DNA from: Arachidicoccus rhizosphaerae
GTDB lineage: Bacteria > Bacteroidota > Bacteroidia > Chitinophagales > Chitinophagaceae
DNA: 64,000 nucleotides
Assembly (NCBI RefSeq): GCF_900107765.1
Contig: NZ_FNQY01000006.1
Span: forward strand, 124,001-188,000
Direction: 5' to 3'
The position numbers were made by a program, and so were the translations under genes. Below the pieces are notes generated by a model. The model saw only the letters and a list, made by a program, of their open reading frames with translations. It made no database searches and was not told where the DNA came from. This document shows, in pieces, positions 1 to 64,000 of the stretch (the stretch's first letter is position 1; each line of letters opens with the position of its first letter).

Positions 1-39
1 TGGAAGGCCTGCTTTCCTATAACCTATATTTTAGAAAAG

Positions 40-1242
40 ATGGATAACACGGTTAGACTCTGGACCTTGCTTAGCAAACAAAAGCATGATGCACTTTCAG
101 ATGAAGAGCTACTGGAATTGGAAGATTTGCGTTCCAATCCGGACAATCAAAAGGCACTTGCTTCTTACGCCAAATTGGAATCCTACTGGGATAAGGTTCG
201 TATGGATCATTCCGAAGACCTGTCCGCCTTCTGGCAAAAACAAAAAGAAAGGCTTGGATATGAGGATCAGACTCAAAATGAGCAGCCACCTGATAGCCGG
301 ACGCCGGATAGCAATACGTTATTTGTAGCGGCTTCTTCTAAATGGTATAAAAGGAAATCCTTTGCACTGGGTACTGCGGCGGTATTGCTGATTTTAATAG
401 GCTTAGGTCTTGTTTTTAAATTTCAGTCTGCCCCTGACACCGGAAATCAGCAAGGGGATACCGTGATTGTTGCCCACAATGGAGCGCAAAGGCAGGTGAC
501 TTTGCCCGATGGCAGTAAAGTATGGCTGAACAGTGGCAGCGAACTCTCTTATAATAAATACTTTGCCGGGGCGCCCATTAAAGAAATCACCCTCACAGGA
601 GAGGCATTTTTTGATATTAAGCACGACCCGAACCGGACTTTTATTATCCATACCAGGTATATGGATATCAAAGACTTAGGTACGCGTTTTAATGTCAAAG
701 CCTATGACGACGAGGATAATATGGAAACCAGCCTGATTAACGGCTCCGTAGAAGTCTATCCTAAAAATCATCCGGAACAGATGATCCGCTTAAAGCCCAA
801 TGAAAAAATTGTTATCAATACCAGGGCCTTGCAAAACGGACAGTTTAAAAAAGGGCAGATGTCGGGACAGGAACCGTTGCATCTGGATTCAATTCAGGCG
901 CTAATCAAGGCTTCCGGCGGCGCAGCTAAGCTGAACGCCGGCCTGGCAGCCGTTTATATAACCACCTTAAAACCTCAGATTAAAACCCAGGGTGATTCTA
1001 CACTCATGGAGACAGCCTGGATGCAGCATCAGCTGGCCTTTAGCGGTGAACCTTTTACCGCTTTAGTCCGCAATCTGGAAAGGTGGTATGATGTACAGAT
1101 TAAGATAACGAACCCGGAAGTGGGTCGCTATATATTTACCGGAATCTTTAAAGAAGAAAGTCTGGACCAGGCACTTAAGGAATTACAGATGATTCAGCCT
1201 TTCCAATATGAGATTCAGGGCCGCGAAGTACGGATATATTAA
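40..1242 (+). CDS. FecR-family anti-sigma factor
   Basis: A 400-residue inner-membrane anti-sigma factor. The N-terminal cytoplasmic part (residues 1-105) would hold an ECF sigma factor. One membrane helix lies at about 108-127. The periplasmic FecR domain is at about 145-245, with the family motif LPDGSKVWLNSGS. The C-terminal DUF4974/STN-like domain (about 330-400) normally contacts the signalling domain of the partner outer-membrane receptor. That partner is very likely the STN-containing SusC 245 bases downstream. The cognate sigma factor gene is not visible and probably lies just left of the window. The ATG is preceded by an A-rich Bacteroidota-type leader. Family assignment is secure; the glycan sensed is unknown. 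Confidence 0.93.
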   Translation: MDNTVRLWTLLSKQKHDALSDEELLELEDLRSNPDNQKALASYAKLESYWDKVRMDHSEDLSAFWQKQKERLGYEDQTQNEQPPDSRTPDSNTLFVAASSKWYKRKSFALGTAAVLLILIGLGLVFKFQSAPDTGNQQGDTVIVAHNGAQRQVTLPDGSKVWLNSGSELSYNKYFAGAPIKEITLTGEAFFDIKHDPNRTFIIHTRYMDIKDLGTRFNVKAYDDEDNMETSLINGSVEVYPKNHPEQMIRLKPNEKIVINTRALQNGQFKKGQMSGQEPLHLDSIQALIKASGGAAKLNAGLAAVYITTLKPQIKTQGDSTLMETAWMQHQLAFSGEPFTALVRNLERWYDVQIKITNPEVGRYIFTGIFKEESLDQALKELQMIQPFQYEIQGREVRIY

Positions 1243-1487
1243 CGAAAGAAAAGCCTTAAAAGAGCACCTGAGCATTTTTTAACCTGTAAACCTGTTTGAA
1301 AAAAATGAAAAAGCAACTGTGGCAGCAAGGTGTCGTGCCCTGATCAACCAAAATTTTATCTGTAAAAAAGTACGAGGAATGATTGGACCCATTCCCCGTA
1401 CAGACCTGGCAGCTGGAAACTGCCGGCTGTGGCGTCTTTAAAAAGACGGCCACCATTTTCAATTAACATTAAAAACTTATCGAAAGT
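1243..1487 (+). other. intergenic region between fecR and susC, with hairpins
   Basis: No gene is recognised here. The stretch can fold into local hairpins, for example GTACG-GGAATG pairing with CATTCC-CGTAC at about 1368-1399 and a GTCTTT/AAGAC stem near 1430-1452. It probably holds the susC promoter and 5' leader. No clear TAnnTTTG element was found. Confidence 0.3.
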
Positions 1488-4400
1488 ATGAAAAAATGTT
1501 CGTTTCATAGGGGGTATCCTATAGGGAAATCCCATCTAAAAGTTATTCTTTACATGAAGCTCAGCGTGTTTTTAATATTGGCCACTTGCCTTCAGGTGTC
1601 GGCTAAAACTTATTCCCAGAAAATTTCGGTCAAATTTAAAAATGCGACTATTAAAGAGGCTTTGTCCGATATTGAGCATAAAGCCAATTGCCGCTTCTTT
1701 TACAGTGATAATCAATTGCCTGAAAATACCCTTGTGAACCTAAAAGAAAAGGATATTCCATTAGAGGATCTGCTTGGTAACCTTTTTGCCGGTACCAGGC
1801 TTAATTATAAAATCCTGGATAACAGGGTGATTATTATTTCCCGGACCATGCAGGAAGCCCAGATCAAAAAAATATCCGGCACCATAAAAAATGAATCCGG
1901 TCAGCCGCTGTCCGGCGTTAGTGTCCAGATTAAGGGTTCCAATAAGGGAGCCATCAGCGATGATAATGGTGTTTTTAGCCTGGAGGTTCCCGATAATGCC
2001 GTTCTGGTCGTGAGTTATGTAGGTTATCAGACCCAGGAAGTTGCTGTAGAAGGTAAGACGGTTCTGGATATCGCCTTGCAGCCACTCCAGGGTTCCGGCT
2101 TGCAGGACCTGGTCGTAACGGCGCTCGGGGTAAAGCAAACCCAGAAATCATTATCTTATAATGTACAGAGTGTGAGCAGCGATCAGCTCAATACGGTGAA
2201 AACCGATAATATGATGAACTCCTTAAACGGGAAGGTTGCGGGTCTTACCATTTCTCCCAGTGCATCCGGTGTTGGAGGTTCCGCTAAAGTGATTTTACGA
2301 GGTAGTCGTTCTGCCAATGGGAACAATCAGCCTTTATATGTAATTGATGGGGTACCCATCACCAACTCCGCGAATGCCAACGGACAGCAAAACGGGACTT
2401 TTGGCGGCGGCCCAGACGGTGGCGATGGTATTTCTAACCTGAATCCGGAAGATATTGAAAGCATCTCTGTGTTGGAAGGTGCTTCCGCAGCCGCACTATA
2501 TGGTAGCCAGGCTCAGAACGGCGTTATTCTGATTACAACCAAAAAAGGGAAAGCGGGCCATGCGGTTATACAGGTAAACAGCAGCTACGCTATTGATCAT
2601 ATTGCCTATAAACCTGAGTTTCAAAATAGTTATGGCCCTACAGGCGGAACCGGGTTTCAGAGTTGGGGAGATAAGATCTCCGGGGGCGGCACAGATAATC
2701 TGGATTTATTTTACCAGAATGGCACCAACTGGACCAATTCCGTCAGTTTCTCCGCCGGTTCTGATAAAGCACAGACCTATATCTCTTATGCCAATACAAG
2801 TGCAAAGGGTACGGAGCCCGGAAATAAGCTTTCCCGCAACAATTTCAATTTAAGAGAAACAGGGCATTTTTTAAATGACAAACTGACCGTGGATGGTAAT
2901 TTTATGTTTGTCAATCAAAAAATCAATAATAGCCCCGCTCTAGGTTTATACCTGAACCCGTTAACAGGATTATATCTGTTCCCAAGAGGTGTGGATATCA
3001 CCCCTTATAAGACAGGATATCTGAATGCAGACGCAACCGGACAGGACAGACAAAACTGGCCTGATATAGAAGATATTATTCAAAATCCATGGTGGATCCT
3101 AAATAAGGATATAAGCGTAGCCAACAGAAACCGTATCATCTTAAGCGGCAATGTTAAGTACGACTTTACCAAATGGATGAATATTCAGTTAAGAGGTAAT
3201 GTGGACCGTACAACAGACCGTTTTGAAAATGACCGTTATTCCGGTACCAGTAAGGTGTTTGATGCTAACGGAAACGGGTATATGAATCTGAGTAATCAGA
3301 CCTTCACCCAGAAATACGGTGACGTAATTTTAACGATCAACGATCCCAATGACGCCGCTAAATTTAAAATAGGGGGTATTGTCGGAGCAAGTATTACGGA
3401 CCAGAAGCTGGATGGACTCAGCATAGCGGGAGAGTTGTCCACGCAGGATTTCTTTACGACCAGCAACATCATTGAAAGCCAGGCGGGAACTACGACCAAA
3501 ACGCTGGCTAAGACCATGCAGACCGTGCCCAGTCACAGTCAGCTGCAGTCCATTTTTGCCAATGCCAATTTATCTTATGATAACTGGGCTTTCTTAACGC
3601 TTACGGGCAGAAATGACTGGTCTTCCAACCTTTCATACACGCCAAACTTTTCCTATTTCTACCCCTCAGTTGGTTTGTCCCTGATTATCTCTCAGGTACT
3701 GCATATGCCAGCCTATGTGGATTATGGTAAAATCAGAGGTACCTTTGCCCAGGTCGGGAACACCGTTCCTCCTTACCTGACAAGGGTTCAGAATACACAA
3801 AATGCGGCCGGTCAGCTGCAGTTTAATACGGCGGCCGCCTTCACGGATCTTAAGCCTGAAAAAACCAATTCACTGGAATTTGGTACAGACTGGCGTTTCT
3901 TTAACGACCGCCTGAATCTGAGTGTTACCTATTATAAGACCAACACAAAAAATCAGTACATACCTATCGACGCTCCAATTTCTTCGTTGATCTCTACCGG
4001 TTATGTAAATGCAGGTAATATCCAGAATACGGGTATTGAGTTTACCATTAACGGAGATGTTATCAGAAATAAGAATTTTACCTGGAATACGGGATTTAAC
4101 GGATCTACCAATAAAAACACCATTGTGGATCTGGATTCCAAAGATGGAATTGATCAGTTTATATTAACCGGAAACGGCAACAATTCTTATCAGTCTATTT
4201 TGCAGAAAGGCGGCTCATATGGAGATATCTCCGGGGTAATCTTTAACAGAGATGATCAGGGCCGTATCATTTTCTCCGGTAGCGGAACAGATAGTGATCC
4301 ATACAGACCGGAGAGCAATGGATTCGGTTTTTTGGGTAATCCCAATCCGACCTTTCAACTGGGCTGGTCCAATAGTCTGACTTATAAGGACTTCTCTTTA

Positions 4401-4865
4401 AGCCTGCTGGTGGATGGTCGTTTCGGTGGGCAGGTGCTTTCCATGACGCAGATGCTGTTGGATCAGTACGGCGTATCCAAACAGACGGGTGATGCCAGGG
4501 ATTTAGGTTATGTGGCGGTAAATGGGGTAGATGGGTCTGGCAACGCGGTCTCAAAGGTGGACCCTGAGACCTGGTACGGAGCCATAGGAAGCAGATCCGG
4601 TATCTCAGAAGCTTATATTTACAGTGCGACAGTTGTCCGTTTAAGAGAAGCTTCTTTGGGATATAATTTCCCGATCAACAATAAAAACAGTTTTTTCCAT
4701 AGTATAAAAGCCTCTTTAATTGGCCGGAACTTAATCTACTTCTACAAAAAGGCGCCTTTTGATCCGGAACTGACTATGTCAACCGGCAACGGACTTTCCG
4801 GAGTAGATGTTTTCAATCAGCCCGCAACCCGTTATATGGGAATCAGCGTGAATCTAACCTTTTAA
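1488..4865 (+). CDS. SusC/RagA TonB-linked outer membrane protein with STN domain
   Basis: A 1125-residue SusC-type outer-membrane transporter that imports oligomers captured by the SusD next door, using TonB energy. Order of parts: long signal peptide ending near residue 40 (LQVSAKTYSQ), STN signalling domain at about 45-118, CarboxypepD_reg-like beta-sandwich at about 127-213, TonB plug at about 218-350 (YVIDGVPITN, SVLEGASAAALYGSQAQNG), then a 22-strand-type barrel ending in an aromatic residue (ISVNLTF). The STN domain implies transenvelope signalling through the FecR upstream. The start at MKKCSF is preferred over the later Met 23 because STN-type SusC proteins commonly begin with a similar extended signal. 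Substrate is unknown; the downstream GH43 hints at a plant-type polysaccharide. Confidence 0.95.
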   Translation: MKKCSFHRGYPIGKSHLKVILYMKLSVFLILATCLQVSAKTYSQKISVKFKNATIKEALSDIEHKANCRFFYSDNQLPENTLVNLKEKDIPLEDLLGNLFAGTRLNYKILDNRVIIISRTMQEAQIKKISGTIKNESGQPLSGVSVQIKGSNKGAISDDNGVFSLEVPDNAVLVVSYVGYQTQEVAVEGKTVLDIALQPLQGSGLQDLVVTALGVKQTQKSLSYNVQSVSSDQLNTVKTDNMMNSLNGKVAGLTISPSASGVGGSAKVILRGSRSANGNNQPLYVIDGVPITNSANANGQQNGTFGGGPDGGDGISNLNPEDIESISVLEGASAAALYGSQAQNGVILITTKKGKAGHAVIQVNSSYAIDHIAYKPEFQNSYGPTGGTGFQSWGDKISGGGTDNLDLFYQNGTNWTNSVSFSAGSDKAQTYISYANTSAKGTEPGNKLSRNNFNLRETGHFLNDKLTVDGNFMFVNQKINNSPALGLYLNPLTGLYLFPRGVDITPYKTGYLNADATGQDRQNWPDIEDIIQNPWWILNKDISVANRNRIILSGNVKYDFTKWMNIQLRGNVDRTTDRFENDRYSGTSKVFDANGNGYMNLSNQTFTQKYGDVILTINDPNDAAKFKIGGIVGASITDQKLDGLSIAGELSTQDFFTTSNIIESQAGTTTKTLAKTMQTVPSHSQLQSIFANANLSYDNWAFLTLTGRNDWSSNLSYTPNFSYFYPSVGLSLIISQVLHMPAYVDYGKIRGTFAQVGNTVPPYLTRVQNTQNAAGQLQFNTAAAFTDLKPEKTNSLEFGTDWRFFNDRLNLSVTYYKTNTKNQYIPIDAPISSLISTGYVNAGNIQNTGIEFTINGDVIRNKNFTWNTGFNGSTNKNTIVDLDSKDGIDQFILTGNGNNSYQSILQKGGSYGDISGVIFNRDDQGRIIFSGSGTDSDPYRPESNGFGFLGNPNPTFQLGWSNSLTYKDFSLSLLVDGRFGGQVLSMTQMLLDQYGVSKQTGDARDLGYVAVNGVDGSGNAVSKVDPETWYGAIGSRSGISEAYIYSATVVRLREASLGYNFPINNKNSFFHSIKASLIGRNLIYFYKKAPFDPELTMSTGNGLSGVDVFNQPATRYMGISVNLTF

Positions 4866-4898
4866 TGTCATTGGCTTAACAAGAAAAAATAATTGATC

Positions 4899-6506
4899 AT
4901 GAATTTACATACTAAAAATATTTTCAAGATAAAATACCCGGTTAAATCGTTATTGGTTTTATCCGGTCTTCTATTCGCATTCGGGTCCTGTACCAAGGAT
5001 TTTGAATCTTATAATACCAATCCCACTTCATTAAATGATGAGCAGACCTTGTCGATATTGACTACTGCATTTGGTCCCATAGAACAGGCCATATACAGCA
5101 ATTATCAGACAGCACAGAACCTGAGTGCAGATGCTTATAGTGGATATATGATGAGTCCGACTCCTTTTTCTGCCAACTACAACCTGAACTATGCCATGAC
5201 TGACAACTGGAACGTGAATGGGTTCAGAGACCCGTACACTCAGGTAATGGCACCAATTAAGAAAATCGCAGAGGCAGGAGCCAGAGAAAAACTGCCGGAA
5301 CTCTGGGGAGTGGCTTTATTAATACAAGTGGAAGCGATGGATAGAGTGACGGACCGGTTCGGCCCGATTCCTTATACACTGGCCGGCACTTCATTAAAAT
5401 CGGTGGCTTATGATGATCAGAAAACCGTTTACGAAACTTTCTTTAAACAAATAGACACCGCTGTTGCTAACCTGACCACCTATGTAGCGGCACATCCGGG
5501 TGAGTCATCACTAGGAGATGGCGACTTGATCTATGGAGGTGATTTTACTGAATGGATCAAGTTTGCCAATTCTCTTAGGTTGAGGCTTGCCATGCGTGTT
5601 TCTGTCGTTGACCCTGAATTGGCTAAGGAACAGGGAGAAAAGGCGCTGGCTCAATCAGAGGGCTTATTGTCTACTCCTGCTGATGATGCGGCTATCTCCC
5701 AGGGAGGTGGCAGAAATAATGACCTCTGGCAGATCACTGAATCCTGGGGAGACAACCGTTTAGGGGCTGCTCTGGGAACCTATCTGAATGGATATAATGA
5801 TCCAAGGCTGTCTGAATATGCAACACCGGCAACGGACGCAAAACTGGATGGCAAGTATATCGGGATCAGAATTGGGATTGCCATTAACGCCAAGGCAGAC
5901 TATGAAGGTTATGCGTCCCTTAACACCGGTAAAAATTTCACCCAGACTTCTGCACAGATGATCATGACGGCTGCCGAGTGCTGGTTTTTAAAGGCTGAAG
6001 CCGCGCTGAGAGGATGGACAGGCGCGGGTGATGTAAAGGAAGATTATGAAACGGGTATTCAGACTTCCATGGATCAGTGGGGCGTGGAGATTGGCAATTA
6101 TCTGAGTGATAACACATCCAAAGAAGCCGCCTACGAGGATCCTAAGAATGCTGCCAATAACAGCCCTGCACTAAGCACGATCACCATCAAATGGGATGGT
6201 GCTGCTTCTAAGGAAGTACAACTGGAAAGGATTATCACACAAAAATGGATTGCCATGTTCCCGGATGGCCAGGAAGCCTGGGCAGAATACCGCAGAACAG
6301 GTTATCCTAAACTCTTCCCGGTCGTACACAATAATAGTGGCGGCAAAATCAGTACAGAAGATCAGGTTCGCCGTATTCCTTATCCATCCATAGAGTACTC
6401 TACGGATAACGGAACGGCCGTTACGGATGCAGTGAAGAATTTACTGGGTGGTGAGGATAATGGTGGCACCAGACTTTGGTGGGACGTAAAAGGCACTAAT
6501 TTTTAA
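4899..6506 (+). CDS. SusD/RagB-family glycan-binding lipoprotein (SusD-like_2)
   Basis: A 535-residue surface lipoprotein that forms the lid of the SusC channel and binds the incoming glycan. The signal peptide ends in lipobox FGSC with the lipidated Cys followed by TKDFESYNTNPTS, typical of the SusD-like_2 subgroup. Alpha-helical TPR-type repeats follow, and the C-terminal half has the family segment MTAAECWFLKAEAALRGW. The ATG at 4899 is preferred to the in-frame TTG at 4893 because it follows an AAGAAAAAAT leader at normal spacing. It lies 33 bases after susC and is surely cotranscribed with it. Confidence 0.94.
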   Translation: MNLHTKNIFKIKYPVKSLLVLSGLLFAFGSCTKDFESYNTNPTSLNDEQTLSILTTAFGPIEQAIYSNYQTAQNLSADAYSGYMMSPTPFSANYNLNYAMTDNWNVNGFRDPYTQVMAPIKKIAEAGAREKLPELWGVALLIQVEAMDRVTDRFGPIPYTLAGTSLKSVAYDDQKTVYETFFKQIDTAVANLTTYVAAHPGESSLGDGDLIYGGDFTEWIKFANSLRLRLAMRVSVVDPELAKEQGEKALAQSEGLLSTPADDAAISQGGGRNNDLWQITESWGDNRLGAALGTYLNGYNDPRLSEYATPATDAKLDGKYIGIRIGIAINAKADYEGYASLNTGKNFTQTSAQMIMTAAECWFLKAEAALRGWTGAGDVKEDYETGIQTSMDQWGVEIGNYLSDNTSKEAAYEDPKNAANNSPALSTITIKWDGAASKEVQLERIITQKWIAMFPDGQEAWAEYRRTGYPKLFPVVHNNSGGKISTEDQVRRIPYPSIEYSTDNGTAVTDAVKNLLGGEDNGGTRLWWDVKGTNF

Positions 6507-6555
6507 AAACACCCCTGCAGCTATATAAAGAGGCAATTAGATCTGACCTCTCATT

Positions 6556-6587
6556 ACCGGCGGACTCATCCGTCGGTATTTTTTTTT
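6556..6587 (+). terminator. rho-independent terminator after susD
   Basis: A 9-bp stem (ACCGGCGGA pairing with TCCGTCGGT, one G-U) with a CTCA loop, followed by a run of T from 6579. It ends the fecR/susC/susD transcript. Confidence 0.85.
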
Positions 6588-6732
6588 GATTAAATTTCTG
6601 AATTTCCTGAGTCGCATTTATACCAATTAAATCAAGTCAACCGTTTTTCGGCATATTGACTGGTAAATAAAATTAGAAGGGTAGAACTGACGATTTATAG
6701 GAATGTTGGATGGAACAATCATAAATAAAGAT

Positions 6733-6740
6733 TATATTTG
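6733..6740 (+). promoter_or_regulatory. Bacteroidota -7 promoter element (TATATTTG)
   Basis: An exact TAnnTTTG match 34 bases before the isomerase start. A TTG at 6706-6708 could be the -33 element, although the 24-base spacer is longer than usual. Confidence 0.5.
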
Positions 6741-6774
6741 TTAGGCTTTCATTCAAAATCAAAAACTTCAACCT

Positions 6775-7719
6775 ATGGCTTTACTTACAAATGAACCCCG
6801 TCAGCTGCCCCGTCGTGATTTTTTAAAAAAGACTTTACTGGGAGGTGTGGCGATATTAATTGCCGGAAAACATGGCTTTGCCAGTTCTGTTTTTGTCCAG
6901 GCACGTCCGGATTCTAAAATTCATGGGGTACAAATTGGCGTTATTACCTATTCATATAGAGATATGCCAGGAGATATCCATCAGATTCTGAAATATGTAG
7001 TTGACAGTGGTATCAGTGCCATTGAACTGATGGGTGACGCGGTAGAAGAATTTGCCGGCAGACCAAATGACAGAAGCCAGGTTGCCGCCTGGAGGGCTTC
7101 GGTTTCCATGGACAAGTTTAAGGAAGTAGGCCAGATGTTTCATAAAGCGGGCATTCAGATTTATGCCTTTAAACCGGACGCCTTAGGTAGTCATAATAGC
7201 GATGAAGAAATCGTTTATGCAATGAATGCTGCCCGCGCCCTGGGGTCAAAAGTAGTAACGGTTGAACTGCCCGAAGATCCTAAACAGTCAGCCAGGCTGG
7301 GTAAACTGGGTGAAGCGAATAATATGTATATCGGATATCACGCCCATACGCAGGCAACAGATACTGCCTGGGATACAGCTCTTAGCCAATCCCGGTATAA
7401 TACCATGAATCTGGATTGCGGTCATTATATTGCCTCCGGACATGGCAATAATGCAGAAAGCCTGCTCGCCCTGATTCAAAAAAGACATGACAGGATTACT
7501 TCCTTACATATTAAAGACCGCAAAACCAAAGCTGACGGCGGACAGAATATGCCATGGGGTGAGGGAGACACGCCTATAAAGGAAATCCTGAATTTAATGC
7601 GTACTAAAAAGTATAAATTCCCTGCAACCATCGAACAGGAATATGATATTCCAACTGGTTCCAATGCGGTGCTGGAAGTGAAAAAGTGCCTGGATTACGC
7701 AAGAAAAGCACTTGGTTGA
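6775..7719 (+). CDS. sugar phosphate isomerase/epimerase-like TIM-barrel protein, Tat-exported
   Basis: A 314-residue member of the xylose-isomerase-like TIM-barrel superfamily (AP_endonuc_2 type). The twin-arginine motif RRDFLKK at residues 13-19 followed by a hydrophobic stretch predicts folded export to the periplasm. Barrel features seen: VQIGVITYSYRDMP, GISAIELMGD, YIGYHAHTQ, TMNLDCGHYIASG, SLHIKDRK and FPATIEQEYD. The His/Asp/Glu residues in these segments are the expected divalent-metal ligands. It has its own -7 element and lies between a SusC/D pair and a GH43 enzyme, so it probably acts on sugars released by that locus. Many such proteins in Bacteroidota are annotated only generically; the substrate is unknown. 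Confidence 0.85.
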   Translation: MALLTNEPRQLPRRDFLKKTLLGGVAILIAGKHGFASSVFVQARPDSKIHGVQIGVITYSYRDMPGDIHQILKYVVDSGISAIELMGDAVEEFAGRPNDRSQVAAWRASVSMDKFKEVGQMFHKAGIQIYAFKPDALGSHNSDEEIVYAMNAARALGSKVVTVELPEDPKQSARLGKLGEANNMYIGYHAHTQATDTAWDTALSQSRYNTMNLDCGHYIASGHGNNAESLLALIQKRHDRITSLHIKDRKTKADGGQNMPWGEGDTPIKEILNLMRTKKYKFPATIEQEYDIPTGSNAVLEVKKCLDYARKALG

Positions 7720-7919
7720 TTGAATGGGAATACCTATTTTATTGTAAGTGCTAAAGTGCCCGGTTTAGCAATGGACACAGTTTAGCATAACAACATCCTT
7801 CAATAGCGCGTTTTTCTAAAAAGTGTGCAATCGAATGCAATTATTAAATTTATTTTGTATTTTTAACCGAACAGATTTATTTTTTACTACGTATAATTCT
7901 TTAAAAAGTAGCATTTGAT

Positions 7920-9638
7920 ATGGCCTCTCCAATGAAACGCTGGATTGTAAAGACCGCTATTTTGAGTGGGATAATGTGCCTATGTTTAGGTGTATCTGCC
8001 CAAAATAAGCAACCCACAACCTGGATTAATCCGACCGCACTGAACTACCGCTTTAGTGAAAACGGTCTTGGATACCGGGAAGCCGCAGATCCCGTCGTAC
8101 ATTTGTTTAAAGGGCTTTACTATCTGTATGCTTCTAAGTCAGGAGGGTATTGGTATTCTGAGGATTTATGTAGCTGGCAATACAGGCCTTCGGTTACCTT
8201 GCCGGTGAAAGACTATGCACCGGCTGTCATGTCAATTAGAGATACTGTTTTTTATACCGCATCAGGCGGCACACACCAGATTTATTATAGCCTGGATCCA
8301 AGACTGGATGACTGGAAGGTCTATAACGCTCATTTTGCCTTGTCGGTTACAGATCCTGATTTGTTCCTAGATGATGATGGCCGGGTCTATTTTTATTATG
8401 GATGTTCCGATAAGGATCCTATTATGGGGGTAGAACTTAACCGGCACCATTTATTGGATACGATCGGTGTACCCCAGGTACTCATCCGGCATAATATAAA
8501 AGATCACGGGTGGGAATCTCCTGCAGAGGACAATTTAGAAAGAGTAAATGGCTGGAACGAAGGGCCATGGATGACAAAATATAATGGTAAGTATTATTTA
8601 CAATACGCTTCTCCGGGGACACAGTTTAAAGTGTATGCGGATGGAGTCTACGAATCAGATCGGCCTTTAGGGCCTTTTACCTATATGGAGAACAGTCCTT
8701 TTTCCTATAAGCCAAAAGGGTTTATCGGAGGAGCCGGACACGGCGCTACCTTTAAAGATAAATATGGAAATTACTGGCATATTGCTACCATGAGTATTTC
8801 TGTTCGACATATGTTTGAAAGAAGACTGGGTATTTTTCCTGCATTTTTTGACAAGTCCGGATTATTACATTGCGTAACGGGTTTTGGAGATTATCCTCAA
8901 AAAAAGGTAACAGGAAAAATTGATTTTGAACATACCAGTATATTTACCGGTTGGATGTTACTCTCCTATCATAAGAAGGTGATGGCATCCTCTTCATTGC
9001 CTGACCATGGACCGGAACTTGCTGTGAATGAAGATATCCGCAACTGGTGGAGTGCGGCAAGCGGTAAAAAGGGAGAGTGGCTCTCCATGGACCTTGGACA
9101 TATAAGCAAGGTGCAGGCGATTCAGATAAATTTTGCGGATCAGGATGCTAATTTAAAGGATACAGATCGTGTGGAACCTTATAGATATCAGATTGAAGGC
9201 TCCAAAGATGGTACAACCTGGCAATTGTTAGCAGATAAAAGCAACAACCAAAAAGATCTGGTAGATGATTATATTGAACTGAGTTATCCCCAAGATATAC
9301 GCTATCTTAAAATAACAAATATCGGTGTGCCAGCAGGTAAATTTTCTGTTTCCGGGTTTCGGGTTTTTGGTACTACAAAAGGAAAGAAGCCGGACCCGGT
9401 GAAGGATATTAGCGTATTGAGAAATACAGGAGATTTAAGAAGTGCTGTTCTCAGTTGGACGCCTTCAAAGGGTGCAACGGGCTACCTGGTTAAATATGGA
9501 ATTGCTCCTGGCATTTTATTTCATTCGGCAATAGTGTATGGCGAACATCAACTGGAACTTAATGGTCTTAATACCTCTGCAACTTATTATTTTAAAGTAG
9601 ATGCCTTTAATGAATCAGGGGTGACAGATGGTAAGTAA
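7920..9638 (+). CDS. secreted GH43 glycosidase with F5/8-type C domain and fibronectin III domain
   Basis: A 572-residue exported glycosidase. The signal peptide ends at SAQ (residue 28). The five-bladed propeller of family GH43 covers about 40-330, with candidate catalytic Asp57 (REAADPV), Asp145 or Asp147 (TDPDLF) and Glu214 (NEGPW). An F5/8-type C (discoidin) carbohydrate-binding domain follows at about 350-465 (LAVNEDIRNWWSA, LSMDLGHISKVQAIQI), then a FN3 domain at about 475-572. GH43 enzymes cleave arabinan or xylan side chains and, in some subfamilies, galactans. The ATG at 7920 gives residues MASP before a second Met; either could start. It is the only glycosidase in the first locus and probably supplies the SusC/D pair upstream. 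Confidence 0.88.
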   Translation: MASPMKRWIVKTAILSGIMCLCLGVSAQNKQPTTWINPTALNYRFSENGLGYREAADPVVHLFKGLYYLYASKSGGYWYSEDLCSWQYRPSVTLPVKDYAPAVMSIRDTVFYTASGGTHQIYYSLDPRLDDWKVYNAHFALSVTDPDLFLDDDGRVYFYYGCSDKDPIMGVELNRHHLLDTIGVPQVLIRHNIKDHGWESPAEDNLERVNGWNEGPWMTKYNGKYYLQYASPGTQFKVYADGVYESDRPLGPFTYMENSPFSYKPKGFIGGAGHGATFKDKYGNYWHIATMSISVRHMFERRLGIFPAFFDKSGLLHCVTGFGDYPQKKVTGKIDFEHTSIFTGWMLLSYHKKVMASSSLPDHGPELAVNEDIRNWWSAASGKKGEWLSMDLGHISKVQAIQINFADQDANLKDTDRVEPYRYQIEGSKDGTTWQLLADKSNNQKDLVDDYIELSYPQDIRYLKITNIGVPAGKFSVSGFRVFGTTKGKKPDPVKDISVLRNTGDLRSAVLSWTPSKGATGYLVKYGIAPGILFHSAIVYGEHQLELNGLNTSATYYFKVDAFNESGVTDGK

Positions 9639-9741
9639 GAGTATGTAAGGAGGTCTTTAGGGCGGATTTTTTATTGAACTAAAAATATATGGGGCCCTTC
9701 ATATCCTTAATGATATTTTCAATAAAAGAATTCAAGAATAT

Positions 9742-11163
9742 TTAAAAGAGATCCTTCAGACATCTAAGTGCTGCGTGATATCCACACATGCCATGAACCC
9801 CACCTCCGGGAGGAGTAGAAGATGAGCATAAATAAACTCCCTTAGCCGAGGTTCTATAAGGAGATAGGCTAAGTACTGGACGAGTGTATAATTGTCGAAT
9901 GTCCAAAATCCCCCCATTAATATCCCCTCCAACATAATTGGGGTTATAAAGCTCCAGTTGTTGTGCGTTAATGGTATTACGTTGGATTATGGTATTTTTG
10001 AATCCCGGAGCATATCTTTCTATTTGGTTCTCAATTATTTCTGTTTGGTCAATAGTAGATCCGTTTGGAACATGACAGTATGCCCATGCAATATGTTTTC
10101 CTTCTGGGGCGCGTGATTTGTCGTACAGGGTGGGCTGACTCAATAAAACGAAAGGTGTCGTAGGATTGATTCCCCTGGAAGTATTTAATTCACTGGTAGC
10201 TATTTCTTCAAATGTGCTTCCAAGATGAACTGTTCCTGCCTTTTGACAGTCCTGATTTTTAAAAGCGATAGGTTCATTGAGTGCCCAATCCATTTTAAAG
10301 ACCCCCATTCCATAACGGAAATGCTGTAATTGCCGTGTGTATGAAGATGATAAACGAAGATCTTTTAAATTGAGTAATTGTTTCGGCGTGAGATCTAATA
10401 ATATTGCTTTAGATGTGGGTAATTGTTCTATTGATTCAATGAAATTTCCAGTTTCGATTCTGCCTCCTATTGTTTTAAAATACGCTCCTAATGCATTCGC
10501 CATATTTTGCGACCCACCTTTTATTATGGGCCAGCCATATAAATGAGAAGCAGTCATTAACACTAAGCCTATTGCGGAAGAGGCAATATTGGATAAAGGC
10601 TGAATAGAGTGGGCTGCCATGCCGGCCCAAAGTCCTCGTGCTTCATCCGTTTTAAATCGATTTGCCAGAAAAGTTGCCGGCATTATAGCCAGCTTCCCAA
10701 ATTTCGCCATTGAAATTGGCTTTTTCGGGAAATGTAGCGGGCCTAAGGCATCTTCTATGACTTCTGGCCAAATTTCTAATAGCGGGCTTATAAGGGATTT
10801 ATATTTTTTGCCATCTCTGCCTAGAGAGTCTGCTGTTCTATCAATTGAGTGATGAAGTATTGCAGCCTTGCCAGTATCTAACGGGTGAGCCGCATCTATT
10901 TCTGGATATATGAACTGTACTCCAAGTTGATCAAAAGGTATAGTTTTAAAAAAGGGGGAGCTAATAGCCATCGGATGAACTGCTGAACAAATATCATGTT
11001 GATACCCTGGTGCTGTAATTTCAGCAGTTCTCATTCCTCCTCCGACAGTATTTTTACCTTCAATTAATAAGACAGATAGCCCATTCCTTTGTAGCGTAAT
11101 AGCAGCTGCCAAGCCATTTGGCCCCGAACCAATGACAATTGCATCGTAATTTTTATTAGACAT
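9742..11163 (-). CDS. FAD-dependent NAD(P)-type oxidoreductase of the phytoene desaturase-like family
   Basis: A 473-residue flavoprotein. The N-terminus carries a textbook FAD Rossmann motif (IVIGSGPNGLAAA, residues 10-22) followed by LLIEGKNTVGGGMRT, which is the CrtI/PYROXD2-type FAD site. The C-terminus has the second FAD contact (VYLCSSSTPPGGGVHGM). No carotenoid genes are nearby, so a carotenoid role is unlikely; the substrate is unknown. The gene is the last of a four-gene leftward unit; its start lies 3 bases after the stop of the TIGR01777 gene. Codons are much more AT-rich than in the flanking loci. Confidence 0.85.
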   Translation of the reverse strand: MSNKNYDAIVIGSGPNGLAAAITLQRNGLSVLLIEGKNTVGGGMRTAEITAPGYQHDICSAVHPMAISSPFFKTIPFDQLGVQFIYPEIDAAHPLDTGKAAILHHSIDRTADSLGRDGKKYKSLISPLLEIWPEVIEDALGPLHFPKKPISMAKFGKLAIMPATFLANRFKTDEARGLWAGMAAHSIQPLSNIASSAIGLVLMTASHLYGWPIIKGGSQNMANALGAYFKTIGGRIETGNFIESIEQLPTSKAILLDLTPKQLLNLKDLRLSSSYTRQLQHFRYGMGVFKMDWALNEPIAFKNQDCQKAGTVHLGSTFEEIATSELNTSRGINPTTPFVLLSQPTLYDKSRAPEGKHIAWAYCHVPNGSTIDQTEIIENQIERYAPGFKNTIIQRNTINAQQLELYNPNYVGGDINGGILDIRQLYTRPVLSLSPYRTSAKGVYLCSSSTPPGGGVHGMCGYHAALRCLKDLF

Positions 11164-11166
11164 TAT

Positions 11167-12090
11167 TTATTGCTTTGAAGAATGTAGTAAGTTTGAAAGA
11201 GCAGATTGAATATCTGGATATTTGAATTTGAAATTAATGTTTTGTAAATAATCAGAACTGACTCTTCTACCTCTTAATATTAGTTCTGGCTGTGTTCCGT
11301 TGAGGAAAAGACCGATTTTTGCCATAATTGGTGGCGTATTCAAATAATAAGGGTGTTTGATTAGTTTACGTAATGCTTGCATAAATTCCTTATTCTTAAT
11401 TGGGTTAGGTGAAGTGCAATTAATAGCTCCCTGAAAATTATCCTGGTAAATGGCTAACTTGAGAATATTAATAAAATCTTCCTCATGAATCCAGGAGAAG
11501 TACTGTTCTCCACTTCCAATATTTCCACCAAATCCCAATTTTATTAATTTTGAAAAAGGTTGTAACAGACCTATGTCTTTTTGTAAAACAACACCTAATC
11601 TCAGTATAACTCTTTTAGTATTTGGCGTCTGGTGTTTGAAGTATTCTTGTTCCCACTTTCTGCAAACATCAGCAGAAAAACCTTCACCGGGGTTTTCTGC
11701 TTCATTTGTTATAAATTTATCTGAATAGCCAAAAAGGGCAATTGAGCTAGCATTTATCCATACTTTTGGTGGATTCTTTGTTTTTTGAATTCCCTCTGCT
11801 AAAACGTTTGTCGCATCAACTCTTGAAGATAGTATCAGTTTTTTATTTTTAGGAGTGTAGCGGCAGTTAACGGACTTGCCAGTGAGGTTAATAATTGCTT
11901 TTGCTGATTCAAGAACTCTTGCCCAGTCTCCTAAGTTTTTGCTATCCCAATGTATATAATTTATTTTATTTATTATTCGACTTGGGCCTCTAGTCAGTAT
12001 TGTTAGTGATTCACCTTCCTTTTGTAGATATTTAACAATGGTTTGTCCTAGAAATCCAGATCCTCCTGCTATTATTATTTGATTACTCAT
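11167..12090 (-). CDS. TIGR01777-family NAD(P)-binding epimerase-like protein (SDR, YfcH type)
   Basis: A 307-residue atypical short-chain dehydrogenase. The glycine-rich dinucleotide motif IIIAGGSGFLGQTIVKYL is at residues 5-22. Other family marks are INLTGKSVNCRYT, SSRVDATNVLAEGI, and the C-terminal DUF1731-like tail (GRRVSSDYLQNINFKFKYP). No enzymatic reaction is firmly established for the family. Its ATG overlaps the end of the upstream cysteine protein by 8 bases, showing tight coupling within the leftward unit. Confidence 0.88.
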   Translation of the reverse strand: MSNQIIIAGGSGFLGQTIVKYLQKEGESLTILTRGPSRIINKINYIHWDSKNLGDWARVLESAKAIINLTGKSVNCRYTPKNKKLILSSRVDATNVLAEGIQKTKNPPKVWINASSIALFGYSDKFITNEAENPGEGFSADVCRKWEQEYFKHQTPNTKRVILRLGVVLQKDIGLLQPFSKLIKLGFGGNIGSGEQYFSWIHEEDFINILKLAIYQDNFQGAINCTSPNPIKNKEFMQALRKLIKHPYYLNTPPIMAKIGLFLNGTQPELILRGRRVSSDYLQNINFKFKYPDIQSALSNLLHSSKQ

Positions 12091-12337
12091 CGTTGATTAT
12101 ATTAGTTGGATTTTGATTGGAAGTATAATGAATACAACTATCATAAATTGAGAGATATCGATTTATTTTACTACATATCCCATCCTGATGCCTAACAGAG
12201 GCATATCCTGAACTCAGTGTTGTTATGCCATTAAATTGTGACTCCACTAAATGTGGATGATTATTAAAGTACTTACATGTTCGGCATTGTTCTTTAGGAG
12301 TTGCTTTGGATGTCTGTATATATTTTAAAATCTTCAT
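12083..12337 (-). CDS. small cysteine-containing protein of unknown function
   Basis: An 84-residue soluble protein that I do not recognise. It has a CRTCKYF motif near the N-terminus and two later cysteines (DGICSKINRY and YDSCIHY), so four Cys in a CxxC...C...C pattern that could bind zinc or an Fe-S cluster. No signal peptide or membrane helix is seen. The ATG at 12337 is chosen because it follows the exporter stop by 4 bases; an upstream in-frame ATG at 12382 would overlap the exporter by 41 bases. Position between YeiH-like exporter and TIGR01777 protein implies cotranscription. Confidence 0.7.
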   Translation of the reverse strand: MKILKYIQTSKATPKEQCRTCKYFNNHPHLVESQFNGITTLSSGYASVRHQDGICSKINRYLSIYDSCIHYTSNQNPTNIINDE

Positions 12338-12341
12338 CTTA

Positions 12342-13736
12342 TTAATTTGTTGTAATGTTAGTCCAGTAATGACCAAAAACACCTACAGATAATATATAGC
12401 CTAAAATCAGGTTTACGATAACCCCAATTGTAAAGGCAATGAATGGCTTGATTCCTGCTTTTGCTAATTCTTTAAACCTTGTAGTTAATCCAATGCTGAG
12501 AAAGCTAAAAGTAAAAGCCCATGTTCTTAATGAAGTGATAGGTGTTATTAATGCAGGTTTAACCACAGTGTTATATTCCGCCAAAGAATTCCCTTGTACT
12601 ATTAAAGAAGTAAGGATAGATGCGATTAAAAACCCTAGAACGAATTTTGGGAATCTCCACCAGATTTGACCAATTTGAACTTTGGAATTTGTTTCGTTTC
12701 TTTCCCAAATTGTAACAGATATAAGTGCTAAAATAAAAGACCAAATGCCAATCCAAATATCCCGACCTATTACTTTTATTAAAGTATATGCGGCAAGTGC
12801 TTGATCCGTTGTTCCTGTAATTGCCGGATGAGTTGCTGCAAGACCTCCGTATGATTGTGCAGCTGCTAGACCCGCGGCATCTGCAAATTCGGATGTGCCA
12901 ATCCATGCTCCTGCAATACCAGTAGGCAAATTCAATAATCTGGCAATAAACGGGAGGACAAAAATGATAATAATTGCCCACAAAACCACAAGACTGATAG
13001 CGATTGGAGGGTGCTCTTTTTTTGCACGTACAGCACCTGCTACAGCTATTGAAGCGGAAACTCCGCAAACTGCGCCTCCTGTACCAAGTACAGCGGCAAG
13101 TCTTCTGTCAAGCCCTAGTTTTTTTGCAGTAAAGAATATTGTTAGAAAGGTAACGATTGAAACAATTGAAGCTTGCAGTATGGCTATTGGCCCTCCCCAA
13201 ATGATTAAAGTAAACGGTAAAGTTGCTCCTAACAATACTATGCCCAATTTAATATAGAACTCTACCCTGAAACCTGCGTCTAGCCATTTTGGGAGACCTA
13301 TTATATTTGATATGAATAATCCTAATGCTAATGCTAGTAGCGGAGGCTCTAAATTATATTTATTAGCTTGATCCCAACTACCTATAATATAAATAATTAA
13401 AGACAATACGAAAATAAACAGGAATGACTTTAAAAATGCCTTTGGTTTTTGACCAATAAAGGAAGTGACTATTGTGAAAAGTAGTGCTAGTCCGATAAAT
13501 AAAGCAATATATCTTAAGCCATTTTCTGACAGCTGATTTGCAAGATCAGAAGGCGTACTCCATTTACCAGGAGCCACAGCAATCCAGGAGATACTCGAAC
13601 CTGCGATGTAAAAAGCGTAAGCAATAAAAACAATACCTAAACCTAACCAAACTGCCCACCAATCTTCTTTTGATAGTAATTCCTTGAAAAGGGAGGTGTT
13701 GCTCCCTCCCAACGGTTGGATATGACTTGATTCCAT
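12342..13736 (-). CDS. YeiH/UPF0324-family putative sulfate exporter
   Basis: A 464-residue polytopic membrane protein of the YeiH family (Cons_hypoth698), with about ten or more hydrophobic helices. Family segments seen: LALALGLFISNIIGLP, GAVCGVSASIAVAGAVRAKK and SLRTWAFTFSFLSIGLTTRF. Homologues are annotated as putative sulfate exporters from association with sulfur-metabolism genes; the substrate is not proven. The ATG at 13736 is chosen because an upstream in-frame ATG at 13805 lies inside the -7 promoter element. The gene heads the leftward unit and is transcribed from a promoter overlapped by a 23-bp dyad. Confidence 0.85.
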   Translation of the reverse strand: MESSHIQPLGGSNTSLFKELLSKEDWWAVWLGLGIVFIAYAFYIAGSSISWIAVAPGKWSTPSDLANQLSENGLRYIALFIGLALLFTIVTSFIGQKPKAFLKSFLFIFVLSLIIYIIGSWDQANKYNLEPPLLALALGLFISNIIGLPKWLDAGFRVEFYIKLGIVLLGATLPFTLIIWGGPIAILQASIVSIVTFLTIFFTAKKLGLDRRLAAVLGTGGAVCGVSASIAVAGAVRAKKEHPPIAISLVVLWAIIIIFVLPFIARLLNLPTGIAGAWIGTSEFADAAGLAAAQSYGGLAATHPAITGTTDQALAAYTLIKVIGRDIWIGIWSFILALISVTIWERNETNSKVQIGQIWWRFPKFVLGFLIASILTSLIVQGNSLAEYNTVVKPALITPITSLRTWAFTFSFLSIGLTTRFKELAKAGIKPFIAFTIGVIVNLILGYILSVGVFGHYWTNITTN

Positions 13737-13802
13737 AAAATAATAGTAATTTAAATTGAAAAAATGCAAGAAACGATAAAGCGAGTCGATGATGTTGTTA
13801 AG

Positions 13803-13833
13803 CAAATGTATTAATCCATTATTAATCTACCAA
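13803..13833 (-). promoter_or_regulatory. promoter of the leftward unit (TTG-N20-TACATTTG)
   Basis: Read on the minus strand, a -33 TTG (13833-13831), a 20-base spacer and an exact -7 TACATTTG (13810-13803) match the Bacteroidota sigma-ABfr consensus. Transcription should begin near 13796, about 60 bases before the exporter ATG. Confidence 0.75.
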
Positions 13834-13845
13834 AATAGTAGACTA
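13823..13845. promoter_or_regulatory. 23-bp dyad operator candidate over the leftward -33 element
   Basis: The minus strand reads TAGTCTA, a 9-base centre, then TAGATTA; it is an imperfect palindrome. It agrees at 18 of 23 positions with the dyad at 14029-14051 and covers the -33 TTG in the same register, which is the arrangement of a repressor site. Confidence 0.7.
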
Positions 13846-14028
13846 GTAATTTTAATAGAAGGCGGCTTGTTTTTAAATTATTCTCTTTGCTTGAGTTGTT
13901 AGGGGATTATTTGATTTTGAGGAACAAAAAAATATTAGGAAATGAAGATTACAATAAATTTAATATGAATGCTTTAGGGTAGTTTACTAACTTTTGTATG
14001 TAAAAATTTAAAAAAAATAAAAAAATAA

Positions 14029-14051
14029 TAGTCTATAAAATTGGTAGACTA
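14029..14051. promoter_or_regulatory. 23-bp dyad operator candidate over the rightward -33 element
   Basis: TAGTCTA, a 9-base centre, then TAGACTA: the outer 7-base arms are perfect inverted repeats. The -33 TTG at 14041-14043 lies inside it. It is the partner of the site at 13823-13845. Confidence 0.72.
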
Positions 14052-14070
14052 ATAATTTCAATTATTTTTG
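14041..14070 (+). promoter_or_regulatory. promoter of the susC/susD/DoxX-like unit (TTG-N19-TATTTTTG)
   Basis: A -33 TTG (14041-14043), 19-base spacer and exact TAnnTTTG (14063-14070). Transcription is predicted near 14077, giving an unusually long leader of about 310 bases before the susC ATG. Confidence 0.75.
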
Positions 14071-14076
14071 CAATCA

Positions 14077-14388
14077 AGAAATCATAATAAGATGTTGGGT
14101 GGAGTTGTTAGTTTAAATTTTTTAGGATTACAAGCTGGAGGAAAGGTAGCTTGTTGTAGCAGTTTGTAAATATCCAACACGGACCTTTTATCTGTGTCCA
14201 TATTCCAAAATTCTAAATACTTTCAATATGGTATTGCGCTTCTCTTGCCCGTTAGGGCAATAAACTATTCATAAAATTGCCGGAACTGTTGACGCAGTTC
14301 CGGCATGAAAACAATTAAGGCTGTCGCTAAACAAACAATCCCGAGTAATCGAGACTGTGACCTTTTTATATGTTAACAAACAAAATTA
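14077..14388 (+). other. long structured 5' leader of susC
   Basis: No coding region is evident. Two perfect hairpins are visible: TTGCCC-GTTA-GGGCAA at 14245-14260, and an 11-bp stem with a 6-base loop at 14278-14305 (TGCCGGAACTG pairing with CAGTTCCGGCA). Neither is followed by a T-run on the plus strand, so they are not classical terminators. I could not match the leader to a riboswitch class I know. Confidence 0.45.
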
Positions 14389-17300
14389 ATGAAAAATTTT
14401 CTGTTGGGAACATTTTTAACGTTCCTACTTCTTTTCCCTTATTTTATTAAGGCTCAGAATAAAAATGAGCCTCAACTCCATATCAATTCTATATTGAATG
14501 GTAAAATAATTGACCAACGGACAAAATTGCCAATTGAAGGAGCAACAATACAAATTAAGGGTATAACACATAGTGTACTCTCGGATAAAAAAGGGGAGTT
14601 CAGTTTTAAAACTGGCCAAACGCTTCCATATACCTTGATCATATCATATGTAGGTTATGATACGGTAGAGGTAGTTGCAGAAAAATCTCCTTTAGTCGTC
14701 AAATTAAATGAATCTGCTAATCAGTTAAATGATATTGTTGTTGTAGGGTATGGTACACAAAAAAAAATTGCGATTGTCGGGTCTATTGCGACAGTTAAAG
14801 CAGATGAAACTAAGAGTATTCCTGTAGCAAGTTTAGATGCCCAATTGCAAGGAAAGGCGGCTGGGGTACAAATCAATTCTCAATCTGGGACTCCAGGGGA
14901 AGGTGTAAGAATTAGAGTCAGGGGGTCGACCTCTATTAATGCAAGTAATGATCCACTTTACATAGTTGATGGAGTATTTATAAACAGTAACTCATTGGCA
15001 AATGCAGATGCTACTACTGCTAGCGGAAAAGCCGGCCCAATGAATTTAGGGCAAAAGCAAACTTCTGCAATAGCCGACATAAGTCCCTCTGATATTGAAA
15101 GTATTCAAGTATTAAAGGATGCAGAGGCAACCGCAATTTATGGATCACGAGGCGCTAATGGTGTAGTAATAATTACGACGAAGCATTCAAATCGAGAAGG
15201 AAAAGCAAAGGTTGTTGCTAATGTCTCGGAGGGATTTGCAAAGGTGCAAAAAGGTAAGTTATGGGATGTGGCAACGGGGGAAGAATATGCTACTATCGTA
15301 AATGAGACATGGATTAATTCGGGTATTGACAAACCATCATTGTCTCAAACCGAAGAAAATGTTCCATTTCAAAGAGCACCAGATGGATCATGGTATCCGG
15401 GAAATAATACTTATCGTGGAAATCCATCAGATCAACAAAGTTATACACCAATTAGGCTTAATCAAGTTTTTAGAACAGGCTCCTTGCATAGCTATGATTT
15501 AGCTGTACTTGGAGGCTCCAAAATAACTAATTATTACGTAGGAGCGTCTTATAATAAACAAGATGCAACTATTAAGCCCGCAGATTTTAGTAGGATTAGT
15601 TTAAAAGCGAATCTGAAATCAAAAATAAGTGAATCTGTTTCATTAGGATTAAATAATTTATTTTCAAGAACATATAGAAACCAATTGAGAGACGGAAATG
15701 GCCCTGAGGCTGGAATTTTTCAATCTGCACTTCAAACTCCAACATATTTGCCTGTAAGTGATTCTAGCGGGAATCCACTGCGATGGGCAAGTTTTGATAA
15801 TACTGAAGTTCTTGTCAATAACCCTGCGCAATGGACAAGCAGTTTAAGATATATCGGAAATGTTTATTTAGATATTCAGCTACTTCCCAATTTATTGTTT
15901 CATAGTTCGTTTGGAATCGATTATAATAATTATCGTGAATCTGAATATTACAATACCAAAACTTTAATAGGTTCTTCGACCCAAGGGGAAGCAAAAAATA
16001 ATTTAATCCACAATTCTTCTTGGGTTAATGAACAAACGTTGTCATTTAATAACACTTTAGGAGATAAAGGTAATATAAGTTTCCTTATTGGTAATACTCT
16101 TCAAAAGAATCAATGGGATGCAAATTATTTAGCTGGAACAGGATTTCCAAGTGATGCATATAAATTAATATCGTCTGCTTCAAATATTACAGGTGGGCAA
16201 GATGAATCAAAAAACTCTTTAGCTTCCTTTTTTTCAAGGGTGAGTTACAATTATGATAGAAAATATTATTTAGAGGCGACGGCAAGAGCAGATGGTTCTT
16301 CTAAGTTTGGAAGGAATCACAAATGGGGATACTTCCCAGCCATTGGAGCAAGTTGGGTAGTTAAAAATGAGGAGTTTTTGCATGATTTTGATGGAATCTC
16401 TACCTTAAAATTAAGGGCATCTTATGGGATAACTGGTAATTCGAATGGAATAAATGATTATGCTTCGCAGGGGTTGTGGACAGGGAGTGCAAGTTATCCG
16501 AATTCGCCATCTAGTGGCGACTATGCTGGTACTGCTCCTTTGCAATTAGCGAATCCTGATTTGAAATGGGAAAACACTGCTCAATTTAATTTGGGCGTTG
16601 ATATGGGGTTATATAATGACCGTATTAATTTGACTTTAGATCTATATTCGAAGTTAACAAATAATGCACTGTTGAATTTACCAGTTCCATCTTCGACAGG
16701 CTATACATCACAATTGTCAAATGCAGGCAGAATAAGTAATAAAGGTTATGAATTAGGTATTTCAACTATTAATATCAAAACCAAGGATTTTGAATGGACT
16801 ACTAATTTCAATATATCTGGCAATTATAATAAGATTCTTAGATTGGAAACTCCAATTACATTTTATAGTCGTGATTGGTTAATTGATGCAGAAGGCCACC
16901 CTATGTACTCTTTTTGGTTATATAAACAGTTATATGTTGATTCAAAGACAGGAAATGCAGTTTTTCAGACCGCAGATGGAAAAACTTCTTATAGCGACAC
17001 ATATAATCCAAATGTGACTTTGACAAATGATGATAGGGTTATAATGGGGAATGCTATGCCTGATTTTTTTGGAGGAATAACTAATAATATAAATTATAAA
17101 AGATTCGATTTTAATTTGTTTGTTTCATATCAGTATGGAAATGATATAATTAATTACAACCGATTTTTAGGGAATAAGCAAGGACAGGCCCCAACATTTG
17201 CAAATAGATTTATAACTAAAGATCAATTAAATAGATGGACGACTCCAGGTCAAATAACAGATGTTCCAAGGGTGACCAGTGTAGGTAATAATTATTTAGT

Positions 17301-17577
17301 TGAACAAAATAGCAGATTTTTAGAGGACGGATCCTTTATTAGATTGAAATCACTCACCATTGGTTATACATTTCCAGAAAGTGTAACTACTAAAATCAAA
17401 TTAGATAAAGTGAGATTCTATATTCAAGGTACGAATCTTTTGCTTTTGACAAAATATTCTGGACCAGATCCAGAGATAAGTGTAAGTCAGGGATACAACG
17501 GGAATGCACCAGGATTGGATCAAGGAACTCCTCCTCAGCCAAGAAGTATCCAATTTGGATTAAATGTTACTTTTTAA
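14389..17577 (+). CDS. SusC/RagA TonB-linked outer membrane protein
   Basis: A 1062-residue SusC-type transporter. Signal peptide to about residue 23 (FIKAQN), CarboxypepD_reg-like domain at about 35-110, the SusC signature VVVGYGTQKKIAIVGSI, plug domain with PLYIVDGVFIN and YGSRGANGVVIITTK, then the barrel ending in FGLNVTF. There is no STN domain, fitting control by the dyad-operator promoter rather than by an ECF/FecR pair. AT-rich codon use sets it apart from the SusC at 1488. It is the first gene of a unit with susD and two DoxX-like proteins, so the cargo may not be a glycan. Confidence 0.94.
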   Translation: MKNFLLGTFLTFLLLFPYFIKAQNKNEPQLHINSILNGKIIDQRTKLPIEGATIQIKGITHSVLSDKKGEFSFKTGQTLPYTLIISYVGYDTVEVVAEKSPLVVKLNESANQLNDIVVVGYGTQKKIAIVGSIATVKADETKSIPVASLDAQLQGKAAGVQINSQSGTPGEGVRIRVRGSTSINASNDPLYIVDGVFINSNSLANADATTASGKAGPMNLGQKQTSAIADISPSDIESIQVLKDAEATAIYGSRGANGVVIITTKHSNREGKAKVVANVSEGFAKVQKGKLWDVATGEEYATIVNETWINSGIDKPSLSQTEENVPFQRAPDGSWYPGNNTYRGNPSDQQSYTPIRLNQVFRTGSLHSYDLAVLGGSKITNYYVGASYNKQDATIKPADFSRISLKANLKSKISESVSLGLNNLFSRTYRNQLRDGNGPEAGIFQSALQTPTYLPVSDSSGNPLRWASFDNTEVLVNNPAQWTSSLRYIGNVYLDIQLLPNLLFHSSFGIDYNNYRESEYYNTKTLIGSSTQGEAKNNLIHNSSWVNEQTLSFNNTLGDKGNISFLIGNTLQKNQWDANYLAGTGFPSDAYKLISSASNITGGQDESKNSLASFFSRVSYNYDRKYYLEATARADGSSKFGRNHKWGYFPAIGASWVVKNEEFLHDFDGISTLKLRASYGITGNSNGINDYASQGLWTGSASYPNSPSSGDYAGTAPLQLANPDLKWENTAQFNLGVDMGLYNDRINLTLDLYSKLTNNALLNLPVPSSTGYTSQLSNAGRISNKGYELGISTINIKTKDFEWTTNFNISGNYNKILRLETPITFYSRDWLIDAEGHPMYSFWLYKQLYVDSKTGNAVFQTADGKTSYSDTYNPNVTLTNDDRVIMGNAMPDFFGGITNNINYKRFDFNLFVSYQYGNDIINYNRFLGNKQGQAPTFANRFITKDQLNRWTTPGQITDVPRVTSVGNNYLVEQNSRFLEDGSFIRLKSLTIGYTFPESVTTKIKLDKVRFYIQGTNLLLLTKYSGPDPEISVSQGYNGNAPGLDQGTPPQPRSIQFGLNVTF

Positions 17578-17587
17578 ATTATTATAT

Positions 17588-18925
17588 ATGTATTATTCAA
17601 AAAATAAAATTCGTAATTATTTAAGGTTTATTATAGTTTTTACTTTAGCCATTTATACAAGTTCTTGTAATAAATTTTTAGCCATTACTCCTACAAACGC
17701 TGTTTCAGATCAAATTGCTATAACTGATAGTGCTTCAGCCTCAAATGCACTAAGGGGTAATTATAGGACATTAGCTGATGGTTTGTCTAGTTTTTATTTT
17801 GATGTTTTGCTGTCTGGGAATGATATTTTATATACTCAATCATCGGCGTATTCTTTGCAATTTTTATATCACACGCTGACATCAGATAATGATGATTTGG
17901 GAACGATCTGGGCAAATGAATATGCCGTTATTAATCAAGCTAATTTTATATTATCCAAGGTTCCTGATCTTCAGAATATTTCGGATAAATATAAAAGCCA
18001 GATTCTTGGAGAAGCCTATTTTTTAAGAGGAATTGCTTATTTTAATTTGGCCCGAACTTTTGGAAATGTCCAATTATTCCTTAAACCTACGCTCGAAGTT
18101 TCAGATAAGTATGGCGTTTCACAAAGCCCTAAAGATGAGGTTTTGAATCAGGTTTTGAATGACTTGAATGACGCGATTTCATTGTTGCCAGATGTTTTGA
18201 ATCGAAATAGGGCAACTAAAAAATCTGCGATTGCACTCAGATCTAGGCTTTTTCTTTATCTAGATAATTGGGATGCTGCTGAGAAGGATGCTAGCTCTGT
18301 CATAAGTGATTCTTCTAATTATAAGTTGGTCTATCCCTACAGTTTGTTTTATACTTCTTCGGATAATTCTGAAATAATTTTTGAAGCTTCTTATAGCCTT
18401 AATTATCCAAATGGGATGTACAGTGGTTGGAAATCTGGGGGTAATTATAGACCTAATGACTCTATTATTAGTCTTTTAAATGATCCTGAAGTTGGAGGAT
18501 CAAGGAAAAGTTTATTGACAAAATCAGGGAATACAATCTTAGGAAATTTATATCCATCTAGTAATGGAACAGATCCTATCCCATTAATAAGAGTAGCTGA
18601 GTTGTTTCTAATTAGGGCTGAAGCTAGAGCACATTTGGGTAATTATGTTGGTGCTTTTTCAGATTTGAATAAGGTTCGAAGCAGAGCAGATCTTCCTAAT
18701 ATAGCTGTATCTAATAATAGTATAATATATGATTATTTAGAAAAAGAGGGCAGAGTTGAATTTGCATTAGAGCCATATAGATGGTTCAATCTAGTTAGAA
18801 CAGGAAGAGCTGCATCTGTCTTGAATGTTTCCGAAGCATTCCGTTATTTATTCCCTATTCCTACTTCTGAAATACAGGCTGATAAATCCCTGATTCAGAA
18901 TCCAGGATATTCGAGTTCTAATTAA
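17588..18925 (+). CDS. SusD/RagB-family outer membrane lipoprotein
   Basis: A 445-residue SusD-type substrate-binding lipoprotein. The lipobox Cys lies in YTSSCNKFLAI. SusD features: YFLRGIAYFNLARTFGNVQLF, repeated helical hairpins, IRVAELFLIRAEARAHLG, and the closing FPIPTSEIQAD...NPGY typical of the family. The ATG at 17588, 10 bases after the susC stop, is chosen over the ATG at 17564, which would overlap susC and precede the signal peptide with extra hydrophobic residues. It acts with the SusC upstream. Confidence 0.93.
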   Translation: MYYSKNKIRNYLRFIIVFTLAIYTSSCNKFLAITPTNAVSDQIAITDSASASNALRGNYRTLADGLSSFYFDVLLSGNDILYTQSSAYSLQFLYHTLTSDNDDLGTIWANEYAVINQANFILSKVPDLQNISDKYKSQILGEAYFLRGIAYFNLARTFGNVQLFLKPTLEVSDKYGVSQSPKDEVLNQVLNDLNDAISLLPDVLNRNRATKKSAIALRSRLFLYLDNWDAAEKDASSVISDSSNYKLVYPYSLFYTSSDNSEIIFEASYSLNYPNGMYSGWKSGGNYRPNDSIISLLNDPEVGGSRKSLLTKSGNTILGNLYPSSNGTDPIPLIRVAELFLIRAEARAHLGNYVGAFSDLNKVRSRADLPNIAVSNNSIIYDYLEKEGRVEFALEPYRWFNLVRTGRAASVLNVSEAFRYLFPIPTSEIQADKSLIQNPGYSSSN

Positions 18926-18949
18926 TTTTTTTAAGATAAATTGACTTTT

Positions 18950-20374
18950 ATGTCTTTAAATGGTAGATTTTTGAAAAAAGGTAATAAGATAGGTTCAATT
19001 AACAGCCTATTATACGGTGTTGTTCAAGATGACTTTTCTTTTCCGATTTGGAAAAGTTGGGAACAACGTGCTTTTCAGTTTTTCTTTATTTTTTTATTAT
19101 TATTGACTCTTCCTATTGATTTCAGATTTTATAAATTATTATTTTCCATTGATTGGTTACATATTAATTTTTATTCAATTTTTCAAATTGTTCGGTATCA
19201 GACTCAGTTTTTGCCAATTATTTATCTGCCAAAGTGGGGTATAGGAAGTTTTGGAAATTGGGGAGTAGCTGCGATAGTTGCCTTTATTTTATCTCAAGTC
19301 TGGTGGCATTATTCATCTAATTATTTGAAGAATTATACTGCTTTAAATTATTGGTTAAGAGTCATTTTAAGATATAGACTTGCGTCTCTATTAATTGTAT
19401 ATGGTTTTATAAAGGTTTTTCCTATCCAAATGCCTTTTCCTTCCTTAAGTAATCTGGTGACTAATTATGGTGACTTTTATGCTTGGAAAATTTATTTTCA
19501 AACATTGGGGATAAGTCCTAAGTATGAATCATTTTTGGGATTTATTGAAATTTTTGCTGCAATTTTATTGATAAACAGAAAGACAGCCACTTTTGGTACC
19601 GGTTTGTTGATTGGTTTCTTGGGAAATGTTGCTGTAGCCAATGGCTTTTATGATATTGGTGAACACGTGCTTAGCACCTACATAGTTTTATTATCTGTAT
19701 TTCTTTTTGCTTATGACATTCCTAGATTATATAATTATTTTATTAAAGATGATAAAGAGACTATTGCAGATCGTTTTAAACCTGACTTTTCCGAAAAGAA
19801 ATTGTCTAGAATAAGACTTTTTTTAAAATTTGGTTTTATAGCCTTTATTTTATTGTATGGAATTTTGACTCAACATAGTTTTGCAATTGAGTCTTATAAA
19901 TTGCCTAAAGAACAAGGGTTACATGGTGCTTATGGATATTATGATGTGACCAATTTTGTGCTTAATCATGATACGATAAATTATTCCTTTTCTGATCCTC
20001 ATAGATGGGTTGATGTTGTTTTTGAAAAATGGTCAACCATTTCAATTCGAGATAACCGACCTGTAATTGTTGATAAAACAAGTGGTGAAGGGTATTACGA
20101 TAAGGATATTGATAGAAATTATGAATTAGCTGGAAATGGCGGTCGTCATTATTATTATTATACAATTGATTCGACTCGAAGATTGTTATTCCTGCAAAAT
20201 AAGAATCGTGCTAAACGGTTTGATAAGTTCACGTTACACTACACATTTATTAATGATTCCACTTTAGCACTGGATGGTTCTTTAGATAATTCTGATTCAG
20301 CTTTTATTGTGCTCAGAAAAAAGAAACTAGACTTTCTAATGTTTGAAGGTCGACGTCACCCTGTTAAAAATTGA
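18950..20374 (+). CDS. DoxX-like integral membrane protein with C-terminal extracytoplasmic domain (copy 1)
   Basis: A 474-residue membrane protein. The first 300 residues hold several hydrophobic helices with DoxX-like features: RYRLASLLIVYGFIKVFP, FLGFIEIFAAILLINRKTAT, NVAVANGFYDIG. After the last helix (about 290-305) comes a soluble region of about 165 residues, rich in aromatic and charged residues, ending in an RRHPVKN tail. It is a clear paralogue of the next gene. ATG 18950 is preferred to the TTG at 18941. DoxX relatives join electron-transfer or thiol-sulfur redox complexes, but this long form has no assigned role that I know. Confidence 0.7.
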   Translation: MSLNGRFLKKGNKIGSINSLLYGVVQDDFSFPIWKSWEQRAFQFFFIFLLLLTLPIDFRFYKLLFSIDWLHINFYSIFQIVRYQTQFLPIIYLPKWGIGSFGNWGVAAIVAFILSQVWWHYSSNYLKNYTALNYWLRVILRYRLASLLIVYGFIKVFPIQMPFPSLSNLVTNYGDFYAWKIYFQTLGISPKYESFLGFIEIFAAILLINRKTATFGTGLLIGFLGNVAVANGFYDIGEHVLSTYIVLLSVFLFAYDIPRLYNYFIKDDKETIADRFKPDFSEKKLSRIRLFLKFGFIAFILLYGILTQHSFAIESYKLPKEQGLHGAYGYYDVTNFVLNHDTINYSFSDPHRWVDVVFEKWSTISIRDNRPVIVDKTSGEGYYDKDIDRNYELAGNGGRHYYYYTIDSTRRLLFLQNKNRAKRFDKFTLHYTFINDSTLALDGSLDNSDSAFIVLRKKKLDFLMFEGRRHPVKN

Positions 20375-20397
20375 TAAAATTAAAATTATTTAATACT

Positions 20398-21873
20398 ATG
20401 GAATTAACATTGAAATTTAATAAGCTTCATGAAGATGTTCAAGAGTTAGGTGCTAATGCGTGGACTAAAACAAAATTGTTTGCCTTTAGAGTCATTTTTG
20501 TTTATATTTTACTTTTGTGCATTCCCACTTATTCTGGATTTTACACGGGAATATTTAAATTAAAATTAAGTCAAATTACATATAATGATCTTCAGTCAAT
20601 TGTCGCTTTTTGGCCTCCTCAATTTATTACAATTCAAAGTGAAGAGGGAGTTTTTGGGTTACTAAATTATATTAATTTAATTTTAGCTTTATTAATTGCT
20701 TTTGGTGCAGCTGGTATTTGGACTGGTCTAGACAGAAAAACTCTTTCTTATAATAAGCTATATTATTGGATTAGAGTGTTAGCTAGATATAGACTTGCTT
20801 ATGGAATGATTGGCTGGGGTTTAAAAAAGATTTTTCCAATGCAAATGGTGTGGCCAACCATCGGGATGTTGAATACACATTTTGTAGATATGGTTGAGAA
20901 AAAGCTATATTGGTCACATGTAGGTGTTGAATTTTGGTATACTGTATTTTTAGGATTTGCTGAGTTTATTCCTGGAATTCTTCTGCTCTTTAGGAAAACA
21001 GCCACTTTGGGTGCTGCATTAGCTGCAGTTGTTACTTTTAATATTTGCATTGCCAATCATGCTTATGATGCGGGGGTAGCTGTTCCTGCTGCTTATTTTG
21101 CTATTATTGGTTTATTTTTAACTTCTTATGATTTGCCAAATATTTGGAAATTGTTAGTTAAACAGGAAAATGTAAAACCATTTCATTTTTATCCAACATT
21201 TACTAAGTCACAGAAATGGATTAGATTTTGGGTCAAATTTGTTTTCAATTTGATCTTTGTGCCGATTTCTGTTTTTTTATGGGGATATGGCTTCTTTAAT
21301 GGGAATAATTATAATATTCCAAGTACGCCTGGCTTGTCTGATACGAAAGGTTATTATAATGTGTCATTATTTAAATTAAACGGGAAGATTCTTCCATTTA
21401 ATCCTAATGATTCTATTCGATGGTCCGATGCTACGTTTGAAGCGTGGTCTTCATTAAGTTATAGAACTAATAGGTCTGCTTATATTGACAGGATGATTGG
21501 TTATTCCCCACTTAGGGTGAAAGGAAAGAAAAATAGGAAATTGAATCAACCAGATACACAGATTGCAGATTGGTTTGCTAGAGCCAATAAAAACAGAGAT
21601 TTAGGTGTTACTCGTTGGGAAGTTGGTGGGATGGCTGGCGAAAGAAGATATTTTTTTTATAATGCGGATACTTTAAAACATGTTCTGTATTTGCAGAATA
21701 AGAATGTTAATGCTAGAGATGAACGTCAAGTATTAAATTATTCTTTATCAAAAAATAGGATTATTCTTTGGGGAATTAATGAATTTAATGATTCTATTTA
21801 TGTGGTTTTGGATAAGTCCTTGAAGATCTATCCCTTAGCTGAAGGAAGACAAAGTGTTCGATCTGAATTTTAA
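20398..21873 (+). CDS. DoxX-like integral membrane protein with C-terminal extracytoplasmic domain (copy 2)
   Basis: A 491-residue paralogue of the previous gene with the same layout: membrane part with YWIRVLARYRLAYGMIGWGL, KKIFPMQM, GFAEFIPGILLLFRKTATLG, NICIANHAYDAG and SYDLPNIW, then a helix near 295-315 and a soluble C-terminal domain with YFFYNADTLKHVLYLQNKN. Copy 1 has the matching RRLLFLQNKNRAKRF. ATG 20398 is chosen; a TTG at 20371 overlaps the previous stop codon and is less likely. Two adjacent paralogues suggest a heterodimer. It is the last gene of the rightward unit. Confidence 0.7.
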   Translation: MELTLKFNKLHEDVQELGANAWTKTKLFAFRVIFVYILLLCIPTYSGFYTGIFKLKLSQITYNDLQSIVAFWPPQFITIQSEEGVFGLLNYINLILALLIAFGAAGIWTGLDRKTLSYNKLYYWIRVLARYRLAYGMIGWGLKKIFPMQMVWPTIGMLNTHFVDMVEKKLYWSHVGVEFWYTVFLGFAEFIPGILLLFRKTATLGAALAAVVTFNICIANHAYDAGVAVPAAYFAIIGLFLTSYDLPNIWKLLVKQENVKPFHFYPTFTKSQKWIRFWVKFVFNLIFVPISVFLWGYGFFNGNNYNIPSTPGLSDTKGYYNVSLFKLNGKILPFNPNDSIRWSDATFEAWSSLSYRTNRSAYIDRMIGYSPLRVKGKKNRKLNQPDTQIADWFARANKNRDLGVTRWEVGGMAGERRYFFYNADTLKHVLYLQNKNVNARDERQVLNYSLSKNRIILWGINEFNDSIYVVLDKSLKIYPLAEGRQSVRSEF

Positions 21874-21959
21874 ATTTGTCAATTTGAAAGTGATAAAAAT
21901 GCTAGTGTGAATGATGTGGAAACTTGACATGAATGATTCGATTGCTTTCAATTTGAAAA

Positions 21960-22013
21960 GGTAACAGGTCTTCCCTATTGGTTTTCTGGTTGGTGTAGGG
22001 AAGCCTGGTTACC
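21960..22013. terminator. long hairpin closing the rightward DoxX-like unit
   Basis: An 18-position stem with two mismatches (GGTAAC...CTTCCCTA pairing with TAGGGAAG...GTTACC) around an 18-base loop. The following TAATATATTTTC is T-rich but not a clean T-run. It is placed 86 bases after the stop codon. Confidence 0.55.
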
Positions 22014-22047
22014 TAATATATTTTCTTGTGTTGAACTTGGTGGCAAT

Positions 22048-22200
22048 AAAAGGCTGTCTCATAAAGAGGTGGCTCTTTTGGTATATTCAAGTCATGATGC
22101 TCGCTTTTTGACTTATTCCTAAGTCTCTATGTATTTGTGAATCTTCTTTTTATTTAAATTATTGGCTAGTGGAACTATTAAAAGCCAAATTTCGCAGCCT
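22048..22200 (-). mobile_element. possible relic of an IS1182-type transposase 3' end
   Basis: On the minus strand a short open stretch ending at 22119 reads EIWLLIVPLANNLNKKK, which resembles the common transposase tail (E)xGLLxLAHNLxKK. About 70 bases further on lies GGCTGTCTCATAA (plus strand, from 22052), resembling the terminal inverted repeat of such elements. Only a fragment remains, and the match is by eye. Confidence 0.3.
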
Positions 22201-22253
22201 ATTATGAATTTCGATTAATGATTTAATAATATAAGAAGTCGTAACATGACCAT

Positions 22254-22261
22254 TAATTTTG
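22254..22261 (+). promoter_or_regulatory. -7 promoter element (TAATTTTG) of the ECF sigma gene
   Basis: An exact TAnnTTTG 39 bases before the sigma-factor ATG. No good -33 TTG was found at the usual distance. Confidence 0.45.
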
Positions 22262-22300
22262 CTCTCATATATTTTCTCACCAGCTTTATGTTTGGTTAAA

Positions 22301-22900
22301 ATGACGGAAGAAATTCAACTTGTTGAGCAGTTAGTAAGGGGAAGTGGATCCGCCTTTAAAAAAATTTATGATATCTATAGTCCTTTGATTTATAATAATA
22401 TCCGAAAAATTGTCCACCCTATTTCTGAAGCAGAAGATCTTCTCCAGGAAGTGTTTACCTGTTTGTGGCAACAAAGAGAAACTATTGATCCGGAACAACC
22501 TATTAGTAACTGGTTATTTGTAGTCAGCTATAATAAATCTGTTTCCTATTTAAAAAGGAAACTACGCCAAAGGATAGATTATACACCTCAAATTGATGGG
22601 GCCTTATTTATTGAAGAAGAACCTTTGGATGAAGAATTATATATTGAAAAGGAAATATTCCTTCAGAAAGCAATTGAAAGATTGCCTGCTCATAAGCGTA
22701 AAGTAATACAACTGTATTATTTTGAACACAAAGATTGTGATACTATTGCCATTGAACTGAATTTGACAGTTTCTTCTGTCAGGTTTTACCTTAAACAAGC
22801 CAAGGGAATTCTTCGAGATGCTGTCTATAGCAACAGGATGTTTAGCGGAACTGGTATAGGCGTCGGGATCACCATTTTATTTTTGCTACTTAATTGCTGA
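22301..22900 (+). CDS. ECF-type RNA polymerase sigma-70 factor
   Basis: A 199-residue extracytoplasmic-function sigma factor. Region 2 is at about 20-85 (FKKIYDIYSPLIYNNIRKI, EAEDLLQEVFTCLWQQRE) and region 4 at about 115-175 (LPAHKRKVIQLYYFEHKDCDTIA, LTVSSVRFYLKQAKGIL). The hydrophobic tail VGITILFLLLNC is common in sigma factors of this phylum that pair with FecR. ATG 22301 is chosen because a TTG at 22259 overlaps the -7 element. It is followed by fecR and a SusC/D pair, which it probably activates when the FecR releases it. Confidence 0.93.
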   Translation: MTEEIQLVEQLVRGSGSAFKKIYDIYSPLIYNNIRKIVHPISEAEDLLQEVFTCLWQQRETIDPEQPISNWLFVVSYNKSVSYLKRKLRQRIDYTPQIDGALFIEEEPLDEELYIEKEIFLQKAIERLPAHKRKVIQLYYFEHKDCDTIAIELNLTVSSVRFYLKQAKGILRDAVYSNRMFSGTGIGVGITILFLLLNC

Positions 22901-23000
22901 TTTATAAGCCCTTTCTACTTTCCTCGTTTTTTCGTAACAATTTATTCATCCAGAATTATATACCCATTTTCCTTTTTTGGAGTATTTAGTAATATATACT

Positions 23001-24083
23001 ATGCATAAATTATTAAAACAAGTTGAGAATTTTTGGTCAAAAAAGACCGAAGCCTCTGATGATCATTCTTTATTGGATGCTATTGAGGAAGCGGAATCAT
23101 CCGGAGAGCTTGAAAATTATTTGCGTAGGGAATTTGAAAGGGAGCTCCTGAAAATGACTTTAGCACCTATAAATAAAAAGGAAAAAAATGGGATTTGGCG
23201 AAATGTTTTAAATGGGCAGACTGTAAAAAAAACAAAGTACCCCGAGGATGATAAGAATCGTTTGCATATTTATTCTTTAGTGGGAGCGTTAGCCGCATGT
23301 TTGATTTTAGCTGTTGGAGGCTTTATTTTTTATCAATATTCAGGGATTAAAGGATCGACAAGGCATCTTGTAGCGGTGAACAATGATTCAAGACCATTGT
23401 CCCACAGGGTTATTCTTTCTAACACAACTGATAAGGATGAAAAACGGCAACTTTCAGACCATTCGATGGTTATTTTGTCACCGGGTAGCCAAATCAGTTT
23501 TCTGGATAGTTTTGCTAAGAATTCTCGGATGATTACATTGGAAGGCAAGGCTATTTTTAAAGTTGCGAGGGATATTCGTCGTCCTTTTATAGTGACCGCC
23601 GGAGGGGTAAAAACCACGGCCTTAGGTACCACTTTTTCAGTGGATTCAAGAAAGAAAAGAATTGTTATACGTCTTTTTGAAGGCAAGATTGCTATTGCAC
23701 CAACTGCAATCTCGTCCCTGAAAATGGCGACGGTTTATTTAAATCCGGGAGATGAATTCAGAGCTGATTTAATTAATAGCTTGTATTGGAAAGGGAAGGC
23801 AGCTTCGTCTGAAATTAAGAAAGTAATCCCAAAGGAAAAATCTTCAGATTTGAACCATGACGAAGATCTGATTTTTAATAAATCTGATTTAAGGAATGTT
23901 TTTCTGACTTTGGGTAAACATTATCATACAAAAATTGAGTATGATAAGGCATTGGTTAATGGACTGTCTTTCACTGGTTCATTTAAGCGTTCTGATAGCC
24001 TGACGGTTATACTTAGAATCGTTTGCTCTCTCAATGGGTTAGATTTTGAAAATAAAGAAGGTGGTTTTGTAATTCAAAAATAA
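23001..24083 (+). CDS. FecR-family anti-sigma factor
   Basis: A 360-residue partner of the ECF sigma factor just upstream. Cytoplasmic N-terminus 1-90, membrane helix at about 93-113 (LVGALAACLILAVGGFIFY), periplasmic FecR domain at about 135-240 (LSDHSMVILSPGSQISF, TTALGTTFSVDSRKKRI), and DUF4974-like end at about 290-360 (FNKSDLRNVFLTLGKHYHTKI). The ATG at 23001 replaces a weaker TTG at 22977. It would normally receive the signal through an STN domain of the receptor, yet the SusC next door has none. Confidence 0.92.
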   Translation: MHKLLKQVENFWSKKTEASDDHSLLDAIEEAESSGELENYLRREFERELLKMTLAPINKKEKNGIWRNVLNGQTVKKTKYPEDDKNRLHIYSLVGALAACLILAVGGFIFYQYSGIKGSTRHLVAVNNDSRPLSHRVILSNTTDKDEKRQLSDHSMVILSPGSQISFLDSFAKNSRMITLEGKAIFKVARDIRRPFIVTAGGVKTTALGTTFSVDSRKKRIVIRLFEGKIAIAPTAISSLKMATVYLNPGDEFRADLINSLYWKGKAASSEIKKVIPKEKSSDLNHDEDLIFNKSDLRNVFLTLGKHYHTKIEYDKALVNGLSFTGSFKRSDSLTVILRIVCSLNGLDFENKEGGFVIQK

Positions 24084-24153
24084 AGCAAAATATAAGGGTT
24101 TTTCGTGATTGCCTGATAAGGCAACAGATAAACTATTGTTCAAACTGTAAATT

Positions 24154-27100
24154 ATGGCAAAGAAAAAATTAGTGTTTAAATGGCTTTTTTACCTAAGTTG
24201 TATCTGCATATCGGTGAATACTTATGCACAGTCTAGGACTAAAATTAGCGGAGTTGTCCTAGATGAGGCAAATACTCCCTTGAAAGGTGCAGATGTTTCT
24301 ATTAATAAAACGGGCAAGCAGGATACCAGCCATCTTATCACAGATAAAAATGGGCGGTTTGTAGCAGAAAATTTGGATGCTGAGGCGAGTTATGATATTC
24401 AGGTCAAAAACATTGGCTTTCAAAATTTTATCAGAAAGTCTTTTCAGGTAAAAAAAGGGGACAATAACAGTATTTTAATTCGCTTGACTCCTGGTTCTAA
24501 TTTATTGGATGATGTGATTGTTTCATATGGGATTCAAAAAAGAGCACTGGTAACTGGTTCTGTAGCTGAGGTCAAGGCTGGTCCATTACAGGACGCGCCT
24601 GTAAATCAGTTTGCTCAGCAATTGCAAGGTAAAGTCGCCGGGGTTCAGATTAATCAATACAGTGGACAGCCAGGAAGAGGCATTGGCTTTATTGTTCGTG
24701 GTGCTGCCTCATTTTATTCGAGCAACCAACCTTTGTTTGTAATTGATGGCGTTCCGATCACAGGAAGCATTAATAATATAAACCCCGCTGAAATTGAGTC
24801 ATTTAGCTTTTTGAAAGATGCTTCTGCTACTGCATTATATGGTTCAAGAGCTGCAAATGGTGTCGTTTTGATTACAACCAAACACGCGAAGGACGGGCAA
24901 AGCGGACTCGATGTTTCAACAAGTTATGCATTACAGAAAATACCAGGAGAAAGACTTCCGGAAATGATGAATGCCAAACAATTTGCGACTTTTATGAAAC
25001 AAAGGGCAGAAGATGGTTTAAAGTATGAAACTGGATACAAAGTTTCTGCTGATTATCATGCAGCTTATGACGACCCGGATCAATATGGAGCAGGTACCGA
25101 TTGGTTTAATTTGTTAACCAGAGTTGCGCCCATGCGCAATATTGATATATCGTTGAAATCCGGACATGAGCATAGTTCTTCAACGCTTATGGCAGGTTAT
25201 CAAGACCAGCAGGGTGTCATTATTAATAATGGTACCAAACTATTTTCATTTAGGTTTAACCAGGATGCCACCTTTATCAACAACCGCTTGAAGATGGGAT
25301 TCAATATTTCTGCAAGTTACCGAGTTGACCATAATAACCGCTTAAGTACTGACGGGGTAAATGGCTATTTTGAACGTTTTTTTGAGGCTAGCCCATTAAT
25401 TTCTCCTTATAACGAAGATGGAAGCTATACGCGTATCGTATCGTCTCCAGGAATGGTAAGTTATATAAACCCTCTGGCGACTTATAACCTTACCAATGAT
25501 GATTATTATACCACCAGAATTCTCGGTAATGGCTACCTGAATTTTGAAATAATTAAAGGTCTGAGTATAAAATCCAGCCTGGGATTTGATAAAGGAGCGG
25601 AAACGAGAAAATATTTTCAATCTGGTATTGTTACAGGTACAGAAGGTCAGACTACAGGTACCAGTTCTGCGGTAGACAACGGTTCGTGGACTGCAGAAGC
25701 AAACTTAGTCTATAACAAGAATATAGGTAAGGATCATCATATAGAAGCCTTGGCTGGTTATTCAGCACAAAAATTCAGTACATATAGCAATACTCTTACG
25801 GGTCTTGGGTTCGAAAGCGATGATATACCTTATCTGAATCAGGCAACAAATATAACGGGGGCCAGCAATGGATCTGCATATTCACTTGTTTCTGTATTAG
25901 GCCGGATCAACTATGATTTTAAAAGAAAGTATCTGTTATCTATCGCATCCAGAACTGATGGCTCTTCTAAATTTGGAGAGAACAAAAGATGGGGGGATTT
26001 TCCTTCAGTTTCAGTTGGTTGGATTGTAAGTAGTGAAAAATTTATGCAACATTTACGGCCAATCAATTTTCTGAAATTAAGGGCTAGTTACGGTCTGACG
26101 GGAAATAACTTTTTCTCAGCTTATTATGCCCCTCAGGCTACTATTGGTACGTTTTATTATAATTTCAATAATCAAATTACACAAGGGCAGACCATCAATA
26201 ACCTGGGCAATAGCGAATTGGCCTGGGAGCGAAACAAACAGTTTGACCTGGGCCTGGATGTTAATTTATTGAATAACCGGCTTAGCTTTACTTATGATTA
26301 TTATCATAAAATAACAGATGGTCTCATCCAGCAGCGTGCTTTACCAACATCTACGGGTTTTTCTCAAATTATCTCAAATGTCGGTGCTCTAAAAATGTGG
26401 GGTCATGAATTCAGTCTCAGCTCAGTGAATACGACAGGTCGTCTTAAATGGAATACCAGCTTAACTGTGTCAGTTGATAGGAATCTGATTACCAATCTGG
26501 TAGATCCTGGTTATATCCGAAGGAACAATACAGTTTCCTCCGATTATTACCGCCAACAGGTTGGGCATCATCTTGGTGAATTTTATGGTTTTGTGTTTGA
26601 AGGTCTTTACAAAGACCAGCAGGATCTGGATAATTCTCCTAAATACCAGGCTACTAATAACAATCCACAAGGAGTGTCAGATATAGGTACAATTAAGGTT
26701 AAAGATATTAATGGGGATGGAGTAATAGATGATGTAAATGACAGAACGTTTATAGGAGACCCAACACCTAAGTTTACGGGGGGAATGGTAAATAGTTTTG
26801 CATTCAAAAATTTCGATCTTAGTTTGGATATGACCTATTCTGTGGGAGGCAAGATTCTGAACGCTGCGAAGTGGGCATATCAAACAAATATGGACGGCTC
26901 CAGGGTGCCGCTGGCCGCTGCATTAGATTACTGGCGTTCCGAAGATGATCCTGGTTCTGGTATCTATCCCAGAACAAAAACTGGCACAACAGCAATGGGT
27001 CGTCAGGTTAATACGCAGTGGATTGAGAATGGCTCCTATCTCGCTCTTAAAAACATAACCCTTGGTTATACACTTCCCTTAAGAAATATAACCTGGTTAA

Positions 27101-27276
27101 ATAATCTCAGGATATACGGATCTGTTCAACAGGCGTATATATTTACGGGATATTCAGGTATGAATCCTGAAGTTAATGTAGGTAGTTCAGATCCTACTGC
27201 CGGAGTTGGCATTGATGAAAATGCTTACCCGATTCCAAGGACTTTTGCTTTTGGTATAACAGCTTCATTTAAATAA
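24154..27276 (+). CDS. SusC/RagA TonB-linked outer membrane protein (no STN domain)
   Basis: A 1040-residue SusC-type transporter. Signal peptide ends at SVNTYAQ (about residue 24); the CarboxypepD_reg-like domain starts immediately (TKISGVVLDEANTPLKGAD, about 28-112). Then DDVIVSYGIQKRALVTGSVA, plug residues PLFVIDGVPITGS and YGSRAANGVVLITTK, and a barrel ending in FGITASFK. There is no STN signalling domain before the carboxypeptidase-like domain, which is unexpected beside an ECF/FecR pair. The susD partner downstream is broken. Substrate unknown. Confidence 0.94.
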   Translation: MAKKKLVFKWLFYLSCICISVNTYAQSRTKISGVVLDEANTPLKGADVSINKTGKQDTSHLITDKNGRFVAENLDAEASYDIQVKNIGFQNFIRKSFQVKKGDNNSILIRLTPGSNLLDDVIVSYGIQKRALVTGSVAEVKAGPLQDAPVNQFAQQLQGKVAGVQINQYSGQPGRGIGFIVRGAASFYSSNQPLFVIDGVPITGSINNINPAEIESFSFLKDASATALYGSRAANGVVLITTKHAKDGQSGLDVSTSYALQKIPGERLPEMMNAKQFATFMKQRAEDGLKYETGYKVSADYHAAYDDPDQYGAGTDWFNLLTRVAPMRNIDISLKSGHEHSSSTLMAGYQDQQGVIINNGTKLFSFRFNQDATFINNRLKMGFNISASYRVDHNNRLSTDGVNGYFERFFEASPLISPYNEDGSYTRIVSSPGMVSYINPLATYNLTNDDYYTTRILGNGYLNFEIIKGLSIKSSLGFDKGAETRKYFQSGIVTGTEGQTTGTSSAVDNGSWTAEANLVYNKNIGKDHHIEALAGYSAQKFSTYSNTLTGLGFESDDIPYLNQATNITGASNGSAYSLVSVLGRINYDFKRKYLLSIASRTDGSSKFGENKRWGDFPSVSVGWIVSSEKFMQHLRPINFLKLRASYGLTGNNFFSAYYAPQATIGTFYYNFNNQITQGQTINNLGNSELAWERNKQFDLGLDVNLLNNRLSFTYDYYHKITDGLIQQRALPTSTGFSQIISNVGALKMWGHEFSLSSVNTTGRLKWNTSLTVSVDRNLITNLVDPGYIRRNNTVSSDYYRQQVGHHLGEFYGFVFEGLYKDQQDLDNSPKYQATNNNPQGVSDIGTIKVKDINGDGVIDDVNDRTFIGDPTPKFTGGMVNSFAFKNFDLSLDMTYSVGGKILNAAKWAYQTNMDGSRVPLAAALDYWRSEDDPGSGIYPRTKTGTTAMGRQVNTQWIENGSYLALKNITLGYTLPLRNITWLNNLRIYGSVQQAYIFTGYSGMNPEVNVGSSDPTAGVGIDENAYPIPRTFAFGITASFK

Positions 27277-27293
27277 TCTCTAAACAAATTATA

Positions 27294-28836
27294 ATGAAAC
27301 GAATATATAACGTGTTTTTATTTATAGCAATAATAGGGGCATTTTCGTGCAAGAAAGACTTTATAGCGCTTACTCCGGTAGACGCTTATACAACTAATAA
27401 TTTTTATAAGACAGAACAACAATTTGAATCTGCAATGGTAGCAGCTTATGCTCCATTGAGGGATGTTCTTATTAATGATTATTTCACCTCTGAAATGCAT
27501 TCTGACAATACTATTTATCAGCCTGTAGGCAGTAATGTCGGCACTGCCTATGTATACAGAGAAAATATTTCTGACTTTCTGAATACTTCTGTAAATAGTT
27601 ATGTAAATGCTACGTGGCAACACAGTTATACAGGTATTTCCAGATGTAATATTATTATCCAGAGTCTGCCGGGTTCGAACATAACGGATTCAATCAAGAA
27701 AAATATTGATGGACAGGCGAAATTCCTTCGTGCCTTAAATTATTTTAAATTAGTTCGGTTGTACGGAGCGATTCCCTTATTTTTAAAAGTTGTTACGACG
27801 GCTAATGATGCATTTATTCCGCGGACATCGGTGGACTCCGTTTATATGCAGATTGTCAGTGATGCTAAAGATGCGATGGATGAGCTGGCACCTCCGGCGA
27901 AATTTCCGCAAACCGGAGTAGCAACGAAAGGAGCCGCAACGATGCTGTTAGCTGATGTATATGCTACACAGAAAAAGTGGACGGAGGTTGAGCAATTGCT
28001 CAAAACACTTCCTGCGATGGGCTATGATTTGAATAGCAATTATGGTGATGCTTTTGATCCACTTAATAAAAACAGTAAGGAATCTATTTTTGAAGTTCAA
28101 TTTCTTGGCGGCGATATGACAGGTTCCACACCCAATGCTTTATCCATTCATTTTATCCCAAGAAGTACAAATACTAAACTTTTAACGGGTATTGTAATCA
28201 ACAACAGGGTCAGGAGGCTGGAATACTCCTACAAAGGATCTTATTTCCTCTTTTGAGCCAGGGGATAAGCGCCTGGACGCTTCTATTGGTATTATTGAAG
28301 GTATTTATGACGGAAGTGATTACCTGAATTATACAGCGGTAAAGAGTATTTCAGACTCTGTACCTGCCGCCGGAGCTACAGCAATTCCATATATCAAAAA
28401 ATATATGCATTCACCATTGCCTGCCACTTCTGGTTCTAGTGATGATTTTCCAATTTACCGGTATTCTGAAGCATTATTACTCTTATCTGAATCTCTTAAT
28501 GAGCAAGGTCGCCCCAGTGAAGCCTTAATTCCTCTAAACAGAGTCAGAGCGCGTGCTGGTCTGGATCCGATTACGGAAACTAATCAAAGCAGTCTTCGAA
28601 AATTAATTTTTCATGAAAGAAGAGTGGAACTGGCTTTTGAAAATCATCGTTGGGAGGATTTATTAAGAGAAGGTGATGCTGTGAATATTATTAATACTGT
28701 TGGAAAAAAGATTAAGGCGGATGCTCCATATACACCTGCCGGTGCGTATAATATTGATGATCATAACCTGTTATTTCCAATCCCACAAACTGATCTGGAC
28801 CTTAATAGCCTTCTTTTCCAGAATCCCGGCTATTGA
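27294..28836 (+). pseudogene. SusD/RagB-family lipoprotein, interrupted by a frameshift
   Basis: The gene starts as a normal SusD lipoprotein (lipobox GAFSC, ITPVDAYTTNNFYKTEQQFE-like N-terminus, helical repeats) and runs in one frame to a TGA at 28254-28256. The family sequence continues in the +1 frame: the segment GGWNTPTKDLISSFEPGDKR, then YRYSEALLLLSESLNEQG, and ends in FPIPQTDLDLNSLLFQNPGY. Removing one base in AACAACAGGG near 28206-28213 would join INN to GSGGWNTP, giving a full protein of about 514 residues. So this is either a recent single-base insertion or a sequencing error. If real, only a 320-residue truncated product is made, and the SusC upstream would lack its lid. Confidence 0.85.
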
Positions 28837-28930
28837 GTATTCTGGCATTTTGATAAAGAAGCAAGATTTGCATTAATTCAAATCACATATTAAGGCCGGA
28901 CATTTCTTTTCCAATTAAAAGCAATAAACT

Positions 28931-30751
28931 ATGAAGAATAAAAATTTATTTAGAAAAACAAGCATGATATTAGGATGCACAGTGCTTGTCGCTGGACTTA
29001 TGATAATTATGGGATTTGTCGGATTCCATAAAAACCCGAAAGATGAAGAAAAAGGCTCGGACGATGAATTTACTATAGCGATTCTGCCTGACACCCAATA
29101 TTATACTTCAGAGAAAATAAAGGGTAAAAAAGAAATGTTTTTTGCCCAGACGGACTGGATCGTTAATAATGCAGCAAAGGAACATATCGCTTATGTGATA
29201 CAACTTGGAGATGTATCCGATGACGGCGAAAAAAATCCAACCGAATGGGAGTATGCTGCTGATGCTATGTATCGTCTTGAAAAACCGCAGGCCGGATATC
29301 CTGAGGGGATCCCTTATGGGTTGGCAGTTGGTAATCATGACCAGACGAAAAGCCAGTATCCTATAAGTGGCAAGACAACCTATTTTAATCGTTATTTTGG
29401 GGTCAGTCATTTTGAAGGTAAACCATGGTATGGTGGGCATTATAGAGAGGACAATGACAGTCATTATGATCTATTTACTGCGGCCGGTATTCCATTGATT
29501 GTTATTTATCTGGAATATGATTCTTTTGATGAGGATATTGAACCTATGAATGATTGGGCTGAATCGCTGCTTAAAAGGTATAAAGATAGAAAGGCTATTT
29601 TAGTCAGCCATTCTTTGATAGGCTTTAATAGAAAGGTCCGTACCAATGAGAAAGGGTTTCCTAAGTTTTCCAAACAAGGACAACGCATTTTTGACCATTT
29701 AAAGCGATTTCCCAATGTATTTCTTGCTTTATGTGGTCACGTGGGGGATAATGGAGAGGGGTATCGTCAAGACGGTTATGCCGGACATATGCTTAAAACG
29801 TTTTTGTCTGATTACCAGAGTCGTTCTGAAGGAGGACATGGTTTGATGCGCCTGATGACTTTTTCGAAAAAAGATGACTTGATTCGGGTGAGAACCTTTT
29901 CGCCTTACACTGGGGAAAAGGAAATGGATGCAGACAGTCATTTCAGCTTGCCTTGGTGGCACCATACAACTGTTGCCAGACAGATGGACTTTAATAATGA
30001 TAGTAAGACTGACATTGTTTGCTTTGACCAGGGTAAATGGAGCATTAATGGCAAACAAACACTTGAATTAGGCAGCCCGGGCGATATTCCAGTGCCTGCG
30101 GATTATAATGGCGACGGTAAAACTGAAGCTGCTGTTTTTAGCCCTTCAAAAGGGGTATTTATCATGGAAGATGGACGCTTCATTAAATATGGAATGAAAG
30201 GGGATATTCCCGTACCGGGAGATTATGACGGAGATGGCTTTGCTGATATTGGGGTTTACAGGCCGTCAACTATGACCTGGTATATCCTGGATGTTGACAC
30301 CATTAAATTTGGGAATAAAAATGGTATCCCCGTTCCGGCAGATTATGATGGCGATGGCAAAATAGATGTTGGGTTTTTCAGGACGACCAATTCAATGTGG
30401 CAAACTGCATTGGGTAATATTCCTTTAGATACTTTGCATATGGCTGGTGATATCCCCGTGCCTGGTGATTATGACGGAGATGGGAGAGCAGAAATGGCTG
30501 TGTTCAGACCTTCAGAAGGAAAATGGATTATTGACCGACAAAAGGAGCCTATTATTTTTGGCAAGGTGGGTGATTTGCCCATTCCTGGAAATTATGGCCA
30601 AGATGGTAAATTAATTCCGGCAGTTTTCAGAGACGGTAAGATTTTAATTTATGGTTCAAATCAATCCCTTCCATATACCAATCTAAAGGCCGAAAGCCTT
30701 GTGAATATTAGTCAGGCCGTTCGATTGGCGACTAAAAAAAATAATTTATAA
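28931..30751 (+). CDS. exported metallophosphoesterase with C-terminal FG-GAP/VCBS-like calcium-binding repeats
   Basis: A 606-residue protein. A hydrophobic N-terminal segment (about 11-31) is a signal or membrane anchor. The calcineurin-type phosphoesterase domain (about 46-325) shows the metal motifs DTQYY (Asp54), GDVSDDG (94), GNHD (134-137), SHSL and GHVGDNG. The C-terminal part (about 350-570) has five or six repeats of the form GDIPVPxDYDGDG(K/R)x(D/E)xxVFRPS; DxDGDG loops bind calcium in FG-GAP-type propellers. The start is an ATG 94 bases after the susD remnant, probably in the same transcript. It may dephosphorylate a substrate of this locus at the cell surface; the substrate is unknown. 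Confidence 0.88.
   Translation: MKNKNLFRKTSMILGCTVLVAGLMIIMGFVGFHKNPKDEEKGSDDEFTIAILPDTQYYTSEKIKGKKEMFFAQTDWIVNNAAKEHIAYVIQLGDVSDDGEKNPTEWEYAADAMYRLEKPQAGYPEGIPYGLAVGNHDQTKSQYPISGKTTYFNRYFGVSHFEGKPWYGGHYREDNDSHYDLFTAAGIPLIVIYLEYDSFDEDIEPMNDWAESLLKRYKDRKAILVSHSLIGFNRKVRTNEKGFPKFSKQGQRIFDHLKRFPNVFLALCGHVGDNGEGYRQDGYAGHMLKTFLSDYQSRSEGGHGLMRLMTFSKKDDLIRVRTFSPYTGEKEMDADSHFSLPWWHHTTVARQMDFNNDSKTDIVCFDQGKWSINGKQTLELGSPGDIPVPADYNGDGKTEAAVFSPSKGVFIMEDGRFIKYGMKGDIPVPGDYDGDGFADIGVYRPSTMTWYILDVDTIKFGNKNGIPVPADYDGDGKIDVGFFRTTNSMWQTALGNIPLDTLHMAGDIPVPGDYDGDGRAEMAVFRPSEGKWIIDRQKEPIIFGKVGDLPIPGNYGQDGKLIPAVFRDGKILIYGSNQSLPYTNLKAESLVNISQAVRLATKKNNL
30070..30600 (+). repeat. protein-coding repeats (DxDGDG motif) within the phosphoesterase gene
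   Basis: About five imperfect repeats of roughly 100-130 bases, each encoding GDIPVP(A/G)DY(D/N)GDG and a following (V/G)(F/Y)(R/S)(P/T)S-type segment. They are diverged at DNA level, so they are structural repeats rather than a recent tandem expansion. Confidence 0.75.
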
Positions 30752-30797
30752 AACCAGTATTTATAAAATCCAAAATTTAGGTATTTAAAATAGATAT

Positions 30798-30838
30798 AGT
30801 TCTAGCCCAATAATATTTTTCTATTATAGGCTAGAACT
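30798..30838 (+). terminator. hairpin after the phosphoesterase gene
   Basis: A perfect 10-bp stem (AGTTCTAGCC pairing with GGCTAGAACT) with an AT-rich loop, 47 bases after the stop. The following GTATTTCT is only weakly T-rich. Confidence 0.5.
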
Positions 30839-31015
30839 GTATTTCTAAAAAATGGTCACTTATTTACTGTTATAGGTGCATTTCTTAAAATGGTAGCCTA
30901 ATAACTGATATAGAGGACTGCAGGCGGAATTTCTCCCACTTATTTATTCATGCAATTAAATTTATCAGCGCTTTTATTTATAGGTGGGGTTTAAATTGCT
31001 CATTTAGATTTTTCT

Positions 31016-31186
31016 ATTAGTCTTGCTATTTTTTCAGCACCCGCAATGCAAAAAATGACAGGGATTAATGAAAAGCAAATCCATCATTATATGTCTGGGC
31101 TAAAAAAGCCTAGGGAAACTCAAAAGAAAAGAATAGAATAAGCATTGCACAAATTGGGAACTGAGTTGTTGTCAATTGAGCTTTAA
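31016..31186 (+). pseudogene. relic of a HicB-type antitoxin C-terminal helix-turn-helix
   Basis: The frame through ATG 31046 reads MQKMTGINEKQIHHYMSG then LKKPRETQKKRIE, an in-frame TAA at 31139, then ALHKLGTELLSIEL and a TAA at 31184. This is the familiar C-terminal DNA-binding end of Bacteroidota HicB-family antitoxins. The N-terminal half is missing and no hicA toxin is seen nearby, so the module is dead. It lies in the non-coding stretch from 30752 to 31790. Confidence 0.6.
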
Positions 31187-31216
31187 TTGATTTTTTGAAA
31201 TGATTATTTATTTTCG

Positions 31217-31242
31217 ACCGCCTTGTTCAAAGCGGTTTTTTT
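31217..31242 (+). terminator. rho-independent terminator after the antitoxin relic
   Basis: Stem ACCGC/GCGGT extended by TTG/CAA with one mismatch, followed by seven T. It probably once served the relic gene at 31016-31186. Confidence 0.7.
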
Positions 31243-31316
31243 ACCTTTTACCTGTCCTTTTTCCCCCCTTCCAAAACTCAATCTTTGCCCTATCCACCTA
31301 ACAATGTGGGCAAACT

Positions 31317-31630
31317 ATGCAGCAGTTGGAGTTACAAGAAAGAGGGCTTACGCTTAATGACCGCAGCTGGACTTGTCCATCATGTCACCGAGAGCATGAC
31401 AGGGACCTGAATGCTGCTATCAACATATTAAAAGAAGGTAAAAAGAAAAGTCTGGTTACGGTACATAATCGGACTTAAAACAAAAAAATGCGGAGGCGTT
31501 GCCGTTAGGTGAGTCTATGAAGCATAAAAGAACAACCGGATGTCTACTGAAGATATCAGCATGAAATCATGCTGATACGTGAGAGGGCTACCGGAAGTTT
31601 CGTACAATACCGGAAGTGCACAAAATAAGA
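31317..31630 (+). mobile_element. IS200/IS605-family TnpB relic with its 3' non-coding end
   Basis: The frame from 31317 to the TAA at 31476 encodes [20 protein letters not shown] followed by ILKEG, the second zinc-ribbon CxxC and the last RuvC Asp of TnpB. The first zinc-ribbon CxxC pair and the rest of the nuclease are absent. A second frame from 31493 to 31564 reads EALPLGESMKHKRTTGCLL, the usual TnpB tail, so a frameshift separates the two pieces. Downstream are a 9-bp perfect hairpin at 31555-31576 and a 10-base direct repeat TACCGGAAGT at 31589-31598 and 31608-31617. In intact elements this 3' end encodes the guide (omega) RNA. The copy is clearly inactive as a nuclease. Confidence 0.7.
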
Positions 31631-31790
31631 AGGCTGCTTTCCCTCTGAGTGAGAAATCTTGGGGGTGGTGTAGAGATTTTGATCTTGCAACATGTCAGTG
31701 AAATTTGTATGAGCTGTTAACTCATTTGTTAACTATTTTCACTGATGCCCTGAGAAAAGCGTTTAAAATCAATCTATTTTTTCAAAAGAG

Positions 31791-31877
31791 CGGAGACGGC
31801 GAGATTCGAACTCGCGATACAGTTTCCCGTATACACACTTTCCAGGCGTGCTCCTTCAACCACTCGGACACGTCTCC
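31791..31877 (-). tRNA. tRNA-Ser (anticodon GGA)
   Basis: An 87-base class II tRNA read on the minus strand. The acceptor GGAGACG pairs with CGTCTCC, the discriminator is G, the anticodon arm reads CTGGAAA giving anticodon GGA, a long variable arm follows, and the T-arm contains GTTCGAATC. The CCA end is not encoded. It lies between a mobile-element graveyard and the TatD gene. Confidence 0.95.
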
Positions 31878-31924
31878 TTTTTGCTTTGGGGTGCAAATAT
31901 AAGGGCTTCTGGATTAATTTCTAA

Positions 31925-32695
31925 TTATTTCGCTTTAAATATCTTTCGGGCGTTAGCAGAGGTGATTTCTGCCAGTGTTTCCAGCGCTATGTCTTTGGAC
32001 TTTGCCAAGGCTTCCGCGATAGGCAAAATATAGGCGGACTCATTTCTTTTACCTCTATATGGAACGGGAGCCAGATAGGGGGAGTCTGTTTCTAATACAA
32101 TGTGATTCAATGAGATATCCTTTAGTGCTTCTGGCATATTTGCCTTCTTAAAGGTGAAAACGCCGCCAATGCCAAGGTAAAAATTTAAATCAATAATGGC
32201 CTTAGCCTGTTCAGTGGTACCTCCAAAACAATGAAATATCCCTTGAAGCCCCCGATCAGAAAAAGGTTTTACCGTTGCAATGCATTCGTCAATGGAATCT
32301 CTGGCGTGGATGGAAATCGGGAGATTTCTGTCCAGTGCCCACTCCATTTGTATTTTAAAGGCTTCATATTGCTCATTAATATGTGTTTTGTCCCAGTAAA
32401 AATCAAGTCCGATTTCTCCAATAGCTACAAATTCTCTTTTTTCTAGCCACTTTTCTATGATTTCCAATTCCTTATGAAAATCCTCCTTGACACTGCAGGG
32501 GTGCAGACCCATCATGGAATGGCATCTTGTGGGATAGGCATTCTCAATCGCAATCATGGCCTCATGAGTCGTACTGTCAATGGCGGGTAAATAAAATTGT
32601 CTGACGCTGGCACTTTCTGCCCTTTGCATGACTGCTTCTATGTCCTCTTTAAACTCTTCTGAGTATAAATGGGTATGTGTATCTATTAGTTCCAT
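31925..32695 (-). CDS. TatD-family metal-dependent hydrolase (DNase)
   Basis: A 256-residue TIM-barrel hydrolase, the usual length for TatD. Metal-site motifs in order: DTHTHLYSEEF (5-15), EIGLDFYWDKTH, ISIHARDS, GIFHCFGGT and LETDSPYLAPVPYRGKRNES. Family members are 3'-5' exonucleases or deoxyribonucleases acting in DNA repair and quality control. The ATG is 62 bases from the divergently transcribed trmB. Confidence 0.94.
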   Translation of the reverse strand: MELIDTHTHLYSEEFKEDIEAVMQRAESASVRQFYLPAIDSTTHEAMIAIENAYPTRCHSMMGLHPCSVKEDFHKELEIIEKWLEKREFVAIGEIGLDFYWDKTHINEQYEAFKIQMEWALDRNLPISIHARDSIDECIATVKPFSDRGLQGIFHCFGGTTEQAKAIIDLNFYLGIGGVFTFKKANMPEALKDISLNHIVLETDSPYLAPVPYRGKRNESAYILPIAEALAKSKDIALETLAEITSANARKIFKAK

Positions 32696-32744
32696 ACTGC
32701 AAAATTAAGGTGAAACTATTTAATAGGATTTTAGAGGGCTTAAT

Positions 32745-32752
32745 TACCTTTG
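32745..32752 (+). promoter_or_regulatory. -7 promoter element (TACCTTTG) of trmB
   Basis: An exact TAnnTTTG that ends only 5 bases before the trmB ATG. With initiation about 5-8 bases downstream of the element, the mRNA would start at or next to the start codon, so it would be leaderless. Confidence 0.5.
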
Positions 32753-32757
32753 CGGCC

Positions 32758-33468
32758 ATGGGAAAACATAAGTTAGAGCGCTTTGAAGCGATTAAGTCAT
32801 TTGTCAATGTATTTGAATATCCCCCGAATATGCCGGGTAACTGGGCACGTTATTTTGGAAATAATCACCAGATAACCCTGGAACTGGGTTGTGGGAGAGG
32901 GGAGTATTCCGTGGGGCTGGCCAGGTTACTGAAGGAAGGAAACTTTATAGGCATGGATATCAAAGGCAACAGGATCTGGAAAGGTGCCAAGACTGCGCTG
33001 GAAGAAGGACTGAAAAACGTTGCTTTTATTCGATCTCAGATTGAACAGGTCGCCAATTATTTTGGCCCAGAAGAAATTAAAAATATCTGGGTCACTTTCC
33101 CTGATCCTCAGTTAAGGGATTCAAAAATGAAAAAAAGACTGACCCATCCCCGATTTTTACGCCTTTACCAACAATTTCTTGCAAAGGACGGGTTGGTGCA
33201 TTTAAAAACAGACAGTCCCGATCTGTACGGTTTCACAAAGACCATGATTTCCTTGTATGGCCTGACTTTAATAACTGACTATGATGATATCTATGGCAAG
33301 GGCGTAGCTACAGAAATTCTGTCTATTAAAACGCACTATGAGCAGCTGGATATCGCAAAATCCCAAAAAGTACATTATCTGTGCTTCAGACTGGATAAAG
33401 ACCTACCTTTAGAGAAAGATAAAGAACTCAGGGCGCTTTTTAGTTCTGAGCAGGATGCTGAATCGTAA
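32758..33468 (+). CDS. trmB: tRNA (guanosine(46)-N7)-methyltransferase
   Basis: A 236-residue class I SAM-dependent methyltransferase that makes m7G46 in the variable loop of tRNAs. SAM-binding motif LELGCGRGEYSVGLA, then FIGMDIKGNRIWKGAK, the catalytic-site segment WVTFPDPQLRDSKMKKRLTH, and HLKTDSPDLYGFTK. The ATG at 32758 (MGKHKLERF) is preferred to an upstream TTG-type extension that would read through the promoter and share sequence with the divergent tatD start. The next gene starts 11 bases after its stop. Confidence 0.93.
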   Translation: MGKHKLERFEAIKSFVNVFEYPPNMPGNWARYFGNNHQITLELGCGRGEYSVGLARLLKEGNFIGMDIKGNRIWKGAKTALEEGLKNVAFIRSQIEQVANYFGPEEIKNIWVTFPDPQLRDSKMKKRLTHPRFLRLYQQFLAKDGLVHLKTDSPDLYGFTKTMISLYGLTLITDYDDIYGKGVATEILSIKTHYEQLDIAKSQKVHYLCFRLDKDLPLEKDKELRALFSSEQDAES

Positions 33469-33479
33469 AATCTTTCCCT

Positions 33480-33872
33480 ATGAAGCGTGAGAAACATAAA
33501 GGGGAGCCCAAGTCAGGGCTGCCCATTGCTAAAAATGCGGATAGTCAACATAACTTTTTTGAAAATGTCTGGGATGTAGCCCGACAGATCCCCAAAGGAC
33601 GTGTTACTTCCTATGGGTCAATTGCGGCTTATCTGGGAGCCAGGTCCTCTGCCAGGATGGTTGGCTGGGCCATGAACGGGGCCCATGCCAGAAAGGATAT
33701 TCCGGCACATAGAGTCGTCAACAGGGTCGGTCTGTTAAGTGGACGGGCACATTTCTCTCCCCCTGAGAAAATGCAGGCTTTACTGGAAAAAGAAGGCATT
33801 GAAGTAAAAGATCACCAGGTAGTTCACTTTAAGGAACTATTCTGGGATCCTGCCATTGAGCTGGCATTATAA
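33480..33872 (+). CDS. alkyltransferase-like (MGMT-fold) protein lacking the acceptor cysteine
   Basis: A 130-residue protein with the C-terminal DNA-binding fold of O6-alkylguanine-DNA alkyltransferase: WDVARQIPKGRVTSYGSIA (31-49), Arg-finger region SARMVGWAMNG, then IPAHRVVNR (75-82). The alkyl-accepting Cys of the PCHRV motif is replaced by Ala76, so it cannot transfer alkyl groups. Alkyltransferase-like proteins instead bind damaged DNA and route it to nucleotide excision repair. In those the position is usually Trp or Ala. It is cotranscribed with trmB by spacing. Confidence 0.88.
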   Translation: MKREKHKGEPKSGLPIAKNADSQHNFFENVWDVARQIPKGRVTSYGSIAAYLGARSSARMVGWAMNGAHARKDIPAHRVVNRVGLLSGRAHFSPPEKMQALLEKEGIEVKDHQVVHFKELFWDPAIELAL

Positions 33873-33891
33873 ACAAAACCAGTAAACTATT

Positions 33892-34782
33892 CTAGCTAAC
33901 GTTATTTAAAATTTCTTTTTCAGAGCGCGCAAAAATTTGCTTTTCTTTCCAGTCATACCACTGATGTGGCCGGATCTTTTTCATCAGCGTATCAATATTA
34001 CGCATCCCAATGATATTCCAGACGCCCTTTAATTTGCCGGTAAATTCATTATTCAGGGCCCTAAGACTCATCGCAAATCCACTGTCCAGATATTCCATAT
34101 GATGCCAGTATCCGGCAGGCATAAATAAGGTGTCGCCGTGTTCAAGTGTCAGGTCATAACCTTCTGCATATTGAAGTGCCGGGAATTTATTTATATCCAG
34201 TTTACTGTGCTCCGGATCGTAATAATGAGAATAATCGGCCAGACTCAATACTTCAAACGGCTTTCTGTAGAGTAAATGCTGCTGTTCATAAGGGAAAAGC
34301 AGCACCCGCTTTCTGCCAATAAACTGGGTATGCACAATATGACTCAGGTCTATATCAAAATGCATATGTGTGACGGCGCCCTGCCCTCCGGTAAACAGCA
34401 TGGGTGCTCTTTTGACAAAACCATTCATTAGGTGGGTAGGCCAGCTAAAGTCCTCAGAGAGTTCCGGCGCATGGCTGAAGATATTAAATAAGAAGATACG
34501 CCACTCGGCCGGCCCCTTGCGGATCATATCTATATAATCCCCGAACTTTACATAATCGTCTGCCTTATTAATGGGCGTATACGCATCACTTTTGACGTTA
34601 TTATAAATGCCTACTTCTTTTTGTCCTACCTTTTCTTTAAAATAGTCCCAGGTCCATTTCTGATAAGCGGGCCAGGATTTAGCCAGGTCTTTAATGACCA
34701 GAGGGGTTCTGGTATTGTAATATTTCTTTTTAAAATCTTCCGGGCTGATACTGGCCACGGTGTCTATATTCTTTAACCGCAT
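33892..34782 (-). CDS. cupin-like (JmjC/Cupin_8) Fe(II)/2-oxoglutarate oxygenase-like protein
   Basis: A 296-residue cupin_8 protein. The N-terminus has PLVIKDLAKSWPAYQKW, characteristic of the family. The metal triad is visible as His141-x-Asp143 (THMHFDIDLSH) and a distal His at about 227 (PAGYWHHMEYL). RKRVLLFPYEQQHLLY is the usual JmjC core strand. Family members hydroxylate proteins or RNA-associated targets; the target here is unknown. The single gene is convergent with the alkyltransferase-like gene. Confidence 0.88.
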   Translation of the reverse strand: MRLKNIDTVASISPEDFKKKYYNTRTPLVIKDLAKSWPAYQKWTWDYFKEKVGQKEVGIYNNVKSDAYTPINKADDYVKFGDYIDMIRKGPAEWRIFLFNIFSHAPELSEDFSWPTHLMNGFVKRAPMLFTGGQGAVTHMHFDIDLSHIVHTQFIGRKRVLLFPYEQQHLLYRKPFEVLSLADYSHYYDPEHSKLDINKFPALQYAEGYDLTLEHGDTLFMPAGYWHHMEYLDSGFAMSLRALNNEFTGKLKGVWNIIGMRNIDTLMKKIRPHQWYDWKEKQIFARSEKEILNNVS

Positions 34783-34864
34783 TTCGTATCTGTTTAATGG
34801 CCAAAAATAAGTCTATTATCAAATATATGATTGCTAAACTTGAAAAAATGCCGTATTTTTAGAT

Positions 34865-35473
34865 ATGTTTTTAGAATTACATCCAGATAATCCGAACCCC
34901 AGAAATGTTAAAATCGTGACAGAATGCCTGCGCGATGGTGGGGTAGTCATATACCCGACAGATACCATTTACGGGTTAGGATGCGATATATACCAACATA
35001 AAGCGGTGGAAAGAATTGCCAGAATTAAACAGACAAAAGTCAATAAAAATCAAATGAGTTTTATCTGTAAAGACCTGAGTGATTTAAGCAAATTTACCAA
35101 GTCCATCTCTACCCCTTTATACAGGATGCTTAAAAGCCACCTGCCGGGCCCCTTCACCTTTATATTGCCTGCGAGTAAGGAAGTACCTAAAATATTGCAG
35201 ACCAAAAAAAATACCATCGGGCTTCGTGTTCCTGATAATATCGTCTGTCAGACGCTTTTATCAGAACTGGGCGGCCCTATTTTATCTACATCGCTGCCGG
35301 GTGATATGGTAGAAGAATATACAGATCCCGAACAAATCAATGAAAATTTCCAGGATCTGGTAGATATTGTCATTGACAGCGGCATTGGTAGTATGATCCC
35401 TTCGACGGTAGTGGACTGCACGGTAGCGCCCTATGAAGTGTTGCGTCAGGGTGCAGGCCATCTGGAGGATTGA
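34865..35473 (+). CDS. L-threonylcarbamoyladenylate synthase family protein (Sua5/YciO/YrdC)
   Basis: A 202-residue YrdC-fold protein. Motifs: GGVVIYPTDTIYGLGCDI (25-42), RIARIKQTKVNKNQMSFIC, LPGPFTFILPASKEVP and TIGLRVPDN. These are the ATP/bicarbonate/threonine site of the enzyme that starts t6A synthesis on ANN-decoding tRNAs. The length and the KVNKNQMSFIC variant of the KxR...P motif fit the YciO branch, whose role in t6A synthesis is less certain than that of TsaC/Sua5. It is a single-gene unit. Confidence 0.9.
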   Translation: MFLELHPDNPNPRNVKIVTECLRDGGVVIYPTDTIYGLGCDIYQHKAVERIARIKQTKVNKNQMSFICKDLSDLSKFTKSISTPLYRMLKSHLPGPFTFILPASKEVPKILQTKKNTIGLRVPDNIVCQTLLSELGGPILSTSLPGDMVEEYTDPEQINENFQDLVDIVIDSGIGSMIPSTVVDCTVAPYEVLRQGAGHLED

Positions 35474-35658
35474 TACAATTGTCAGAATTGGATTTCTAAG
35501 TGACGGGCCTATACTTTAAAAGCCCGGTAGTAACTCATACGCAAAAGGATTATCAGTAAGATTATTAATGCATGGTTAAAAACTAACAATCTTTTGTTTT
35601 TTGGCAACTTGAGCTATAAAAAGGTGTACTTTAGCGCTTTAAAATTATCAAAATCAAC

Positions 35659-37245
35659 ATGCGTAGAATATTTGTGATAGGTTCTGCCATAGCCCTTATA
35701 CTTGCTTTGGCACTTTCATTATTTGTCAGCCACTGGTGGTGGGTATTGTTTGGTCTGTTTGTACTATTAACATTGCAGGGCTATTATGATATGGCGCAAA
35801 AGCGACATTCCATAATGAGAACCTTCCCCCTGGTGGGGCGCTTAAGGTACTGGATGGAAGATATACGTCCCAAAATCTATCAGTATTTTGTAGAATCTGA
35901 TACAGATGGCAAACCCATTAACCGTATTGACCGTTCCAGTATTTATCAAAGAGCAAAACTGGAGACCGATACCATGCCTTTTGGGACGCAGCTGGATGTG
36001 TATGCGGAAGGATATGAGTGGATCATGCATTCTATTAATCCCAAAGACTTTAATAAACTGGATACCAGCCCGCGGGTGACTTTTGGCAATAAAGACTGCT
36101 TAAAGCCTTATGACGGCAGCATTTTTAATGTCTCTGCGATGAGCTACGGATCACTTAGCTCCAATGCCATTGAAGCGCTGAATGGCGGAGCCAAGATCGG
36201 CAATTTTGCTCATAACACCGGGGAAGGAGGCATCAGCCCTTTCCATTTAAAACATGGCGGCGATTTAATCTGGCAGATAGGAACGGGTTATTTTGGCTGC
36301 AGAAATGATGACGGTACTTTTTCAAGGGAGCTTTTTCAGGAAAAATCCAATTATGAGAGCGTCAGAATGATTGAGCTGAAAGTCTCTCAGGGAGCAAAAC
36401 CTGGACATGGCGGTATTCTGCCGGCCTCAAAAAATACCCCGGAAATCGCGAAAATCCGCCATATTAAGCCGGGTACTGTAGTGGCCTCACCGCCATTCCA
36501 CTCCGCCTTTAATACCCCCCGGGAAATGGTGCTCTTTTTAAAGGAGCTAAGAGATTTATCCGGCGGCAAGCCGGTCGGATTTAAATTATGTATAGGCAGA
36601 AAAAGTGAATTCATTGCCATTTGTAAGGCCATGATTGAACTGGATATATATCCTGACTTTATAACCGTGGATGGAGCCGAAGGCGGCACAGGGGCTGCTC
36701 CGCAGGAATTCTCCAATTATGTAGGTGTGCCCCTTTTGGACGGATTGGCCTTTGTTGACAATGTATTGACGGGTCTGGACATACGACATCATATTAAGCT
36801 GATTGCCTCCGGTAAGATTCTTTCCGGCTTTCATATTGTCAGAGCCATCGCACTGGGTGCGGATGCCTGTAATTCTGCCAGGGCCATGATGATGGCGCTG
36901 GGTTGTATCCAGGCTTTGCTGTGCAATACCAACAAATGTCCGACCGGCGTGGCCACTCAGGATCCTGCCTTGGTCGTTGGCCTGGATGTCAATGATAAAA
37001 AATACAGAGTGGCTAATTACCATAAAAGTATGCTCAAGACTTTTGTTGAGCTGATAGGAGCCTGCGGGATTGATCACTATAAGCAACTGACACGCTCTCA
37101 TATATACAGAAGGGTCTTCTTAAATGAAATGCGTTCCTTTGCAGAAATCTATCCGCTGGTACCCAAAGGTTCCATGCTCAGAGGAGAGATTCCGGAAAAA
37201 TACATAGCTGATTTTAAAAATGCACAGATGGATAGCTGGGTATAG
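35659..37245 (+). CDS. FMN-binding glutamate synthase-family protein
   Basis: A 528-residue protein with the FMN-containing central domain of glutamate synthase but no N-terminal glutamine amidotransferase. Two hydrophobic helices at about 4-43 anchor it in the membrane. The FMN barrel shows SAMSYGSLSSNAIEALNGGA, NTGEGG, QGAKPGHGGILP, DFITVDGAEGGTGAAP and the Cys-bearing CNTNKCPTGVATQDP. Such stand-alone membrane forms are common in this phylum; the electron donor and substrate are not established. A strong terminator follows. Confidence 0.9.
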   Translation: MRRIFVIGSAIALILALALSLFVSHWWWVLFGLFVLLTLQGYYDMAQKRHSIMRTFPLVGRLRYWMEDIRPKIYQYFVESDTDGKPINRIDRSSIYQRAKLETDTMPFGTQLDVYAEGYEWIMHSINPKDFNKLDTSPRVTFGNKDCLKPYDGSIFNVSAMSYGSLSSNAIEALNGGAKIGNFAHNTGEGGISPFHLKHGGDLIWQIGTGYFGCRNDDGTFSRELFQEKSNYESVRMIELKVSQGAKPGHGGILPASKNTPEIAKIRHIKPGTVVASPPFHSAFNTPREMVLFLKELRDLSGGKPVGFKLCIGRKSEFIAICKAMIELDIYPDFITVDGAEGGTGAAPQEFSNYVGVPLLDGLAFVDNVLTGLDIRHHIKLIASGKILSGFHIVRAIALGADACNSARAMMMALGCIQALLCNTNKCPTGVATQDPALVVGLDVNDKKYRVANYHKSMLKTFVELIGACGIDHYKQLTRSHIYRRVFLNEMRSFAEIYPLVPKGSMLRGEIPEKYIADFKNAQMDSWV

Positions 37246-37283
37246 TGAATGGCAGCAGGACCGAAAGCTATTATAAAATAATA

Positions 37284-37333
37284 AATGGGATAAGACCAGC
37301 CGGCCGGTGCCGGTCCTGTCTTATCCCATTTTT
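37284..37333. terminator. strong bidirectional terminator between the glutamate synthase-like and DUF983 genes
   Basis: Outer stem AATGGGATAAGAC pairing with GTCTTATCCCATT, plus an inner GCCGG/CCGGT stem, followed by TTTTT on the plus strand and A-rich sequence on the other side. Confidence 0.85.
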
Positions 37334-37440
37334 AGATCTATATCAGGAAAATTAGAAAACTGCTGCTATGATGTTATCTTAACGGATGCGCAAATGCAAA
37401 AACAGATAACAACCAGACCGACTTTTGTAAAATGTATTTT

Positions 37441-37929
37441 TTACCAGCCGTTGGAAAAATCTTTATTCAGCCTTTCGTATTGTTCCGGTTTCTCCAAGCG
37501 CCAGTTTTTATTGTATTTTACATAAAAACTCAGCCAGAAACTTCTGGAAACACGCATAAAATAAGGCTGGAAAATAATCAGTAAAATGGCATTTACCCCG
37601 AACCACCAGAATATATTATTGTCATTAATGTCGAAAGAAATTCCGAAAAATACCTTCCAGGCAATAAAAGTAGCCACAGAGAATGCAACGGTTAATGCAT
37701 AGGCCACATAGCTGGTTCCGTAATAAAATCCTACTTCTAATTCAGTGGGCTGTCCGCAGACTGAACATTTTTCGTTCATACGCATGAACTTACTATTCTT
37801 TAAAGCGTATGTATTATTTGTCTCAAACAGATCCCCTCTACGGCATCTTGGACATTTACACTTAAGCGCACTGATGAAGTAATTGGGCGCTTTGTCTTCT
37901 CCTGCTGGATGTTGATGATCCGCTTCCAT
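37441..37929 (-). CDS. DUF983-family membrane protein
   Basis: A 162-residue protein with two CxxC pairs in the N-terminal cytoplasmic part (CKCPRCRRGDLF, about 24-35; CSVCGQPTELEVGFYYG, about 54-70) that look like a small zinc site, followed by two membrane helices (about 75-100 and 110-130). This is the usual DUF983 layout of Bacteroidota. Function is unknown. Confidence 0.92.
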   Translation of the reverse strand: MEADHQHPAGEDKAPNYFISALKCKCPRCRRGDLFETNNTYALKNSKFMRMNEKCSVCGQPTELEVGFYYGTSYVAYALTVAFSVATFIAWKVFFGISFDINDNNIFWWFGVNAILLIIFQPYFMRVSRSFWLSFYVKYNKNWRLEKPEQYERLNKDFSNGW

Positions 37930-38076
37930 AGTACTTTTAGATTTTGTTCTGCAAAATTACCAAATTAAAGGATTCCGTACATGATTTAATGTCAAAAAAA
38001 GACATTTTTGTCTTTTTTTAAGAAACGACTAGTTGTTCACTTTGCAACAATAATGGCAGGTTTGCGCAATAACATT

Positions 38077-38084
38077 TACTTTTG
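38077..38084 (+). promoter_or_regulatory. -7 promoter element (TACTTTTG)
   Basis: An exact TAnnTTTG ending 12 bases before the deoxynucleoside kinase ATG, implying a very short leader. No matching -33 TTG is seen. Confidence 0.4.
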
Positions 38085-38096
38085 CCTACTGATTAC

Positions 38097-38726
38097 ATGA
38101 ACTACAGACTGATAACCATAGAAGGAAACATCGGAGCGGGTAAGACGACTTTGTCTACACTGCTGGCCAAGCAGTTAGATGCCCGTTTGGTATTGGAAGA
38201 GTTTTCCGACAACCCGTTTTTACCTAAATTTTATGCCGATCCCGATCGTTATGGTTTTCCCCTGGAGCTTTTCTTTATGGCAGAGAGATTCAAGCAGTTA
38301 AATGCATTACTGGAACCTGATATGTTCCATCAGGTAACCGTCTCTGATTATCTTTTCATTAAGTGCCTGTTATTTGCCAAAGTCACCCTGGCGGAACAGG
38401 AGTACCAATTATATAAAAGATTATTTGATATTATTCATCAGCAACTCATTTATCCGGACATCCTTATTTACCTGCAGGCCCCGGTGGCTAAACTACAGTC
38501 CAATATCCATAAAAGGAACCGCAGTTATGAACAGCAGATCCCGGATGAATATTTGAACTCCATTCAGCAGTCTTATTTAAGTTATATTCAGCAAAGAAGT
38601 GGCATTACCCTGATGGTGGATGCCTCCAATGCTAATTTTCTGGAAGATCCAAGGCACTTACAGGTGATTTTGGAGGCACTCGAAAAGGATTATACCCAGG
38701 GAATACACCGACTTAGTCTTCCCTAA
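38097..38726 (+). CDS. deoxynucleoside kinase
   Basis: A 209-residue P-loop kinase that phosphorylates deoxynucleosides for salvage. The P-loop GNIGAGKTT is at residues 10-18, followed by EEFSDNPFLPKFYADPDRYG, MAERFKQL, the DYLF segment (the family's DR[S/Y]-like position) and the lid region HKRNRSYEQQIPDEYL. The ATG at 38097 is used because the TTG at 38082 overlaps the -7 element. In Bacteroidota this gene is often linked to folK, but not here. Confidence 0.9.
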   Translation: MNYRLITIEGNIGAGKTTLSTLLAKQLDARLVLEEFSDNPFLPKFYADPDRYGFPLELFFMAERFKQLNALLEPDMFHQVTVSDYLFIKCLLFAKVTLAEQEYQLYKRLFDIIHQQLIYPDILIYLQAPVAKLQSNIHKRNRSYEQQIPDEYLNSIQQSYLSYIQQRSGITLMVDASNANFLEDPRHLQVILEALEKDYTQGIHRLSLP

Positions 38727-38750
38727 ATTATTGATAGCAATACTAATTAT

Positions 38751-40076
38751 ATGGCAAACAACACGTCGTCTGGCGGATTTTTCCAAAAAAACCCCGTACT
38801 TAAAAACCGGGAATTTATCTGTTTTCTTATTTTCCGCTTTGGAATCTATTTTGCACTTAATCTGCAATCCACGGCCATTTACTATTGGGTATACCATTTA
38901 ACGGGCAGCAACCTTAAAATGGGATTAATCGGCCTTGCGGAAGTCATTCCCGCCATCGTTTTTTCTATGTTTTCCGGTCATTTTGTGGATCTGCATGAAA
39001 AAAAGAAAATGCTGCTGACTTGCCTGATCGGCTATGTATTTTTAGGAGGCGGTTTGTTTTTCCTTTCCACCGGGTTCTCTTTAAACAGGCTGGGTCTGGA
39101 CTGGACGCTGAACCTCATTTTTGCCCTGATATTTTTTGGCGGAGTGCTCAGAGCCTTTATCAGTCCTGCGGCCTTTGCCCTTTTAGGACAGCTTACACCC
39201 AGAGAACATTATCCGAATGCGACCAGCTGGAGCTCCATGGCTTTTAAAGTGGGTTCCGTGGTAGGACCCCTTTCCTTTGGTGCTATTAATGCCATTATGG
39301 GCCTTATGTCCGGCAATCCCGTGGATATGGTCCGGACTTCCGGCAGCGTAACGGCCATTGAGGGCGTAACGGGCTCCATGTTTTTGATTTTTGCCATGGA
39401 AGCACTGCTATTGATTCCGGTGTGTATCATTAAGGCCAAACCCATTCTTAAAAAGGCCAAAGAGCCGGTGATGCAAAGTTTGTCGCTGGGCGTTAAGTTT
39501 ATAATGAAAACACCCGCACTGCTGGGTGCGCAGGCGCTGGACATGTTTACCGTATTATTCGGGGGGGCCGTTGCATTACTGCCGGCCTTTGTAGAGATTC
39601 ACCGGATGACGGAAACGGAATACGGTTTTTTACGGGCAGCTCCGGGAATAGGTTCCATTCTTACTTTGATATTGCTGGCCTATCTGCCCTTAAATACCAA
39701 TCCAGGTAAAAAACTGCTGTGGTGTTGTGCGGGATTTGGACTCTCTATCATTGTATTTGGTTTCTCCAGGGATATTTATCTGGCCTCTGTGGCACTGATT
39801 GCATCAGGCATGTTTGACGCTGTAAGTGTGGTGGTCAGGGGTACCATTTTGCAGTTGGTAACACCTGATGAAATGAGAGGCCGCGTCGCAGCAGTGAATA
39901 CGATGTTTGTCAGTTCATCCAATGAACTGGGAGATTTTGAAAGCGGGGTGATGGCACACTGGCTGGGTACTATCCGGGCGATTATCGTCGGCGGATGCCT
40001 GACACTGGGCGTCGTCGGTCTAATCTCAGCCCGGGCAAAAGAACTCAGGCGCTTTGATTATAAAAAATATTCTTAG
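38751..40076 (+). CDS. MFS transporter (MFS_3/EntS-like)
   Basis: A 441-residue major facilitator with about 12 hydrophobic helices. The motif GHFVDLHEKKKMLL between helices 2 and 3 matches the MFS loop, and LFGGAVALLPAF begins the second half. The N-terminal FRFGIYFALNLQSTAIYYWVYHLTGSNL resembles MFS_3 exporters such as the enterobactin exporter EntS. The substrate is unknown. It starts 24 bases after the kinase stop, likely in the same transcript, and is closed by a strong hairpin at 40182. Confidence 0.85.
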   Translation: MANNTSSGGFFQKNPVLKNREFICFLIFRFGIYFALNLQSTAIYYWVYHLTGSNLKMGLIGLAEVIPAIVFSMFSGHFVDLHEKKKMLLTCLIGYVFLGGGLFFLSTGFSLNRLGLDWTLNLIFALIFFGGVLRAFISPAAFALLGQLTPREHYPNATSWSSMAFKVGSVVGPLSFGAINAIMGLMSGNPVDMVRTSGSVTAIEGVTGSMFLIFAMEALLLIPVCIIKAKPILKKAKEPVMQSLSLGVKFIMKTPALLGAQALDMFTVLFGGAVALLPAFVEIHRMTETEYGFLRAAPGIGSILTLILLAYLPLNTNPGKKLLWCCAGFGLSIIVFGFSRDIYLASVALIASGMFDAVSVVVRGTILQLVTPDEMRGRVAAVNTMFVSSSNELGDFESGVMAHWLGTIRAIIVGGCLTLGVVGLISARAKELRRFDYKKYS

Positions 40077-40181
40077 GTTATGGGGGTTTTCCATTAACCG
40101 GGTTATAAATGTAAACCTGTAATATAAGCTGATTGGCTTATAATACAACAGATATAAAAGTTTGACCCTTAATTTTAAGAT

Positions 40182-40216
40182 TAAGAAGGCCCGGGCAAAA
40201 TACCCGGGCCTTCTTA
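40182..40216. terminator. strong hairpin terminator after the MFS gene
   Basis: A perfect 13-bp stem (AAGAAGGCCCGGG pairing with CCCGGGCCTTCTT), extended by one T-A pair, with a 7-base loop. T-rich sequence flanks it on both strands. It lies inside the longest open frame of the next gene, which argues that the gene starts further down. Confidence 0.75.
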
Positions 40217-40287
40217 GCGTTATTAATTACGAATCAATATTATTTGGTATTTTTATTTATAGACAGAAACTAAATTATCCTGCTCCA

Positions 40288-42846
40288 GTGACTCAAAAGA
40301 CCCCCCAAAGCTCCAAGGCGACATCCCGGCAACTTTCGGTGATTTTTGTTTTTATGTTCAGTATCCTGCCGGGTTTGATAGGCATCTGGGGATCCGCCTG
40401 CGCCCAGACAGGCAAACAGGTGAGTTACAAAGGGGTGGTGGTAAGTCAGGCACATGAGCCCCTTGAAAATACGTATATCTCTATCGTCGGACAGCAGACC
40501 GGAACCCATAGCAATGCTTCGGGCGTCTTTGATCTGGAGATTCCGGCACAGGTCCCCGTCAGGGTTCAGTTTAAGGCGCCGGGATATGTTACAATAGAAA
40601 AAGTCGTCTTCAGAGATCAGGTTTCCGAAAGCCTGGATACCGTTATGCTTACACAGGCGAAGTCTTCTTTGGAAGACGTAACGGTTACTGCCGACAAAAA
40701 AAGGGAAGAGGCGGGGCTGATAGCCGTAGATGCAAATCAGGCAAGGGTCAACCCTTCGGCCGTGGGCGGCATTGAAGGGCTGCTGAAAACTTTTGTCGGC
40801 AGCAATAATGAACTGACCTCTCAGTACGCTGTCAGAGGCGGTAACTATGATGAGAACCTGGTCTATGTAAATGGTTTTGAAATTTACAGGCCCTTTCTGG
40901 TCAGTTCCGGACAGCAGGAGGGGCTGAGCTTTATCAATGCTGACCTGACGGAAAATGTACGGTTTTATACGGGCGGATTTCAGGCCAAATACGGCGATAA
41001 GCTGAGCTCGGTTCTGGATGTGGCCTATCAGAATCCCGAGCGAGGTGGCGGGTCTGCCTATCTGAGCCTGCTGGAGCAGGGGCTGAGCCTGAAAGGTATT
41101 TCTGATAATAAGAAGTTCTCCTATTTAATAGGGTTACGCAATAAGACCAACCGCAATGTGGTAAAGAGTCAGGCAACCACCGGCAATTATATTCCCTCAT
41201 CCGCTGATCTGCAAGGATTATTTGTATACCGGTTCAGCCCTAAGTTTCGTATGGAGCTGTTGGGTGATTATAATAAAACGAAATTTTTATTTTATCCTGA
41301 GCAGACTAAACTGACGGCCAGCGTCTTCTCTCCCTACTATGTAGCGAATTATGGGGTAAATATCGATTTTGAGGGAAGTGAAAAGGATAAGTACAGTACC
41401 GGCTTTGCCGGTCTGACGGCAGTTGTAAATCCCAATGACCATACGGAGCTTAAATTTATGGCCAGTTATTATCAGGATAAGGAAAAGCAGGAGCAGGATA
41501 TTACGGGAGCCTATGAGTTCGGAGAGCGGGACGAAAACGGCAATATAATCGATGACCCGGATAATCTGTTGGGGGTCGGTGTCAATCAGAGCTATGCCAG
41601 AAATAATCTCCGTATCCAGGTAATGAGTCTGCAGCACCAGGGAAGCCTGAAACAAGGGGTACATTTTATCCAGTGGGGGGCCGCCTTGCAAAGACAGGAA
41701 ATTGACAGCCGGATCAATCAGTGGAATTACAGTGATTCAGCCGGTTATAGCCTTCCGGTTGGCGGAGATCAGCTGCAGCTCAGTCAGTATATGCGTAGCC
41801 GGGATCAGTTTGCCATTCAGCGGATATCCGGTTACCTGCAGGATAACCTGCGTCTGGGGCATAAAAGCGATTATACCCTCCAGTACGGGGTCAGGGCTAA
41901 TTACAATGATTTAAATCAGGAGCTGTTAATTTCTCCAAGAGCCGGATTTTCCTTTAAACCGGGTGGCTGGAAAAGGGATGTGATATTCAAAGCCTCTGCC
42001 GGCATGTACCAGCAACCGGCTTTTTACAGAGAAATGGTGACCCTGGATGGCAGCCTGAACAAAGCTATAAAAGCGCAAAAGAGTATGCAGGGCGTCATCG
42101 GCCTGGATTATCAGATGCAATTATTTAACCGGCCGGCAAGAATCACTTCAGAGCTGTATTATAAACATCTCTATGACGTGATTCCTTATGATATCGATAA
42201 TGTCCGGATTCAGTATTATGGTCAAAATAACGCCAAGGCCTATGTCTTTGGATGGGAGAGCCGTCTTTTTACCCAGTTTGTAAAAGGCGCTGACAGTTGG
42301 CTGAGCCTGGGTGTTATGCAGGCAAGGGAAAAAATTGACGGACTCAGCTATCAGAACTATTACAATCAGCTGGGAGAATTAATTACAGCCGCTAGTGAAG
42401 ATAAGGTGGCGACTGACTCCACCACGCAAAGTGTCGGCTGGCTTAGACGGCCCTCAGACCGGCTGATTACTTTTGGTATGTTTTTCCAGGATTATTTATC
42501 GACCAATAAGAATGTCAAAGTTTATCTGAATACCATTTACGGGACGAATCTGCCCTTTAATATCCCGGGGAGCACCCGTTACCGTAATGCGCTTGAGATT
42601 CCTGCTTATTTAAGAATGGATATTGGCTTTAGCGCGCTTTTGCTGGATGGCAGCAAACAGCGTAAAAAACATGCGCCTTTTAAGGGCGTAAAAGATATCT
42701 GGGCCAGCTTTGAAATCTTTAATCTTATCAACCGGGATAATACGATCAGCTATATGCTGCTGAAGGATTTTAATAATGATACTTATGCGTTGCCCAACCG
42801 CCTGACTCCGAGGCTGGTTAATTTTAAAATAGCGGTAGACTGGTAA
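40288..42846 (+). CDS. TonB-dependent receptor with carboxypeptidase-like N-terminal domain
   Basis: An outer-membrane receptor of about 850 residues. After the signal peptide (cleavage near GSACAQ) comes a CarboxypepD_reg-like domain (YKGVVVSQAHEPLENTYISI), a plug domain (SQYAVRGGNYDENLVYVNGF, GGFQAKYGDKLSSVLDVAYQ) and a barrel ending in VNFKIAVDW. There is no SusD partner, so it is a classical TonB receptor rather than SusC. The start is uncertain: GTG 40288 gives a charged n-region (MTQKTPQSSKATSRQ) before the hydrophobic core, ATG 40354 gives none, and a TTG at 40162 would read through the terminator hairpin. Ligand unknown. Confidence 0.85.
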   Translation: MTQKTPQSSKATSRQLSVIFVFMFSILPGLIGIWGSACAQTGKQVSYKGVVVSQAHEPLENTYISIVGQQTGTHSNASGVFDLEIPAQVPVRVQFKAPGYVTIEKVVFRDQVSESLDTVMLTQAKSSLEDVTVTADKKREEAGLIAVDANQARVNPSAVGGIEGLLKTFVGSNNELTSQYAVRGGNYDENLVYVNGFEIYRPFLVSSGQQEGLSFINADLTENVRFYTGGFQAKYGDKLSSVLDVAYQNPERGGGSAYLSLLEQGLSLKGISDNKKFSYLIGLRNKTNRNVVKSQATTGNYIPSSADLQGLFVYRFSPKFRMELLGDYNKTKFLFYPEQTKLTASVFSPYYVANYGVNIDFEGSEKDKYSTGFAGLTAVVNPNDHTELKFMASYYQDKEKQEQDITGAYEFGERDENGNIIDDPDNLLGVGVNQSYARNNLRIQVMSLQHQGSLKQGVHFIQWGAALQRQEIDSRINQWNYSDSAGYSLPVGGDQLQLSQYMRSRDQFAIQRISGYLQDNLRLGHKSDYTLQYGVRANYNDLNQELLISPRAGFSFKPGGWKRDVIFKASAGMYQQPAFYREMVTLDGSLNKAIKAQKSMQGVIGLDYQMQLFNRPARITSELYYKHLYDVIPYDIDNVRIQYYGQNNAKAYVFGWESRLFTQFVKGADSWLSLGVMQAREKIDGLSYQNYYNQLGELITAASEDKVATDSTTQSVGWLRRPSDRLITFGMFFQDYLSTNKNVKVYLNTIYGTNLPFNIPGSTRYRNALEIPAYLRMDIGFSALLLDGSKQRKKHAPFKGVKDIWASFEIFNLINRDNTISYMLLKDFNNDTYALPNRLTPRLVNFKIAVDW

Positions 42847-42874
42847 GCGGGAAATCATGAGTTGATGCAACTCT

Positions 42875-43522
42875 TTATTGAACGTCCATCGGAATGCCTT
42901 TAAAGATATAGCCTTTCTGTGTAAAATAGGCTAAGGTAGCCGGCAGGGCTGCCTGCATCCTTTCCCAGGCCTTTGTGCTGTCATGAAATACGATAATAGA
43001 GCCGGGTTGGCTGTATTTTTGAACGTTGCGGATACATTTTTCTGCTGTGATATGAATGTCAAAATCACCACTTAACAGATCCCACATCACAACACGCGTT
43101 TCCGGCATGGCTGCCAGCAGAGCATTTTGTTGTTTGCTGCGCATTCTGCCATAGGGAGGCCTGAATAAGGGGGAGTCAATCAGCTTTGCTGCTTTGCGGA
43201 TATCATCAATATAATCCTCGGTGGAAGATTTCCATCCGTTCAGATGGTTGAAACTATGGTTGCCCACACTATGGCCATCTGAAAGTATCTGCTGATAGAT
43301 CGCCGGATATTGCTGCACATTTTTACCCAGACAGAAAAAAGTGGCTTTTGCATTAAAGGCTTTTAGTGTTTTTAAAGCAAAGGGAGTCGCCTCGGGATGC
43401 GGTCCGTCATCAAAACTCAGGTAAAGCACCTTTTTGTTTTCTCCGGCAAAGACGGCCGGAAGCTTCCAGAGTCTGCCGGGATAAAAAAGCTTAAATAGAA
43501 AATTGGACTTTATCAGGTACAA
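42875..43522 (-). CDS. polysaccharide deacetylase (NodB homology domain)
   Basis: A 215-residue carbohydrate esterase 4 protein that removes N- or O-acetyl groups from polysaccharides such as chitin oligomers or peptidoglycan. Motifs: SFDDGPHPEATP (catalytic Asp38, metal Asp39), HSVGNHSFNHL (metal His90 and His94), LFRPPYGRMRS, WDLLSGDFD and IVFHDS. The length is that of a bare NodB domain. It is convergent with the TonB receptor gene. Confidence 0.92.
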   Translation of the reverse strand: MYLIKSNFLFKLFYPGRLWKLPAVFAGENKKVLYLSFDDGPHPEATPFALKTLKAFNAKATFFCLGKNVQQYPAIYQQILSDGHSVGNHSFNHLNGWKSSTEDYIDDIRKAAKLIDSPLFRPPYGRMRSKQQNALLAAMPETRVVMWDLLSGDFDIHITAEKCIRNVQKYSQPGSIIVFHDSTKAWERMQAALPATLAYFTQKGYIFKGIPMDVQ

Positions 43523-43626
43523 GGAAATTGTTTTAGTCGGTTATTTTAAATACAACGAACAGGCTGCTGTAAAATTAAAGCTTAATCCTTAAATGAAAAA
43601 AAGAGCCCTTAAAGGGCAACAGTAAA

Positions 43627-43674
43627 TTAAAAAGCAAGGGCCATTTCGGCCCTGTTACCGGGATGGCCCTTGCT
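43627..43674 (-). terminator. terminator after the alpha-L-fucosidase gene
   Basis: Read on the minus strand, a perfect 12-bp stem (AGCAAGGGCCAT pairing with ATGGCCCTTGCT) is followed by TTTTTTAATTT. It lies 47 bases downstream of the fucosidase stop. Confidence 0.8.
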
Positions 43675-43720
43675 GATGGTGTAAGTCCCCCGGAACTAAG
43701 GGACGCTTGAATGTATAGGT

Positions 43721-45061
43721 TTATTCCACTTCCAGGACGATAACCGCATCGGGGTCTGCGGCACTTACCGGAGGTGTGTGAAAGCTCAGGGTGCCATTGT
43801 TTAACTGAACACTAACCGGTGTCTTATCCTTTAAGAGGTAGGCCGAGCGGATTTTCTTATGCGGGAAATCTGCCAGCGTTACGGGCGACGGCTCAGTATG
43901 TAGCACATGCAAAAATACTTTGCCTGCTTTTTGGGTAATGCCACCCCACTTTTGCAGTCCTATATAACCGCCTCTGGTGCCATAAATGCTCTGGCCATAG
44001 GTTTTTATCCAGGTGCCCATACTGTCAAGCGCCTGATTGAAAGGTTCTGAGAACAGGCCGTTTGGCATGGGGCCGATGTTCATCAGCAAATTCGCATTAC
44101 TGCAGGCAGCACCGGAGAGCAGGCGGACAAACTCCGCCAGGGTTTTATAGTGATCGTCTTTGAGGGTAAAACCCCAGGAGTCATTTAATGTGGCACAGGT
44201 CTCCAGCGGCAGCGGGGAGACTTTCTGGAAACTCAGCCCGTGGGCATTCTGCCCTGGAATATCTCTTTCAAACATCTGAAAGTCTTCGCCCGGAATCGGG
44301 GTCATGTGATGGTTATTGCCTACCAGGCAGTCTGGTTGTAACTGGTGGATCAGCGTGTACAGCTCCTGTATATGCCAGTCTACAAAAGTAGTATCCTTAC
44401 GGTCCTTGCTTTCTTCCGGCATCTGATCCCAGTAGCCGTCAAACCAGATACCGCTGACTTTGCCATAATGAGTCAGTAGTTCGGTCAGCTGGTTTTTCAT
44501 AAACTGAATATAATCCTGCCAGTTACCTTTTTCTGTTCTGCCGGTTCCTTTTCCGGTTCTTCCGGTCCAGTATGAATAATCACTGCGGCGCCAGTCCAGC
44601 AGTGAGTAATAGAAGAATATTTTAAGCCCCTGTTTATGACACTCATCGGCAATTTCTTTGACGATGTCTTGGTGATAAGGGGTATGCATGATATTAAAGT
44701 CGGAATATTTTGTATCCCACATGCTGAAGCCGTCATGATGGCGTGTCACTAAAGTGATATAAGTCATGCCGGCGGCCTTGGCCCTGGCCACCCAGTCATG
44801 GGCATTGAAGGCAACGGGATTAAAAAATCCTTCCAGTTTATCATAATCCTTGATGGGGATATTTTGCTGGTTCATCACCCATTCTCCATCACCCAGGATG
44901 CTGTAAAGCCCCCAGTGGATAAACATGCCAAACTTGTTGTCCTGAAACCAGTTTCTGGCCTCCAGATTGGACTGAGCCGGTGTATAGGGTTTAAACTGTG
45001 CAAATCCTGTTGAGCAAAAAAGCCCCGAGATCATTATAAGGAGTATCAAAAATTTTTTCAT
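43721..45061 (-). CDS. GH29 alpha-L-fucosidase, exported
   Basis: A 446-residue glycosidase that releases L-fucose from glycans. Signal peptide to about residue 21 (STGFAQ). The GH29 barrel shows KFGMFIHWGLYS (43-54), TLVTRHHDGFSMWDTKYSD (103-121), GIWFDGYWD with nucleophile Asp208, and NNHHMTPIPGED. A small C-terminal beta domain follows. The loop YWTGRTGKGTGRTEKGNW contains a short internal repeat that is unusual. The general acid is not placed with confidence. It is a single-gene unit with a promoter candidate at 45120. Confidence 0.93.
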   Translation of the reverse strand: MKKFLILLIMISGLFCSTGFAQFKPYTPAQSNLEARNWFQDNKFGMFIHWGLYSILGDGEWVMNQQNIPIKDYDKLEGFFNPVAFNAHDWVARAKAAGMTYITLVTRHHDGFSMWDTKYSDFNIMHTPYHQDIVKEIADECHKQGLKIFFYYSLLDWRRSDYSYWTGRTGKGTGRTEKGNWQDYIQFMKNQLTELLTHYGKVSGIWFDGYWDQMPEESKDRKDTTFVDWHIQELYTLIHQLQPDCLVGNNHHMTPIPGEDFQMFERDIPGQNAHGLSFQKVSPLPLETCATLNDSWGFTLKDDHYKTLAEFVRLLSGAACSNANLLMNIGPMPNGLFSEPFNQALDSMGTWIKTYGQSIYGTRGGYIGLQKWGGITQKAGKVFLHVLHTEPSPVTLADFPHKKIRSAYLLKDKTPVSVQLNNGTLSFHTPPVSAADPDAVIVLEVE

Positions 45062-45394
45062 GGTGGATTAGATCTTTATTGACTAATAAGGATAAAACTA
45101 TTCTTTATTAAAGAATACACAAATATAATTTGTTTTGAAATATATTTGTTTCCAGGCGGCATCTATTGTAAAGTGGATTTTGGCGGTTACGGCCATGAAA
45201 ACGCGAAAAACAACCGGCAACTATCTTTTGGAAACGCTAAAGAATATTTTTTCAAAAATGAATAATTGAATGTACACTTAACCTTTACCCGATTTAAAGG
45301 AAAAGGAGTCAATAGTAAACCTGCAGAGGGTTCGCTAATTTACTGGCTTTTAAATATTTGACAAATTTTTCCTTATCAGCTACCTACTTTGCGC
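45062..45394. other. 333-base intergenic region
   Basis: It carries the fucosidase promoter region at its left end. The rest, from about 45160 to 45394, shows no gene, tRNA or strong hairpin that I can support. Confidence 0.5.
45120..45127 (-). promoter_or_regulatory. -7 promoter element (TATATTTG) of the fucosidase gene
   Basis: An exact TAnnTTTG on the minus strand, 58 bases before the ATG. A matching -33 TTG is not evident. Confidence 0.4.
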
Positions 45395-46573
45395 TTATTG
45401 CATTAATTCGACTTTCTTGCGTTTTTTAGTTTTAACGAACTTGTTTATCCAAAGCCATACACCGGTTACCGGTAGAGATGCCAAAAAAATAATGCCGATC
45501 CACTGGATAATTTTGGACCAGTTCCCCCAAATTACGCCTGTATGTATGTCATAATTCATGGCGGCTATCCTGTCACCTGTTTTGAGGTTTTCTGAACTGG
45601 TGACCGAGGTTACGGCTGTTCCCTGATTATTAAAATAATACCACTTGAAATGGCCTGTCCTGCCTTTGTTCAGTCGCACCTGAATATTAAGCCTGTGTTG
45701 CTGGATTTGTGAGATGCGGATGGACATCATATCTGCCTGGGGATGGGATGCCAGGCAAAATGCAAGGGCGTTGTCAAGGGGGATTGTATAAGGCTGCGGG
45801 ATTAATTTCTGATGTATGGGCGTTTCTGAAGGACGGTTATGACCTAAACTATTTAATATGCTGGTATAGGACGATTTAAAAGCGGGAAATGCAAAAACGA
45901 ATCCGGTAATACACATGATCAGACCTAAAAGGAGGCTATAAATACCCAGTACATTATGTATATCGTATAATCTCCTTTTCCAATGTACCTTTCTGAAGGG
46001 CCAGAGGCTTGCTTTCAGTTGCTTTTTTTGTAGTTTTTTGGGAAACCACAAGAATAGCCCGGAAATAAGCAGCAGAATAAAAGTCGTCACTGCTGTGCCT
46101 ATCACCGGACGCCCGTAAGTGTCCCCTAGTAAAAGGTTGCGATGGAGATCCAGAATAACCTGAAAGAACTCGGTTTTGGCATTTTCCTTATAAATTACCT
46201 TGCCCGTGAAGGGATCAAGATAAATTCGCCAATAGTATTTATAATACCGGCTGAAGCCTAATTGCTGCCTGTCGATGGACTGTGCTCTGAAAACCCAACT
46301 TCTCCCTTTGGCCGGATAAAGATCTACCCGGGTGATCTGTTGCCCGGGATCAAGGACCGTTCGAGCGGAGTCCATTAGTTGACTTAACGGCAGCGGATGC
46401 TCATTTGAATGGGTACTTTGCAGCAAAAAACGCTCCGGGTATATCCTCAACTTTAGCGGTTCATAAAAACTATATACCAGGCCGGACATACAGATAACAA
46501 AAATGATCAGACCTGCAATCAGGCCCAACCATTTGTGTAATTGGAATATTCTTTTTCTTATCTTTTTATCCAT
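45395..46573 (-). CDS. PepSY-associated transmembrane protein (PiuB-like)
   Basis: A 392-residue inner-membrane protein with four hydrophobic helices separated by PepSY-type periplasmic domains. Conserved His residues sit at helix starts: FQLHKWLGLIAGLIIF (about 10-25), LDLHRNLLLG, YDIHNVLGIYSLLLGLIMC and MNYDIHTGVIWG. Such proteins are linked to siderophore receptors and are thought to reduce or release ferric iron. Its start codon overlaps the stop of the TonB receptor gene by one base, so the two are translationally coupled. Confidence 0.9.
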   Translation of the reverse strand: MDKKIRKRIFQLHKWLGLIAGLIIFVICMSGLVYSFYEPLKLRIYPERFLLQSTHSNEHPLPLSQLMDSARTVLDPGQQITRVDLYPAKGRSWVFRAQSIDRQQLGFSRYYKYYWRIYLDPFTGKVIYKENAKTEFFQVILDLHRNLLLGDTYGRPVIGTAVTTFILLLISGLFLWFPKKLQKKQLKASLWPFRKVHWKRRLYDIHNVLGIYSLLLGLIMCITGFVFAFPAFKSSYTSILNSLGHNRPSETPIHQKLIPQPYTIPLDNALAFCLASHPQADMMSIRISQIQQHRLNIQVRLNKGRTGHFKWYYFNNQGTAVTSVTSSENLKTGDRIAAMNYDIHTGVIWGNWSKIIQWIGIIFLASLPVTGVWLWINKFVKTKKRKKVELMQ

Positions 46574-48921
46574 TAAAAATCATAAGTCAGATTAAGTGCA
46601 GCATTAAGACCCGGTCCGCGAAAATAGTTGTCGTTATTTGCGTAATATTGGCTTACTACTGTATAATAGGTTTTATTCAACAGGTTTTCGATTCCAAGAC
46701 CCACCTGCAGTCGCTTATTTACTTTATAGGCTGCGGTAAGGTTGAATAAGTCGATGGAGGAGACCGGGCCTTCATTTAAATTATAAGCTCCCTTGGCATT
46801 TTTCTCAAAACGGTTTCTGTTGCCCGAATGATTCCAGAACAGGCGTACAGACCATGACGCACCCGGGGTGAAGTCCAGATAGCCGGTAGCAATCGGAGGG
46901 GCTATTCTTGCTCCGTTCAGGTAGTTTTTACTGCCGTCGTCATTTTTAGACTTTCCTTCCGTATAGGCATAAGAACCCCCGAATTTCCAAATATCGGAAG
47001 GCTTGATATCAATAGAGACCTCAAAGCCTTTGATGTTTTCCGGTAAGCGCTGAGGGGCAAAATAGCCTCCTACATCCACCAGTTCTACACCGAGTTTTGA
47101 AGTACTGATAAAATAGGCGCCCGTAAAAGTGAAGATACCTGCCTGGCTGGAAAATCCTGCTTCGTAATTGTTTGTAATGATGGGATCGGTCTTCAGGCTG
47201 TCCAGATCGTTTTTGGTGGCTCTGCGGACAATTCTGCCGAGCTCATTAATAGCAAATCCCTGGGAGAAACTGACAAAGGGGTTAAATGCTTTATACTTGT
47301 TATACCGTAGCCCTGCGTTATAGGTCATACCCTTATACGGTATTTTGCCCCCGTTGACAAAAATACTCCCCTCGCCGTCCGGACCTTTTGCAATGGTATT
47401 GAAATCCTTAATGGTGACACGTGCATTTTCATAACGCATCCCTGCTTTGAAAACAAGGGATTGTATAATGTCCCATTTAAATTGAGCATAAGGGGCAATA
47501 TTGATCATTTTCATATTAGGAATGTATATCCTTCCATCTACGAGATCCTGGTTAGTGATGTCGCTGAGCGCATCTAGTCCGTAGGTCAGTTCTGCAAGCC
47601 TGCCGTCAATGGCAAATGGGGTGTTCAGATTGATACGCAGTCCCTTTTTTCTGGAATTGATTTTGGTCTGTCCGGGGCCATACCAGGCTGTGGCACTGGC
47701 TACGTACCGGTTCATTGAACGAAATGAGTTCAGATAGGCTGTAACATCCAGAGTTGTTGTGCCAAATAATTCGTTTTTAGTATAAGTAAGCCTTGCATTA
47801 TGGTTAAAAGGTGTGCCGGCCGGCTTTCCGGGATCCTCACCCGGGATGCCAATAGCCGGTGTATTGCCATAAAGACCTGACTGGGTAATATATTTGGCGT
47901 GAGATGTACTGGAATAAAAATTATAGAAGCCGGTTATAGAGGAACTTTTACTAATCTGGTAACCCAGTTTGGCAAATAAATTATACTGATAACTGTTGGA
48001 TAGCGCGTCGGTCTGGCCCAGCACTTCACCTTTTCCATCCCTTTGAACGCCAGTGTATTCCATAGTGGCACTCGTAACGTAATTCCATTTACCCATTTTA
48101 CCAGAAAATCGTTGTGAGGCGCGGTAGCCCGTGGTGCCTTCCGGGTGGACAGGGTTTAAGGTGCCCCGTATCACTGTGTGGCTATTCAGACTACCTGTGT
48201 CATTGTCAGCCTTTTTGGTAATATAATTGATAATACCTCCGGCAGAACCGTTGCCATAAATAGACGTTGCGCCTTTAATAACCTCTATACGGTCTATGAC
48301 CGCAGGATCGATGCTGCGGATGTCCCGTTGTCCATTCATAAGGGGGGTGGATTGGGGAATGCCGTCCACCAGGACAAGTACGGATCTGCCGCGCAGCGTT
48401 TGTCCTGCATTAGTAGCCTTGTTACTGGAAGGTGCAAGTCCTGGAACGCTATTGCCGAGTATAGAAGCCAGGTTTGTGGTAATCTGCGCCTGCGTCTCAA
48501 TGTCTTTTCGGGTAAGGATCGTAACGGAGGAGGGGACCGTTGAGATATTTTCCGCTCGTCTTCCAGCAGTCACGATAATGTCCTGCAAGTTGTCATCGGC
48601 TTCTTCCAGCCGGACCCTGACTATCGGACTAACTGTGTCTGCATGGATCTCGGTGCTATAGACCTTGTATCCCAATGCTTTCACTTTCAGACTGATAAGA
48701 TCTTTTGTGAGGCTTGGTGTTTTATAATTGCCCTTGCCATCGGTGAAACCGGATAGTTTATTATTGATATAAACGGAAGCTTCTGATATCGGAGCATTTT
48801 TTAAATCCTGAACGTGGAGGATTACCTGCTTTTGCACTTGAGCCGCTGCCGGTTGGAGTAGAAATAGAACGGTTAAAACCAAGCTGAAAATTTGTAAAGA
48901 TTTGTTTAATCGTGGAATCAT
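46573..48921 (-). CDS. TonB-dependent siderophore-type receptor
   Basis: A 782-residue outer-membrane receptor. Signal peptide to about 27 (PAAAQ), a CarboxypepD_reg-like domain at about 31-110, plug at about 115-235 (IIVTAGRRAENISTVP, VLVLVDGIPQSTPL, YGNGSAGGIINYITKK) and a barrel ending in ALNLTYDF. The plug and barrel, including LTAAYKVNKRLQVGLGIENLL, resemble ferric-siderophore receptors, and the downstream coupled PepSY protein supports iron uptake. The ligand is unknown. Confidence 0.91.
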   Translation of the reverse strand: MIPRLNKSLQIFSLVLTVLFLLQPAAAQVQKQVILHVQDLKNAPISEASVYINNKLSGFTDGKGNYKTPSLTKDLISLKVKALGYKVYSTEIHADTVSPIVRVRLEEADDNLQDIIVTAGRRAENISTVPSSVTILTRKDIETQAQITTNLASILGNSVPGLAPSSNKATNAGQTLRGRSVLVLVDGIPQSTPLMNGQRDIRSIDPAVIDRIEVIKGATSIYGNGSAGGIINYITKKADNDTGSLNSHTVIRGTLNPVHPEGTTGYRASQRFSGKMGKWNYVTSATMEYTGVQRDGKGEVLGQTDALSNSYQYNLFAKLGYQISKSSSITGFYNFYSSTSHAKYITQSGLYGNTPAIGIPGEDPGKPAGTPFNHNARLTYTKNELFGTTTLDVTAYLNSFRSMNRYVASATAWYGPGQTKINSRKKGLRINLNTPFAIDGRLAELTYGLDALSDITNQDLVDGRIYIPNMKMINIAPYAQFKWDIIQSLVFKAGMRYENARVTIKDFNTIAKGPDGEGSIFVNGGKIPYKGMTYNAGLRYNKYKAFNPFVSFSQGFAINELGRIVRRATKNDLDSLKTDPIITNNYEAGFSSQAGIFTFTGAYFISTSKLGVELVDVGGYFAPQRLPENIKGFEVSIDIKPSDIWKFGGSYAYTEGKSKNDDGSKNYLNGARIAPPIATGYLDFTPGASWSVRLFWNHSGNRNRFEKNAKGAYNLNEGPVSSIDLFNLTAAYKVNKRLQVGLGIENLLNKTYYTVVSQYYANNDNYFRGPGLNAALNLTYDF

Positions 48922-48949
48922 TTCCCTTAAAATTTGATGTAATGGAGCG

Positions 48950-48957
48950 CAAAGGTA
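48950..48957 (-). promoter_or_regulatory. -7 promoter element (TACCTTTG) of the siderophore receptor operon
   Basis: An exact TAnnTTTG on the minus strand, 28 bases before the receptor ATG. The nearest -33 TTG is only 13 bases away, so spacing is atypical. Confidence 0.45.
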
Positions 48958-49060
48958 TTAAGGGGCAGTACAATCCGTATTACGATTTCGGGAAAAAAGT
49001 TCTATAATTTATTCCGAACAAAAGTTCGTGAAAGTAAAGGGAAATACTCTTTTTCTGTTA

Positions 49061-49660
49061 TTATATCCATCCTTTCTCAATAGCGAGGGAAACGAGTTCG
49101 ATCATACTTTTTACCCCGGTTTTACGAAGGATGTTTTTACGGTGGGTTGCCACTGTCTGCGGGCTGATAAAAAGTTGTTGAGAAATTTCAAGGGTAGTCT
49201 TACTTTTTGCAAGGAGCCTGATGATATCGATTTCCCGAGCGCTAATCGTGATTTGTTCAATATTAATTTCCTCTGGCAGCTCATGTAGGAATTTCTTTCG
49301 GCAGTTGGCGATGGCCAGGTTCAGCGTGATTAAAAGATGATCTTTGTCAAAGGGCTTGGTGACATACGCAAAAGGGGAAGCCAGTTCCGCCTCCTTCATT
49401 GTCTGCAGATCGTTGTACGCTGTCAAAAATACCACCGGAGTATTGGGATCCACGTACGTTCTGACGAAGCTGATTCCTGTGATTTTATCTTTCAGGTTGA
49501 TATCGCAGATGATCGATGTATATAGTTCTGAATGTACCAGTGTAATGGCGTCATCTGGGTTTAAGGCTATATCACAATCATATCCGTTATTATCCAGATG
49601 CATTTTAATGCCGTGCGCAATGATAGATTCATCCTCTACAATAAGTATTTTACAGGCCAT
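49061..49660 (-). CDS. LuxR-type response regulator
   Basis: A 199-residue two-component regulator. The receiver domain (about 4-120) shows acidic residues EDE (9-11), phospho-acceptor Asp53 (ICDINL), Thr80 and Lys102 (VTKPFD). The C-terminal LuxR helix-turn-helix is at about 138-197 (ISAREIDIIRLLAKSKTTLE, QTVATHRKNILRKTG). Its start overlaps the histidine kinase gene by 11 bases, so they form one operon. The target genes are unknown; the iron-uptake operon lies immediately downstream. Confidence 0.94.
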   Translation of the reverse strand: MACKILIVEDESIIAHGIKMHLDNNGYDCDIALNPDDAITLVHSELYTSIICDINLKDKITGISFVRTYVDPNTPVVFLTAYNDLQTMKEAELASPFAYVTKPFDKDHLLITLNLAIANCRKKFLHELPEEINIEQITISAREIDIIRLLAKSKTTLEISQQLFISPQTVATHRKNILRKTGVKSMIELVSLAIEKGWI

Positions 49661-52600
49661 TTGTTTTGTTTTGATTGGAGAATAACAGGCTGATCTCTGC
49701 CTGCTCAGATCGACTTAAATCTAATACGCCTTTGAGTTCTTTTACCAGAAATTTAATCAGATTGACACCTATTGTTTCATTGTCAGGCTTATCATCGGGA
49801 GGCAAGCAGGACGCTTTAAATCCTGGTCCATTATCTTTATACACAAACAGAACACCCGTTTCATGTTCAATAAGTTGTAGGGTGATTTCAGGTTCAGATA
49901 CTTCTTTAAAGGCATGTTTCAATGAATTGGTGATCAGTTCATTAAGGATGAGCCCCAGATAGGTGAGTTTCTCCACACTGTATTTAACTTGGGACAGCAA
50001 AGGGCGCAAACGGATTTTTTTGCCGGAAAACGCAATGATTTCTGCCGCAAGTTGTGCTAGGAAATGATCTATTCTGATTTCTTCCTTTTCTTCCGTATTG
50101 GTCAGGATATCATGAATTCTGGATACTGTAAAAATTCTGCTTTGTAACAGTTTAAGTTTACTTTTGGCGCTGGGGCTGGAGCTGCTTAAATCCTGAATGT
50201 CTATCAGACTGGTGATAATTTGCAGGTTGTTTTTGACCCTGTGATTGAGTTCCCGCATCAAAAACGTAATGTTTTCCTTCTGTTTTTCGGAAAGTTCCAA
50301 AGACTGATTCAACTCCTGATTGATTTTCTGTAAAGCCTGAGTCCGGTCAGTAACCATTCGGAGAAGCTTTTTATTGACTTGTTTTTGCTGGTAATTTCTA
50401 TATTGAAAAACAGCAATTAAGATCAAAAGTAATAAAGCTCCTGCCAGTATTTTAAACCAGAGGCTGCGATACCATGGCCCTTTGATTAGGACGTAAAGTG
50501 AAGTGGCAGGCCCCCACACGCCGTCATTATTCGTACTACGAACTTTAAATACGTATGAACCAGGGTCCAGATTGGTATAGGTAGTCGTTCTGAATTCGGT
50601 CTCGCTGCGCCAGTCTCTGTCAAAGCCCTCTAGCATGAATTGATAAAGGTTCTTTGCAGACCAAAGATAATTGAGTGCCGTATATTCAAAACTGATTACA
50701 TTCTGGTCATGGGCAAGAACCAGTGATTTTATGTAAGGAAGGTTTTTACCCAGAGATTTGCCAAAAACCTGAACATCTTCAATTACGGTATTGCCAACCT
50801 TTGTATTGGTAAAAATAGAGGAGGGATTAAATATATTAAATCCATCCATTCCCCCGAAATACAGGTTGCCCTCTTGGTCCTGATAAGCGGCCTTCCCGTT
50901 GAATTCATTGTTCTGCAGGCCATCGGTTTGTGTATAATTCCTGAAATGTTTTGTTACCGGATCAAACTGAGATAAACCATAGTTGGTAGAACACCAGATA
51001 TTACCCTGTTGGTCGCTGAGTACGCCATAAATAAAGTCATTGGGTAATCCGGAGGATTTGGTATAAGATGAGATGCTGTCGGTTTTACTATCGATTCGAT
51101 TTAGGCCTTTGGCAGTGCCGACCCAGATATTGCCGGCCGGATCCTGGGTTATGCCAAAGACACGCTTATTGGACAAGCCTCCAAATTTTTTTACGGAACT
51201 GCCATGAATACGATAGATGCCTTCATCGCTGCCAATCCAGATATTGTGCATCCGGTCCTGATAACTGGTTCTGGATCTGATTAAAATGTTTTTGGCGATG
51301 GCAAGCTTTATTACCTTATAATTATTCAGGTCCAATTCAAAAATGCCGTTAGACCAGGTGTGGATCCATATGTGGTCCAGATCGATTGGCGTTATCTGAA
51401 TGACATCTTTATCACCTATAGGGACGGTAATCTGGTCAAACCGATCTTTGTTAGTGTTATATTTTACCAGACCCTGTCCAAATCCGCCACCCCAGATTTG
51501 TCCTCTGGCATCTCTGGCCAGTGTATATTCCAGACAGCCACTGGGATAATATGTATACTTTTTGCTTTTCAAATCGTAGCTGGCAAAGCCGAATTCTGTG
51601 GCCATCCACAACAGGTCATCCACACGAAGGAAATTGAAAATGCTGATAAAATCAGTTCTTGGAGCATTGGCTGCCTTGATCCTTAAAGGGGTGAATTTTT
51701 TGAACTTTGGGTGATAATAAAAAACACCACGGCCATTGGTGCCCATCCAGATTCCTCCCTGGGTATCTTTTCGGACTTTGGATACTTCGGCGGAGAGCGT
51801 ATTTTTTTGTAAGTCCTGAAAGACCACTTTTGTTAGCTGACCGTCCTGATTGAGTATATATCCGTGATTAGTAGCCGCCAGAAAAGCAGTTTTTTTTGCC
51901 ACCTGTTCAGAGTCATTTCCCGCTAAAGCGACTGCCCAGTCCTGGATGGAAGTGATCTCTGGCAGATTTTCATTCTGGAACGCCGGAAGAAGTTTGTAAC
52001 TCTTAGGATCGAACCAGTATAAGTTGCGTTCTGTAGATATCAGGTACCTTGAAGAAAAAAGATATACGCTGTTGATGGTTGAATGTTCTAATTGCACAAA
52101 GGCATGATCTGTGTGTATTCTTTTTGTTGAGATATCCAGGATCATTGGGCCATGGTTATTAGTGCCGATAATAAATAGCTCAGGACTTAGGGGACAGGCG
52201 GAGGTGATATAGTCATTTTTAGCAGCTTTAGGTAAAGGAAGAATGGTGAATTTTTTACTGCCTCTGTCAAACAGAAGGCAGTTGCCATTGGTACCCAGTA
52301 ATAAAAATCGACTGTTGACCGGACACAACAGGTTGGTGTATCTGGTGTAAGGGTGCAGGCTGAAATCGAGCTGGTCTAAAAAATTAATGAATTTGTTCTC
52401 TTTGGGCAGATAAGCGACCAGTGAATGAGAATCGGTTGCCAGCCAAAGTGTGTCATTGGCAAAGTAAAGCCCCCGGATATGGTCGTCTATTAATGCGCCT
52501 GGACCCTCGGATGCCATATAAGTTTTCATGGTATAGGCGTTAAAACGGTTCAGGCCATTTTCCGTGCCGATCCACAGGTAACCGAGGTTGTCAATTCCCA

Positions 52601-52742
52601 GTGATAAGGCATTGAGTTGTGAGAGTCCCTGTTCCTGTCCATAGGTGAATACCGTCAAAGTATCCGTTTTAATGAATTGCGCTTTCGGATTTGAGCTGTG
52701 AAAAATAAAAAAAAGCAGTATAAAGGTTGAAAAATTGCGCAT
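49650..52742 (-). CDS. propeller-type sensor histidine kinase (HisKA_2 family)
   Basis: A 1030-residue membrane sensor. Signal peptide at 1-21, two periplasmic seven-bladed propellers of Reg_prop repeats at about 30-680 (GYLWIGTENGLNRFNAY, GNIWVGTAKGLNRID, GNIWCSTNYGLSQFDP), a Y_Y_Y domain at about 690-755, one membrane helix at about 762-782, then a HisKA_2 dimer domain with phospho-acceptor His834 (ELNHRVKNNLQII) and a HATPase domain (LNELITNSLKHAF, DNGPGF). Unlike hybrid HTCS proteins, it lacks a fused receiver and AraC domain; the separate LuxR regulator overlaps its 3' end. The signal is unknown. Confidence 0.93.
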   Translation of the reverse strand: MRNFSTFILLFFIFHSSNPKAQFIKTDTLTVFTYGQEQGLSQLNALSLGIDNLGYLWIGTENGLNRFNAYTMKTYMASEGPGALIDDHIRGLYFANDTLWLATDSHSLVAYLPKENKFINFLDQLDFSLHPYTRYTNLLCPVNSRFLLLGTNGNCLLFDRGSKKFTILPLPKAAKNDYITSACPLSPELFIIGTNNHGPMILDISTKRIHTDHAFVQLEHSTINSVYLFSSRYLISTERNLYWFDPKSYKLLPAFQNENLPEITSIQDWAVALAGNDSEQVAKKTAFLAATNHGYILNQDGQLTKVVFQDLQKNTLSAEVSKVRKDTQGGIWMGTNGRGVFYYHPKFKKFTPLRIKAANAPRTDFISIFNFLRVDDLLWMATEFGFASYDLKSKKYTYYPSGCLEYTLARDARGQIWGGGFGQGLVKYNTNKDRFDQITVPIGDKDVIQITPIDLDHIWIHTWSNGIFELDLNNYKVIKLAIAKNILIRSRTSYQDRMHNIWIGSDEGIYRIHGSSVKKFGGLSNKRVFGITQDPAGNIWVGTAKGLNRIDSKTDSISSYTKSSGLPNDFIYGVLSDQQGNIWCSTNYGLSQFDPVTKHFRNYTQTDGLQNNEFNGKAAYQDQEGNLYFGGMDGFNIFNPSSIFTNTKVGNTVIEDVQVFGKSLGKNLPYIKSLVLAHDQNVISFEYTALNYLWSAKNLYQFMLEGFDRDWRSETEFRTTTYTNLDPGSYVFKVRSTNNDGVWGPATSLYVLIKGPWYRSLWFKILAGALLLLILIAVFQYRNYQQKQVNKKLLRMVTDRTQALQKINQELNQSLELSEKQKENITFLMRELNHRVKNNLQIITSLIDIQDLSSSSPSAKSKLKLLQSRIFTVSRIHDILTNTEEKEEIRIDHFLAQLAAEIIAFSGKKIRLRPLLSQVKYSVEKLTYLGLILNELITNSLKHAFKEVSEPEITLQLIEHETGVLFVYKDNGPGFKASCLPPDDKPDNETIGVNLIKFLVKELKGVLDLSRSEQAEISLLFSNQNKTNGL

Positions 52743-52784
52743 CGCTCTGGCATTTCGATAAAGATAACAAAATGCCAGAAGTCT

Positions 52785-52808
52785 AAAATACCCTTTGAAG
52801 GGTATTTT
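52785..52808. promoter_or_regulatory. 24-bp palindrome upstream of the sensor kinase gene
   Basis: Perfect 11-base arms AAAATACCCTT and AAGGGTATTTT around a TG centre, 43 bases before the kinase ATG. A second inverted repeat (CTGGCATTT/AAATGCCAG) lies at 52747-52778. On the plus strand the first is followed by TT, so it could be a terminator, but no plus-strand gene ends nearby. An operator is more likely. Confidence 0.45.
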
Positions 52809-52941
52809 TTGGGAAAGACGATTGGCTAACTTGCACCCATAAATAAGGAGATACCAGTATAAAAAAGGGCTGCAACCAAATCAAACTGCAAAGTATGCAT
52901 CACCTTACATGGAATGAATTCACCTAGATGCCTGCCATTTC

Positions 52942-52980
52942 AAAAAAACGGCGCTCAGATGCGTAGCATCAAAAGCGCCG
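52942..52980 (-). terminator. terminator after the DUF4399 gene
   Basis: On the minus strand CGGCGCT pairs with AGCGCCG, with an inner GATGC/GCATC stem, followed by TTTTTTTG. Confidence 0.8.
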
Positions 52981-53036
52981 GTATCTCCAAGGTTGCCGCG
53001 AGGGCATCCTTATGTTTTTTAAGTGCTAAACTGGTT

Positions 53037-53543
53037 TTACTTGACGTTCACAGTTATTGTGTTAGCCAGTGCGCCGCCGTAAGAGCGGTGGATGGCGTCA
53101 CCAAACTGCAGGGTCAGGGTGTGTTTACCTGGTGTCAGGTTAACGGTCGCTTCCGTCTGACCACCACCATAATGAATATGTGTGCTATCGTCCGGAATAA
53201 CAGTTCCGCTTGGGATAGAATCGCCACTGTCTATGAGCAGGTGGTGATGTCCTATACCTTCAGCAATCTGGCCGTCCGGTGATTTTTTGGCAACCGTCAT
53301 ATTATCTACGCCAAACTCAAGTTTTAAAGGAGAAGAGACGGTCTGACCATCTTTTACATTTTTAAAATAGACCTTGGCTCCAGCCGGAATTGCTGGTAAC
53401 GGAGCTACCTGTTCCGGTGTGCTCATATCCATTTGATGTTCTGTAGTCGCTGTGGTGTCTGTATTGGCTTTTTGTTCCGTACCGGAATTACAGGCTACCA
53501 TTGCAACCAATAAAAAGGCAGGGATGACAAATAACTTGCGCAT
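53037..53543 (-). CDS. DUF4399-domain lipoprotein
   Basis: A 168-residue lipoprotein. The lipobox VAMVACNSG gives a lipidated Cys at residue 18, then a linker rich in Thr, and a DUF4399 beta-sandwich at about 55-168 (KVYFKNVKDGQTVSSPLKLEF, EGIGHHHLLID, THIHYGGGQTEATVNLTPG). The His-rich HHH and HIH positions suggest metal or acid binding. The function is unknown; homologues are often annotated as rod shape-determining protein RodA-associated, without proof. It is a single-gene unit with its own terminator. Confidence 0.9.
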   Translation of the reverse strand: MRKLFVIPAFLLVAMVACNSGTEQKANTDTTATTEHQMDMSTPEQVAPLPAIPAGAKVYFKNVKDGQTVSSPLKLEFGVDNMTVAKKSPDGQIAEGIGHHHLLIDSGDSIPSGTVIPDDSTHIHYGGGQTEATVNLTPGKHTLTLQFGDAIHRSYGGALANTITVNVK

Positions 53544-53667
53544 AAGTATTTATGTTTTAAGATTAAAAAAATGTCACTGAACGTTAAAGGTAAGCCAGCC
53601 TGTAAAGATTTCAAAACGAAATCCTCGCTTAGTTTCTTATTTTTGAAGCCAATAATAGATAATTAAC

Positions 53668-55053
53668 GTGTCCTTATCAATACCAGACGGCCTGATAGAG
53701 TCCCTGGAAGGGAGTGAGGGTTTTCATAAAGAGGCATTTATCGATGCCCATGAAAACCAGATCCCTAATACCTCTATCCGGTATAATCCTTTAAAACTAG
53801 GCAGCTATAAAGGTTCACTGCCCGCGGCTGCACAAAGAATTCCCTGGAATCCTTATGGCTACTATTTGGAGAAAAGGCCTTCTTTTACCCATGATCCTCT
53901 GTTTCACGGTGGGCTTTATTATGTCCAGGAGCCGGGCAGCCAGTTTCTCTGGGAAGCTTTAAGACAAACGGCGGATCCCGGCCAGCGCGTAAAAGTGCTG
54001 GATCTGTGTGCCGCACCGGGTGGAAAATCGACTTTACTGGCGTCTTATTTTAAAAACGGTTTGATTGTCTCCAATGAGATCATGAAAAACCGGGCCGCCG
54101 TACTCACGGAGAATGTCACTAAGTGGGGTACGGGTAATGTGGTCGTCAGTTGCAATGATCCCAGCCATTTTCAAAGACTCCAAGGTTATTTTGATGTGAT
54201 AGTGGTAGATGCGCCCTGCAGCGGCAGCGGTCTTTTAAGAAAGGATCAGGTAGCCGTAGAGCAGTGGACCGAGCAGCTTGTTGAGCTATGTAGTAAAAGG
54301 CAACAGCAGATACTCTCAGATGTATTACCGGCGCTAAAACAGGGCGGGCTGTTGATTTATTCCACCTGTTCTTATTCCAGACAGGAAGATGAGGATATAA
54401 TGGATTTTCTGAGCACTTCCATGCAGCTTGAAAATATTATACTGAAAGACCTGCCTAAAGGCATTGCAGCCGTCTCGGGTAAACTAAAAGGACCCGGGGG
54501 CAAAACGCCGGTCGGCTATAAGTTTTTCCCCGATCAGGTCAGAAGTGAAGGCTTTTTTATCAGCCTTTTTAAAAAAACGACCGGCGAGCTGCCCAGCTAC
54601 GGATATGGTGAAACCGTACCAGCCATAGCCGCTAAAGAGCAGGCACTTTTAAAAGAATGGATGAAGCCGCACCTGGATGTATATTATTTTAAACAGGCAG
54701 CAGACATTTTGGCCATTGAAAATAAATGGATGGCAGACCTCGGGGTATTGCAAAAAAATCTATTTTTGAAAAAGGCCGGTGTCGCAATCGGACAGATAAA
54801 GGGCAAGGGGCTTGTGCCTGCTCATGATCTGGCGGTCAGTCTCTGGGTAAATCCCGCTATAGCTGGCTTTGAGATGGATAGGGCACAAAGTTTGCAATAC
54901 CTGAAAAGCCAACCTCCTGACCTGGAAACAGAGGGTGTCCTTACCGGATGGTATTTAGCCCTTTATGAAGGCATAGGTCTAGGCTGGATGAAGATCCTGC
55001 CCGGTCGGGTGAATAATTATTATCCCAGGAATTGGCGGATTCTGAAGGATTAA
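53668..55053 (+). CDS. RsmF-like 16S rRNA cytosine-C5 methyltransferase (RsmB/NOP family)
   Basis: A 461-residue SAM-dependent m5C RNA methyltransferase. Motifs: VLDLCAAPGGKSTLL, VDAPCSGSGLLRKDQ with the release Cys, and IYSTCSYSRQEDEDIM with the catalytic Cys. The C-terminal domain (about 305-460) is the PUA-like RsmF extension (AKEQALLKEWMKP, GWYLALYEGIGLGWMKILPG). In E. coli the family member makes m5C1407 of 16S rRNA. A GTG start (53668) is used; no nearby upstream ATG was seen. Confidence 0.9.
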   Translation: MSLSIPDGLIESLEGSEGFHKEAFIDAHENQIPNTSIRYNPLKLGSYKGSLPAAAQRIPWNPYGYYLEKRPSFTHDPLFHGGLYYVQEPGSQFLWEALRQTADPGQRVKVLDLCAAPGGKSTLLASYFKNGLIVSNEIMKNRAAVLTENVTKWGTGNVVVSCNDPSHFQRLQGYFDVIVVDAPCSGSGLLRKDQVAVEQWTEQLVELCSKRQQQILSDVLPALKQGGLLIYSTCSYSRQEDEDIMDFLSTSMQLENIILKDLPKGIAAVSGKLKGPGGKTPVGYKFFPDQVRSEGFFISLFKKTTGELPSYGYGETVPAIAAKEQALLKEWMKPHLDVYYFKQAADILAIENKWMADLGVLQKNLFLKKAGVAIGQIKGKGLVPAHDLAVSLWVNPAIAGFEMDRAQSLQYLKSQPPDLETEGVLTGWYLALYEGIGLGWMKILPGRVNNYYPRNWRILKD

Positions 55054-55167
55054 AGCATTGAGCACGATGCGATTAAAAGATTAACATTTTTTCTCATAGA
55101 AATTAGGCAATTTTAAAGCCGCTAACACAAGATTATTTAGAAAAGAAAATCGTTGATAAAGTTAAAC

Positions 55168-56112
55168 ATGAAAAAATTCGGTATTTATATAATAGCAGCA
55201 GGTATCTTTTTGACAACCGGTACTTTAACTGCTAAGGCACAGAGCGTGCAGACCGTCCATGAAATCAAGGACGGAGAAACCTTGTCTGGACTGGCTAAAA
55301 AATACGGCACTACGGTAGGAGATATCATGCGCTTAAATGGCATGAATACAGACAGTAAGCTGTTTGTGGGAGAAAAAGTCAAAATTCCCGGTGCGGGTGA
55401 GACGGTCGTTGCCGCAGGCGTTGCAAAAACACATATCGTTGAAAAAGGCGAGACATTATACCAGTTAAGTAAAAAATACGGCGTTACCGTCAATCAATTA
55501 CGAGACTGGAATAATATAACCGGTAATAATATACAGGTAGGGCAGACCTTAAAAGTCTCTCAGGGCGCAGGCCCTGTCAGTGATCCGGTGGTTACATCAA
55601 CCTCTACAACCACTGAAACTCCTGAAACGACCACCACAGTTCCGGTTATCACTACCGAGACTGGCGGTCAGGATAATCAGGATGCCAACGCAGCTGTGAC
55701 CGATACGGATCCGTCTGCTTTTACCCCGGACAAGCAAAGAGATCAGGCGCCGCCTGCGACTGTTGCCATCTCCAGCGAAGCCAGCGGCAGCCAGGGCGCA
55801 TTTGCAGTGGCTTATAAAAGCCAGTCAGGAGGAACCGAATTGATTACCAAGGGAGTAGCCGGGATATTTCAGTCCGCAAGCGGTTGGAAAGACGGCAAAT
55901 ATTTTATACTGATGAATGAAGTAGCGCCGGGCACCCTGGTGAAGGTTCAGACGAAGGGTAAGACTATTTATGCCAAGGTGCTCTGGAATCTGGGCAATGT
56001 AAAAGAAAATGCCGGCTTAAGCTACCGGGTGAGTGACGCCGCCGCCGCAGCGTTAGGGATGAGCAGTACAGAGCAGAGCGATATCATTGTCTCTTACTTT
56101 AAATCTGAATAA
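55168..56112 (+). CDS. LysM-repeat cell-wall protein
   Basis: A 314-residue exported protein. Signal peptide ends at AKAQS (about residue 27). Two LysM peptidoglycan-binding repeats: HEIKDGETLSGLAKKYGTTV (about 33-75) and HIVEKGETLYQLSKKYGVTV (about 94-138). A Thr/Pro/Gln-rich linker at about 145-210 leads to a C-terminal domain (FAVAYKSQSGGTELITKGVAG, YFILMNEVAPGTLVKV) that looks like an RlpA-type double-psi barrel without a clear catalytic signature. ATG 55168 is preferred to a TTG at 55153. It likely binds or remodels the cell wall. Confidence 0.88.
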   Translation: MKKFGIYIIAAGIFLTTGTLTAKAQSVQTVHEIKDGETLSGLAKKYGTTVGDIMRLNGMNTDSKLFVGEKVKIPGAGETVVAAGVAKTHIVEKGETLYQLSKKYGVTVNQLRDWNNITGNNIQVGQTLKVSQGAGPVSDPVVTSTSTTTETPETTTTVPVITTETGGQDNQDANAAVTDTDPSAFTPDKQRDQAPPATVAISSEASGSQGAFAVAYKSQSGGTELITKGVAGIFQSASGWKDGKYFILMNEVAPGTLVKVQTKGKTIYAKVLWNLGNVKENAGLSYRVSDAAAAALGMSSTEQSDIIVSYFKSE

Positions 56113-56145
56113 AAGCAAAGACCGCATTACCTTATCATATCATTT

Positions 56146-56188
56146 CAGGCCCGCCCTTTATTCTTTATAATAGGCGGGCCTGTTTTAT
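56146..56188 (+). terminator. terminator after the LysM gene
   Basis: A perfect 10-bp GC-rich stem (CAGGCCCGCC pairing with GGCGGGCCTG) with a 17-base loop, followed by TTTTATT. Confidence 0.85.
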
Positions 56189-56492
56189 TGGCCTTGGATA
56201 AGCGCCTGAAAGCCGAAGACGGACTGCGGCCGGTTGGTTTAAAAGGTTGTTTCGCGCCGGAAAATGATTTAATTTGTCATACATATTGATGTAATCAACC
56301 GCTTCCCGCCTAAATAATTTCCTTAGCGGTTTAACGGCAGGAAATTGGCTTAAACTTCGCTAAAACACGGTAAAACGCACCTGTTTTCTCCGGTAATCCC
56401 CAGAAATTGCCCCTAAATATCTTTTAGGATATGGGAAAAATATTGTAATATTATCCTCTTAAAAATCAGAATCTTTCTTAAAAAATGTGATT
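56189..56492 (+). other. intergenic leader before acetyl-CoA synthetase
   Basis: About 300 bases without a gene. They presumably hold the acs promoter, but no exact TAnnTTTG with a proper -33 element was found. No riboswitch was recognised. Confidence 0.35.
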
Positions 56493-58409
56493 ATGTCTTA
56501 CCCGTATCAAATTAATTCATTTGAGCAATACAAGGAAATGTATGCCCGCAGCGTTCAGCAGCCCCAAAACTTTTGGGCTGATATAGCCAGTAATTTTAAA
56601 TGGCGCAGAAAATGGGACAAAGTGCTGGACTGGGATTTCAACGAATACAAAGTTGAATGGTTTAAGGGAGCTAAATTAAATATTACAGAAAACTGCCTGG
56701 ACCGGCATCTGGAAAAACTAGGGAATAAACCAGCCATTATCTGGGAACCTAATAGCCCGGATGAACACCACCGTGTTCTGACCTACAATGATTTATATCA
56801 GAAAGTGACGCAGTTTGCCAATGTGCTTAAAAATAACGGGGTAAAAAAAGGAGATACGATTTGCCTGTATATGGGGATGATCCCTGAACTGGCGATCGCT
56901 GTTCTGGCCTGCGCCAGAATCGGCGCCATTCATTCGGTTATATTCGGGGGCTTTTCTGCTAAAAGCATTGCGGACAGGCTGGTCAATGCCAATGCAAAAT
57001 ATATTATTACCTGCGACGGCGCATTCAGAGGCAATAAGGATATCCCTTTAAAATCTTTAATTGATGATGCCCTGGAAAGTGTAAACTTTATTGAAAAAGT
57101 GATTGTCTGTACAAGAACCCGCACACCGGTCTCCATGCTCAAAGGCAGAGATGTGTGGTGGGAAGATGAAATTAAAAAGGTGGAGACCCTGGGTATGGCA
57201 CCGGCCACGGCTGAAGAAATGGACGCCGAGGATCCGTTGTTTATCTTATATACATCCGGTTCTACCGGTAAGCCCAAAGGAGTCGTGCATACCTGCGCGG
57301 GTTATATGGTATACACCAACTATACCTTTGTCAATGTGTTTAATTACAAACAGGGCGACGTTTATTTCTGTACAGCGGATATCGGCTGGATTACCGGACA
57401 CAGTTATATCGTATACGGACCACTGAGTGCAGGTGCCACCACCGTGATGTTTGAAGGTATACCGACTTATCCGGACGCCGGCCGTTTCTGGGATCTGGTG
57501 GATAAACACCGTGTCAATACCCTGTATACTGCTCCGACTGCTATCCGCAGTCTGATGAGCTATGGGGATGAGCCCTTACAAGGTAAAGATCTGTCTACTT
57601 TAAAGGTATTAGGTTCTGTTGGCGAACCCATTAATGTGGAAGCCTGGAACTGGTATCATGAGAAAATAGGCAAAGGCAGATGCCCGATTGTAGATACCTG
57701 GTGGCAAACAGAAAACGGAGGTATTCTGATTTCCAATTTAGCCGGTGTTACGCCGGATAAGCCCAGCTGGGCTACCTTGCCCTTACCGGGTGTACAGCCT
57801 TGCATTATGGATGAGAAAGGCAATGAGATTGAAGGACCGGGACAGGGTAATCTTTGTATGAAGTTCCCATGGCCTTCCATTATAAGAACCACCTGGGGTG
57901 ATCATGAACGCTGTAAACAGACTTATTTCTCTGCCTATCCGGGCCATTACTTTACAGGAGACGGCGCTATGCGGGATGAAGACGGCAACTATAAGATTAC
58001 CGGCCGTGTGGATGATGTGCTGAATGTCAGCGGACACCGTATCGGTACCGCGGAAGTAGAAAATGCCATTAACTTACACGCGGGGGTCGTAGAGAGCGCT
58101 GTCGTGGGTTATCCGCATGATATTAAAGGGCAGGGTATCTATGCATTCGTTATTTATAACGGCACGCATAATGCGGATGATGAGAATCTGATCAGAAAAG
58201 ATATTACAGCTACCGTTACCCGTATTATCGGGCCGATCTCTAAACCCGATAAAATCCAGTTTGTTACCGGATTGCCTAAGACCCGCAGTGGTAAGATCAT
58301 GCGACGCATCCTGAGAAAAATTGCAGAAAATGACGTGGATAATCTGGGAGATACTTCAGCATTATTAAACGGCGAGGTGGTAGACGAAATCAAAAAAGGT
58401 AAATTATAA
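56493..58409 (+). CDS. acs: acetyl-CoA synthetase (acetate--CoA ligase)
   Basis: A 638-residue AMP-forming enzyme that makes acetyl-CoA from acetate, ATP and CoA in the cytoplasm. Motifs: ANL core YTSGSTGKPKGVVH (about 254-267), CTADIGWITGHSYIVYGPL, DTWWQTENGG, TGDGA and the hinge GRVDDVLNVSGHRIGTAE. The C-terminal PKTRSGKIMRRILR carries the catalytic Lys that is a known acetylation switch in the family. Length is typical. ATG 56493 is preferred to the GTG at 56487. It is a single-gene unit closed by a strong terminator. Confidence 0.96.
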   Translation: MSYPYQINSFEQYKEMYARSVQQPQNFWADIASNFKWRRKWDKVLDWDFNEYKVEWFKGAKLNITENCLDRHLEKLGNKPAIIWEPNSPDEHHRVLTYNDLYQKVTQFANVLKNNGVKKGDTICLYMGMIPELAIAVLACARIGAIHSVIFGGFSAKSIADRLVNANAKYIITCDGAFRGNKDIPLKSLIDDALESVNFIEKVIVCTRTRTPVSMLKGRDVWWEDEIKKVETLGMAPATAEEMDAEDPLFILYTSGSTGKPKGVVHTCAGYMVYTNYTFVNVFNYKQGDVYFCTADIGWITGHSYIVYGPLSAGATTVMFEGIPTYPDAGRFWDLVDKHRVNTLYTAPTAIRSLMSYGDEPLQGKDLSTLKVLGSVGEPINVEAWNWYHEKIGKGRCPIVDTWWQTENGGILISNLAGVTPDKPSWATLPLPGVQPCIMDEKGNEIEGPGQGNLCMKFPWPSIIRTTWGDHERCKQTYFSAYPGHYFTGDGAMRDEDGNYKITGRVDDVLNVSGHRIGTAEVENAINLHAGVVESAVVGYPHDIKGQGIYAFVIYNGTHNADDENLIRKDITATVTRIIGPISKPDKIQFVTGLPKTRSGKIMRRILRKIAENDVDNLGDTSALLNGEVVDEIKKGKL

Positions 58410-58453
58410 AGCAGGTTATCCAACTGATAACGCTGTAGGATAAATAAAGCGGT

Positions 58454-58503
58454 AAGGACCGGTCACCGGATAACGATTGAACGTTATCCCGTGACCGGTC
58501 CTT
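58454..58503. terminator. strong terminator after acs
   Basis: A stem of more than 20 pairs (AAGGACCGGTCAC, GGATAACG pairing with CGTTATCC, GTGACCGGTCCTT) with a short loop; T-rich GTTTGT follows. Confidence 0.8.
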
Positions 58504-58618
58504 GTTTGTAAAAATGATAGCTTCTCCGGCATCCATCCTAAAATCTGCTATAATTATTTTATTAGGTGTACAACTAAAAAATTAGTACATTGCTGTAAAT
58601 AGTTATAAACTTCTGACG

Positions 58619-61600
58619 ATGATTTATTTTTTTCAAACGCATATACGCCCAAATGGGAGGCGGTTAGCCTCGTGCTGCCTGTGGATTGCCTGGATGATGG
58701 CCATTTGCCAGGTGGCGGCTGCCCAGTCGCTGTCCCAAAAAGCACAGGTAGCAGATCAATTAAAAGAACTCCGGCAAGGGGGGAAATTACTGTACATCAG
58801 TTTTTTACCCAGTCAGGAAAATACGCGGTTACTGATTGCAGCAAGTAAGCGCTACCATCTGCAGACGGCGGTTTTCTGGATGAGCAGGGGAGAAGGTATG
58901 CCTAACTATAACGGCCCGGAAAAAGGCATTGACCTGGGCGTGATCCATGTGGCAGAAATGGAAAATGCGGCAAAGCTGGCAGGCTTTAAACCCTTTGTCA
59001 GTTCCTGCAAAGATCTGGGGGCAAGGGACACAGCCAGTATCAATGCAACACTTGCTACGGACCGTTTGATTATAGATCTGGCAACCGTTATCCGTAAATA
59101 CAGGCCGGATATACTGATTGCCCGCCATGAAGTGGCAGACAGTATGCATCCTGCTGCAAACGGGTTTAACCGTTGGATGGACAGCGTCACCGCTATGGCC
59201 TGTGAGGTAGCCTCAGGACGGCTCAGCGCTGCCTTGCAGAAATCCCTGCCCGCTTTTACTGTTCCCTGCCGCCTGGCGGATATCCCGGTGACAGGAAAGG
59301 GACAGTCACCCTGGCAGGCTAGGCCAGTTGCGGCCGATACGTCGGATGCGGCGGATACATTGCTCGCTTTAACATCAGCGGCTCCCAGACAAAATCTAAC
59401 CAGAGCGCTTAATTTGGATACGGCCACCTCTTTGCAGATAAATACAACAGGTGCGGATCCGGTAAATGGTCTTTCTTTCACGAGGCTTGCCATCAAAAGC
59501 CAGCTTTCCTACCGCTCGGTATATCCGGACAGCCTGTTAAATAATCCGGGACTTATGCTGCCTGTTGAATACCCGGCGCTGTATGGCAAGCCCGGAGGTC
59601 AAAGGGTGATTAGATTATGGCGGCTGCCGGATGACTTTCAGGATAATAGTGGTAAGTCCAGTGCTTTGTCCGGCGCTTTATCCAGCGCACAGGCTTTGCA
59701 ATCATGGCTGGATGAAGGCGCTTTTGTAAATCAGGATCAGGGAGCGCCAAAAGACGCGCTGCAACCCGGCCTCTGGCCCAGGTTAAATGAAGCGCTCCGC
59801 CAAAAAGGCTTTGAAAAGTATAATGCCAGCAACCTGCAACAACTCCGCCTGGTAATAGACAGCCTGCATGATTTAATCCAGAGCGGCAGGGCAGACAGCC
59901 TGATCACCCCTGTTATCGCTTCTTGCCTGAAGGATCTGCCCCGGATGCAAAATAGTCCCGTGGCGTATTGGCCGGATATGTTATGGATAGAGGACCGCTT
60001 AAGGGGTATTGAAAAGTATATGGCCGGCTTATCCCTGAAGGCAACGACAGATCAGCCTTATGGAATATTAGGGCAGAATTTTCACTTAAGGATTAGGGCT
60101 GCATTAAACGGGCGGCTCCCGCTTAATGCAGCCGCCCTGTTATGGGTGCAGGTGCCAGGTCTGACCGGCAGGCTGAATATACCATCCGGTCCGGATGCTT
60201 CATTCAACCGGCATGAGCAGTCGGTTCTTGACACGAGTCTGCACTTGCCCTTGCTGCAGGAGGCCTATCAGCCGTTCTGGCTTAATAAATCCCTTAACAG
60301 TGACGGCAGTTATCAGATTGATTCCGTGATGCAGGGCAGGCTTTCAGATACGGCCAGTTATCATGTCCTGGCATGCGTCTTATTTCAGGGGGATACGCTG
60401 TATTATGAAGTGCCTGTAATGTACCGGAATTTTGACCGCATGGCAGGGGAGGAAGTGCAGCCGTTTTATACCAAAGAACCATTACTTGTGACCTTGACGC
60501 CTACCGTTGTTTTAACCTCTGTCCTTCGGAACCGTCAGGGCACCGGTCAGAAATTCATGCATATGGAAGTGCAGACGCTTTTTGATGATACCACCCAGGT
60601 CGCATTATTTAAAATCAGGCAGGTAGGGATTACAGCTGTTGTCAATGGACAGAAAATAAATTCTGATACGGCCTCTATGATCTATCAGGAGGCAGAGTTA
60701 CTCACGCCCCAAAAAGGAGCGCGTCAAAAATTAAGTACTTTTCTCAGTCCCAAAGTGATTGCGCTGCTGAATCCCCGTACTCCTATATTAAAACCAACGG
60801 TTTTATTGAAACTGCCGGAAGGTGTCCAGGGCTTCGCTTCCAATATCAAAACGGTAGGCTATCCTTACCAGCCTGCCAGAATTTATAACTATCATAGTCA
60901 GAGCATCGTGGTGAAGGATACCATTCATACAACAGGCAGTCACCTGTTGTATGTGAATGGACTGCAAGGCGATGCTTTTGAAAATGCTTTTGAGCAGTTA
61001 GGCTATGAGGTGCAAAGTCCGGGCTTTGCCCGGCTGGCGGCTCTGGCTGATGAAACAGACTTAACCAGTGGCTACGTCCCTACGGTCATTACAGACAGCC
61101 TCAGAAAGCTGGACTGTATTGTGCTGTCAGGTGCGGCTGAGGCGTTGCCCACGGACAGCGTGACCCTGAACGGATTGAAATATTTACTCAGTGCTTATCT
61201 AAAGGAGGGTGGCAGGATTTTAAACCTGGATCCGGATCCGGTTTTGCAACAGGTATTGCCCGTTGCAGAGAAGCTCTCTCATCATATGTTGATTGCAGGA
61301 GACCAGATTGCCGGTCAGATGAAAAAAGGGCTGGACAGTCTGCCCGCTGTTTTAAACAGTCCCAATCAGGTGGCAGCCACTTTTTTTACCAGATGGGAGG
61401 GGGTCTTGTCCAGAGCAGGTGTTTATAAAAATACGGTTACAAGCGCTGCTGCCACCTCTTCGCCATTCTGGCTGAGCGTACGTAGCAATGCTGTTCTGAG
61501 TCCGCTGACCATCAGTCAGCTTCCCGGTACGGTTACTGCCGGGGACGGCGGAGTCTTACCGAAAAAAGCAAAAGGAACCGAGGTTAACTGCTTTTTGGAA

Positions 61601-61684
61601 TTAACGGTCCCTTTGAGTAACGGGCGGCCGGACGCCTATAAATTACTGGCCAATCTGATCTCAAAACCCGGGGTAACTCATTAG
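58619..61684 (+). CDS. PIG-L-like exported protein with a degenerate zinc site
   Basis: A 1021-residue protein with signal peptide to about residue 36 (VAAAQS). Residues 50-200 align with the PIG-L/LmbE deacetylase domain: LLYISFLPSQENTRLLIAAS corresponds to the usual AHPDDENTR segment, and WMSRGEGMPNYNGPE to TRGDGGQNLIGPE. The zinc-binding HPDD is replaced by LPSQ (63-66), and the second His motif (HGHH type) reads MHPAAN (176-181). The deacetylase is therefore expected to be inactive. The remaining 800 residues are exported beta-rich sequence of unknown role, as in long Bacteroidota PIG-L proteins. The homology is clear; activity is doubtful. Confidence 0.75.
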   Translation: MIYFFQTHIRPNGRRLASCCLWIAWMMAICQVAAAQSLSQKAQVADQLKELRQGGKLLYISFLPSQENTRLLIAASKRYHLQTAVFWMSRGEGMPNYNGPEKGIDLGVIHVAEMENAAKLAGFKPFVSSCKDLGARDTASINATLATDRLIIDLATVIRKYRPDILIARHEVADSMHPAANGFNRWMDSVTAMACEVASGRLSAALQKSLPAFTVPCRLADIPVTGKGQSPWQARPVAADTSDAADTLLALTSAAPRQNLTRALNLDTATSLQINTTGADPVNGLSFTRLAIKSQLSYRSVYPDSLLNNPGLMLPVEYPALYGKPGGQRVIRLWRLPDDFQDNSGKSSALSGALSSAQALQSWLDEGAFVNQDQGAPKDALQPGLWPRLNEALRQKGFEKYNASNLQQLRLVIDSLHDLIQSGRADSLITPVIASCLKDLPRMQNSPVAYWPDMLWIEDRLRGIEKYMAGLSLKATTDQPYGILGQNFHLRIRAALNGRLPLNAAALLWVQVPGLTGRLNIPSGPDASFNRHEQSVLDTSLHLPLLQEAYQPFWLNKSLNSDGSYQIDSVMQGRLSDTASYHVLACVLFQGDTLYYEVPVMYRNFDRMAGEEVQPFYTKEPLLVTLTPTVVLTSVLRNRQGTGQKFMHMEVQTLFDDTTQVALFKIRQVGITAVVNGQKINSDTASMIYQEAELLTPQKGARQKLSTFLSPKVIALLNPRTPILKPTVLLKLPEGVQGFASNIKTVGYPYQPARIYNYHSQSIVVKDTIHTTGSHLLYVNGLQGDAFENAFEQLGYEVQSPGFARLAALADETDLTSGYVPTVITDSLRKLDCIVLSGAAEALPTDSVTLNGLKYLLSAYLKEGGRILNLDPDPVLQQVLPVAEKLSHHMLIAGDQIAGQMKKGLDSLPAVLNSPNQVAATFFTRWEGVLSRAGVYKNTVTSAAATSSPFWLSVRSNAVLSPLTISQLPGTVTAGDGGVLPKKAKGTEVNCFLELTVPLSNGRPDAYKLLANLISKPGVTH

Positions 61685-61752
61685 ATCTGAAGATGGATTA
61701 TCTTTGTGGACTTAAAGAAAGCTGATCAGCGCGTCAATAGAACATAAAGATT

Positions 61753-62886
61753 ATGAAAGAACCATCTGTTGCCAACCATCCCGGGATGCATCTGAAAAAG
61801 GAGTGGATTACCCTTTTACGTGAACAGGCTCCTGAGGCGGAAAAACTTGGCCGGCTGACCGGAAGGCAACTGCGGCTTTTTTATGAGGAAGGCTGGTTCA
61901 AGGCCCTGGTGCCTAGAAAATACGGCGGCCTAGAGTGGTCTTTATCCACCGTCGTGGCTTTTGAAGAGGCCATTGGCTGGGCGGAGGGAAGTGCAGGCTG
62001 GGTGTTTACCCTTTGCAGTGGTGCCGGCTGGTTCGGAGGATATCTGGATCCCGTGGTGGCAAAACGCATTTTCTCTCCTAAAAAAGCCTGCCTTGCCGGC
62101 AGCGGTGCGGTCGGGGGAGTGGCCGAGGAGCTGCAAAATGGCCAGTGGCAGATTCGGGGGCAGTGGCAATATGCCACGGGAGCACCGCATGCGAGTTATT
62201 ATACCGCCAATGTATTTTTACCTGCAGAAAATAAGGTGCGCGCTATAATGTTACCTCCCCGCGCCGTAAACATCCAACAGACCTGGAAAACCATTGGTCT
62301 GATAGCTTCTGCCAGCGAATCTTTTCAGGTGGCCTGTCATGAGCAGTCCGGCCTTTACTTTTTTGATATTGATCCCGACCATCCTGTTGTAAAGGCGTCC
62401 TTGTACCGGTTGCCTTTTGGCGCACTCGCCGAGGCCACTATTGCAGCAAACTTTTCAGGGATGGCCCTGCATTATATGGAAGAGGTAGCCGGGCTATGGG
62501 CTGCCAGAAAAGACGTTATACATCCCTTTAGTGGGCTGGTCTCTAAACAGCCCGGGTGGATGGGTGCCGCCCAAAAAGTATATAAAATGCATTGGCGGCA
62601 GTGGCAGCAGGCAAGAGCTCAGCTTTTCAGGGCGGTAGAAAAGCTGGAAAACTATGTAAATACGCATATGACGGTTCCGGAGTTATCCGGGGATAAGAAA
62701 TACCTGCAACGATCAATGGAGGTAAGTAAAGCCGCTCAGCATCTGAGCGCCGCCTGCAGACAGGCAGTTAACAACTTATATCCTTATACCGGCCTTACAG
62801 GTGCCGCCATGGATTCCGCTATTGGGAAGATTTGGCGGGATTTTCAGACGGGCAGCCAGCATGCTTTATTTGTGCCGGGCCAGTAG
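61753..62886 (+). CDS. acyl-CoA dehydrogenase-like flavoprotein
   Basis: A 377-residue protein of the acyl-CoA dehydrogenase fold. The N-terminal helical domain has LFYEEGWFKALVPRKYGGLEWSL and FEEAIGWAEGSAGWVFTLCSG. The middle beta domain has QWQIRGQWQYATGAPHASYY, the flavin-contacting WxxATG type motif. The C-terminal four-helix part (about 240-370) is shorter than in true dehydrogenases. The pattern fits the HpaB/DszC/HsaA-type monooxygenase branch as well as a dehydrogenase. No flavin reductase lies adjacent. The substrate is unknown. Confidence 0.75.
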   Translation: MKEPSVANHPGMHLKKEWITLLREQAPEAEKLGRLTGRQLRLFYEEGWFKALVPRKYGGLEWSLSTVVAFEEAIGWAEGSAGWVFTLCSGAGWFGGYLDPVVAKRIFSPKKACLAGSGAVGGVAEELQNGQWQIRGQWQYATGAPHASYYTANVFLPAENKVRAIMLPPRAVNIQQTWKTIGLIASASESFQVACHEQSGLYFFDIDPDHPVVKASLYRLPFGALAEATIAANFSGMALHYMEEVAGLWAARKDVIHPFSGLVSKQPGWMGAAQKVYKMHWRQWQQARAQLFRAVEKLENYVNTHMTVPELSGDKKYLQRSMEVSKAAQHLSAACRQAVNNLYPYTGLTGAAMDSAIGKIWRDFQTGSQHALFVPGQ

Positions 62887-63017
62887 CCCGGCCCTGCTAA
62901 CTATAATAAAAGTCAGCGATAATGCTTTGCCCCGAGACTTCAGATAAATTTTCGGATGCCCATTATATATCCCGGAGGCAGACCTGCATGGAAATTATGG
63001 CAGATACCGGCTGTCTA

Positions 63018-63410
63018 TTACTCTTCCTTTAACCTCGGATCGGTATAGGTGATGGCGCTTTTGCCATGAGGCACCGGCTTTCCGGAAGCGTCCACCGTAA
63101 CAAATACAATTTTATCAATGGTGAGAATTATGGAATGATCGATTTTATTTCTGACCTGACAGGCCAAGGTCAGAGAAGTAGTCCCGAACTTGGTGGCTTT
63201 AATGCCCAGTTCTATGATGTCTCCCTGTCTGGGAGAGCTGACAAAGTCGATCTCAGACATGAATTTGGTAACGCAGTTGCCGGTACCCAGCTGGATAATG
63301 GCATAAATTGCGGCCTCTTCATCGATCCATTTTAAGAGCGTACCGCCAAAAAGGGTGTTATTGGAGTTTAAATCACCTGGTTTGATTAGTTTTCTGGTAT
63401 AAAAGTTCAT
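63018..63410 (-). CDS. hotdog-fold acyl-CoA thioesterase
   Basis: A 130-residue YciA/ACOT-type thioesterase that hydrolyses acyl-CoA. The motif NTLFGGTLLKWIDEEAAIYA (18-37) holds the usual catalytic Asp in the central helix; then FVSSPRQGDIIELGIKATKFG and KIVFVTVDASGKPVPHG. The single-domain length is standard. An exact TAATTTTG -7 element lies on the minus strand at 63458-63451. It is convergent with the flavoprotein and divergent from rplK. Confidence 0.91.
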   Translation of the reverse strand: MNFYTRKLIKPGDLNSNNTLFGGTLLKWIDEEAAIYAIIQLGTGNCVTKFMSEIDFVSSPRQGDIIELGIKATKFGTTSLTLACQVRNKIDHSIILTIDKIVFVTVDASGKPVPHGKSAITYTDPRLKEE

Positions 63411-63582
63411 CTTAAAGGCTTCAATAATGATGGTTGATTGATTTTCGGGGCAAAATTACAATATTCCTGAGGCAAAATCTTTACTTTTGTTATCTCATTT
63501 ACAGCTAAAATTGCCCAAAACGGCTTTTTTTAGCCCGATAAACGCTTGAAACTCTTTATTTTAAAGGTTTTTTAGCCAGTTT

Positions 63583-63615
63583 TTGCATAATATCCCAAAT
63601 TTTATTTTACCTTTG
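63583..63615 (+). promoter_or_regulatory. rplK promoter (TTG-N22-TACCTTTG)
   Basis: A -33 TTG at 63583-63585 and an exact -7 TACCTTTG at 63608-63615. The predicted leader is about 80 bases. Confidence 0.6.
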
Positions 63616-63700
63616 CAGCCCCAAATAGTTCTTTTTTGAGAATGGCATATTGGGAGTCTGAGCATTTTGCGAGGACGTTATCACCAAAAAAAGTATTACA

Positions 63701-64000
63701 ATGGCAAAAGAAATCTCTGGTTTCGTAAAGTTGCAGGTAAAAGGCGGACAAGCCAATCCTGCTCCTCCAGTAGGACCTGCTCTGGGTTCTAAAGGGGTGA
63801 ACATTATGGAGTTCTGTAAGCAGTTCAATGCTAGAACTCAGGACAAACCCGGTAAAGTGCTTCCGGTTTTAATCACTGTTTATTCTGACAAGTCTTTTGA
63901 TTTTGTCATCAAAACAGCTCCAGCTTCTATCCAGTTATTGGAAGCGGCCAAAATCAAAAAGGGTTCTAAGGAAAGCAATCGTAACAAAGTTGGAAAAGTG
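63701..64000 (+). CDS. rplK: 50S ribosomal protein L11 (5' part, cut by the window end)
   Basis: The first 100 codons of ribosomal protein L11, part of the GTPase-associated centre of the large subunit. The N-terminal signature is clear: [40 protein letters not shown] and [19 protein letters not shown]. The frame is open to the last base. It is the head of the usual rplK-rplA-rplJ-rplL-rpoBC cluster, which presumably continues to the right. The gene upstream is the oppositely oriented thioesterase, not nusG. Confidence 0.97.

Follow-up and report, generated by a model that had tools for sequence, protein, structure and literature searches.

Palindromic sites at two divergent promoters of Arachidicoccus rhizosphaerae as candidate operators of a sulfur-supply regulon

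Introduction

Does a transporter of the YeiH family answer to the same regulator as the SusC/SusD pair from which it is divergently transcribed in Arachidicoccus rhizosphaerae, and if so, to which regulator and to what signal? The question arises from a stretch of 64,000 nucleotides of contig NZ_FNQY01000006.1 (hereafter the window, whose numbering is used throughout), for which a first-pass annotation, made from the sequence alone, noted that the two promoters share a 23-bp dyad and predicted one dimeric repressor acting in trans. We find that a palindromic motif of 23-25 bp is present at both divergent promoters, at sulfur-related and SusC/SusD promoters and at several orthologous promoters. 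On comparative sequence evidence, these sites probably serve a single dimeric regulator of sulfur supply as operators; it would act in trans, and we infer it to be a four-cysteine Rrf2 protein encoded elsewhere in the genome, on contig C23.

Results and Discussion

Two divergent operons and their promoters

The operon on the minus strand begins with the YeiH family transporter (12342-13736; above the PF03601 and below the TIGR00698 cut-off), the start of which was taken as the ATG at 13736, the open reading frame as listed beginning with TTG at 13805. There follow a 99-aa cysteine-containing protein without a family match (12083-12382), a TIGR01777 family oxidoreductase (11167-12090) and an FAD-dependent oxidoreductase (9742-11163), which is 57% identical to the product of the gene that comes after two membrane-protein genes in a related locus, L129. 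On the plus strand, a SusC/RagA TonB-linked outer membrane protein (14389-17577) and a SusD family protein (17564-18925) precede membrane proteins 1 (18941-20374) and 2 (20371-21873), which are without family matches and have homologues after susD in the same five of eight related loci. The label "DoxX-like", given earlier to these two proteins, did not hold: no Pfam match was obtained at E 5 and no NCBIfam match at E 0.01. In Salmonella, YeiH is reported to confer sulfite resistance (PMC12880088).

The operator-like dyads lie at 13823-13845 on the minus strand (TAGTCTACTATTTTGGTAGATTA, over the -33 region of the yeiH promoter) and at 14029-14051 on the plus strand (TAGTCTATAAAATTGGTAGACTA, over that of the susC promoter), both assigned by direct reading, motif scans and the consensus described below. 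They match each other at 18 of 23 positions, and in each the -33 TTG occupies bases 13-15. Promoters of Bacteroidota are of the -33/-7 type, and by this type we assign as -7 elements the perfect TAnnTTTG sequences that follow after a spacer of 20 bases on the yeiH side (13803-13810, minus strand, TACATTTG) and 19 bases on the susC side (14063-14070, plus strand, TATTTTTG). Agreement, positions, placement of the TTG and spacing to the -7 element are thus exactly as first described when read directly from the DNA. The further contention that such a pair is hard to explain by chance also stands: among 3000 randomised sequences matched in dinucleotide composition to the 649-bp region 13740-14388, four held a comparable pair of 23-mers (arms palindromic at >=6 of 7 positions, agreement at >=18 positions), and sites are also kept at orthologous promoters. 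A loose pattern, TAGTCTA-N9-TAGACTA with up to three mismatches, was not enriched in the window (2 occurrences, 1.85 expected) and in the whole genome was found at 101 places, below the 502 of its reversed control; the dyads are judged real because a refined core, AGTCTACTANNNTAGTAGACT, is enriched over the reversed control.

Recurrence of the motif in the genome

The consensus of 13 sites from the same genome is TTAGTCTACTAAATTAGTAGACTAA, and 38 sites from relatives (at most two mismatches, in the stretches fetched) give an identical one, with 11-base arms flanking one central base. Scanning the genome (4.87 Mb, 54 contigs) with the core AGTCTACTANNNTAGTAGACT gave 9 places at up to two mismatches, against 0 for the reversed control, and 12 against 6 at up to three; the yeiH-side site of the window departs from the core at two positions and the susC-side site at three. 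All nine places are intergenic, while open reading frames make up about 84% of the 244 kb of this genome that was sampled. Two precede a DUF2490-PstS-like-PstC-PstA operon (L017:6997-11671), the pst-like genes of which match phosphate-transporter families, one precedes bioB, and three stand one each before the susC gene of SusC/SusD operons on contigs C15, C27 and C33, the last of these operons having no evident sulfur role. Two more are flanked by a weakly AhpC-like gene on one side and, on the other, by an open reading frame that by eye is ftsZ-like, and the remaining one is the yeiH-side site of the window.

Among the weaker matches listed are sites before a cysH-cysD-cysN-cobA-cysJ-cysI operon, metB (a cystathionine gamma-synthase-like gene), serA/pckA and a peroxiredoxin gene. 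The weak sites at cysH, metB and serA prove little alone, the search level at which they appear not being enriched overall; those at cysH and metB are backed by relatives, that at serA stands without further support. When 14 sites were read on both strands, 11 of the 28 readings had a perfect TAnnTTTG in the next 30 bases downstream; 0.90 would be expected, and none of 3000 shuffles reached 11.

Four other weak matches in this genome were inspected and left out of the site set. L008 falls inside an open reading frame, and neither L010 nor L013 is beside a clear sulfur gene. The fourth, with two mismatches to the loose pattern (L011:1501-1523), lies upstream of an open reading frame that looks, by eye, like thioredoxin reductase and may be an additional target.

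Conservation in relatives

In 79 genomes including that of A. rhizosphaerae, sites with at most two mismatches occur at 45 places (8 in the control; 36 without its own), distributed over 18 genomes. Open reading frames of relatives came from a mechanical call and took their names from BLAST matches among 44 labelled proteins of the A. rhizosphaerae genome, some labels (FtsZ, MetH, PstB, FecR, ECF) being assigned by eye; this procedure missed short or overlapping genes, e.g. the Rrf2 gene of locus L267. Within the genus, genomes G002 and G004 keep sites at the pst-like operon (two each) and at the susC operon corresponding to that on C27, G002 keeps the bioB site, and G004 has the metB site and a site that persists at the bioB position without bioB beside it. 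In other genera, sites among the loci listed lie by genes for sulfite reductase, siroheme synthase/TauE, cysD/cysN, peroxiredoxin and TonB receptors, and also by genes without an evident sulfur role (L081, L082, L084-L086, L105).

Of 34 cysH loci found, 30 were examined over 1.56 kb each, and 11 carry a site at up to four mismatches (0 for the reversed motif). In nine of these the site is at most 300 bases upstream of the match and in one it is far upstream; in the other (L022:6428-6448) it falls inside the gene, and was discounted as a probable coincidence of coding sequence. The cysH site is identical across G000, G002 and G004. The check proposed at first was whether the motif recurs over other promoters and whether a sulfur-assimilation set carries it; the recurrence is borne out in this genome and its relatives, with the cysH operon and metB (weak sites) here and further sulfur genes there making up the set.

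Orthologues of the window's susC gene (E 1e-200 or better) were found in eight other genomes of the 119 searched, the source genome included, and all eight belong to other genera. Seven of the eight have a site at up to four mismatches within 600 bp upstream, against an expectation of 0.0155; at the eighth, L117, none was found over the same distance and at the same threshold. Locus L115 has a YeiH homologue by a SusC gene with a site. In L129 (genome G026) a site is followed in turn by susC, susD and the genes of membrane proteins 1 and 2, of the FAD oxidoreductase (57% identity) and of YeiH (30%), and no TIGR01777 or 99-aa gene was seen in this gene run. Here a single operon behind a single site unites genes from both operons of the window, and the two halves of the window therefore belong together, which supports the common control of the yeiH and susC sides that had been suggested.

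Across a phylum sample of 247 genomes the exact motif was found at 11 places outside the source genome against 36 for the reversed control, and a phylum-wide regulon with this exact motif was rejected on this count. Beyond the order there are only hints (six places against two reversed in genus g109, two against none in G234). Two copies of a variant dyad, AGTCCACTAATTTAGTGGACT, are present in G234, a member of the same class, at C94:424020 and C96:909809.

A four-cysteine Rrf2 protein as candidate regulator

The genome holds three Rrf2 genes above the family cut-off, on contigs C23, C11 and C43. In Arachidicoccus ginsenosidivorans the C11-type gene is in two pieces with stops (G002:C1:4609351-4609784). 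The best candidate for the regulator is encoded at C23:69596-69997, minus strand (134 aa), and belongs to the Rrf2 superfamily by PF02082 (122.6 bits, cut-off 30) and TIGR00738 (118.3 bits, cut-off 73.3); its closest named relative is that of A. ginsenosidivorans (99%). A regulator acting in trans had been predicted, and the location of this gene agrees with that. The proposed check of whether a regulator gene, for example of the Rrf2 family, itself carries the site gave a negative result: no site occurs at up to five mismatches in the 14 kb around the C23 gene.

The protein has cysteines at positions 91, 100, 103 and 108, spaced C-X8-C-X2-C-X4-C and invariant in all 30 homologues compared and in the 24 rows of alignment A1, some of which come from the same genomes; homologues in L076 and L080 have one extra residue before the last cysteine. 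These four invariant cysteines make Fe-S or metal binding possible. The model of its A. ginsenosidivorans counterpart (99% identity; pLDDT 82.1 overall, but below 50 for residues 92-99 of the cysteine region) has the winged helix and long C-terminal helix of the fold. CymR was the top match of the model in the PDB, and of 37 matches with E no higher than 0.001, 34 bear CymR, IscR, NsrR, RsrR or Rrf2 in their titles, the other three (3lwf, 3k69, 1xd7) being titled only as putative regulators or DNA-binding proteins. The C23 protein scored below the equivalog cut-offs for CymR (NF047409, 67.5 of 195 bits), IscR (TIGR02010, 74.6 of 207.55), NsrR (NF008240, 43.1 of 182) and RirA (NF008886, 60.5 of 193).

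The association of this protein with the sites comes from gene neighbourhoods and from co-occurrence. Homologues adjoin a cysH or peroxiredoxin gene in 8 of 30 loci, lie inside cys operons in L262-L264 and, by coordinates, L267, and stand by DUF2490/PstS-like genes in 6 of 16 loci (L266, L268-L271, L276); in L266, two weak sites (three and four mismatches) lie between the Rrf2 homologue and the DUF2490/PstS-like genes. The cys- and pst-linked copies are mostly more distant homologues (45-53% identity), and among the best 80 of 242 orthologues, from named genomes, only five are found with cys genes and six with a peroxiredoxin gene. Of the 45 genomes that encode the protein (E 1e-30 or better), 17 have sites at up to two mismatches, as against 1 of the 34 that lack it (p=1.4e-4 with relatedness ignored; within the family p=0.0125). 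The test was made for the C23 and C11 proteins.

It could be argued that the sites are operators of a sulfur regulon but are bound by some other protein, possibly not of the Rrf2 family. The C23 gene lies in a site-free neighbourhood, genome G027 has sites and no C23-type protein, and 28 of the 45 genomes that encode the protein lack any site at up to two mismatches, including three from the genus itself. We nevertheless hold this alternative to be unlikely, given the co-occurrence above, the recurrence of C23 homologues in or beside cys and pst-like operons, some of them with sites, and the geometry of the dyad, the 11-base arms and single central base of which may be set beside the NsrR structure 7b0c, titled with a 23-bp operator. 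In PMC5015018, inverted 11-bp repeats are described as typical of full-length Rrf2 sites, the gap there being 3 bp.

If the C23 protein is the regulator, its binding, its repression and its signal may be pictured as follows. When sulfur is plentiful, the dimer would cover the -33 region and block RNA polymerase, and in sulfur shortage it would leave the DNA; repression by occlusion is favoured because both dyads cover the -33 element. The SusC/SusD pair and the two membrane proteins would then import a sulfur compound, and YeiH with the oxidoreductases would handle this compound or the sulfite made from it. The invariance of the four cysteines suggests that the signal might be sensed by an Fe-S cluster or by way of a thiol/persulfide state. 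The same regulator might instead activate both promoters, and RsrR, an Rrf2 protein, is described in PMC5015018 as likely both activator and repressor; with both dyads seated on the -33 element, however, activation appears quite improbable.

The C11 Rrf2 protein is a very improbable regulator of these sites. On contig C11 its gene has metB, a MetH-like open reading frame (by eye) and a weak site in its vicinity, but adjoins a COX1-family gene and is broken in G002, where sites persist, and its distribution shows no association with the sites (10 of 35 genomes with the protein, 8 of 44 without, p=0.20; p=0.17 without G024, which at 2.7e-30 falls just past the cut); it was rejected on these three grounds. 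Chance similarity of the two dyads, for which the lack of enrichment of the loose pattern in window and genome might speak, can be dismissed in view of the enrichment of the refined core, the occurrence of such pairs in four of 3000 random sequences, the cysH sites and the conservation at orthologous susC promoters that contradicts it.

Comparison with known systems

The predicted regulon is CymR-like in kind. CymR, the Rrf2 regulator of cysteine metabolism in Firmicutes, partners with CysK. With the C23 candidate it has in common the Rrf2 fold, as judged from the model, and, by inference, the control of cysteine and sulfur supply; sites do lie before cysteine and sulfur assimilation genes, i.e. 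the cysH operon and metB here and cysD-cysN, sulfite reductase and siroheme/TauE genes in relatives. The candidate differs from CymR in falling below the CymR family cut-off, in its four invariant cysteines, in its phylum and in that the candidate regulon includes sites before SusC/SusD operons. The Fe-S regulators IscR, RirA, NsrR and RsrR are of the same superfamily, and the cysteines of the C23 protein lie in its C-terminal half, presumably as do the ligands of those proteins; the 23-bp operator of the NsrR structure title matches the dyads of the window in length. Unlike them, the protein has the C-X8-C-X2-C-X4-C spacing and targets that include sulfur genes, and it falls below the cut-offs for IscR, RirA and NsrR, there being no RsrR model among the matches. 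In the YeiE-YeiH system of Salmonella a YeiH family gene is likewise under a sulfur-linked regulator, which is of LysR type with an adjacent gene (PMC12880088), whereas here the palindrome is common to other operons and the candidate gene lies elsewhere.

SusC/SusD pairs are usually thought of as glycan importers. The operator provides a handle on SusC/SusD transport that is otherwise unassigned, pairs under it being candidate importers of sulfur sources, and together with the regulator and the gene list it offers a testable scheme of sulfur control in this lineage. Two sites of the regulon lie at the DUF2490 and PstS/PstC/PstA-like operon (L017; also L096, L099 and L266), so this ABC transporter may take a sulfur compound as its substrate in place of phosphate. 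A wider and more tentative picture, of which we are less than convinced, is that the Chitinophagaceae respond to sulfur starvation with a regulon whose sensor is a four-cysteine Rrf2 protein; within it, several SusC/SusD pairs would import organosulfur compounds, a PstSCA-like ABC transporter would serve sulfur and not phosphate, and a hairpin in the susC leader would add a second, RNA-level control. Among the literature matches listed, mostly open access, there was no Rrf2-type sulfur regulator of Bacteroidota, which is weak evidence, and those on SusC with sulfonate and on YeiH likewise included no such regulator.

A hairpin in the susC leader

The long leader of susC contains a hairpin (14279-14304, plus strand) that recurs before susC-type genes in other genera and is possibly a new RNA element. 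Its inner part, CTGTTGACGCAG-like, is conserved, its GC-rich outer stem varies, and AAGGC follows. None of nine weak matches to known RNA families at the locus reached the gathering score. The 312-base leader (14077-14388) folds better than shuffles (z -2.34; -1.6 by another shuffle), and leaders of the orthologues are not consistently better folded than theirs (z -1.75 to +0.42). At up to two mismatches the hairpin pattern is present in 7 of 196 genomes, with 0 for the reversed control among the matches listed (loci in relatives: L291, L292, L293, L294, L295). The hairpin of G011 has no long open reading frame behind it, and that of G390 stands before another SusC-like start (by eye), without the operator. 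The other five (G000, G038, G366, G014 and G397, the last two from one genus) precede a SusC-like start with the operator upstream.
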